Source of the DNA: an uncultured Ruminococcus sp.
Lineage (GTDB): Bacteria; Bacillota; Clostridia; Oscillospirales; Acutalibacteraceae
DNA length: 35,148 bases
Direction: 5' to 3'
Assembly (NCBI GenBank): GCA_902790475.1
Contig: CADASG010000010.1
Location: forward strand, 1-35,148
Positions 1-35,148 of the stretch are shown piece after piece; position 1 is the stretch's first letter; each line of letters begins with the position of its first letter. Position numbers and translations under genes: made by a program. The notes under the pieces were generated by a model. The model was given only the letters and a program-made list of their open reading frames with translations, was not told the origin of the DNA and did not search any database.

Positions 1-271
1 CGCGGCGATTCCCACTTCCGTGGAGGAGGATCTGATCATGAGCCTGTCCAACAAGCTCGTATGCTTTGTAAAAAAGACCTCGGAGCTTGAGGACGCGGTC
101 ATGAATGCCGGCGACGCCTCGTCAGATCCCCTTGAAAGAGCACGTTATTTCCGTGAGAACATCTTCGCTAAGATGCAGGAGCTCAGAGCAGTCGGCGATT
201 CAATGGAAACCGAAACTGCGGCAGATTTCTGGCCTTATCCTTCATATACAGAGCTTCTTTTCGGCGTATAA
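1..271 (+). CDS. glnA: Type III glutamine synthetase, C-terminal fragment (cut by window edge)
   Basis: The reading frame is open from base 2 and ends at the TAA at 269-271, so only about the last 89 residues are present. The fragment begins AAIPTSVEEDL, contains a helical segment, and ends WPYPSYTELLFGV. Such a tail (aromatic-Pro-x-Pro-[ST]-Y-x-ELLF near the C-terminus) is what I know from the long GSIII family (GlnN-type) of Bacteroidetes and Clostridia. The enzyme makes glutamine from glutamate, ammonia and ATP in the cytoplasm. The GTG at 20 is not a real start, because the frame runs upstream of it. Family assignment rests on the tail alone; catalytic residues lie outside the window. Confidence 0.8.
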   Translation, partial: AAIPTSVEEDLIMSLSNKLVCFVKKTSELEDAVMNAGDASSDPLERARYFRENIFAKMQELRAVGDSMETETAADFWPYPSYTELLFGV

Positions 272-470
272 TGCAAAAAAATTAAATTTGTCAAGGTCTG
301 ACAAGATGGAAAGATTCTGTTTCGACGTTTTTGGCTCTGTGCACAAATTTGACCCAATCGGATGTTCCAAAAGGATAAAAAACAATCTGGAAAGGTCAGA
401 AACAGTGATTTTTTGGTCAAAAAACCCGCATTCTGTAATACGGGCAAAGCGCTGATAATTCTTTATTAAC
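272..470. other. Non-coding gap after glnA
   Basis: About 310 bases (272-584) separate glnA from the next gene. The first 200 hold a 6-bp stem (TTGTCA/TGACAA, 288-304) without a T-run, and an AT-rich palindrome TTTTTTG-GT-CAAAAAA at 409-424. I see no convincing intrinsic terminator and no gene. The rest of the gap holds the promoter and leader listed separately. Confidence 0.5.
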
Positions 471-499
471 TTTACATTTTTCATCGTCAGTGATATAAT
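471..499 (+). promoter_or_regulatory. SigA-type promoter of the sortase operon
   Basis: TTTACA (471-476) and a perfect TATAAT (494-499) are separated by exactly 17 bases. This predicts transcription starting near 506 and a leader of about 80 bases before the ATG at 585. One mismatch to the -35 consensus, none to the -10. Confidence 0.8.
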
Positions 500-526
500 C
501 GTGAAGTGGGTCAGAATAGATAGGAT

Positions 527-569
527 AACCGCAAAACGCGGTTGCTATCGAAAAACTGCGTGTTTTTCG
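527..569 (+). promoter_or_regulatory. Two stem-loops in the sortase operon leader
   Basis: A perfect 6-bp stem AACCGC/GCGGTT (527-543, loop AAAAC) is followed by a 7-bp stem CGAAAAA/TTTTTCG (549-569, loop CTGCGTG). They sit between the promoter and the ribosome site GGAAGGTGATG of the first gene. The second stem lies about ten bases from the ribosome site, so an effect on translation or mRNA stability is possible. No known riboswitch class is recognised. Confidence 0.45.
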
Positions 570-584
570 GAAGGTGATGAGACG

Positions 585-1193
585 ATGAAAAAAATATCCG
601 CAATCATTGCTGCGCTTCTTGTTACTGCCGTTTCAGCTGTTACGGTGTTTGCCGCAGGCGTAAATGACAACGAGCGGAAGGTTCTCGATGAGCTTAAGAC
701 AAGTGTCGAAATGCAGGGTAAGGATATGTACTGGCCCGAGGCTTTCGTCAATCAGGCGGAGAATTATTTTAACACTATTGATATGGATGCAGACCAGGCT
801 GAAAAGATTATTGCTGTTATCAAAAACGGCAAGGAACAGCTTGAGTCTACAGGCGCAGAGAATATTGCCAAATGTACGGCAGAACAGAAAAAGGAACTCA
901 TGACAACTCTTACCGATGTTGTGGCTCCCATAAACGGTACTGCTTCATATGACAAGACTTCAGGTGAGGTTACCCTGAAGTCCGGAAACGGCGAGGTTAT
1001 TTTCAAGGCAGTTCCCACTCTTGTTGAAAAAGGCAGCAATAAGGGTGAGGGCATCAACGGCAAAACCACAGATGGCGGAGTGATCAAGATAACAGGCGCT
1101 TCCGCCGATTTGTCGCCCTTTGTACTTATCGGAGCAGCTATTGTTTCCGTTATTGCAGGCGGTTTTGTTTTTGCAGCAAGGAAGAGGTTATAA
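585..1193 (+). CDS. Secreted, C-terminally membrane-anchored protein; candidate class D sortase substrate
   Basis: A 202-residue protein. Residues 1-23 form a classic signal peptide (MKK, hydrophobic core, VFA-AG cleavage site). The middle (24-165) is a polar, mostly helical extracellular region followed by a short beta-like stretch near 118-145. Residues 179-198 form a hydrophobic segment, and the protein ends AARKRL. This resembles a cell-wall sorting signal, but the usual LPxTG is replaced by VIKITGA (166-172). The ATG at 585 is chosen over an in-frame GTG at 501 because it follows a good ribosome site and starts exactly at the signal peptide. The stop overlaps the sortase ATG by one base (TAATG), so the two are translationally coupled and probably work together. 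No enzymatic domain is recognised. Confidence 0.75.
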   Translation: MKKISAIIAALLVTAVSAVTVFAAGVNDNERKVLDELKTSVEMQGKDMYWPEAFVNQAENYFNTIDMDADQAEKIIAVIKNGKEQLESTGAENIAKCTAEQKKELMTTLTDVVAPINGTASYDKTSGEVTLKSGNGEVIFKAVPTLVEKGSNKGEGINGKTTDGGVIKITGASADLSPFVLIGAAIVSVIAGGFVFAARKRL

Positions 1194-1909
1194 TGTCGGG
1201 ACATAACAGACACAGACACGGTAAAAAACTTGGAGGGAAGAGTTTTTTGATTCTTCCCATTATATTTTGTTTGGGAATTCTCCTGATAACTTTCTCGGTG
1301 ATAGCCTTAACGCCTGATTCAATAAAGTCAGCGGCAGGTACCGTATTCTCGGCCGCTGAAAAAGATTATTCTTCCTTATACGAGAATATTTTTGTACCGG
1401 TAAATGAAAGTGATGTTGTAGATACGGTTAAAAATGAAAAGGGCGAGCCTGTGATAAAAGCGGAAGCTGTAAAATACCCGAGCTACGGAGTTCAATTCGG
1501 CGAGGTTATTATCAAGGGCTGCGGAATAGATTGTCCTTTGTTTATGGGTGACGGCGATATTGCCCTCAGCAACGGCGCGGGCGTATACTACGGAAGCTTT
1601 ATCCCGGGCTACGGAGGAACAACCCTGATCGCAGGTCATAACAACACGTATTTCAACGGCCTGAAAAAAGCCGAACGCGGGCAGGAGATTATCATCAGAA
1701 CCAGCTACGGCAACTACAAGTATAAAATCAGGGAAACTGCGGTCAAGGACGCGCTTGATACCTCGTCATATGATTTGTCTGCCGACAATGAAAATTTGAT
1801 ACTGTATACGTGCTACCCGTTTGATGAGGTTGGTGTTTCAAGCAAAAGACTATTTGTTTATGCGGATTTGATTGACGGCATGGCTATCGAAAAAAATACA
1901 GCTGAGTGA
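1193..1909 (+). CDS. Class D sortase
   Basis: A 238-residue membrane transpeptidase. A basic, His-rich N-terminus precedes one transmembrane helix (about 18-40); the sortase beta-barrel follows from about residue 90. The catalytic triad is visible: His149 in LIAGHNNTYF, Cys207 in LILYTCYPFD and Arg219 in SSKRLFVY. The TLxTC-like strand with Tyr-Pro-Phe after the Cys fits class D or related small sortases rather than class A or B. Sortases cleave a sorting signal and join the protein to peptidoglycan or to another protein. It overlaps the candidate substrate gene by one base. The downstream membrane-protein gene starts eight bases after the stop. Confidence 0.9.
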   Translation: MSGHNRHRHGKKLGGKSFLILPIIFCLGILLITFSVIALTPDSIKSAAGTVFSAAEKDYSSLYENIFVPVNESDVVDTVKNEKGEPVIKAEAVKYPSYGVQFGEVIIKGCGIDCPLFMGDGDIALSNGAGVYYGSFIPGYGGTTLIAGHNNTYFNGLKKAERGQEIIIRTSYGNYKYKIRETAVKDALDTSSYDLSADNENLILYTCYPFDEVGVSSKRLFVYADLIDGMAIEKNTAE

Positions 1910-1917
1910 GAGATATT

Positions 1918-2763
1918 ATGAGCAAAAAACAAACCAAAAAAAATATCCGTAATGTTGTATTCTGTGTATTATCGTTTATTCTTGCCCTGTTTCTTTTTGT
2001 GAATTCTGTCTGTATGCTTTCCGTTGCGTTTTTCCTCAATGAAAACGCGTGGATCGATCAGATGAACTCATCAAATTATTTCACCGATAAAGCGGATGAA
2101 ATAAAAAACAAGCTGGTTTTTCTCGGTAACGCCGGAGGCTTGCCTCCCGAGTTCTTTGAAAATGTTGTTGACCCGATTCAGGTTGCAAATGATACGCAGA
2201 CCTATATGGACGCATACTTTAACGGAAGGACTGCCGGTGTTGACGGCACGGCGTTTAAGCGGAAGTTTTCATCGGAGCTCGATCGTTATATTACGGAAAA
2301 TAACGCAAAGTATGACGATAATAATAAAGAGTATCTTGTTGATAACGCAGTGCTTATTTATACAAACGGTCTGGAAATTCCGCTGTTCTACAAATTATCG
2401 GAACTCTTTGCGGAATTAAAGGGCGTTATGCCGTTCGTTATTGCAGGACTCGGCGCCGGTATGGCGGCGATAGTTCTGGTTCTGTTTTTTTGTAACAAAT
2501 GGAAGCACCGCACCTTCAAATATTATTGTTATTCGTGCGCCGGAGCGTTTCTTTCGCTTTTAGCCGTTTCGATATATATGTCGGTTGCCGGCGGATTAAA
2601 AAATATTGTTTTGGAATCGAGAGCCTTGTACGATACAGCCGTTTCTTTCGGAACGAGCATTTCAATCGCGTTATGGATACTGACCGCGTTTTTCTTGATC
2701 ATAGCTCTTTTGATGTATGTGATTTACAGTAATAAGATCAGGAAGGTTTCCGCTACAGACTAA
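1918..2763 (+). CDS. Membrane protein of the sortase operon, function unknown
   Basis: A 281-residue protein. One N-terminal transmembrane helix (about residues 10-38) is followed by an extracytoplasmic domain of roughly 120 residues rich in Asp, Asn and Tyr, then three hydrophobic helices near 166-188, 200-224 and 245-270. The ATG at 1918 is preferred over the GTG at 1906 because AGTGAGAG lies just upstream of it and the GTG sits inside the sortase stop region. The spacing makes it the third gene of the sortase operon. It has no similarity I recognise; a scaffold or accessory role for the sortase-substrate pair is a guess from context. Confidence 0.7.
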   Translation: MSKKQTKKNIRNVVFCVLSFILALFLFVNSVCMLSVAFFLNENAWIDQMNSSNYFTDKADEIKNKLVFLGNAGGLPPEFFENVVDPIQVANDTQTYMDAYFNGRTAGVDGTAFKRKFSSELDRYITENNAKYDDNNKEYLVDNAVLIYTNGLEIPLFYKLSELFAELKGVMPFVIAGLGAGMAAIVLVLFFCNKWKHRTFKYYCYSCAGAFLSLLAVSIYMSVAGGLKNIVLESRALYDTAVSFGTSISIALWILTAFFLIIALLMYVIYSNKIRKVSATD

Positions 2764-2792
2764 ACAAACAACAAAATATTAATATTATTTAT

Positions 2793-2850
2793 AAAACAAC
2801 TTTTCTCTGTATTTATGGTGATTTATCATAAATATTTTGAAAGTTGTTTT
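2793..2850 (+). terminator. Terminator-like nested hairpin after the sortase operon
   Basis: The outer arms AAAACAACTTT (2793-2803) and AAAGTTGTTTT (2840-2850) are fully complementary, 11 bp. Inside, TATTTATG/CATAAATA (8 bp) forms a second stem. The 3' arm itself ends in GTTGTTTTATT. The stem is AT-rich, so it may be a weak or bidirectional terminator. Confidence 0.55.
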
Positions 2851-2940
2851 ATTGTCGGATAGTAAGCGGAATTACTTGTTATTTCAGCGATGCCGTACAA
2901 TTCCGTTTTGAAGCATTGAAAAGATAAGAATAAGCGAATT

Positions 2941-2985
2941 AATCAGCGCAGGGCATGCGCCTCTAAACGGGCAGACCGCTCTGAT
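2941..2985 (+). other. Compact putative structured RNA element, class unknown
   Basis: ATCAG (2942-2946) pairs with CTGAT (2981-2985), closing a small multi-branch fold. Inside are CGCA/TGCG (2947-2950 with 2956-2959, loop GGGCA) and CGG/CCG (2968-2970 with 2976-2978), joined by CCTCTAAA. The layout superficially recalls a fluoride riboswitch (hairpin, AAAC, hairpin, CTGAT), but the needed pseudoknot is absent and no fluoride exporter follows. The orientation and whether it is transcribed are unknown. Confidence 0.3.
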
Positions 2986-3085
2986 AGGGTGTGGGTAGAA
3001 ACTAACAATAAATACCATTTTGCTGTAATTAAACTCAGCCAAACAGAGAATTTTTTACAAAAGCGGTTATTTCCCCGCATCGCGC

Positions 3086-3114
3086 TTGAATTTTTCTCAT
3101 TGCTATTGTATAAT
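3086..3114 (+). promoter_or_regulatory. SigA-type promoter of the capA-capB-transferase operon
   Basis: TTGAAT (3086-3091) and a perfect TATAAT (3109-3114) are separated by 17 bases. The predicted start near 3121 gives a leader of about 58 bases before the ATG at 3179, which is preceded by GAAAGGTGAG. Confidence 0.8.
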
Positions 3115-3178
3115 AAAGTTCAGGCATAATCGGAGTTTATGCGGTTTTCCTTGTATTTTTGAAAGGTGAGTGAATTGA

Positions 3179-3925
3179 ATGGAAGAAAAAGACGAAATCC
3201 TTATTTCACCAAAAATGATTCTTGATGTGCTCAGGAAAAACCTGGTATTCATTATAATAACCGTGTTGGTTTTTTCGCTCGGCTCATTCTTTGTTACTAA
3301 CTTCTTGGTGACGAAGCAGTATACCTCGACAATTTCACTTTATGTAGAAACAGTTGACATACAGCCGGATTCACCTAACAGCGCGGTGTATTCTCTGAAT
3401 ATGCAGAACTACGCACTTAAGCTGGTTAATACATATCTCAGAATGCTGGATACAAATACTTTTTATACTAAGCTGTCGGAAGAGCTTGGCGGTAAGTATA
3501 CTCCTGCCGCGTTGAGCGAGATGATTTCATTCAAAAGCGATGAGACAACCGAGGTCTTTGATGTTAACGTTGTTTCGGAATCGCCGACAGAATCAAAGCT
3601 GATTGCCGATACTATTGCAGAGGTTGCACCCGAAACGATTTCAAATCTCAAGTCAAATGCAAAGCTTAAGGTTTGTGATGAGGCACAGCTGCCGACAAAG
3701 TATTCTTCCCCGAGCACCAGCGGAAATGTAATAATCGCTTTTGCAATAGGATTGGTGCTTGCTCTTGCTGTATCGTTCATCAGATACTTCATGGACAAGA
3801 AGATAAAGTATGACGATGAGATGACTACAATCCTTGATATTCCCGTACTGGCTGCAATCCCCAGCTTTGACACATATATCAACCAAAAGGGTAAGAACGG
3901 AGGCGCAAAGGATAATGGCAAATAA
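3179..3925 (+). CDS. Wzz/CapA-type polysaccharide co-polymerase, modulator of the tyrosine kinase
   Basis: A 248-residue membrane protein with the chain-length-determinant fold. A short cytoplasmic N-terminus is followed by TM1 (about 20-42), an extracellular alpha/beta domain (about 43-180) with the N-terminal Wzz pattern after TM1 (KQYTSTISLYV), and a Pro-rich stretch LPTKYSSPS just before TM2 (about 184-204). A cytoplasmic tail contains VLAAIPSFD. In Firmicutes this protein is split from its kinase; the tail activates the separate CapB/CpsD-type ATPase. The next gene overlaps it by 11 bases and is that kinase. Together they set the chain length and export of the polysaccharide. The starting ATG follows GAAAGGTGAG. 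Confidence 0.88.
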   Translation: MEEKDEILISPKMILDVLRKNLVFIIITVLVFSLGSFFVTNFLVTKQYTSTISLYVETVDIQPDSPNSAVYSLNMQNYALKLVNTYLRMLDTNTFYTKLSEELGGKYTPAALSEMISFKSDETTEVFDVNVVSESPTESKLIADTIAEVAPETISNLKSNAKLKVCDEAQLPTKYSSPSTSGNVIIAFAIGLVLALAVSFIRYFMDKKIKYDDEMTTILDIPVLAAIPSFDTYINQKGKNGGAKDNGK

Positions 3926-4625
3926 TAACGGAACAGAGAGAAAAAGAACCGATAACCTGCTTAACATGGAAGCAATCGCGTTCCAAATCAGGGAATCCTA
4001 TAAGACAGCCAGAACTAACATTGTTTATTCCATTATCAAGAAGGGCTGTAAGAAAATCAGCTTCACGAGTGCTAATAAGAGTGAGGGTAAAACTGTTACC
4101 TCGGTCAATATCGCGATTGCCCTTGCACAGCAGGTTAACACCAAAGTTTTGATTATTGACTGCGACCTCAGAAGACCGCAGATTCACAATGTTTTGTCCA
4201 TCGGTTTCGCTCCCGGTGTTACAAATTACCTCAACGGCGAATGTACTAAGGAAGAGGTAATCCGCAGTACAAAGATTACTAATCTTTACGCAGTTACTTA
4301 TGGCGCGATTCCTCCGAACCCCTCGGAGCTGCTTTCCAGCGTAGGCATGAAGGAGTTTGTCAAGGAGCTCGAAAAGGATTTCGATTATATCATCTTTGAT
4401 ACTCCTCCTGTTGGCGTCGTAATCGACTCTCTTCCTCTGATCAAGCAGTCTGACGGAGTTGTGCTGGTTGTTAAGCATAATTCCACAACATATCCTGATT
4501 TGAAAAAGGTTATTGATACGATCAGCAGAAACAACGGAAAAATTCTCGGTGTAATCGTGAATAACGTCGAATCTGTTAAATCGCACAAATACGGTAAGGG
4601 CTATGGTTACGGATACGGTTACTGA
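3915..4625 (+). CDS. CapB/CpsD-type bacterial tyrosine kinase
   Basis: A 236-residue cytoplasmic P-loop kinase. Walker A is at 52-60 (SANKSEGKT, Lys59), Walker A' at 80-88 (IIDCDLRRP; Asp82 and Asp84), and Walker B at 159-165 (IIFDTPP). The C-terminus is a tyrosine cluster, Tyr226, 230, 232, 234 and 236, alternating with Gly; this is the autophosphorylated tail of BY-kinases. The first Gly of the usual PGEGKS/T loop is Ser56 here. The start ATG at 3915 follows GGAGG and lies inside the end of capA, so the two are translationally coupled. Phosphorylation cycles of this pair control polymerisation. No cognate phosphatase is encoded in the window. Confidence 0.9.
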   Translation: MANNNGTERKRTDNLLNMEAIAFQIRESYKTARTNIVYSIIKKGCKKISFTSANKSEGKTVTSVNIAIALAQQVNTKVLIIDCDLRRPQIHNVLSIGFAPGVTNYLNGECTKEEVIRSTKITNLYAVTYGAIPPNPSELLSSVGMKEFVKELEKDFDYIIFDTPPVGVVIDSLPLIKQSDGVVLVVKHNSTTYPDLKKVIDTISRNNGKILGVIVNNVESVKSHKYGKGYGYGYGY

Positions 4626-5367
4626 TTCTGCCCGCAGCAACAGACTGTTTTATAGTCATGACTCAATAAAAGGAATATCAAAAGGAAAAAAAGATAGTTC
4701 GGAAAATAAGGTTATGCGCAAAGAAGTAGTTCACAACGGGGTTAAATACTACGTTGAAGAAAAAAAATTCTATAATTTTATCAAGCGTGTGTTCGATCTG
4801 ACGGTTGCTTTGGTTTTTGTAACTTTGTTTTTTGGGTTGTTTCTCGGAATTGCGATTGCAATAAAGATTGACGACGGCGGCCCTGTGTTTTACATTCAAA
4901 ACAGAGTAGGGCTGTTTGGAAAAGAATTCAGATTCTACAAGTTCAGAAGCATGAGAACCGATGCGGACGAGATGTTTGAGTCCTTGCAGGATCAAAACGA
5001 CACCTCAGGTGAGATGTTCAAAATGAGAAACGACCCGCGTGTCACACGTGTAGGCAGATTTATCAGAAAAACCAGTCTGGATGAGCTTCCTCAATTTTTC
5101 AATATTATCAAGGGCGATATCAGCTTCGTCGGTCCGCGCTCTCCGCTTCCCAGAGAGGTTGAGAATTACACCGATTATTCGATGCAGCGCCTGTCTGTAA
5201 TAGGCGGATTGAGCTGCTATTGGCAGATCAGCGGAAGAAGTGAGATTGATTTCAGCGGAATGGTTGAACTGGATTACAAATATATAAGAGAAAGAGGTAT
5301 TCTTACTGACCTCAAGATTCTGTTTCTTACGATACCTGCGGTAATCAGAGGAGACGGAGCGTACTAA
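4603..5367 (+). CDS. Priming sugar-phosphate transferase (polyprenyl glycosylphosphotransferase)
   Basis: A membrane enzyme that transfers a sugar-1-phosphate from a UDP-sugar to undecaprenyl phosphate, the first step of repeat-unit assembly. A hydrophobic reentrant segment (about 66-88, VFDLTVALVF onward) precedes the conserved bacterial sugar transferase core. That core includes FYKFRSMRTDADEMF, DPRVTRVGRFIRKTSLDELP and GDISFVGPRSP, followed by a WQISGRS motif. Substrate sugar (galactose, glucose or other) cannot be read off. The start is uncertain: the ATG at 4603 overlaps capB by 23 bases and gives 254 residues; an ATG at 4714 gives 217 residues, nearer the usual size of the short forms, and removes a polar N-terminus. 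Neither has a well-spaced ribosome site. It is the last gene of the plus-strand operon. Confidence 0.87.
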   Translation: MVTDTVTDSARSNRLFYSHDSIKGISKGKKDSSENKVMRKEVVHNGVKYYVEEKKFYNFIKRVFDLTVALVFVTLFFGLFLGIAIAIKIDDGGPVFYIQNRVGLFGKEFRFYKFRSMRTDADEMFESLQDQNDTSGEMFKMRNDPRVTRVGRFIRKTSLDELPQFFNIIKGDISFVGPRSPLPREVENYTDYSMQRLSVIGGLSCYWQISGRSEIDFSGMVELDYKYIRERGILTDLKILFLTIPAVIRGDGAY

Positions 5368-5384
5368 GAGTAATGAAAAGAAAT

Positions 5385-5417
5385 AATGCCGGGCTGGTTT
5401 TGCAGCCCGGCATTTTT
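5385..5417. terminator. Strong bidirectional terminator between converging operons
   Basis: AATGCCGGGCTG (5385-5396) pairs perfectly with CAGCCCGGCATT (5403-5414), a 12-bp GC-rich stem with a 6-base loop. It is followed on the plus strand by TTTTTGTTTT; on the minus strand the tract is a mixed CATTATTTCTTTT. It sits between the ends of the transferase gene (5367) and the minus-strand gene ending at 5421, and can serve both. Confidence 0.92.
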
Positions 5418-5420
5418 GTT

Positions 5421-6560
5421 TTAACAGTCGCCTGTTTCATCAGTGGATTTAAACTTCTTTAATGCTTTAATTTCTCCGAAGAGCTTTTTTCGCTGTGTTA
5501 TCAAGCCTTTGAACGGTCTGTAAACCACCAATAAAGGATAAAGAACCCTGTGGCGGTACACAACGGGATAATACAGCTTCAGATGTCCCTCGTTTGGAAA
5601 GACCCTCCTGCGAATATAGCGCTGTTTAGTATGCTTGCTTCCTTCATTTTTCAGCGATCTGACTACAAGGTTCTCGACACTTCCGAAAGTGCCTGAATCC
5701 GTATAAAGAGCAAGCTCAGCTTTGTCGCTGTCTGTAAGCGGCTGAAAGGAGAATACCTTTTCAGCAAGCTGACGCGTTTTTGATTCAAAATCTCTGACGC
5801 CGAAGTATTCCAGCTCACGGCTGATATAACCGCGGTCAAGCGTCTGTCCTATTGATTTATTGATGATATAGATATCAAGAAGCGAACGCAGTCCCGTACC
5901 TGCTTTTGAAAAATGCTTGTACATATGATTGATACAATAGATATAAAAATCCTCATTGGTCATATGATAGCCGCAAAGGTTGCTGTCGTCCTTGATAAGG
6001 CGTTCTTTGATATTTTTATAGTATGTATATGCCTCGGGATATTCGACGCTGTTGAGCAGGTTAGCGTGCATTTCAAAGCACAAAGGATCCTTATGGTATA
6101 CGTCGTGCTTCAGGTTGCCGTACTGCACACAGGAAAAGCCCAACGACTCCATTACTTCTCTGACCTCGGACATTTTTTCAGAGTCACATAGTATGTCGTT
6201 GTCGGACATCTCGCGCATCGACGATTCGGGATACATATCCTTTATCAGTATACCCTTAAGCGGAAGATACCAGATTCCGCGTTCGTCAAAAGCGCGCAGT
6301 ATCCTTGCGCGCTCTGCCTGATAAATAATGAGTCTGCGCTTTGAATTGCCCTTTGCGCTTATCCAGTGCTGCGGCAGCGGCATTACCTTTTCGAGTGCGC
6401 ATGCTGCGGCTGCGGCAAGCATATGAAGGCTTGCCAAACGGAACACCGACGCATCATCCATTTCAGCACACCGCTTAGCGTCCGGAGTAATTCTATTGGC
6501 AGCACAGGAAACAAGATAAATCAAATCCTTAGCGTTTTTTGTGATTTCGCAGTGATTCAT
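5421..6560 (-). CDS. Nucleotidyltransferase-fold family protein (NTP_transf_5 type)
   Basis: A 379-residue predicted cytoplasmic protein. The diagnostic stretch lies near residues 99-125: LPLKGILIKDMYP, then REMSDNDILCD, matching the LKG...YP...R-x-[MS]-x-D-x-D-[IL]-L pattern of the uncharacterised nucleotidyltransferase family PF14907. The Asp-x-Asp would be the metal-binding pair. Members are frequently encoded in polysaccharide and antibiotic-like clusters, but the substrate is unknown to me. The C-terminal ~70 residues are very basic. It follows the end of the big minus-strand operon but is separated from it by a terminator (6676-6718), so it needs its own promoter; I see none that is clear. 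The ribosome site AGAAAGGA precedes the ATG. Confidence 0.72.
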   Translation of the reverse strand: MNHCEITKNAKDLIYLVSCAANRITPDAKRCAEMDDASVFRLASLHMLAAAAACALEKVMPLPQHWISAKGNSKRRLIIYQAERARILRAFDERGIWYLPLKGILIKDMYPESSMREMSDNDILCDSEKMSEVREVMESLGFSCVQYGNLKHDVYHKDPLCFEMHANLLNSVEYPEAYTYYKNIKERLIKDDSNLCGYHMTNEDFYIYCINHMYKHFSKAGTGLRSLLDIYIINKSIGQTLDRGYISRELEYFGVRDFESKTRQLAEKVFSFQPLTDSDKAELALYTDSGTFGSVENLVVRSLKNEGSKHTKQRYIRRRVFPNEGHLKLYYPVVYRHRVLYPLLVVYRPFKGLITQRKKLFGEIKALKKFKSTDETGDC

Positions 6561-6675
6561 TACCGGCTGTCCTTTCTATGTTGTTTTCACGGCAGGCGTA
6601 TGCGGCTGTGATGCTGAAAAAGCTGTTTGAAACTCATGAATTCGATCCTTTATAAAACGGAGAGTTATCCTTCAT

Positions 6676-6718
6676 GGAAAAAAAGATGATATCAGCAAAT
6701 AAAGACTGTATTTGCTGC
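6676..6718 (-). terminator. Intrinsic terminator at the end of the long polysaccharide operon
   Basis: On the minus strand CAGCAAATA pairs with TATTTGCTG (6693-6717, 9 bp, 7-base loop) immediately after the stop of the GT2 gene. It is followed within about ten bases by a run of seven T (6678-6684 on the complement). Confidence 0.8.
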
Positions 6719-6719
6719 G

Positions 6720-7727
6720 TTAAGCCATTACTTTTCTTAAGGAGAAGTATAGCCTGTATGCCCGATTTTTTATTAAAATCAGATCTACTTTGGCTGCTTT
6801 GCTCAACAAATCCGCACTCAGGATCTTGTTTTTTTTCAGCACGTTGAAATCCATATTCCTTTTGATATAATCAATGTATTCAAGCCTTTTTTTATGCTCT
6901 TTTATCGGGAGCAGCAAGCGGAAACATTCCCTTATTCCTTCCAAAGCAATAATGTTTTTGCTTTCTTCGTTTTGAGTCAGGTTCATCTCCATGTTCAGCG
7001 CCTGAATTCTGGTTGATACCTGATCGTCATAAAACTTTGTACTGGTGCTGTGGCCGATCCGGTAAAAGTGAGTATAAAGAGATTTACGTACAAATAAAAA
7101 TCTGCTGCAATACAATGAGTACTCAGAGTTGAATATGATGTCCTCGTTTCCGTGTACCACATTCTCATCAAACCTTACATTATTTTCAACGAGAATACTC
7201 TTTCTGTACAAACCGTTCCAAATTGAACTGTATATGCCGCTCAGCTTGATCCTGATATATTGCTCGGAAAACTCTTCCTTGTCCAGACATACGTCGAGAT
7301 ATGTGTTCTCTGTCTCTTTTAATATCTTATTCTCCGGGGTAATTCTGATGTTTTTCCTTCCGCATTTGGCAAGGTCGGCGTTCTCGGATATAATCCCTGA
7401 AAACAGCACCTCGAGGAAATCGGTATCGTAATAATCATCATTATCAATAAAAGTGACATACTCGCTCCTGCTTGCGTCAATACCCACGTTTCTCGCAGAA
7501 CACACTCCGCCGTTTTTCTTATGTATTACCCGTATCCTGCCGTCGGTATCCGCGTATTTGTCACATACCTCAGCACTGCCGTCCGTTGAACCGTCGTTCA
7601 CTAATATCAACTCAAAATCTGACATTGACTGTTTAAGAACGCTTTCGATAGCTTCCGGCAAGAATTGTTTTGAATTATATACCGGCATTATTACAGACAC
7701 CTTCGGAGTTGTCAAATTATTACTCAT
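6720..7727 (-). CDS. Family 2 glycosyltransferase
   Basis: A 335-residue GT-A fold enzyme with the typical GT2 N-terminus: VSVIMPVYNS near residue 10, ELILVNDGSTDGS near 40, GGVCSARNVGID near 75 and FIDNDDYYD near 95. The Asp-x-Asp/Asp-Asp pair binds the metal-nucleotide sugar. It would transfer a sugar from a nucleotide donor onto the lipid-linked repeat unit at the cytoplasmic face; donor and acceptor cannot be told from sequence. Its ATG overlaps the stop of the upstream acyltransferase gene by four bases (ATGA). It is the last gene of the operon, and its coding sequence is visibly AT-richer than the nucleotide-sugar genes. Confidence 0.9.
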   Translation of the reverse strand: MSNNLTTPKVSVIMPVYNSKQFLPEAIESVLKQSMSDFELILVNDGSTDGSAEVCDKYADTDGRIRVIHKKNGGVCSARNVGIDASRSEYVTFIDNDDYYDTDFLEVLFSGIISENADLAKCGRKNIRITPENKILKETENTYLDVCLDKEEFSEQYIRIKLSGIYSSIWNGLYRKSILVENNVRFDENVVHGNEDIIFNSEYSLYCSRFLFVRKSLYTHFYRIGHSTSTKFYDDQVSTRIQALNMEMNLTQNEESKNIIALEGIRECFRLLLPIKEHKKRLEYIDYIKRNMDFNVLKKNKILSADLLSKAAKVDLILIKNRAYRLYFSLRKVMA

Positions 7728-8242
7728 ATCATTTCCCCGGTAGTATATTTGATTTTTTCGAGAGTATAATTACTGCTGTTTTTCAATACCGAATCAGGCG
7801 GGATAACGCCGTGCACCACACAACCCGCTCCGATTACAGTATTATCTCCGATTTCTGTACCTGCAAGAATAACCGCGTTGCTGCCGATCCAGCAATTATT
7901 TCCGATAACAACAGGCTTACAGGAAAAGCCCTGATCTGCAACCTTTTGTCCCTTGGTTTTAAAAACATGGTTGTGATCATATATTTTTACTGCTTCACCG
8001 AAAATGCTGTCATTTCCGATTGTTACGCTCTGACGGACATTCAGACTGCAGTCATTATTAAAAAATACGTTATCGCCGATTGCAAGCTTTCCTTCCCGTG
8101 AACAGTTAATAGTAAATCTTTTTCTGAAAGAAAGCTTTTTGCCTAAGGTAATGTTTTTGCGGAAAAGCTTTATGCAGCCGATTCTGATATATGAAAATAA
8201 TTTTCTGAATATTCTGCCGATAACTAACATTTGATTTGTCAC
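7724..8242 (-). CDS. Hexapeptide-repeat acyltransferase (WbbJ/LacA-like)
   Basis: A 172-residue left-handed beta-helix acetyltransferase. Imperfect [LIV]-G-x4 repeats run from about residue 50 to 150 (KLAIGDNVFF, VTIGNDSIFG, VVIGNNCWIG, TEIGDNTVIG). The catalytic His lies in IYDHNHVF near residue 91. The WIGSNAVILAGTEIG stretch is typical of the maltose/galactoside O-acetyltransferase group. It probably O-acetylates a sugar of the repeat unit from acetyl-CoA. A GTG at 8242 is the longest start; the ATG at 8230 is nearly as plausible, because AGAGGA lies 13 bases before it but only two before the GTG. The gene is coupled to the next by an ATGA overlap. Confidence 0.86.
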   Translation of the reverse strand: MTNQMLVIGRIFRKLFSYIRIGCIKLFRKNITLGKKLSFRKRFTINCSREGKLAIGDNVFFNNDCSLNVRQSVTIGNDSIFGEAVKIYDHNHVFKTKGQKVADQGFSCKPVVIGNNCWIGSNAVILAGTEIGDNTVIGAGCVVHGVIPPDSVLKNSSNYTLEKIKYTTGEMI

Positions 8243-8259
8243 ATCCTCTTATACGAAAG

Positions 8260-9678
8260 TCATTTTTTGTTCTCAGCGTTTTTGCTGCGACGTTTCAGAA
8301 TAGACATAATTTCTGCCTTGCTTTGCAAGAACATCCACGCGATATTAGCAAGATTGAGAACCAATCCGGCAATTATCAGTATCGGATTTTTAACAACATA
8401 TGCTATCCATGAGAATATCAATATTGCAAAAACAAGAATACATTTTGAGTAAGAAATTTTAATTTTGTAGAATTTTTGGATATTTAAGTATCTGTAAACA
8501 AACAATGCGATAAACGAAACCAGAGTTGAGATAGAAGCCGCGTATAACCCAATGAAGTATATCAGTGCAAAATGAACTCCGATGTTAACAATACCGGAAA
8601 TAACAGTTGTAATTCCGACATTCTTTGTCTTTTTGAAGGCTACATATACGCTTCCGAGACTCGCAGACAATCCCGAAAATACTGCGGCCGTGAGCAGAAT
8701 AGGAACGTGATTGTATGCCTCGCTGTAGCTTTCGTTAACCAGAATATCAAAAACAAACGGCAGAAGATTAATGATACCAATTATCAGTGAAAAATACATC
8801 TGGATTGTTATTGTAATAATTCTGTTCGTGTAGGAAAGAGCGTCCTTGTCGTGGATATTCTTTACTACATTTTCTGTCCACGCCAGATTGAAAACATTGA
8901 AGAAGGTGTTCAGAATATTGGAGAACTTGTTCGCAACCGAGTATATTCCGTTCATACTCTTACCCAGGACCCCGAGAATGATCAGGCGGTCGGAGTAATT
9001 GATTGCCCAGCTTGAAATCTGGTTGAAAATCAGTGGAACCGAATATTTCAGCATTTCGATCGTTCTGACTTTGCTGATATACTTTCTGTTTACGTATTTA
9101 TACGCCTTGGTTCTCAAAATCATATAGACAGAACCGATAATGTGCGCGATAGCGGTAGAAATGATTACGCCCAGAATACCAAACTTGAATACTGCAACAA
9201 AAACAATATTAAGAGAAACTGTAATTAATGAGATCAGAAACGTAGCAAAGCCATACACCATATTTTTGCCGAATCCTCTGCATACCTGATACAACACGGT
9301 TGAGCACATTATTCCGGCATAGTAAAAGTACAGCGGAACGCAATATTCAAATCTGAATAACAGTGCCAATACAATATAAATCGTACTGACTAAAGAGAAT
9401 GAGATAAGAAGCGTATATAACGCGGAAGTGATAACACTGCTGATGATTTCCTCTTCATTGACGCTAATCAAAAATCTGAAAATAGCCTGCTCAAGCTGTA
9501 AAGTAATTACAGGCATTAATATCATTACCAAAGAATAGTAAATGTCGAGCTGACCATATTCTTTGGTAGAAAGAAGGGCGGTATACAACGGCAGCAAAAA
9601 AAAGCTGACAACTTGCGTAGATGTTTTCGCTACAAACAGAATACCGGTATTTTTGACTAGATCCTTGCCTCTGGACAT
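8260..9678 (-). CDS. wzx: Polysaccharide flippase, Wzx/MATE-like
   Basis: A 472-residue, highly hydrophobic protein with about 12-14 predicted transmembrane helices and the N-terminal signature of the oligosaccharide flippase family (GKDLVKNTGILFVAKTSTQV, then a Pro-Leu-Tyr turn). Flippases of this MOP-superfamily move the undecaprenyl-linked repeat unit from the cytoplasmic to the outer face. The C-terminus is short and basic (RRSKNAENKK). The ATG follows GGAGGAAATG and lies three bases after the polymerase stop. The partner polymerase is the gene immediately upstream in the operon, so this is a Wzx/Wzy-dependent pathway. Codons are strongly AT-rich. Confidence 0.88.
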   Translation of the reverse strand: MSRGKDLVKNTGILFVAKTSTQVVSFFLLPLYTALLSTKEYGQLDIYYSLVMILMPVITLQLEQAIFRFLISVNEEEIISSVITSALYTLLISFSLVSTIYIVLALLFRFEYCVPLYFYYAGIMCSTVLYQVCRGFGKNMVYGFATFLISLITVSLNIVFVAVFKFGILGVIISTAIAHIIGSVYMILRTKAYKYVNRKYISKVRTIEMLKYSVPLIFNQISSWAINYSDRLIILGVLGKSMNGIYSVANKFSNILNTFFNVFNLAWTENVVKNIHDKDALSYTNRIITITIQMYFSLIIGIINLLPFVFDILVNESYSEAYNHVPILLTAAVFSGLSASLGSVYVAFKKTKNVGITTVISGIVNIGVHFALIYFIGLYAASISTLVSFIALFVYRYLNIQKFYKIKISYSKCILVFAILIFSWIAYVVKNPILIIAGLVLNLANIAWMFLQSKAEIMSILKRRSKNAENKK

Positions 9679-9681
9679 AAA

Positions 9682-10950
9682 TTACATTTCCTCCGTTGCT
9701 GGAAGTTTCTTTGAGACGTCGCTGCCGTCAACACATAAGCTGATAAGTGCGAGATAGAAAAACAACTCATTGAATGGGTTCTGTTCAACCAAAAATACTA
9801 TCATAAACAAGAAAACAGCAATAAAAAGCGAACTGACCCAAAGCTGGTTTTTATTATATATTTTCTTTATCGTAAGTACAATAAAAGAGATGAACAGCGC
9901 CAGCGCGGGAAATCCTGCAAAGACAGCTATCTGTAAATAGTTATTGTGGCTGCTGGTCATTTTTTTATCAAGGATACTTGTTATAATCCGTGTTGACGAC
10001 GTACCGAGGCCAAAGAACGGATGTGAAAGCACGCTCTGGATTGAGTAATCCCAAATGTATATTCTGGCTTCAAAAGAAAACTCATCTGACGACAGATGGC
10101 TTATTAACGGTAAAATAATATTGGTTCTGATATATTCCGAGAAGATGATTGAGAGAAATATTGCAGTAATCACTATCAGGAAAATGAAAAAATGCTTAGT
10201 AATAAATCTTATTATTTTTTTGAGGATACCTGTCATCAATAAACAGTTCAACAACAGGCTTAAAACAATAATTATGAATCCGGTTGTCGATGACTGTGCG
10301 CCTTCTTTGAGATAAGAAATAATTTCAATGGCTACAAGAATATATACGCTTAATTTGAGTCTTTTCCTGGAGTAAAAGGAGAGAATGCAGCCCAGTGACA
10401 GGGTAAACAAATAGAAAAATATAAATGAATTTGCATTTTTCAGGAAATAGTAGTTTTGCCAAGAGAAAAGAGAAACATTGACTATACCTTTTGGATACAT
10501 GAACTGAGTCAAAACATTTATCAGAATAATAATGTAACAATAAAAATAGACGCAGCTCAGCAATCTGATTTTCTTTTCTTGTTTTGAATTGGCAAGCATC
10601 AGATAAAAGCAGAATACTTTTGACACAAAAAGAAATATACTGACATTGAACGATCTGGCTACAAGATCAGAAATGATTACCCATAACGCAAAGCACAAAA
10701 ACACAATTATTATAGAGTTGTTTTTGAAGCTTATTCTGTTAGCAGAGCTTGTAGGATAATTCATACGTAATAACCTGAAGGGCAGTTGTACAATGATATA
10801 CAACAAGGATAAAAACCCAACAGCAATATACAGTGTGTTCCATGTTCCGCCTAATGATTTAAAAATTTCAGGTGTAAACAACACTACACACATCAAGAAA
10901 TTAAAAAAATCACTTGGATAAAAGGAAAAAGATTTAACCCCTAATTTCAT
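9682..10950 (-). CDS. wzy: O-antigen/capsule repeat-unit polymerase, Wzy-like
   Basis: A 422-residue integral membrane protein with about 10-12 hydrophobic helices and a large extracytoplasmic loop near residues 270-340. That loop holds the O-antigen-ligase family (Wzy_C) feature: FEARIYIWDYSIQSVLSHPFF, then GLGTSS, and later SHNNYLQIAVFAG. The pattern of Arg/Trp, HPFFGLG and HN-x-YL is the usual mark of Wzy polymerases and WaaL ligases. In a locus with a flippase and no lipid A genes, polymerase is the sensible call. It joins repeat units at the outer face of the membrane. It lies 15 bases downstream of the GT4 gene, with AGGGAAT before the ATG. Confidence 0.88.
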   Translation of the reverse strand: MKLGVKSFSFYPSDFFNFLMCVVLFTPEIFKSLGGTWNTLYIAVGFLSLLYIIVQLPFRLLRMNYPTSSANRISFKNNSIIIVFLCFALWVIISDLVARSFNVSIFLFVSKVFCFYLMLANSKQEKKIRLLSCVYFYCYIIILINVLTQFMYPKGIVNVSLFSWQNYYFLKNANSFIFFYLFTLSLGCILSFYSRKRLKLSVYILVAIEIISYLKEGAQSSTTGFIIIVLSLLLNCLLMTGILKKIIRFITKHFFIFLIVITAIFLSIIFSEYIRTNIILPLISHLSSDEFSFEARIYIWDYSIQSVLSHPFFGLGTSSTRIITSILDKKMTSSHNNYLQIAVFAGFPALALFISFIVLTIKKIYNKNQLWVSSLFIAVFLFMIVFLVEQNPFNELFFYLALISLCVDGSDVSKKLPATEEM

Positions 10951-10965
10951 TTAATATTCCCTTCA

Positions 10966-12144
10966 TTATTTCTGACACAACCCTAAAATACATTTACAGA
11001 TGTTTTGAAGATCAATATTCTGTCTGTTATTAATAAGGTCATACTGCGCTTTTATCTTTTCGGTGCAGATTTTTTTGTCGTTCGCTCTCAAAATCCTGTT
11101 AGCTATTTCTTCAACGTCATACGGATTGGTATAGTAAACAGCGTCCCCGCAAATTTCAGGCATAGAACAAACCGCGGAAACAACACAGGTTTTGCCGTAG
11201 CGCATTGCCTCAAGGGGCGGATAGCCGAAGCCTTCGTTCAGCGAAGGATATACAAATATCGAGCAGTTGGCGTACAGGTTTTCAAGCACATCGTTATCTA
11301 CATACTCATTCCAGATATAATTACCGGTATGCTTCATCTCTGAGCGGATCGACTGAGAGGTCTTTCCGACCACAACTGTCCTTACGCCTTTCAGATAGCC
11401 CCTGTCATACAGAGAATCAACGGCCTTAAGCGCGCGGTACACGTTTTTCAGCCAACGGTCGCCGCCCAGCATTAAAATATAATCGCCGGTCACTTCTGCC
11501 TTGTTGTTTTGACAGTCAATGTCGGTTTTGGTGTTGGGGGGATAATAAACCTTGATGTCAATGCTGTTGACAGACTCGGGGTAATAATATTTAATTGCAT
11601 AGTAAGTATGTTCGGAATCGGTGATGACTACATCCAATAGGTCTAATACATATTTCTGCTGAAGTATGAATTTGCTGCGGTATTTTACACCGTTTCCGAC
11701 AAACTTCCTTATTTTCAATTTAATGCTTGATATTTTAGAATTTTTACCATCAAGGTATTTCGGTTCTGTAACATCATGCGGTTTTTCTATTTTTCTCAAT
11801 CCGTGAACAGTTCCGATCAGCTTGACGTTTTCGGGAAACCACTCTTTCTTGAAGACCGCCGGCAAACCGGAGAAAAACACATCAGGAGTGAATTCGGTAA
11901 AAATCTGTTTCAGATCCTCATGCTGTTTGATGTCATAGCATTTCAGATTGTAAGCCTTGATCAACCCGATTATCCATTCGTCAATGAACTTGTCGCTGTT
12001 ATAAAACGGAACAATCTCAGCCTTATCCGAATATTCTTTAACCATTTCACGAAAAATAGCTTTGATATACTCGCCGCCTCCATGAAATTTTGACGATCCC
12101 GAAGGCTGTGCGCTCATCAAATCAAATAATACTACCTTTTTCAC
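10966..12144 (-). CDS. Family 4 glycosyltransferase
   Basis: A 392-residue GT-B enzyme. The N-terminal domain has a Gly-rich segment (SKFHGGGEYIKAIF) near residue 20. The C-terminal donor domain shows YILMLGGDRWLKNV (about 225) and the retaining GT4 E-x7-E signature in PSLNEGFGYPPLEAMRYG (about 302-319), followed by SMPEICGDAVYY. It starts at a GTG (12144), with GGAGC 8-13 bases upstream; no ATG fits the start of the domain. It sits 12 bases after the DUF616 gene. It probably adds one sugar to the lipid-linked unit; specificity is unknown. Confidence 0.86.
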   Translation of the reverse strand: MKKVVLFDLMSAQPSGSSKFHGGGEYIKAIFREMVKEYSDKAEIVPFYNSDKFIDEWIIGLIKAYNLKCYDIKQHEDLKQIFTEFTPDVFFSGLPAVFKKEWFPENVKLIGTVHGLRKIEKPHDVTEPKYLDGKNSKISSIKLKIRKFVGNGVKYRSKFILQQKYVLDLLDVVITDSEHTYYAIKYYYPESVNSIDIKVYYPPNTKTDIDCQNNKAEVTGDYILMLGGDRWLKNVYRALKAVDSLYDRGYLKGVRTVVVGKTSQSIRSEMKHTGNYIWNEYVDNDVLENLYANCSIFVYPSLNEGFGYPPLEAMRYGKTCVVSAVCSMPEICGDAVYYTNPYDVEEIANRILRANDKKICTEKIKAQYDLINNRQNIDLQNICKCILGLCQK

Positions 12145-12156
12145 GACAAAAAGCTC

Positions 12157-13083
12157 CTATTCATGCTTTAAAATAATAAACTTATTGCAGTTGAATAAGT
12201 TATTTCCCAACACTCCGACTTCTGAGGGGAGAATCTTCGCCTGCCATAAACAGTCTATAAGGGATATCTGGTCTCTCTTTGAATAATTCATGAATTCATC
12301 CCACCAGCTTTCCATCAGCGACACACACCGCGGATCGGAATGCTTCCGGCATATTACAGTTGCCTCAAGGAGTCCGTTATGCTCGGGCACGTTATGGGAT
12401 TTTAACAGCTCTATGTGTTTCTCCAAAGATTCCTTGCTGTCTTTTTTCTTGATAATGCAGGCTTCGGCTTCCTGATAAACGCAATTTCTGTTTTTATGTT
12501 GGAACATTGCAATCGGAAATCGTTCAAGTGTTTTTGTAAGCGGCGTTACGTCGGAAACAACAAGTACATTTCCGTCTATATAAACGGAATAATCATATTC
12601 CGGAAAAATCTTATGGGGAAGCATCTTGAAAAATCTGTTTTTTTCCGTATTGGTCATGCTGCTGTCAGGCAAAAACTTATTTGGATCCATCTTGATCCAC
12701 CTGCTGCCGTCCGGAATGTCGCAGTCCGTGAAAATATAATAATCCACGTTGTCCGGCTTTACCATCGGCTCGTTTAAGGCGTCGTATTTACCGAAAATAG
12801 CTGTGTATACAACGATTCGTTTATCCGAAAAATAGTCCTGACAGTTACATTCCAATTCAAAATCCGCGCAGTCAATGAATTGATCCAGATTGCCAGACCG
12901 GCGGAATAATCTCTTGGCGGCTGACAATAACTTCATTTTTTTGATCAATTTGCCGTATTCCGCCAGGCGCATACCGTTTCTGTATTCCCTTGACTGATAC
13001 AGTTTTTTGTAATTGCCTGCCATTTCTTCAACAGCAAGACACATGTTATAGTATTCTTCCTTATTATGAAAATCAGCTACCAT
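12157..13083 (-). CDS. DUF616 / TOD1-MUCI70-type glycosyltransferase-like protein
   Basis: A 308-residue protein. About 85 residues of helical N-terminus precede a domain that begins IVVYTAIFGKYDALNEP and continues with VDYYIFTDCD, KMLPHKIFPEYDYSVYIDGN and later EHNGLLEATVICRKH. These are the motifs of the family formerly called DUF616 (PF04765), a nucleotide-diphospho-sugar transferase fold found in polysaccharide clusters and plant cell-wall proteins. Asp-Gly-Asn in YIDGN stands where GT-A enzymes have their metal-binding Asp. A transferase role is inferred from fold and from lying between two GT4 genes. The ATG is preceded by GGAGACGGAG. Confidence 0.83.
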   Translation of the reverse strand: MVADFHNKEEYYNMCLAVEEMAGNYKKLYQSREYRNGMRLAEYGKLIKKMKLLSAAKRLFRRSGNLDQFIDCADFELECNCQDYFSDKRIVVYTAIFGKYDALNEPMVKPDNVDYYIFTDCDIPDGSRWIKMDPNKFLPDSSMTNTEKNRFFKMLPHKIFPEYDYSVYIDGNVLVVSDVTPLTKTLERFPIAMFQHKNRNCVYQEAEACIIKKKDSKESLEKHIELLKSHNVPEHNGLLEATVICRKHSDPRCVSLMESWWDEFMNYSKRDQISLIDCLWQAKILPSEVGVLGNNLFNCNKFIILKHE

Positions 13084-13101
13084 TACTCCGTCTCCATTAT
13101 A

Positions 13102-14262
13102 TCACTGTGCTCTTAAAAAGTCTTTATAAAATGATTGCCTTTTTTTGACCAGTTTTTCACGCTCATACTTTTTGGCTGTGTTAAAGTTTTCGGCCGCAAT
13201 CTTCTTCATGTCCTTCGAGAGAACACGTTTTACAGTCAAATACACCTCATCGGCGCTGCCCTTCTTAAAGAGCAGATCTTCCTGAATCAGCTCGGGAATT
13301 CCAGCAATATCGGTTCCTATCGCGGGGCATCCTCTGCTCATCGCCTCGATTACCGCTCTGGGAAGACCCTCTTGCTTACTGGGCTGAACATACAGATCCA
13401 ATGAATCATAAAAATCATTCATTTGTGATGACGAAAGACTTCCGACAAACTTGACTCTGTCCGAAACGCCCAGCTCTTCGGCGAGTTCCTTTAGGAAATA
13501 ATTCGGCTGCTGTCCCGTCATTCCGCCTGCCAGATGATACTCGACGTTGTATCCGTCGTCGGCGAGCTTCTTTATTATGCCGATAACATACTCCTGACCC
13601 TTGTATCTTGTATCCAAAGCTGCAGCGGTACCGAGGACAAGCTTTTTATGCGGGTCAAAACGGTCGATCTTTTCAAGCCTTGCCCGCAATGCTTCCTCGT
13701 CCAGCTTGTCAAGCACTACGTTGGAGCAGCTGACGGTTTTTCCTTTCGTGGGATATCTCCGCTGCAAAAATTTCTCCGTCACATAATAAACATATTCCGC
13801 GTGAGAAATAGCTGATTTGGTCTTTAAGTACATGTATGGGGCAACCATCTTGCCGAGCAAGCCGTGATTCCAGTAGCTGTCCCACGAACAGCCAACGCTT
13901 TCGATTATATACGGTTTATTGTACTTGCGGATATATTTCAAAGCAAGCTGCGCGATAGAGCTTTGCGTTCTCAAAACAAGATAATCTGATTCCTTCACCT
14001 GTTTCTCAACAATCGCGGAAGCTGTTTTCTTGTTTTTCAGGTATACCTTGGGGCTCTTGAAATTTGGTACGCTTACCACCTTGATCTGTTCGGGTACAGG
14101 CGTAAAGTTTTTGTCGGAATCTATTTTTTTTGTTCTCATCATAAAATAGATTTCATCTGCCAAAAAAGAATAACGTTCGTACAGCTCATGGTATGCGAAT
14201 TCAAAATAATTACCATCGTCATTATAGAATAACGGACCGTCATGTATAAAGGTAAGTCTCAT
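13102..14262 (-). CDS. Family 4 glycosyltransferase
   Basis: A 386-residue GT-B enzyme. It opens with MRLTFIHDGPLFY. The donor domain has VLGTAAALDTRYKGQEY (about 200-216), VEYHLAGG and the E-x7-E signature in PSKQEGLPRAVIEAMSRG, followed by GTDIAGIPELI. The ATG at 14262 is chosen because a perfect GGAGG stands five bases before it; an in-frame TTG at 14298 would overlap nothing useful and lacks a ribosome site. The gene follows its neighbour by 22 bases. Sugar specificity cannot be told. Confidence 0.88.
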   Translation of the reverse strand: MRLTFIHDGPLFYNDDGNYFEFAYHELYERYSFLADEIYFMMRTKKIDSDKNFTPVPEQIKVVSVPNFKSPKVYLKNKKTASAIVEKQVKESDYLVLRTQSSIAQLALKYIRKYNKPYIIESVGCSWDSYWNHGLLGKMVAPYMYLKTKSAISHAEYVYYVTEKFLQRRYPTKGKTVSCSNVVLDKLDEEALRARLEKIDRFDPHKKLVLGTAAALDTRYKGQEYVIGIIKKLADDGYNVEYHLAGGMTGQQPNYFLKELAEELGVSDRVKFVGSLSSSQMNDFYDSLDLYVQPSKQEGLPRAVIEAMSRGCPAIGTDIAGIPELIQEDLLFKKGSADEVYLTVKRVLSKDMKKIAAENFNTAKKYEREKLVKKRQSFYKDFLRAQ

Positions 14263-14284
14263 TTTTCCTCCAAAAGCAATTACT

Positions 14285-15454
14285 TTATAATTTTTCAATC
14301 AAGGTGCGTACATTATCAGAGAATTGATTCATAGTGAAATTATCCAGCACTCTTTGTCTTGCGGCCTTTCCGAGCTTTGCTCTGAGCTCTTCGTCGTCGG
14401 CAAGCTTTTTCAGTGCTGCTGCGTATGCCTCAACGTCACAATTCGGGCACTCGATACCGGTTACTCCGTCGAGATTTACATAATTGACTCCCGAACCCGG
14501 AATGGTAAAGGTGACCGCGGGATGTCCAAAATACATACCCTCAGCAAGCGCGAGTCCGAATGCCTCGTTTCTTGTAATGGAAGGAAAACAAACGATGTCG
14601 CAGGCATATAAATACGACCGTCTTTCCGAATCTGTGATTCTGCCTAAGAATTCGACTTTGGCGTCGTCCTTTGCCTCTTCGGTCAGACTATCGGTGAGCT
14701 CTCCTGAACCGGCAATCAGGAAGTGGATATTAGTATCAGTAAGCGCCTTGGATGCCTTTACCAGATAGGTCAAGCCCTTGTACGGAACATGACGTCCGAT
14801 AAATAAGCCCAGCACCTTATTGCCGTACTTTTTCTTGATCTGATTGCCTTTAGCGATTTCTTCCCGGCTCATCACCAGGCTTGATTCGTCGATCATGTAA
14901 GGCAGAATGTATTTCTTATCCCCGAACATGGGAGTGAACTCGGATTCTTCCAGATGCTTGGGAGTAGCGCCGAGTATTATATCAGCTCTTTTAATAAGAT
15001 CGATATTCTGCTTGTGAAAAAACCGCTTTAATATCTTTTGCTTCGTAATGTCAAGATGCCAATATACCAGCAGCTTGAAATCACGTTTTTTGTACTTTAA
15101 CAGATAATGAGTTGCGAAGGGATTCGGATAATGCAGAATAATAACATTCGGCTTGAAACCGTTCATAAGCTTGTCCAATTCTCTGCCGTAGGTTCTCGAG
15201 ACCGCTTGTGATGATTTCTTTGTGAAGTAACCGCATCTGATTACCTCGACGTCGTCCACGATATCGGTTTTTGTTTCGTCGTGAGAACAGCTTAACGTGC
15301 CGTCAGTGGCGTCTTCATTAAAGCATATTACCTTCTGTTCGACACCCGTGCCGGATAATACGTTGACAATATCCCTGGCAACCTGTTCGGTGCCGCCGAG
15401 AAATGGGTAATAATATTTTGAAATGTGTAAAATTCTCGCATTATTAATATCCAT
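14285..15454 (-). CDS. Family 4 glycosyltransferase
   Basis: A 389-residue GT-B enzyme. The N-terminus has the acceptor-side Gly-rich motif YYYPFLGGTEQVARDI (about 14-29). The donor domain has LGLFIGRHVPYKGLTYLVKA (about 220-239), HFLIAGSGEL and an E-x7-E signature in NEAFGLALAEGMYFG. It probably acts early in repeat-unit assembly, as the first glycosyltransferase in transcription order. A 137-base gap separates it from the upstream rmd gene, the largest break inside this operon. That gap holds a small GC-rich stem (GCGGA/TCCGC) without a T-run and no visible gene. Confidence 0.88.
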   Translation of the reverse strand: MDINNARILHISKYYYPFLGGTEQVARDIVNVLSGTGVEQKVICFNEDATDGTLSCSHDETKTDIVDDVEVIRCGYFTKKSSQAVSRTYGRELDKLMNGFKPNVIILHYPNPFATHYLLKYKKRDFKLLVYWHLDITKQKILKRFFHKQNIDLIKRADIILGATPKHLEESEFTPMFGDKKYILPYMIDESSLVMSREEIAKGNQIKKKYGNKVLGLFIGRHVPYKGLTYLVKASKALTDTNIHFLIAGSGELTDSLTEEAKDDAKVEFLGRITDSERRSYLYACDIVCFPSITRNEAFGLALAEGMYFGHPAVTFTIPGSGVNYVNLDGVTGIECPNCDVEAYAAALKKLADDEELRAKLGKAARQRVLDNFTMNQFSDNVRTLIEKL

Positions 15455-15591
15455 TATTCTTTTCCCTTCATAAATAAAATTTCGCCCGTACTCCTGAGAG
15501 GCAGCGGATGCTCCGCCGCTTTACTGACGGCAGAGCCAATCTCTCTTAAAACGCTTTGCGCCTGCGCCCGAAAAACCGACGTTGTGATCAA

Positions 15592-16530
15592 TCAGGCGGT
15601 AATGGTATTTCGCCAATAGTCAAGAGTATCCGAAATAGTTTGTTTCAACGGTATAGATGATGTCCAACCGGTATCGTTGAATATTTTTTTGGTATCAGGT
15701 TCAATTATCGGAACATCGACAGGTCTGAGCTTTGCGGGATCGATCTCAACCTTGATATTTGCGCTTGACTGAGAGAGTATCTCGCGCAAAATGTCCTCGA
15801 CGGCAATTGCGTGACCGCTGCCCACATTGTATGTTTCTCCGGGCTTGCCGTGCTGGATCAGACAGCAATACGCACTCACAACATCACGCACGTCTGTAAA
15901 ATCCCGTTTTGCCGATAAGTTTCCGACGCGGATAACCGGCTCCTGCAGCCCTTTTTCGATTTTCGCGACCTGGCTGCAAAAGTCCGCGACCACAAACTGA
16001 GGAATCTGCTTCGGGCCGATGTGATTGAATGACCGTGTCATAATAAGATTTAATCCATATGCTTTGGAATATAATGTCGAAAGCATATTCTGACAAGCCT
16101 TGGTTACGGCATAAATGTTACCCGGATTAAGCGCGCAGCTTTCCTCAATCGGAACTTCTGCGACACGTCCGTATTCCTCTCCGCTGCCGACAATCAGCAC
16201 CCTCGGAGAATAATCGAGCCTGCGGATTGCGTCGAGAAGGTTCAGCGCGCCGATAATATTTACGTCAACGGTCAGCTTTGGATTTTTCCACGAAAGAGCG
16301 ACTGAACTCTGTGCTGCCAGGTGGAAGATATAATCGGGTTTTTCCTTGGCTAAAACCTCGTAAACAGAATCCTGATCGAGAATATCGAGATCGATGATTT
16401 CAGCATCCGGAATATCTGTTTTTTCATGCGCAAGCTTTGTTGCAACAACCTCACAGGACATCAGTGTCCGGATTGCCTCTGACAGATATGAGCCGACAAA
16501 GCCGGCAGCACCAATAATCATTGCTTTCAT
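15592..16530 (-). CDS. rmd: GDP-4-keto-6-deoxy-D-mannose reductase (RMD-type SDR)
   Basis: A 312-residue short-chain dehydrogenase of the extended NAD(P)-epimerase type. The Rossmann motif IGAAGFVGSYL starts at residue 7. HLAAQSSV is near 70, and the catalytic Tyr-x3-Lys is in YAVTKAC near 142. Later motifs are TRSFNHIGPKQ, RDFTDVRDVVSAY and YNVGSGHAI. These match RMD, which reduces the product of GMD to GDP-D-rhamnose. GMD is the adjacent upstream gene, which supports the call. A related reductase making GDP-6-deoxy-D-talose cannot be fully excluded; it lacks the epimerase features I would expect of GDP-fucose synthase. Confidence 0.85.
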   Translation of the reverse strand: MKAMIIGAAGFVGSYLSEAIRTLMSCEVVATKLAHEKTDIPDAEIIDLDILDQDSVYEVLAKEKPDYIFHLAAQSSVALSWKNPKLTVDVNIIGALNLLDAIRRLDYSPRVLIVGSGEEYGRVAEVPIEESCALNPGNIYAVTKACQNMLSTLYSKAYGLNLIMTRSFNHIGPKQIPQFVVADFCSQVAKIEKGLQEPVIRVGNLSAKRDFTDVRDVVSAYCCLIQHGKPGETYNVGSGHAIAVEDILREILSQSSANIKVEIDPAKLRPVDVPIIEPDTKKIFNDTGWTSSIPLKQTISDTLDYWRNTITA

Positions 16531-16559
16531 GCTGAATACCTCATTGTTATTTCAGTATT

Positions 16560-17603
16560 TTATTTCGCAGCAAGCCTTCTCTTTTCTTCCTTTGCAAGCT
16601 GCAGGTCATGCTCAGCCATAATTGCGCAGAGCTCCTCGTAGCTTGTTTTCTGGGGGTTCCATCCGAGCTTTGTCTTTGCCTTTGTGGGATCGCCCCAGAG
16701 GTTGACAACGTCTGTGGGACGGTACCATTTCGGGTTTACACAAACGACCATCTTGCCGGTATTCTTGTCGTAGCCCTTTTCATCCAGACCTTCGCCCTTC
16801 CACTCAAGCTCGATACCGTCGTTTGCAAACGCAAGTGTGGTGAACTCGCGAACGGTATGCTGCACGCCTGTTGCGATAACGTAATCATCAGGCTCGTCCT
16901 GCTGGAGAATAAGCCACATACATTCAACATAATCCTTTGCGTAACCCCAGTCGCGGAGAGAATCGAGATTGCCGAGCTCAAGGTGATCCTGAAGTCCGCA
17001 GGCGATACGGCCGGCCGCAAGGGTGATCTTTCTTGTTACGAAATTATCTCCGCGGCGCTCGGACTCGTGGTTAAAAAGGATACCGTTGCAGGCAAAAATG
17101 CCGTAAGCATCGCGGTACTGTCTTATCATCCAATAGCCGTACTGTTTAGCGACAGCATAGGGTGAATAAGGATGGAAGGGAGTTTTCTCGTTCTGAGGAA
17201 CCTCCTCGACCTTGCCGTAAAGCTCAGATGTGGAAGCCTGATAAACGCGGCAGGTTTTGTCAAGTCCCGCGGTGTGTACTGCCTCGAGAATACGAAGAAC
17301 GCCGATAGCGTCAACATCTCCGGTGTACTCAGCGGCGTCAAAAGACACCTGTACATGGCTCTGAGCGGCAAGGTTATATATTTCGTCCGGCTTAACCTGA
17401 AGAACGATTCTGATAATGCTCGACGAGTCGGAAAGATCGCCTTCATGAATTATCAGTTTATCCATAATATGGTCTATTCTCGCTGTTGTGGAAACAGACG
17501 CTCTGCGGATAATACCGTGTACCTCATATCCCTTTTCGAGAAGGAATTCTGCGAGATAAGATCCGTCCTGACCTGTAATACCTGTAATAAGTGCCTTTTT
17601 CAT
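16560..17603 (-). CDS. gmd: GDP-mannose 4,6-dehydratase
   Basis: A 347-residue extended SDR, the usual GMD length. It shows [20 protein letters not shown] at residues 6-25 (the GMD form of the Gly-rich loop) and [12 protein letters not shown] near 77. [11 protein letters not shown] is near 124, with the catalytic Tyr-x3-Lys in [11 protein letters not shown], and [18 protein letters not shown] near 220. It removes water from GDP-D-mannose to give the GDP-4-keto-6-deoxy sugar, which RMD next door reduces. The codon use is more GC-rich and more biased than that of the glycosyltransferase genes. Confidence 0.95.
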
Positions 17604-17625
17604 ATTCTTTATCTCCTTTTTTATT

Positions 17626-19977
17626 TTATATATAACTTAATACAATTGACAATTTACCGGAAACAACGAGTGATTCCTTTTGAGCGGGAACAAAAACGCT
17701 TTCACCGGCTTTGATATCCATAATGAACTCACCGATCCTGAGCTGTCCGCTGCCCTTGATACAAACGACAGAATGAAACCGGTCGATATCAAGGCTGACG
17801 CTTATTTCTCCGCTGACTTCATATAAGGTGGATTCAAAATATTTGCATCTGACAAGAACCGTGCCGGTTCCGTCGGTTTCTTTGCCAAAGCTCTGCGGCT
17901 CATATTTTTTGAAATTCAAAACGTCCAGAGCTTTTTCCAGATGCAGCTCTCTCGGATTACCGAACTTATCGCGTCTGTCATAATCGTAAAGCCTGTATGT
18001 GCAGTTGCTGCTCTGCTGGATTTCACAGATCAGGTTTCCCGCGCCGATAGCATGAACTGTCCCCGCGGGAATAAAGAACACATCGCCGGGCTTGGTAGGG
18101 TAGAAGTTAAGAACCTCCATAATGGTGTTGTCCCTGACTCTCCGGCTGACTTCCTCACGGCTCACATCTCTGTTGAAGCCGACGTAAAGACCTGCGCCGG
18201 GCTCTGAATCAATGACATACCACATTTCGTTTTTGCCGTATTGGTTTTCATGCTCAAGCGCGTAGTCGTCGTCCGGATGGACCTGCAAGGAAAGGCTGCC
18301 CTTTGCGTCGATAAACTTTATGAGGAGCGGAAATGATTGCAGCGGACTGCATTTCCAGCCGAGGACATCCTTGCCGACGGCTTCGAGATAGTCGCCGAAT
18401 TTCTGTCCCTTATGCTTTCCGCTCGCGACAATACTCTGTCCAGCCTCGTGTGCCGAGAGCTCCCAGCTTTCGGCGATCACATCATAATCGCAAGGCTTGC
18501 GGTAAATATCGCGCAGTTTTGTTCCGCCCCAGAGATAATCCTTGAACACGGGAGTGAGCTTGAGCATAGGCTCCTGCTTGTAACCAAGCTGCGTTTCGTT
18601 AATATCGTTGACGGGAACCGAGACCGTATCGTCGCCGTGCAGGATCTCTCCGACGGCGGTTTCAACAAAGATAACCACATCGTCGCCGATATTTGAAATC
18701 TGGTGGGTCACTCCGTTGGGGATATCTATGTTATCCTTCACTCCGCAGGTTCTGCATGAGCCGTCCAGAGTAACCTGAACCCTGCCGTTTAAGATGGACC
18801 AGTTTTCACTCCTGTGAGTATGGATATGCTCGTAAATGGTCTTTCCGGGGAACAGATAAACCCTGCGGATACGGTAATTGTTTTCTTCGATGAGCTGTTC
18901 GTAATATCCCCATGAACGGTAAAACACAGTTCCTTTCTCGGAATAATAATCAAGCTCAGGGTTATTGTGAATGATATATTTCAAATCGCCGGATTTGCCG
19001 TAGCGGCCCACATAGACCGCGTCGTCGGTATTTACAACAAGAACATTGTCCAGATCGTTTACGACAACTGCTCTTCGCGGCGACTGGTTGATAATAACGG
19101 AATTGGAGCAATTATTCTCAATGCTGATTCCGAACGACTCAAAATCTGTCTTTGTAATATCCTCAAGACTGCCGATATCCTGCCATTGGTATCCTGCCTT
19201 TACCATTTTTAAATGGTTCGTCATTTCCATTACGGATTTTTCGATGGAAACAGGCTCGATGATTCGCTGCACGGAAAAGGGATAGTATGTAGCGCTTCCG
19301 GATTTTCTGCGGCTTTTATACGCCGACTTGCACTGGTTGAATATGGCAGGCTGAAGCCGCCGGACTTCCTTCTGGAAGCTGCCGTTCTGGAAAAGCATCA
19401 TACCGAGGTTCCTGTGAATATTCTCAGAGCTTTTCAGGCCGGATATGATTTCGCGTTCGGGCTTTTCAATAAATCCGAGCACATCGGATTCATTGGCTCC
19501 TGCCTTGATATAGCCGTATTTCCTTTCGATTTCCTGATTTGCGGAGCCGAATACGACAATATCGCCGTTAAAGGCGTATTCCTTAGCCTTCAGGATAGCG
19601 TCCTTGTAGCTGAGCCCTTTCTTTGTGGATTCGCTGCGGGTATCGATCAGATGGTCGGCAGCAACAACAAAAACATATTCCGAGGGTTGAAGGCTCAGGC
19701 ACGCAAGCAAAATAGCAGCGGTTGTCTTGTGCGGCTGCTCCTCAAATATACATCTGTAGGAGATCCCCTGAAACGCTTTCATCTGATTGGCGATGATATA
19801 GCGGTACTCTTCATTTGTAACGATAATGAACTCATCACAGTAAGGGATATTTCTTGCAATCGTCTCCTGAAACACGGAGTGATTCTTCTGAATCTCAATA
19901 AACTGTTTCGGATATTGTTTTCTTGAAAGAGGCCAGAGCCGTTCGCCGCGTCCGCCCGCTAATATTAGGCACTTCAT
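17626..19977 (-). CDS. ManC-like nucleotidyltransferase + cupin + type I mannose-6-phosphate isomerase fusion
   Basis: A 783-residue three-part protein. Residues 1-290: sugar-phosphate nucleotidyltransferase with [14 protein letters not shown] (6-19), PKQF, AADH (106-109), FIEKP (169-173) and QWQDIGS (264-270). Residues 350-450: ManC-type cupin, RSWGYYEQ (354-361) and [10 protein letters not shown] (384-393). Residues 471-783: type I PMI with [10 protein letters not shown] (481-490), zinc ligands Gln565/His567 in QVHPDD, Glu584 in NEMWYV, His642 in [11 protein letters not shown] and Arg662 in TYRLYD. PMI turns fructose-6-phosphate into mannose-6-phosphate. The nucleotidyltransferase part has lost the ManC GRNTA motif (HKTTAA at 83-88) and WNSGMF (RNLGMML at 189-195), so its guanylyltransferase activity is doubtful. 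A complete ManC is encoded just upstream. Confidence 0.88.
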
Positions 19978-19991
19978 ACCGTATCACCAAA

Positions 19992-21068
19992 TCAGAGCAA
20001 ATCTTTCCTTGACTGAGCAATAAGCTCATCAACAATCAGCTTTACATTCTGCGCCTTTTCTTTGCTGCATACCATGATTGAATCAGGTGTTTCTACTATT
20101 ACAAGACCGTCGACGTCAACTGCGGTAACGGTTCTGCCGCTTGAGTAGATCGTTGTGTTTGAGGTGTTGACGGCAACCGTGTCGCCAATCAGAATATTGC
20201 CGTTTTTGTCCTCAGGATGAAGAACATTCATCATGTCCCAGCTTCCGACATCATTCCATCCGAATTCACCGGGAACCGTGAGAACATCGCCTTCGGCAGC
20301 CGACGGCTCCAGAATCGCGTAGTCGACAGAGATTTTTCTGATCTGCGGATAAACCTCGTTTACAACGGCAGTCTCGTTATCCGTTCCCATTGCGTCGCCT
20401 ATCTTGCAAAGGTCGGCGTAAATATCGGGAATAAGCTTCTCGAACTTATCGAGAATAACGCTTGCCTTCCAGATGAACATTCCGCTGTTCCACACATAGT
20501 TGCCGTCCTCAAGATAGCGCTTCGCGGTATCCTCGTCGGGCTTCTCCTTGAATTCCGCAACGGTTTTCGCTTCACCGGCCGAGGCCTTGTCAAACTTGAT
20601 ATAGCCGTAGCCTGTAGCGGGAAAGGTCGGCGTGATACCAACCGTGACGAGCTTGTTCTGTTCCTCTGCGGCTTTTACCGCTTCCGCCAGAACTCTTGTG
20701 AAAACGGCGTTGTCGCGGATATAGGCGTCGGAAGGCGTGATAACCATGATACCGTCGCCGTATTTTTTGAGTATTTCCATCGCAGCGTAGCCTACGCAAG
20801 CGGCTGTATTCCTTGCGGAAGGCTCGGAAAGGATGTGATCGGGCTGTATTCTTCCCGCGGTTGCCTTCAGCATCGGCTCTGCCTGAGCACAGTTTGTTAC
20901 AATGAAAATGTCGTTCTTATCGGCTGTATACGAAAGTCGGTCGATCGCTTCGTTAACCATCAGCTCCCTGCCTGAAAGATTGAGGAGCTGCTTAGGAGTT
21001 TTTTGTCTTGACAGAGGCCAGAAACGTGTACCGCCGCCTCCTGCCATAATCACACCGTATTTCTTCAT
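19992..21068 (-). CDS. manC: Mannose-1-phosphate guanylyltransferase
   Basis: A 358-residue single-domain GMP. All motifs are intact: MAGGGGTRFWPLSR (8-21), PKQLL, SEPSARNTAACVGYAA, ITPSDAYI, TGYGYIKF, FKEKP, YVWNSGMFIWK, SVDYAILE and FGWNDVGSWD. It makes GDP-mannose from mannose-1-phosphate and GTP, feeding GMD/RMD and possibly a mannosyltransferase. It has no C-terminal PMI cupin, which fits its shorter length. The ATG at 21068 is chosen because AAGGAGGG lies seven bases upstream; an in-frame start at 21101 would overlap the previous gene. It is followed 14 bases later by the ManC-like/ManA fusion. Confidence 0.93.
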   Translation of the reverse strand: MKKYGVIMAGGGGTRFWPLSRQKTPKQLLNLSGRELMVNEAIDRLSYTADKNDIFIVTNCAQAEPMLKATAGRIQPDHILSEPSARNTAACVGYAAMEILKKYGDGIMVITPSDAYIRDNAVFTRVLAEAVKAAEEQNKLVTVGITPTFPATGYGYIKFDKASAGEAKTVAEFKEKPDEDTAKRYLEDGNYVWNSGMFIWKASVILDKFEKLIPDIYADLCKIGDAMGTDNETAVVNEVYPQIRKISVDYAILEPSAAEGDVLTVPGEFGWNDVGSWDMMNVLHPEDKNGNILIGDTVAVNTSNTTIYSSGRTVTAVDVDGLVIVETPDSIMVCSKEKAQNVKLIVDELIAQSRKDLL

Positions 21069-21081
21069 CGCGGTTCCCTCC

Positions 21082-22788
21082 TTACAGTCCAAGACGTTCA
21101 ACTATCGTCTTTTGTATCTTTTCAAAACAGATTTCAGCTGACGCTTCATCGGCGCCCTTGATGCTGTAGTATATTTTTATTTTCGGTTCGGTACCGGACG
21201 GACGGACAGCGATCCAGGATCCGTCGGTAAGGATATATTTAAGTACGTTTGATGTCGGCAACTCTCCGAAGCCTTTTTCGGCGGCAACGGGCTTGCTGTA
21301 ATCAATAGTCTCGGCGGTGTTTTCAAACGGCGGCTCAGCTGCTCTCAGTTCTGCCATCATAGAGCTGATCTTTTCCAGACCGTCCTTTCCCTTGAGGGTG
21401 AATGAATCGAGCGCGTCACGGTAATAACCAAACTCCGCGTAAATACCGTTCAGCTTATCGAGAAGCGTCTTGCCCTCGGCTTTAGCCTCGGCGGCCATTT
21501 CGCATATGAGCATGGAAGAAACGACCGCGTCCTTATCTCTGGAATGCGTTCCGGCAAGATAGCCGTAGGATTCCTCGTAGCCGAACAGGAAATCAAAATC
21601 CTGCTCTGAGTTTCCGTTGAGCTTTGCCTGCTCGAACTGGGTGATTTTCTCGCCTACAAACTTGAAGCCCGTCAGGGTAGAGAACACGAAAATACCGCGC
21701 TTTCTTGCGATGTCCGCGCCGAGCTCAGAGGTGACAACCGTCTTTACAACAGCGGGATTATTGTATTCTGAAATATCGGTATGACTGAGAACAAAGTTCA
21801 TCAGCAACGCGCCGATCTGGTTCCCTGTAAGGAGTCTGAATTCTCCGTCGGCGGTCTTGACCGCAACTCCGACGCGGTCGCAGTCGGGGTCGGTGCCCAG
21901 AACGATGTCTGCTCCCGTTTCCGAAGCCCCGGCAATACCGATTTCCAGCGCTCTGCGATCCTCGGGGTTCGGAGAAACCACGGTTGGGAAGTTTCCGTCG
22001 GCTGCTGCCTGCTCTGCAACGACGTCCACATTGACGAAGCCGTCGGAGCTTAGAGCCTTCTGAACGGGCACGTTGCCTGTTCCGTGCAGCGGTGTGTATA
22101 CAATACGGAGCTGCTCCTTTGCGCATGCGTCGCTGAGGCGCGACTGCTTCAGAACCGCTTCCACAAAGCTGTCTGTGACATCTGCCACGGAAATCAGCGC
22201 TGCATTGCCGTCAAAGCTGATAGAGGTATAATCAGTTACCGCGTCGACATAGGCGATAACCTTCTTTGCCTGCCACGGAACAATCTGGCATCCGAACTCG
22301 TCGTAGACCTTATAGCCGTTATATTCCTTTGGATTGTGAGACGCTGTGATGACTATACCGGCGGATGCGTTGAAATACTTCACGGAATAGCTCAACTGAG
22401 GAGTGGGACGGGGTGAGGAATGCAGAAATACGCGTATCCCCATCGCGCTCAGGACATTTGCCGCGGTTTTGGCAAAGAACTTGCTGTTATTGCGGGTATC
22501 ATAGCCGATCACTACGCCGCGCTCCTTGCAGACAGCTTCGCCGTAGGCGTCAATAAGATAGTTTCCGAGACCCTTGGTCGCCTTGCCGACGGTGTATTTA
22601 TTCATTCGGTTTGTGCCTGCGCCCATAACGCCTCTAAGACCGCCCGTGCCAAATTCAAGGTCACGATAGAAGCGGTCTTCGATTTCTTTATTATCCTTTT
22701 CGGGGTCTAACATTAATAGCTCGGAACGTGTGTCTGCATCAAAAAACTCGTTTTTTGTCCAGAAATTATATTTATCAAGATATTGCAT
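21082..22788 (-). CDS. Phosphoglucomutase/phosphomannomutase (PgcA-type)
   Basis: A 568-residue alpha-D-phosphohexomutase of the long Firmicutes type. It has FGTGGLRGVMGAGTNRMN (46-63), the phosphoserine loop TASHNPKEYNGY with Ser150, and the magnesium loop GTDPDCDR (Asp300, 302, 304). The sugar-binding GYEESYGYLAG lies near 400 and the phosphate-binding RPSGTEPKIKIY is near the C-terminus. It interconverts hexose 6- and 1-phosphates. In this operon it can supply glucose-1-phosphate to RfbA and the UDP-glucose branch and mannose-1-phosphate to ManC. Which of the two is preferred cannot be told. The position between ugd and manC fits a dual role. Confidence 0.92.
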   Translation of the reverse strand: MQYLDKYNFWTKNEFFDADTRSELLMLDPEKDNKEIEDRFYRDLEFGTGGLRGVMGAGTNRMNKYTVGKATKGLGNYLIDAYGEAVCKERGVVIGYDTRNNSKFFAKTAANVLSAMGIRVFLHSSPRPTPQLSYSVKYFNASAGIVITASHNPKEYNGYKVYDEFGCQIVPWQAKKVIAYVDAVTDYTSISFDGNAALISVADVTDSFVEAVLKQSRLSDACAKEQLRIVYTPLHGTGNVPVQKALSSDGFVNVDVVAEQAAADGNFPTVVSPNPEDRRALEIGIAGASETGADIVLGTDPDCDRVGVAVKTADGEFRLLTGNQIGALLMNFVLSHTDISEYNNPAVVKTVVTSELGADIARKRGIFVFSTLTGFKFVGEKITQFEQAKLNGNSEQDFDFLFGYEESYGYLAGTHSRDKDAVVSSMLICEMAAEAKAEGKTLLDKLNGIYAEFGYYRDALDSFTLKGKDGLEKISSMMAELRAAEPPFENTAETIDYSKPVAAEKGFGELPTSNVLKYILTDGSWIAVRPSGTEPKIKIYYSIKGADEASAEICFEKIQKTIVERLGL

Positions 22789-22811
22789 TTATTTTCTTCT
22801 CCTTAAGATAA

Positions 22812-24062
22812 TCAATCCCTGCCAAACAAGTCTCTGGTATATACTTTGGAACGAACATCATCAAGATTGCTGTCATAGCGGTTTGCTATAATTGCCTGAG
22901 ATTGTTCCTTGAATTTTGCAATATCATTGACAACCTTGCTTCCAAAGAATGTGCTGCCGTTTTCGAGGGTCGGCTCATATATTATCACAGTGGCGCCTTT
23001 GGCCTTGATGCGCTTCATAACTCCCTGGATGGAGCTCTGACGGAAATTATCGCTGTTGCTCTTCATGGTCAGACGGTATACGCCGATAACACATTCCTTT
23101 TCCGTGTCAGCATTGAAATCTCCACGGTTGAAATAATCATAATATCCGGCAATCCGCAAAACACGGTCGCCGATAAAGTCTTTTCTTGTTCTGTTGCTCT
23201 CAACAATCGCCTCTATGAGGTTCTGCGGAACATCCTGATAATTTGCAAGCAGCTGCTTGGTATCCTTCGGCAGGCAATAACCGCCGTATCCGAAAGAGGG
23301 ATTGTTGTAATGCGTGCCGATTCTCGGGTCAAGACAAACGCCGTTGATGATCTGCTGGGTGTCAAGGCCCTTCATCTCTGCGTATGTGTCGAGCTCATTA
23401 AAGTAGCTGACGCGGAGAGCAAGATATGTATTGGCAAACAGCTTTACAGCCTCGGCTTCCGTGAAGCCCATAAACAGAGTGTCGATATTTTCCTTTACCG
23501 CACCCTCCCGGAGAAGCTCGGCAAAGGTGTGAGCGGCACTGACGAGTCTCTCGTCGTCCATGTCGGTGCCGACAATAATGCGGCTGGGATAGAGGTTGTC
23601 ATAAAGAGCCTTTGACTCTCTTAAAAACTCCGGGCTGAAGATGATGTTCTTGCTGCCTGTCTTTTCTCTGATTGATTTTGTGTAACCGACGGGAATGGTT
23701 GATTTGATGACCATTATCGCGTCGGGATTGTACTGCATAACCAGCTTGATCACGGTTTCGACAGCCGATGTATCGAAATGCTGTGTTTTGCTGTCGTAGT
23801 TGGTAGGAGCCGCGATCACGACAAAATCCGCGTTCTTGTAGGCGGTTTCGGCGTCCAGCGTAGCGGTAAGATCAAGCTCCTTTTCGGCGAGATACTTCTC
23901 TATATAATCGTCCTGAATAGGTGATTTTCTCTTATTGATAAGTTCGACTTTTTCCGGAATAATATCAACTGCGTAAACCTTGTGGTTTTGTGAAAGCAAG
24001 GTTGCGATCGACAGTCCGACATAGCCTGTTCCGGCTACTGCTATGGTGTATTTCTTGTTCAT
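22812..24062 (-). CDS. ugd: UDP-glucose 6-dehydrogenase
   Basis: A 416-residue NAD-dependent dehydrogenase. The N-terminal Rossmann motif is [17 protein letters not shown] (9-25). The catalytic Cys is in [19 protein letters not shown], almost the same as in the short Ugd enzymes such as that of E. coli. [10 protein letters not shown] and SPEFLRES are also present. It oxidises UDP-glucose to UDP-glucuronate. The next gene upstream is a UDP-glucuronate 4-epimerase, so the pair can deliver both UDP-glucuronate and UDP-galacturonate. A UTP-glucose-1-phosphate uridylyltransferase is not encoded in the window. Confidence 0.94.
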
Positions 24063-24075
24063 TTCCCATTCTTCC

Positions 24076-25122
24076 TCACATATAAAATTCTTTGTACCAT
24101 TCCGCGAATTTTCTCAGACCGTCGCGGAGAGATGTGCTCGGCTTAAAACCGTAATCTCTCTCAAGCGCATCTGTGTCAGCATAGGTGATCGGAACATCGC
24201 CCGGCTGCATCGGAACAAGCTCCTTATGAGAATCAAAATCATAATCCTCAGGCAGCACTCCGGCTCGAACCAGTTCCTCTGACAAAATCTGCACAAAGTC
24301 AAGCAGGTTCTCAGGCTGATTGTTGCCTATGTTATAAACCGCATACGGCGGGATCGGCAGTCCGTCCTCACCGTTTTTCTTTTCGGGAGCGCCGCGCATA
24401 ACCCTGACCACGCCCTCGACGATATCGTCAACGAACGTGAAATCACGCTTGCAGTTGCCAAAATTGAAAATCTTGATTGTTTCACCGTTTACAAGCTTGT
24501 TCGTAAACCCGAAGTAAGCCATGTCGGGACGGCCGGCAGGACCGTAAACGGTAAAGAAACGCAGGCCTGTGGATGGAATGTTGTAGAGCTTTGAATAGGC
24601 GTGCGCCATTAATTCGTTCGACTTCTTTGTAGCCGCGTAAAGCGAAACCGGATTATCGACCTTGTCGTCCGTGCTGTAGGGCACCTTCTTGTTTGAGCCG
24701 TAAACCGATGAGCTTGAAGCGTAAACAAGATGCTCGACCGGATAATTACGGCAGGCTTCCAGAATATTGAAGAATCCCACCAGGTTGGATTCTATGTAAG
24801 CATCGGGATTGGTGATTGAATAACGGACGCCGGCCTGCGCTGCCAGATTGACAACAACAGCGGGCTTGTATTTCTCAAATACGGATTCAATCAATTCCTT
24901 GTCTGCAATATTTCCTTTAACAAAAGTAAAACTATCATTCCTGCTCAGCTCAGAAAGACGGTATTCCTTAAGCCTGACGTCGTAGTAATCGTTCACGCTG
25001 TCAATACCGATAATCTTCGCGGTCGGTTCGTCGGCGAGCAGTCTTTTAACAAGATTTGCACCGATGAAGCCCGCTGCGCCTGTCACAATAATAGTTTTGT
25101 TCGTCAGATCAATGCTGTTCAT
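24076..25122 (-). CDS. UDP-glucuronate 4-epimerase (GAE/CapI-type)
   Basis: A 348-residue extended SDR. It shows [17 protein letters not shown] (14-30), [17 protein letters not shown] (typical of GAE, where the acidic sugar is bound), and [25 protein letters not shown] and the catalytic Tyr-x3-Lys in YAATKKSNE follow, then [18 protein letters not shown]. The last motif is the best mark of this family over UDP-glucose 4-epimerase. It interconverts UDP-glucuronate and UDP-galacturonate. It lies 13 bases before ugd. Confidence 0.9.
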
Positions 25123-25142
25123 ATTATCCTTCCTTCAAAAAA

Positions 25143-25757
25143 TCAGAACCTGAATGTATCTTTAATTCCTGCCCACATCTGATCCTTGTCGCTGAGGTTC
25201 AGAGGAGTACCGTCTGCGAGAGCGTATCCCGAGGCGTTTGCTGTGCCGTCGTATTCGCCCTTAACACCCTGCGAAGCCCAGTCGATACCGATCTCAGGGT
25301 CGTTCCACGCAAGGCCGCCTTCGTCATTCGGATGATAGAAGTCATCGCACTTGTAGCAAAACTCTGCTGTTTCGCTGAGCACAAGGAAGCCGTGAGCAAA
25401 GCCGCGGGGTATAAGGAACTGTTTTTTGTTTTCCTCGCTCAGCTCAACGCCGAACCACTTGCCGTAGGTTTTGCTGCCGCTTCTGAGATCGACGGCAACA
25501 TCGAACACAGAGCCTTTTATTACTCTGACAAGCTTGGTCTGAGGAAACTGCTTCTGAAAATGAAGACCTCTCAATACGCCCTTGGAGGACATGGATTGAT
25601 TGTCCTGTACAAATGTAATTGAAATGCCCGCTTCCTTCATGTCGTTCTCATTGTAGGTTTCCATGAAGTAACCGCGGCTGTCGCCGTGAACGGCAGGAGT
25701 TATAACGCAAAGGCCGTCGATGTTTCCGACGTTTTTTTCAACTGTAATCTGCCCCAT
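25143..25757 (-). CDS. rfbC: dTDP-4-dehydrorhamnose 3,5-epimerase
   Basis: A 204-residue cupin epimerase. It contains DSRGYFMETYN, FVQDNQSMSSKGVLRGLHFQ (with the catalytic His of GLHFQ), DVAVDLR and PRGFAHGFLVLSE. CDDFYHPNDEGGLAWNDPEI, a conserved RmlC block, is also present. It converts dTDP-4-keto-6-deoxy-glucose to the L-lyxo epimer, the third step to dTDP-L-rhamnose. The ATG at 25757 is chosen because the family begins there and AAAGGAGAT precedes it; the frame is open further upstream but only into rfbD. It shares one base with the rfbD stop (TGATG). Confidence 0.95.
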   Translation of the reverse strand: MGQITVEKNVGNIDGLCVITPAVHGDSRGYFMETYNENDMKEAGISITFVQDNQSMSSKGVLRGLHFQKQFPQTKLVRVIKGSVFDVAVDLRSGSKTYGKWFGVELSEENKKQFLIPRGFAHGFLVLSETAEFCYKCDDFYHPNDEGGLAWNDPEIGIDWASQGVKGEYDGTANASGYALADGTPLNLSDKDQMWAGIKDTFRF

Positions 25758-26671
25758 CAGTATTTTATCTCCTTTAAGTATCTCGAAAGTGCATCCTGCC
25801 ATGTGGGAAGGAGTGCAAATCCGTTTTCAGTGAGCTTTGATTTATCCAGACGGCTGTTATGAGGGCGCTTTGCCTTTGACAGTCCGTATTCTTCCGTGGT
25901 CACAGGCACAAGGTTTGTCTTGTATCCCGCCTGTTTATAGATCTCTTTTGTGAAATCATACCAGCTGATATATCCGCCCTCGTTTGTGGCGTGATAGCAT
26001 CCGTAGCGTTCGCTCGGGCACATATCCGCAAGCAGCTTTGCTAGGTCGTATGTATATGTAGGCGTGCCGATCTGATCGTTGACAACACGTACGGTGCCGT
26101 AATTCCTGCCAACCCTAAGCATGGTTTTGATAAAGTTATTTCCGTTTTTGCCGAATACCCATGCAATGCGGACAATAAAGTATTTGTCCGTCAGCTCTCT
26201 TACGGCGAGCTCGCCTTTCAGCTTGCTGTCGCCGTAAACGCATAGAGGAGCATAATCCCTGCAGTCGGGCTGCCACGGCTCAACTCCCTCGCCGTCAAAT
26301 ACGTAGTCGGTGCTGATATAGATTATTTTACAGTCAAGCTCTTTGCATGCCTTGGCAATATTTCTTGTGCCGTCGGCGTTAATGGCGTAAACCTTCGCCT
26401 TGTTTTCCTCGTCTTCCGCGGCGTCAACGGCAGTCCATGCCGCGCAATGAATAACCGCGTCGGGATTTATTCTTGTCAGCACAGACGTTACTGCTTTGCT
26501 GTCGGTGATATCAAGCTGTTCGTAAGGTGCGGAAACAACAGCGCTGCCGTCGTCAGCTCCGGAATATTTTTCCGTAATATCGCTTCCGACCGCTTCACAG
26601 CCGCGGCCGATCAGTTCATTGACAACATCGTGCCCAAGCTGGCCGCAAACTCCTGTAACAAATACTTTCAT
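25757..26671 (-). CDS. rfbD: dTDP-4-dehydrorhamnose reductase
   Basis: A 304-residue SDR. It has VTGVCGQLGHDVVNELI (5-21), INPDAVIHCAAWTAVDAAE, ISTDYVFDGEG and the catalytic Tyr-x3-Lys in VYGDSKLKGE. NDQIGTPTYTYDLAKLL and a late HNSRLDKSKL also fit the family. It makes dTDP-L-rhamnose in the last step. A small insertion is visible near residues 33-50 (DITEKYSGADDGSAVV), before the first Asp-rich strand. It is coupled to rfbC by a one-base overlap. Confidence 0.95.
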   Translation of the reverse strand: MKVFVTGVCGQLGHDVVNELIGRGCEAVGSDITEKYSGADDGSAVVSAPYEQLDITDSKAVTSVLTRINPDAVIHCAAWTAVDAAEDEENKAKVYAINADGTRNIAKACKELDCKIIYISTDYVFDGEGVEPWQPDCRDYAPLCVYGDSKLKGELAVRELTDKYFIVRIAWVFGKNGNNFIKTMLRVGRNYGTVRVVNDQIGTPTYTYDLAKLLADMCPSERYGCYHATNEGGYISWYDFTKEIYKQAGYKTNLVPVTTEEYGLSKAKRPHNSRLDKSKLTENGFALLPTWQDALSRYLKEIKY

Positions 26672-26683
26672 TGCTAAACTTCC

Positions 26684-27703
26684 TTATCGGTTTGCATACA
26701 TTTTCTCGTAGTAGTTCTGATATTCGCCGGAGATTATTTCTTCCCACCAGTCGCGGTTTTCGAGGTACCACTTTATGGTTTTCCTGATGCCGTCCGCAAA
26801 TTTGGTCTCAGGCAGCCAGCCGAGCTCGCTGTGAATCTTTGTCGGATCGATAGCGTATCTCATATCGTGACCCTTGCGGTCTGTGACATATGTGATAAGA
26901 CTTTCGGGCTTGCCGAGCTCCTTGCAAATGAGCCTGACAATGTCGATGTTCTTCATCTCGTTGTGTCCGCCGACATTATATACCTCGCCTACTCTGCCCT
27001 TGTGAATGATCAGGTCGATCGCACGGCAGTGATCCTCGACATAAAGCCAGTCGCGGACATTGATTCCCTCGCCGTAAACGGGGAGCGGCTTGTCTGCAAG
27101 CGCGTTTGCTATCATAAGGGGGATGAGCTTTTCGGGGAAATGGTACGGGCCGTAGTTATTGGAGCAGCGGCTGATGGTAACGGGCAGACCGTAAGTCCTG
27201 TGATATGCGAGAACAAGCAGATCCGCTCCGGCCTTTGAGCTGCTGTAAGGAGAGCTTGTATGTATCGGGGTTTCCTCGGTGAAGAACAAATCGGGTCTGT
27301 CAAGCGGCAAATCTCCGTAAACCTCGTCGGTGGAAACCTGATGATATCTCTGAATGCCGTATTTTCTGCAGGCGTCCATCAGAACCTCGGTGCCGATGAT
27401 ATTTGTCTGGAGGAAGATCCCGGGATTCTCGATCGAGCGGTCAACATGGCTTTCCGCTGCGAAATTAACAACAATATCGGGTTTTTCCTCCTCAAAAAGC
27501 TTTTCCACTGCTTCTCTGTCACAGATATCCGCCTTTACGAATCTGAAGTCGGGGTTGTCCATAACTGATTTCAGGGTTGAAAGATTACCGGCGTAGGTCA
27601 GCTTATCAAGACAGATTATCCTGTAGCCGGGATGCTCGCTGAGCATATGAAAAATGAAGTTTGAACCGATAAAGCCCGCTCCGCCTGTTACAATAATTGT
27701 CAT
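26684..27703 (-). CDS. rfbB: dTDP-glucose 4,6-dehydratase
   Basis: A 339-residue extended SDR. It has VTGGAGFIGSNFIFHML, LDKLTYAGNLSTL, NFAAESHVDRSI, QVSTDEVYGDLP and the catalytic Tyr-x3-Lys in SPYSSSKAGADLL, followed by RCSNNYGPYHFPEKLIP and WLYVEDHC. It is the second enzyme of dTDP-L-rhamnose synthesis. The ATG at 27703 is taken because the family starts with this Met and GAGG lies 8 bases upstream; an open frame to 27757 runs into the rfbA-rfbB gap. It lies 22 bases after rfbA. Confidence 0.96.
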   Translation of the reverse strand: MTIIVTGGAGFIGSNFIFHMLSEHPGYRIICLDKLTYAGNLSTLKSVMDNPDFRFVKADICDREAVEKLFEEEKPDIVVNFAAESHVDRSIENPGIFLQTNIIGTEVLMDACRKYGIQRYHQVSTDEVYGDLPLDRPDLFFTEETPIHTSSPYSSSKAGADLLVLAYHRTYGLPVTISRCSNNYGPYHFPEKLIPLMIANALADKPLPVYGEGINVRDWLYVEDHCRAIDLIIHKGRVGEVYNVGGHNEMKNIDIVRLICKELGKPESLITYVTDRKGHDMRYAIDPTKIHSELGWLPETKFADGIRKTIKWYLENRDWWEEIISGEYQNYYEKMYANR

Positions 27704-27725
27704 ATCAATAACCTCACAAAACTGA

Positions 27726-28622
27726 TTAGTGCAGCACGTCAAGATACTTTCCGTCAATAACGTCCTTTAAATACTGACCGTACTGGTTTTTCTTAAGCTC
27801 CTCGTATACAGCCATGACATCTTCCTTTGAGATCCAGCCGTTGAGGTAAGCTATCTCCTCAAGACACGCGATTTTTCTGTGCTGGTGATCCTCGACTGTC
27901 TTTACGAAGTTCGTGGCTTCAACAAGACTCTCGTGGGTTCCCGTATCGAGCCACGTGAAGCCCTGACCGAGAAGCTCGACATTGAGCGCCTCATTCTCGA
28001 GATAGATCCGGTTAAGGTCGGTGATCTCGAGTTCTCCGCGTAGTGAAGGCTTGAGGCCAGCGGCGTAGTCGACGACCCTGTTGTCGTAAAAGTACAGTCC
28101 GGTTACGCAGTAATTGCTCTTTGGATGCTCGGGCTTTTCTTCGATCGAAACAGCCTTGCCGCTGTTGTCAAATTCAACGATTCCGAATCGCTCGGGGTCG
28201 TCAACGTAATATCCGAAGACGGTCGCGCCTTTTCCGTTTTCGGCGTTCTCTACAGCCTTTCTCAGACGCTTTTTTAATCCGTGTCCGGCGAAGATGTTAT
28301 CGCCGAGAATCATCGCGACGCTTTCTTTGCCGATAAAGTCCGCGCCGATAATAAATGCCTGCGCAAGTCCGTCCGGAGAGGGCTGAACGGCAAACTGCAA
28401 ATTAACGCCAAACTGATTTCCGTTACCCAAAAGACTTTTAAATCTGGGCGTATCCTGCGGCGTTGAAATGATGAGGATGTCGCGGATGCCCGCGCTCATA
28501 AGAACGGACATCGGATAATAAATCATAGGCTTATCATAAATTGGAAGGAGCTGCTTTGATGTAACCTTTGTCAGCGGGTACAGCCTTGTGCCGCTTCCGC
28601 CTGCTAAAATGATTCCTTTCAT
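27726..28622 (-). CDS. rfbA: Glucose-1-phosphate thymidylyltransferase
   Basis: A 298-residue enzyme, the usual RmlA length. It has [20 protein letters not shown] at the start, [47 protein letters not shown] and [16 protein letters not shown]. It makes dTDP-glucose from glucose-1-phosphate and dTTP, the first step to dTDP-L-rhamnose. The ATG at 28622 is preceded by GGGAGG with 8 bases spacing. It is the first gene of the 22-kb minus-strand operon and is preceded by a leader of more than 200 bases. Confidence 0.96.
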
Positions 28623-28659
28623 TAGGACGACCTCCCAAAACTTATTACCATAAAAATGA

Positions 28660-28683
28660 GAGTGAATTGAAAACCCTTCACTC
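28660..28683 (-). promoter_or_regulatory. Terminator-like hairpin in the polysaccharide operon leader
   Basis: On the minus strand GAGTGAA pairs with TTCACTC (7 bp, 10-base loop) and is followed by TCATTTTTAT. It lies inside the leader, about 40 bases before the rfbA start codon, and looks like an intrinsic terminator or attenuator of moderate strength. Confidence 0.5.
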
Positions 28684-28707
28684 CCAATAATACAAACCAT
28701 AAGCTTG

Positions 28708-28735
28708 CTGCGAGAAAAAACATGGATTATCGCAG
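28708..28735 (-). promoter_or_regulatory. Leader stem-loop
   Basis: CTGCGA and TCGCAG form a 6-bp stem with a 16-base loop in the middle of the leader. There is no T-run after it. Function unknown. Confidence 0.3.
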
Positions 28736-28807
28736 TATTACCTGATTATTCGGTGTTTGAACAAAAATCCGATTCGGAACAGCCCGTATCAGATAAACAT
28801 AAAAACG

Positions 28808-28819
28808 CGGCGAATGCCG
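28808..28819 (-). promoter_or_regulatory. Short GC stem with T-run early in the leader
   Basis: On the minus strand CGGC-ATTC-GCCG is followed by CGTTTTTATG. It would form about 30 nucleotides into the transcript. It is short but GC-rich, and could pause polymerase or recruit an antitermination factor. Confidence 0.35.
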
Positions 28820-28854
28820 AAAAAAGAATGTTTCATATATAATGTAACATAACG

Positions 28855-28883
28855 ATAATATCATTGTGAAATTCAAAAGTCAA
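28855..28883 (-). promoter_or_regulatory. SigA-type promoter of the polysaccharide operon
   Basis: Read on the minus strand, TTGACT (28883-28878) and TATTAT (28860-28855) are separated by exactly 17 bases; each box has one mismatch to consensus. Start of transcription near 28848 is predicted, leaving about 226 bases of leader before rfbA. Confidence 0.75.
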
Positions 28884-29223
28884 TGGATTTCAGGGAATTA
28901 GTGAGGTTGACAGCGCGTTTTTGTTACATCAACATAAAAATAATACTATTTTTTGCTATTTGTCATGCGGATAATAAAGCAAAAGGAATTGATAGGGTTT
29001 TTGAGATAATTGCTAATTGGAAAATAGTAATTCACTGTCTTTTGCTTTTGCTTATTTATCACTGTAATTTTACCACAAAACATAGAAAATAGCAATAGAC
29101 AAAGCGTTTCTAAAACATGCTATTATGCGTGACAGATGTGTTAATAATGCGTAGTGTGTTCAGATAAAAACGGATAATATTTCTGATTTTGCAGGATTGA
29201 AGCCGGATTTTTGGGGTAAAATG
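28884..29223. other. Gene-free AT-rich stretch
   Basis: Together with the leader this makes a gap of about 640 bases (28623-29259) without a gene. Beyond the promoter, inverted repeat and terminator listed separately, I see nothing identifiable. A plus-strand open frame at 28883-29092 lacks a ribosome site and any family resemblance. Confidence 0.6.
28976..29048. repeat. Inverted repeat in AT-rich intergenic DNA
   Basis: AAAGCAAAAG (28976-28985) and CTTTTGCTTT (29039-29048) are perfect 10-bp inverted copies, 53 bases apart. They lie in very AT-rich DNA between the polysaccharide promoter and the phage-like cassette. A weak second minus-strand promoter (TTGCTA, 17 bases, TAAAAT; 29067-29095) lies just outside. 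Confidence 0.4.
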
Positions 29224-29249
29224 CCGGCTCCGCGTTTTCGCGGAGCCGG
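29224..29249 (-). terminator. Strong terminator after the phage-tail cassette
   Basis: CCGGCTCCGCG (29224-29234) and CGCGGAGCCGG (29239-29249) form a perfect 11-bp GC-rich stem with a TTTT/AAAA loop. On the minus strand it is followed by CATTTTACCCC. It lies 10 bases after the XkdX-like stop and closes the cassette. Confidence 0.85.
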
Positions 29250-29259
29250 TTTCTGCTTT

Positions 29260-29406
29260 TCACACGGAGAATTCCCAATCCGAGCCGGTGATGATCTTAT
29301 ATTCCTCTGCGGTGATCCAGCCCTTGACAACGGCGTTTCGGACTCTCTCGATGCTCCACAAGCCGCTGTCAAAGTAGCCCTTTACCTTTTTGAAGTGCTT
29401 ACTCAT
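29260..29406 (-). CDS. XkdX-like phage tail protein (48 aa)
   Basis: A 48-residue protein: it starts MSKHFKKVKGYFDSGLWS, continues with IERVRNAVVKGWITAEEY and ends KIITGSDWEFSV. The pattern [KR]-x-Y-[FY]-x-x-G-L-W-S...V-x-N-A-V-x-x-GWIT-x-EEY-x-x-ITG is that of the XkdX family, small proteins encoded near the tail-fibre genes of PBSX-like prophages and many Clostridia phages; their role is not firmly known. The ATG overlaps the stop of the gene before it by four bases (ATGA). It is the last gene before the terminator. Confidence 0.85.
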   Translation of the reverse strand: MSKHFKKVKGYFDSGLWSIERVRNAVVKGWITAEEYKIITGSDWEFSV

Positions 29407-29630
29407 TCAAGATCCACCTCCGTCATCATGGCGATATACTCCAGGTCTGCCTGAGCCTTTTGGTTTGCTTCGTCCATCAGCTTGATGTACTCGTCTTTTA
29501 TGTATTGAACCATGTGATACTCCCAGCCGTCATTGATTTCCGAAATGTCGGTATTCACCCACACCGAATACTCGTCAACGACCTTCGCTTCGGGTCTGAC
29601 CGTGCTTTTTACAATACCGTAATCTGTCAT
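29403..29630 (-). CDS. Small phage tail-region protein of unknown function (75 aa)
   Basis: A 75-residue acidic protein that starts MTDYGIVKSTVRPEAKVVDE, followed by YSVWVNTDI and later EYHMVQYIKDEYIKLMDEA. Small proteins of this sort, with a VWVNTDI-like motif, commonly sit between the fibre/baseplate gene and xkdX in prophages of Clostridia (recalled, not searched). It starts 12 bases after the fibre gene stop, with GGAGAGAT before the ATG, and overlaps the XkdX-like gene by four bases. The C-terminal half is likely helical. Function unknown. Confidence 0.75.
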   Translation of the reverse strand: MTDYGIVKSTVRPEAKVVDEYSVWVNTDISEINDGWEYHMVQYIKDEYIKLMDEANQKAQADLEYIAMMTEVDLE

Positions 29631-29642
29631 GAATATCTCTCC

Positions 29643-31967
29643 TTAAACTGTCGCCGTCGGAACGAACAGCAGTCTGCCGCCGATCTCGGAATTCTTATAA
29701 TTGGGAACGAAGCTGCACGCCCAATAGAAACTGCCTCCGCTTTCTCTTGAGGACCAACGCCCTCCGTACACAGCGATGCGGTTTCCGTTCAGGTTCTGAG
29801 TGCATGCGCAGCTGTCACCGACCGGAAGTGAACTGTTTCCCGTTCCTTCAGATGGAATGAACAACCAGTCATATTCTTCGTTCCCATAGCCAAATGCAGA
29901 TACCCAACCGTTTACATTCACGATTGAAAAACCGGTGGACTTGTAGTTACCGATGTGCTTGCTCTCGTCGAAGTTAAAGTCGCTGCAGATGTACGCCTGA
30001 CCGCCGCCCATGTTGCCGTCACCCCAGAAATTAATACCGTTAACCTGTTTCCAGATATTTCCCCAAGGGTTTTCCATTCCGCGATAACTGACCGCGACTT
30101 TGCCGTTAGTGTTGAACGGCGTTTCAGTTCCGGCGACATCATATATTGTTTCTCCTGCCATACCCGTAACGTTGCCGAGCGCGGAGGTGGAACCGGTCAG
30201 TGATGAGCAATTGTCTGAACCGCTGGTTGCGTTATAGACTATACCCATTCCAATTGCTGTCTGCGTATTGAAGGATCCCAGTTCAATCGCCATGAGCAGC
30301 TGATTTGCGGAAACAGACTGAATTGTGTCGAGGTGCCAGTTAGACGATTTTCTCAGTGCACAGTTCTCCAAATTGACTTTGTTCATCGCCTTGTACTGAC
30401 CGGATATCGGCTTGACGCCCGGCAAGGATTTCAGAACCGCGCTGGTATCAATCGTTGTATCAGTGTCTGTACCGTCGTGGAAAATGGTATCAACGTAACC
30501 GTTTGTACTGACTTGCCTACGCCACATATACGACGCTTCATACGCCGAAAACAGCACATAGTCGATCTCGTTGCCGTTCCCGTCATAGAACAGCGGGTGA
30601 AGCTTGAAGCCTGCGTGCGGTGTTGAGCTGATGTAGTAATTCGCCTTGCGGATATGATATCCCAAGCCGCCGGACTGCTTCTCGAGCTTTAGCGGTACGA
30701 CCTTGTAGTAGAACTTCGGCTGATATACCATCACATCGACATTTGTATCGTTCTCAGTGATATTCTCCGGCGACTCGGTTTCATCAATAACGCCGTTCGA
30801 ATCGACAACCACGCGCCTGCGCTGACCGTACATCGGAAACGCGTTGAAATCACTGCCCGCGTTCAGACCGACAGCAGCACCGAGCCTTGTAAATACCTTG
30901 TTCTCAAAATCGGCATGCAGACCGAGGATATCGCCGCTTGTGTAGCCGATATACGCCTTGAGGTCGGAGAGGTTTGCGTTCGTTTCCGTAATATCTTCAT
31001 TAACGCTGTCAACGATCTGTACTCCTAAGTCAAACACAGCCTTCGCGGTGGGGTACTCCGTATCTGTTGAATTCTCGTCAATGCCGTCCGCTGAGGTCAG
31101 CTTGTTCGACAATGCCTCGCAATTCGCGGCAAGATAATCAACAACCGCCTTGATTGACGGGTACAGCGTGGTGCTTGCTTTGTTGACGGCTGTAATTGAG
31201 CTTTGCTTGTTGCTTGAGCTTTCGTTATTAACAACAGCCCATGCGGTATACGTTACAGCGCCGCCGGCGGTAAGCTCACGCTTGTATTCCGTGCCGTCAT
31301 AACAAAGCGCGATCTGATAGTAGTTGTTTGCCGTTGTAAGCACAAACGCGTTCTTGCCGTTTACAAAGGCGTTGGTGTAGATTTTTTTCGGGTTGTCCGC
31401 ACTGTACACAACAGTGGTTGTCGTACTGTCAATTGTGAAGGCGGTTGATATTGGAGCCTTTGTGCTGAGAGCGGAGTTTATCACCCGGTTCTGAACAGGG
31501 TGGGTGCTTGTTGCACTGAGCTCGTCATCAACAATTATTCCTCCGTGCTCGTCGATAAGCTGAACCCGGCGGATAAGTCTGTCGAGAATTGAGTAGGCCG
31601 GGTCTGAGGTGACGTCCGTGTCGAGCGCATCGTCAACATAAATTAAAAATCTCTGTGTGTTATAAGTTCTCTGACTGTCGGAAATCACGAACCTCGCCGC
31701 GGCGAATCCCTTTACCGCGAAGGTGATGTCGTCGGTGACGGCGGTGGCGGTTCCGTCCTGTTCGACCTCGCAGTTGACTGCAACTCTGCTGCCGTCGGAA
31801 TTAACGCCTTTCATCACCACGGAACAGCCGCTGACCGGGTAAGGAGAGCCGTTTGCGGTGACAGACAGATGGATTTTTTTACCCTTGTCAAACTGCGTCA
31901 GCATTACCGTTTTGCAGCTTCGTTCGCAGTTGAGATCAAGTGTGATTTCCGCGATATAATCGTTCAT
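29643..31967 (-). CDS. Phage baseplate/tail-fibre protein with BppU-like N-terminus and C-type-lectin-like C-terminus
   Basis: A 774-residue protein. Residues 1-130 resemble the N-terminal domain of BppU-type baseplate proteins (LTQFDKGKKIHLSVTANG, then DGTATAVTDDITFAVKGF). Residues 130-345 are fibre-like, with STHPVQNRVINSAL and two copies of a Y-P-[ST]-x-KAV motif (269-275, 305-311). From about 400 to the end is a C-type-lectin/FGE-like domain: SYMWRRQV, YRGMENPWGNIWKQVNGINF (628-647), FGYGNEEYDWLFIPS and a terminal GGRWSS...IGGRLLF (735-768). That last block is built like the variable region of diversity-generating-retroelement target proteins. It probably binds a surface ligand. AGGAGG lies seven bases before the ATG. 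No capsid, portal, terminase, integrase or reverse transcriptase gene is nearby. Confidence 0.85.
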   Translation of the reverse strand: MNDYIAEITLDLNCERSCKTVMLTQFDKGKKIHLSVTANGSPYPVSGCSVVMKGVNSDGSRVAVNCEVEQDGTATAVTDDITFAVKGFAAARFVISDSQRTYNTQRFLIYVDDALDTDVTSDPAYSILDRLIRRVQLIDEHGGIIVDDELSATSTHPVQNRVINSALSTKAPISTAFTIDSTTTTVVYSADNPKKIYTNAFVNGKNAFVLTTANNYYQIALCYDGTEYKRELTAGGAVTYTAWAVVNNESSSNKQSSITAVNKASTTLYPSIKAVVDYLAANCEALSNKLTSADGIDENSTDTEYPTAKAVFDLGVQIVDSVNEDITETNANLSDLKAYIGYTSGDILGLHADFENKVFTRLGAAVGLNAGSDFNAFPMYGQRRRVVVDSNGVIDETESPENITENDTNVDVMVYQPKFYYKVVPLKLEKQSGGLGYHIRKANYYISSTPHAGFKLHPLFYDGNGNEIDYVLFSAYEASYMWRRQVSTNGYVDTIFHDGTDTDTTIDTSAVLKSLPGVKPISGQYKAMNKVNLENCALRKSSNWHLDTIQSVSANQLLMAIELGSFNTQTAIGMGIVYNATSGSDNCSSLTGSTSALGNVTGMAGETIYDVAGTETPFNTNGKVAVSYRGMENPWGNIWKQVNGINFWGDGNMGGGQAYICSDFNFDESKHIGNYKSTGFSIVNVNGWVSAFGYGNEEYDWLFIPSEGTGNSSLPVGDSCACTQNLNGNRIAVYGGRWSSRESGGSFYWACSFVPNYKNSEIGGRLLFVPTATV
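29664..29765 (-). other. Candidate variable region (DGR-target-like)
   Basis: This is the codon range of residues 735-768 of the lectin-like protein. The framework GG-x-W...G-G-x-F-Y-W...P...IG-x-RLLF is kept, while positions that in retroelement targets derive from AAC/AAT codons hold Ser, Arg, Glu, Cys, Asn, Tyr and Lys. No near-copy that could be a template is present in the window. The assignment is by motif only. Confidence 0.45.
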
Positions 31968-32030
31968 TTTATTCCTCCTGATTTTTATTATTGAGGTGGG
32001 GCGTCCTCATTTACACGCCGAAAGTGCAAA

Positions 32031-32054
32031 TAATTGCATAAAACTATGCAATTA
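32031..32054. promoter_or_regulatory. Palindromic operator candidate over the cassette promoter
   Basis: TAATTGCATA-AAAC-TATGCAATTA is a perfect 10-bp inverted repeat with a 4-base spacer. It overlaps the -10 box and predicted start of the minus-strand promoter at 32051-32079, the classic position for a repressor site. The binding protein is unknown. Confidence 0.6.
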
Positions 32055-32079
32055 AAAGCGACAAACCAACAAGTGACAA
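32051..32079 (-). promoter_or_regulatory. SigA-type promoter of the phage-tail cassette
   Basis: On the minus strand TTGTCA (32079-32074) and TTTAAT (32056-32051) are separated by 17 bases. Start near 32044 is predicted, giving a leader of about 77 bases before the fibre gene. Confidence 0.65.
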
Positions 32080-32300
32080 TAAAGAGTCCTGATTTTTATT
32101 TAAAAAAGACAATTGATGATAAATCTTGCTAAAAAGAGAAAGCGCCTGTTTGAAATGTTGAAGCCTGAAAAACCGTAGATTTACCGATAGGTGACAAGAA
32201 AAAAATCAAGAAATCTTATTTTAATTCCTTTATGTAAATAAACTGTACGCGAAATCAGGTAAAATATGATGTTGAAGAATGATTCTGCGGTGGTGGTAGT

Positions 32301-32864
32301 TTGAAAAAAACATTGCTTGTAACAAACTCCGAGCAAAGTGCTGCCGCTCTTTCAAAGCTCCTCGAAGAGGAGGGCTACGAGGATATTACCGTTTCATACG
32401 CTGCCTACAGCGCTGAGCAGCAGGATGAGGAATTCGACCTCGTATGCATCAACGCTCCTTTAGCGGACGAAAACGGCATTGCGCTGGCAACGCGCTTTGC
32501 GAACACTACGCGCGCGAGCGTGGTGATTATCGTACCTAAGGCAAGCGCAGAGAAGGTCAGCGATATGCTCAACGAAAAGGGCGTGCTCGTTATTTCAAAG
32601 CCGATCAACAGGCACCTCTTTCATCACTATCTGCTCTTCGCGGACTGTTTCCGCAGTCGTCTTTTCAGAGTGGAGCAGGAGAACGACAAGCTCAAGCATA
32701 TGGTTGAGGATCTCAAAATCATCGACCGCGCCAAGATATTGCTCGTCACCTGCCTGAATATGAGCGAGGAACAGGCTCACCGCTACCTCGAGAAGCAGGC
32801 GATGGATATGCAGACCAGCAAGCTTGCCGTCGCAAAACAGGTCATCAGAACCTATCAGAACTGA
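32301..32864 (+). CDS. ANTAR-domain RNA-binding response regulator with degenerate receiver
   Basis: A 187-residue protein. Residues 1-115 form a receiver-like domain (LLVTNSEQ at the start, VISKPI with the conserved Lys-Pro near 98). The usual phospho-accepting Asp is replaced: DLVCINAP stands where DLVxxDxxMP is expected. A coiled segment (about 120-135, EQENDKLKHMVEDL) leads to an ANTAR domain (about 133-187: AKILLVTCLNMSEEQAHRYL, then QTSKLAVAKQVI). ANTAR proteins bind paired RNA hairpins and prevent transcription termination. The start is a TTG at 32301 after GGTGGTGG; an upstream stop excludes longer versions. The gene precedes carAB and may regulate nitrogen or pyrimidine genes; the receiver cannot be phosphorylated in the normal way. 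Confidence 0.83.
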   Translation: MKKTLLVTNSEQSAAALSKLLEEEGYEDITVSYAAYSAEQQDEEFDLVCINAPLADENGIALATRFANTTRASVVIIVPKASAEKVSDMLNEKGVLVISKPINRHLFHHYLLFADCFRSRLFRVEQENDKLKHMVEDLKIIDRAKILLVTCLNMSEEQAHRYLEKQAMDMQTSKLAVAKQVIRTYQN

Positions 32865-32882
32865 TATTAAACGTCAATTCCG

Positions 32883-32905
32883 GGGCGAGTTTATCCGCCC
32901 GTTTT
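32883..32905 (+). terminator. Weak terminator or attenuator between the ANTAR gene and carA
   Basis: GGGCG (32883-32887) pairs with CGCCC (32896-32900) around an 8-base loop and is followed by GTTTTG. The stem is only 5 bp. It ends about 30 bases before the carA start. It could let polymerase through or act as a target of an antiterminator. Confidence 0.35.
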
Positions 32906-32936
32906 GAATAAACCACTATTTGAAAGGATTGTTACT

Positions 32937-34019
32937 ATGAGTCGTGCTGCGTATTTAGTGCTCGAAAACGGAACGGTTTTTGAGGGCAAGGCATTTGGCG
33001 CCGAAAAAGAAACTATGGGAGAGCTTGTTTTTACAACCGCTATGACAGGCTATCTTGAAACACTCACCGACCCCAGCTACTTTGGTCAGGTGGTTCTTCA
33101 CACATTCCCTCTTATCGGTAATTACGGCGTCATTCGTTCGGATTTCGAGACCCCTACTCCCGCGCTCAATGGTTATATTGTAAGAGAATGGTGTCAAGCG
33201 CCGTCCAACTTCCGCAGTGAGGGCGATCTTGACACCTTTTTAAAAGAGAAGGGCGTTACGGGTATCTGCGGCCTTGACACCCGCGCGCTCACCAGAATCG
33301 TCCGCGAATACGGCGTTATGAACTGCCGTATTCAGTACACACCCGAGGTGACCGACGAGATCCTCAATGAGCTCAAGGGCTTTGTCATCACCGAGGCGGT
33401 TGAGAAAACCACGATCTCCGAGATCGAGAACTTCCCCGTTGAAAACGCGAAGTACCACGTTGTTCTCATGGACTTCGGTGCAAAGCACAACATCGGCAGA
33501 GAGCTCAACAAGCGCGGCTGCAACCTGACGGTTGTTCCCGCTCACACCAAAGCCGAGGAAGTCCTCGCGCTCAATCCCGACGGCATTATGCTCTCGAACG
33601 GCCCCGGAGATCCCGCAAAGAACACCGCTGTCATCGAGGAGCTCAGAAAGCTCACCGAGAGCAAGGTCCCGATGTTCGGTATCTGCCTCGGTCATCAGCT
33701 TCTCGCGCTCGCACACGGCGCAAAGACTCAAAAGCTCAAGTACGGTCACCGCGGCGCGAACCAGCCCGTCAAGGAGCTTGAGACAGGCAAGGTTTACATC
33801 ACCTCTCAGAACCACGGCTACGCGGTTGTTTCCGACAGCCTGCCGGAGGACAGCGAGGTCAGCTACGTAAACGGCAACGACAACACCTGCGAGGGCGTAA
33901 CCTACACGAGCTTCCCTGCTTTTTCGGTGCAGTTCCATCCCGAAGCTCACGGCGGTCCGCTCGATACCTCGTTCCTCTTCGACCGCTTCCTCAAGATGAT
34001 GGACGACAACAAGAAGTAA
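32937..34019 (+). CDS. carA: Carbamoyl-phosphate synthase small (glutaminase) subunit
   Basis: A 360-residue protein. The N-terminal domain begins AAYLVLENGTVFEGKAFGA and includes MTGYLETLTDPSYFGQ and CGLDTRALTRIVRE. The C-terminal class I glutamine amidotransferase has LSNGPGDPA, the nucleophile Cys in GICLGHQLLALAHGA, YGHRGANQPV, and the His-Glu pair in QFHPEAHGGP. It releases ammonia from glutamine and passes it to CarB. The ATG at 32937 is chosen because the family begins there and GAAAGGATT precedes it; an open frame extends to 32904. Codons are strongly biased towards GC-ending forms, as in highly expressed genes. carB follows after 53 bases. Confidence 0.97.
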   Translation: MSRAAYLVLENGTVFEGKAFGAEKETMGELVFTTAMTGYLETLTDPSYFGQVVLHTFPLIGNYGVIRSDFETPTPALNGYIVREWCQAPSNFRSEGDLDTFLKEKGVTGICGLDTRALTRIVREYGVMNCRIQYTPEVTDEILNELKGFVITEAVEKTTISEIENFPVENAKYHVVLMDFGAKHNIGRELNKRGCNLTVVPAHTKAEEVLALNPDGIMLSNGPGDPAKNTAVIEELRKLTESKVPMFGICLGHQLLALAHGAKTQKLKYGHRGANQPVKELETGKVYITSQNHGYAVVSDSLPEDSEVSYVNGNDNTCEGVTYTSFPAFSVQFHPEAHGGPLDTSFLFDRFLKMMDDNKK

Positions 34020-34072
34020 TCTCAGAAATATTCAAAAATAGCTGAACATTCTATAAAGTAAGGATTGATAGT

Positions 34073-35148
34073 ATGCCACTGAAAAAGGATATTAAAAGAG
34101 TAATGGTTATCGGCTCGGGTCCCATCGTCATCGGACAGGCTGCCGAATTTGACTACGCCGGCACCCAGGCGTGCCGCGCCCTCAAGGAGGAGGGTCTTGA
34201 GGTTATCCTCGTAAACTCCAACCCCGCGACAATCATGACCGACAACGCCATGGCGGATAAAATCTATATCGAGCCGCTCACCCTCGATGTGGTAAAGCGC
34301 ATTATCATCAAAGAAAAGCCCGACAGCCTGCTTTCGACCCTCGGCGGTCAGACAGGTCTGACGCTCTCAATGCAGCTCGCGAAGGAAGGCTTCCTCGAGA
34401 AGCACGGCGTTCAGCTGCTCGGCGCGAAGCCCGAAACTATCGACAAGGCGGAGGACAGACAGCTGTTCAAGGACACAATGGTGTCCATCAACCAGCCCGT
34501 CATTCCGTCGCTTGTCGTAAACGACGTTGAATCCGCCGTTAAGTTCACAAACGAAATCGGCTACCCCGTCATTATCCGTCCCGCATTTACCCTCGGCGGC
34601 ACAGGCGGCGGTATTGTTAATAACGAGGAGGAGCTCAGAGAAATCACCTCGAACGGTCTTGAGCTTTCTCCGATTACCCAGGTTCTGGTCGAGAAGTGCA
34701 TCTCGGGCTGGAAGGAAATCGAGTTCGAGGTAATGCGCGACTCCATGGGCAACGTAATCACCATCTGCTCTATGGAGAACTTCGACCCCGTCGGCGTTCA
34801 TACCGGCGTTCATACCGGCGACTCAATCGTTATCGCGCCCGCTGTGACGCTCTCGGACAAGGAGTACCAGATGCTCCGTTCCGCGGCGCTCGACATCATC
34901 TCGGCTCTTAAGGTAGAGGGCGGCTGCAACTGTCAGTTTGCGCTCGATCCCGAGACCTTTGAATACGCCGTAATCGAGGTCAATCCGCGTGTTTCGCGTT
35001 CCTCGGCGCTCGCTTCAAAGGCTACCGGATACCCGATTGCCAAAGTTGCTTCCAAGATCGCTATCGGCTACACCCTCAGTGAAATTAAAAACGCCGTTAC
35101 GGGTACGACCTACGCGTGCTTCGAGCCCGCTATCGACTATGTTGTCGT
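34073..35148 (+). CDS. carB: Carbamoyl-phosphate synthase large subunit, N-terminal part (cut by window edge)
   Basis: The first 358 codons of a protein of about 1070 residues. It has [44 protein letters not shown], the ATP-grasp loop [25 protein letters not shown] and [25 protein letters not shown]. This is the first ATP-grasp half, which makes carboxyphosphate. The enzyme supplies carbamoyl phosphate for arginine and pyrimidines. An oddity: GVHT at 241-244 is directly repeated at 245-248 by an exact 12-base tandem duplication (34793-34816) in the His243 loop (E. coli numbering agrees). The frame is kept. The ATG is preceded by AAGGATT. Confidence 0.95.
34793..34816 (+). repeat. Exact tandem 12-base duplication in carB
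   Basis: GGCGTTCATACC occurs twice in direct succession, adding Gly-Val-His-Thr. The usual CarB sequence here is [MV]-G-[IV]-H-T-G-D-S with no repeat. Either a genuine insertion in an active-site loop or a sequencing/assembly error. Confidence 0.9.

Follow-up and report, generated by a model that had tools for sequence, protein, structure and literature searches.

An orphan tail-fibre operon in an uncultured Ruminococcus as the probable receptor-binding part of a dispersed GTA-like element

The stretch of DNA analyzed here (hereafter the window, 35,148 nucleotides) comes from an assembly of an uncultured Ruminococcus sp. and holds a three-gene phage-tail cassette, all genes intact and all on the minus strand, between a polysaccharide locus and chromosomal genes:

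6720 to 28700, minus strand: polysaccharide locus with glycosyltransferases, flippase, Wzy, and GDP-mannose and dTDP-rhamnose pathways (Pfam)
29223 to 29250, plus strand: GC-rich 12-pair hairpin beyond the cassette's 3' end, with a T-run on the plus strand only
29260 to 29406, minus strand: XkdX protein, 48 aa (Phage_XkdX, 8.8e-18)
29403 to 29630, minus strand: 75-aa protein (phrog_18126, 2.1e-16), conserved beside the fibre
29643 to 31967, minus strand: tail fibre, 774 aa (Pfam BppU_N, 1.6e-8; phrog_5302 tail protein, 7.4e-74)
32032 to 32053: palindromic operator AATTGCAT-N6-ATGCAATT, 64 bases ahead of the fibre's start codon (ATG)
32301 to 32864, plus strand: ANTAR response regulator, chromosomal flank (Pfam)
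32904 to 34019: carA, after the ANTAR gene (Pfam)
34073 to 35148: carB, after carA, cut by the contig end (Pfam)

The Pfam and PHROG matches confirm the BppU-like fibre, 75-residue protein and XkdX-like protein named in the first-pass annotation. The frames are intact, as it said, and AGGAGG ahead of the fibre gene agrees with its remark on good ribosome sites. The fibre is probably a receptor-binding protein; BppU_N covers residues ~1-130, and the C-terminal region (234-771), which accounts for the PHROG tail-protein family match, had no PDB sequence match up to an E-value of 1. The 75-aa gene comes after this fibre type in phages and orphan cassettes alike, a place that we take to be that of xkdW in PBSX, and the cassette's XkdX is the only one in the window's assembly. 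Scans of the window for RNA families and tRNAs found none. The fibre was also considered as a DGR target for its lectin-like C-terminus and rejected: the three reverse transcriptase matches in the (apparently mixed) assembly all carry QGG-type motifs, judged by eye, and look like those of group II introns.

The control signals once thought to close the unit fared unevenly. The operator candidate holds up, with a single copy of the palindrome in the window, a chance expectation of 4e-7 in the upstream stretch (from base composition alone) and conservation in two related genomes, G123 and G107. The proposed promoter gained no such backing: a consensus scan of the stretch from the cassette to the ANTAR gene listed no sigma-70 site. 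Nor does the hairpin fit well as a strong terminator for the cassette: its T-run lies on the opposite (plus) strand and thus fits plus-strand transcripts, and the letters that come after it when the cassette's strand is read are CATTTTACC, with no T-run.

The 30 window proteins outside the cassette that were scanned with Pfam fell into polysaccharide, sortase, ANTAR and carAB genes or had no match, and no phage structural, packaging or lysis gene was found among them, in line with the earlier statement that the cassette has no phage neighbours. With chromosomal flanks and intact, constrained genes, the locus looks like neither a prophage nor a remnant of one. The source assembly appears to be a mixed MAG, because contig C7 carries a second ANTAR-carA-carB set (58, 78 and 91% identical to the window's) and contig C112 another ANTAR gene; the window contig is apparently that of a minority strain.

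Two relatives, G123 and G107, have the whole unit without adjacent phage genes, again with the operator 64 bases ahead of the fibre, and in G046 its start is seen before the contig ends; unit, spacing and operator are kept in several genomes at two chromosomal sites. In G107 (isolate MSJ-17) the fibre gene (C5:6602-8908) and the capsid gene described below (C5:46462-47469) are on one contig. The relatives' fibres are 71% identical to the window's with dN/dS of 0.13-0.16 (0.149 against G123, 0.131 against G107), and all three genes are under purifying selection, which agrees with the earlier impression that the cassette is not decaying. Of the refuting findings named in the first-pass annotation, neither a full prophage at this site nor restriction to one strain with remnants nearby was seen, no prophage adjoining the unit in G123 or G107. 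The fibre adjoins a polysaccharide locus in three of six genomes, the gene content of this site in G123 differing from the window's, and the polysaccharide locus is a possible source of the fibre's receptor. Fibres behind the shared operator are dissimilar between genomes. Close relatives of the whole unit lie inside the tail operons of three phage contigs (L016, L018, L019). Phage versions of the fibre reach ~78% identity in the C-terminal region; a phage-collection search with the fibre gave three distant matches.

The check suggested in the first-pass annotation, to look for tail genes lacking their own fibre, led to a phage-head cluster running from terminase to baseplate gp48, single-copy in 128 of 139 genomes of the genus. 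Its capsid protein is present once in the same number (69 of the 72 high-quality genomes), at 64-100% identity and with an internal stop in one of 128. The operon encodes small and large terminase (TerS, TerL), portal, prohead protein, capsid, connectors and a small baseplate with LysM/XkdP-, XkdQ-, BppJ- and Gp48-like genes, in an order that is constant across the 21 clusters mapped; no fibre, tape measure, sheath or lysis genes were seen in these 21. As expected of a GTA, conserved and vertically inherited head and packaging genes are found in the genus, though not in the window's own assembly, which has no head cluster, and the mapped clusters are not self-carrying or self-replicating phages, their fibre and lysis genes lying elsewhere. 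Since a DnaD-like replication-type protein does occur in the regulon, the absence of a replication module holds with that reservation. The cluster is not a headless tail of the tailocin kind, as it encodes TerS, TerL, portal and capsid. Among 29 capsid relatives in the viral collection, 27 carry at least five head-cluster genes on contigs of 4.5-18.6 kb, and two have the capsid gene alone.

In related genomes the operator is shared by the fibre, the head cluster and lysis genes. Of the 21 mapped clusters, 19 have TTGCA-N8-TGCAA ahead of TerS, compared with 230 of 10,500 random stretches of equal length, true sites included. TTGCATN6ATGCAA occurs at 467 sites in the 139 genomes (a count that includes seven TTGCATGGGATAATGCAA sites of G106, which are one repeated sequence and are not taken as operators), against 14 for the reversed pattern. 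Of the 128 genomes that have the capsid gene, 79 contain at least three sites, as does one of the 11 that lack it. Many sites lie between divergent genes and were assigned to the phage-type neighbour; on this footing, 23 of 28 non-head sites read are upstream of fibre (8), holin (4), lysin (3) or DUF6291/DnaD-type (8) genes, the other five comprising four with an unclear target and one VapE-like gene. The window's assembly has one further palindrome, also without a clear target. In G164 there are five TTGCACN6GTGCAA sites, before TerS, an adhesin-like gene, an amidase and two DUF6291 genes, and none of the usual form; that the palindrome changed alike at five loci points to one regulator. The supposed fibre of G164 is a leucine-rich-repeat protein with no BppU match. 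Operators are more alike within than across genomes (permutation p 0.00015; 0.0005 without G164), and this likeness, together with the excess over the reversed pattern, the 4e-7 expectation and the TerS sites, leads us to reject a chance palindrome. Two TTGCACN6GTGCAA sites in G010, both inside coding sequences, were taken as chance. All 80 fibre-bearing viral loci examined (1.01 Mb) lack the palindrome, and the 22-mer AATTGCATANTTTTATGCAATT was found in two viral-collection contigs, one of which is a head cluster. The dispersed loci may be expressed in coordination, the shared and co-varying operator being strong evidence at the sequence level.

Taken together, we propose, with a probability of about 0.75, that the cassette serves as receptor-binding operon to a domesticated GTA-like element dispersed over about five co-regulated loci. 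As read from the genomes, its parts are intact and conserved and share an operator, which in one genome has changed in concert. One conserved operon would supply the head, packaging proteins and small baseplate, with no fibre, and the fibre, holin, endolysin and DnaD/DUF6291-type protein would be encoded at separate loci; since all carry one palindromic operator, a single regulator probably switches them on or off together, which would make for co-expression. The particle would be assembled jointly from head, short baseplate and a fibre added in trans, would package host DNA, use holin and endolysin to leave the cell, and attach to recipients by way of the fibre's C-terminal region, probably at a surface polysaccharide, for delivery. 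The first-pass reading survives as to an intact unit without phage neighbours, perhaps supplied in trans; its tailocin is best replaced, with terminase, portal and major capsid present genus-wide, by a head-bearing, DNA-packaging GTA-like element. Against the GTA-like element, the window's own assembly has the fibre but no head cluster, the operator-fibre pair of G043 sits within a prophage tail neighbourhood, XkdX was found in four of 139 genomes (the G046 copy on a prophage contig), and the G164 fibre candidate lacks BppU. Five of the 28 non-head sites lack a recognizable target of this kind, and the exact palindrome is absent from 18 capsid-gene genomes, a variant having been traced to other loci in one of them.

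A more speculative extension, to which we give a low probability, is that the genus GTA has one evolving operator-regulator pair and an exchangeable fibre operon over its roughly five loci. In the window's lineage, with the fibre operon beside the polysaccharide locus, ligand and receptor genes might be inherited, and perhaps swapped, together, forming a module of self-recognition whose genetic linkage serves gene exchange. A candidate regulator, by analogy with GafA and its DnaA-like DNA-binding domain, is the operator-controlled DnaD/DUF6291-type protein.

PBSX of Bacillus subtilis is a defective phage that packs host DNA, and it has a sheath and a tape measure and the gene order xkdU-V-W-X. 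We consider it unlikely that the dispersed particle is a killer of this type, packing host DNA, injecting none and aiming its killing with the fibre: the order of fibre, 75-aa gene and XkdX after a Gp48-like baseplate protein does resemble PBSX, but neither sheath nor tape measure was seen in the 21 mapped clusters, and near-universal presence in the genus fits either role. The choice between transfer and killing is left open by the authors of the FpGTA study as well (PMC12946183).

That the cassette is a lost prophage's leftover, intact by luck, is very improbable: its whole-unit relatives do sit in the tail operons of L016, L018 and L019, but unit, spacing and operator recur at two chromosomal sites, selection is purifying on three genes, and the operator is missing from all 80 phage relatives. 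Hardly any weight falls on a stored receptor-binding module that phages take up by recombination, with the operator serving phage late transcription; the G043 pair beside prophage tail genes and the C-terminal similarity of phage fibres would suit it, but the operator's absence from those viral loci, the two contigs with the 22-mer and the non-fibre loci under the same operator argue against it. The earlier idea of a swap-in module nonetheless gains some support from dissimilar fibres behind one operator, with the GTA-like element remaining the main reading. Phage DNA misjoined to a chromosomal contig, for which the mixed MAG might speak, is refuted at both junctions by independent copies, that with the ANTAR gene in the separate G123 assembly (92% DNA identity across 31453-32538) and that with the rfb genes in L178.

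Little is known of GTAs outside Alphaproteobacteria, and a report from gut bacteria that includes the genes dates from as late as January 2026. Should a rumen and gut genus indeed carry such a set almost universally, dispersed and under common control, this would point to programmed exchange of genes within it. With the operator as a simple search key, the regulator and the parts still missing could be sought, and the choice of recipient might be read from the fibre operon. A further caution is that viral databases list such head clusters as short viruses.

The open-licence literature yielded no such gene set for the genus, and no papers on phage-like particles of Ruminococcus bromii or a domesticated prophage of Ruminococcaceae. 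Ruminococcus-type siphophages (L016, L018 and L019 of IMG/VR) are the cassette's nearest sequence relatives and share the fibre followed by the 75-aa gene, with XkdX also in L016; they differ in having the fibre inside the tail operon, an integrase (L016 and L019) and no palindrome. PBSX has comparable XkdX, XkdP/Q-, BppJ- and Gp48-like baseplate genes, and differs in keeping everything, sheath, tape measure, fibre and lysis genes included, in a single contiguous block that resembles a prophage. FpGTA of Faecalibacterium prausnitzii has a ~10.5-kb head operon from TerS, TerL, portal and capsid, and its genes for fibre, receptor binding, holin and endolysin lie at a distance in the chromosome, ~125 kb in one strain (PMC12946183). 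The Ruminococcus set is similar in its TerS-first head operon, separate fibre and lysis genes, lack of replication genes and host from one broad group, the gut Clostridia; unlike the two operons (I and II) of FpGTA, its fibre, holin, lysin and DnaD-like genes are each separate (PMC12946183). FpGTA particles have been shown, those of the present element being predicted from its genes, and the word "promoter" is absent from the main text of that report, which thus describes no shared operator (PMC12946183). Packaging of 4.6 kb is reported there for Ruminococcus callidus, the genes not being given (PMC12946183). RcGTA of Rhodobacter capsulatus is alphaproteobacterial, with a full tail, other fibres and CtrA/GafA control in place of the palindrome (PMC9638019, PMC10218006). 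It is likewise multi-locus, in that common regulators control fibre, head-spike and lysis genes scattered over separate loci, and its fibre binds capsule (PMC9638019, PMC10218006), as the fibre here stands by a polysaccharide locus in three of six genomes.

The cassette is best read as the receptor-binding operon of a dispersed gene-transfer-agent-like (GTA-like) element. Its three genes and their setting in the window are:

29643-31967, minus: fibre, 774 aa (BppU_N, E 1.6e-8; phrog_5302 tail protein, 7.4e-74)
29403-29630, minus: 75-aa protein (phrog_18126)
29260-29406, minus: XkdX protein, 48 aa (8.8e-18)
32032-32053: perfect palindrome AATTGCAT-N6-ATGCAATT (the operator), 64 bases 5' of the fibre ATG
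6720-28700: polysaccharide locus, one flank of the cassette
ANTAR-carA-carB genes: the other flank

The first-pass annotation had closed this unit with a strong terminator; the hairpin is real, but its T-run lies on the strand opposite to the cassette. Elsewhere in the window, a stretch kept in the related genomes G107 and G123 (501-2763) holds a sortase gene (1193-1909) flanked by two genes without clear family, and precedes Wzz/kinase/sugar-transferase genes.

To place the cassette, we surveyed fibre relatives in 84,980 species genomes and examined the surroundings of all 18 named loci. Eight show no adjoining tail gene (L177, which is G123; L178; L180; L181, which is G107; L187; L188; L189; and L193, which is G046), with a contig end cutting within the fibre in L178, L180, L189 and L193. 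Nine others (L179, L182-L186, L191, L192 and L194) lie amid phage or prophage genes as judged from their ORFs, and L190 was placed in neither group; in the phage relatives L016, L018 and L019 the fibre sits within tail operons. G123 carries the cassette at the window's site, between the ANTAR gene and a polysaccharide locus whose gene content mostly differs from the window's, while in G107 it lies across the car operon, flanked by prfA and an aminotransferase gene. In G046 the fibre start adjoins prfA and the rest is lost at a contig end. Because L178 matches the window's site (adjoining rfb genes) and L180 that of G107 (adjoining the aminotransferase gene), the six related cassettes divide into three beside polysaccharide genes (window, G123, L178) and three at the prfA/aminotransferase site (G107, L180, G046). 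L189 has a similar palindrome, TTGCATAAACCTATGCAA, immediately 5' of the fibre. Separately, L187 and L188, from two other Oscillospiraceae/Eubacterium MAGs, carry a lone pair of fibre and 75-aa genes at the same chromosomal site near thiI-/nifS-like genes, without a window-type palindrome; they are possibly a second lineage of orphan fibres.

The window's fibre is 71.0% identical to that of G123 and 70.6% to that of G107, with identity of about 90% over residues 1-160 and of about 57-63% over residues 161-330 and 601-775. The dN/dS ratios, computed with high and partly saturated dS, are 0.149 (window and G123), 0.131 (window and G107) and 0.155 (G123 and G107).

The rest of the particle would be encoded by a genus-wide phage operon, the head cluster. 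In G107 it spans ~10.4 kb, 32 kb from the fibre on the same contig, and encodes TerS, TerL, portal, prohead protein, decoration-type protein, capsid, connectors, LysM/XkdP-like, XkdQ-like, BppJ and Gp48 (Pfam and PHROG), plus four small genes without a match in either. The capsid protein (64-100% identity) is single-copy in 128 of the 139 genomes of this Ruminococcus-like genus (69/72 high-quality), with an internal stop in one of the 128 genes, and the gene occurs in 20 of 197 genomes of the wider order, including 8 of 13 other same-family genomes listed. Gene order is constant across 21 mapped clusters (G107 and 20 others, a few cut by contig ends), in none of which we saw a gene for fibre, sheath, tape measure or lysis. 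A 153-158-aa ORF beginning like MASTN follows Gp48 in 11 of the 21 (L201-L207, L209-L211, L214) and is absent from the window's relatives; it may be a short fibre for which the cassette substitutes. Of 29 capsid relatives found in IMG/VR, 27 come from contigs of 4.5-18.6 kb that bear at least five head-cluster genes, and L324 and L346 have the capsid gene alone. The collection catalogues this group's GTA-like head clusters as viruses of roughly 4-19 kb (L319-L345).

The operator recurs at these loci. TTGCA-N8-TGCAA lies 5' of TerS in 19 of the 21 head clusters, the remaining two having near-palindromes by eye (TTGCATAGTTGTATACAA and TTGCTCTTTAAAGGGCAA), and the same motif lies 64-66 bases 5' of the fibre in the window, G123, G107 and G046. 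TTGCATN6ATGCAA occurs at least once in 119 of the 139 genomes, at 467 sites (chance and repeat-borne ones included) against 14 for the reversed pattern. Outside head clusters we examined the surroundings of 28 sites from 11 genomes (part of the sites for G153, G170 and G174), many of them between divergent genes. Twenty-three precede a fibre or adhesin-like gene (the window's genome G000, G107, G123, G046, G043, G013, G170, G164), a holin (G107, G123, G046, G159), a lysin (GH25 in G107 and, split across two frames, in G046; amidase in G164) or a DUF6291/DnaD-type gene (G107, G123, G046, G159, G043, G153, two in G164). The other five lie at G174:C8 (VapE-like) and, with no clear target, at G174:C1, G153:C13, G013:C110 and G000:C61. 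The palindrome was absent from all 80 fibre-bearing viral loci, and the 22-mer AATTGCATANTTTTATGCAATT occurs in two viral contigs, one of which is a head cluster.

Three further occurrences were noted. At G174:C8 (L279, 6142-6159) the VapE-like gene behind the operator-like palindrome belongs to an apparent mobile element. In G043:C133 (L274, 1-9879) the operator immediately precedes a fibre in an apparent prophage tail region, with tape-measure- and Dit-like ORFs upstream and a GH25 start downstream; this may be a prophage that took up the operator of the GTA, or a prophage into which a fibre module of the GTA recombined. The complete genome G106 carries seven copies of TTGCATGGGATAATGCAA and its complement, a repeat family mimicking the operator pattern.

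Variation among operators points to one regulator. In G164, TTGCACACAAGTGTGCAA precedes TerS, and this genome carries TTGCACN6GTGCAA at five places while lacking the usual form altogether. These sites lie 5' of TerS, of the gene for an adhesin-like protein with leucine-rich repeats, of an amidase gene and of two DUF6291 genes. Of eight other genomes tested, seven lack this variant and G010 has two copies, both within genes. Across eight genomes, 23 non-head operators, a non-random sample, are closer to their own genome's head operator than to the head operators of the other genomes (21.1 vs 19.5 of 22 positions, p 0.00015; 21.2 vs 20.2, p 0.0005, without G164). Genome kinship alone does not make separate loci of one genome alike.

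The head cluster's capsid gene was not found in the window's own assembly (174 contigs, 2.74 Mb, completeness 94%, contamination 3.6%). We think that the window's contig, C10 (35,148 bases), derives from a strain close to G123 and G107 whose remaining contigs did not enter this bin, because C7 of the same assembly carries a second ANTAR-carA-carB (identity with the window's copies 58, 78 and 91%), C112 has a near-identical ANTAR gene in different surroundings, and the assembly's RelA-like gene shares only 50% identity with its counterpart in G107. The missing head cluster would therefore be uninformative, and its presence in the source strain stays putative.

Under the GTA-like reading, one regulator acting on the palindrome would jointly switch on the head, fibre, lysis and DnaD-like operons; TerS/TerL would load DNA into heads, a short baseplate would receive the cassette's fibre, and holin and lysin would release the particles. 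The BppU/XkdX fibre, of siphophage lineage, would have to dock on a Gp48-type baseplate that has no tape measure. By analogy with RcGTA, the fibre's variable C-terminal region may bind surface polysaccharide; for RcGTA, capsule genes are described that adjoin the head-spike genes and are co-regulated with them, as is a tail fibre that binds capsule (PMC10218006).

Our searches, which covered open-licence literature, yielded neither a gene set nor a shared operator described for this genus. FpGTA and RcGTA are similar known systems, and the dispersed set reads as a variant of that GTA kind, with DNA transfer putative. Ruminococcus callidus is reported to package 4.6-kb DNA, the genes going unnamed (PMC12946183). 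RcGTA, like the set described here, is multi-locus (PMC9638019). The closest described system is FpGTA, which pairs a head operon of 10.5 kb with a second operon, of 5.5 kb, for fibre, holin and lysin (PMC12946183).
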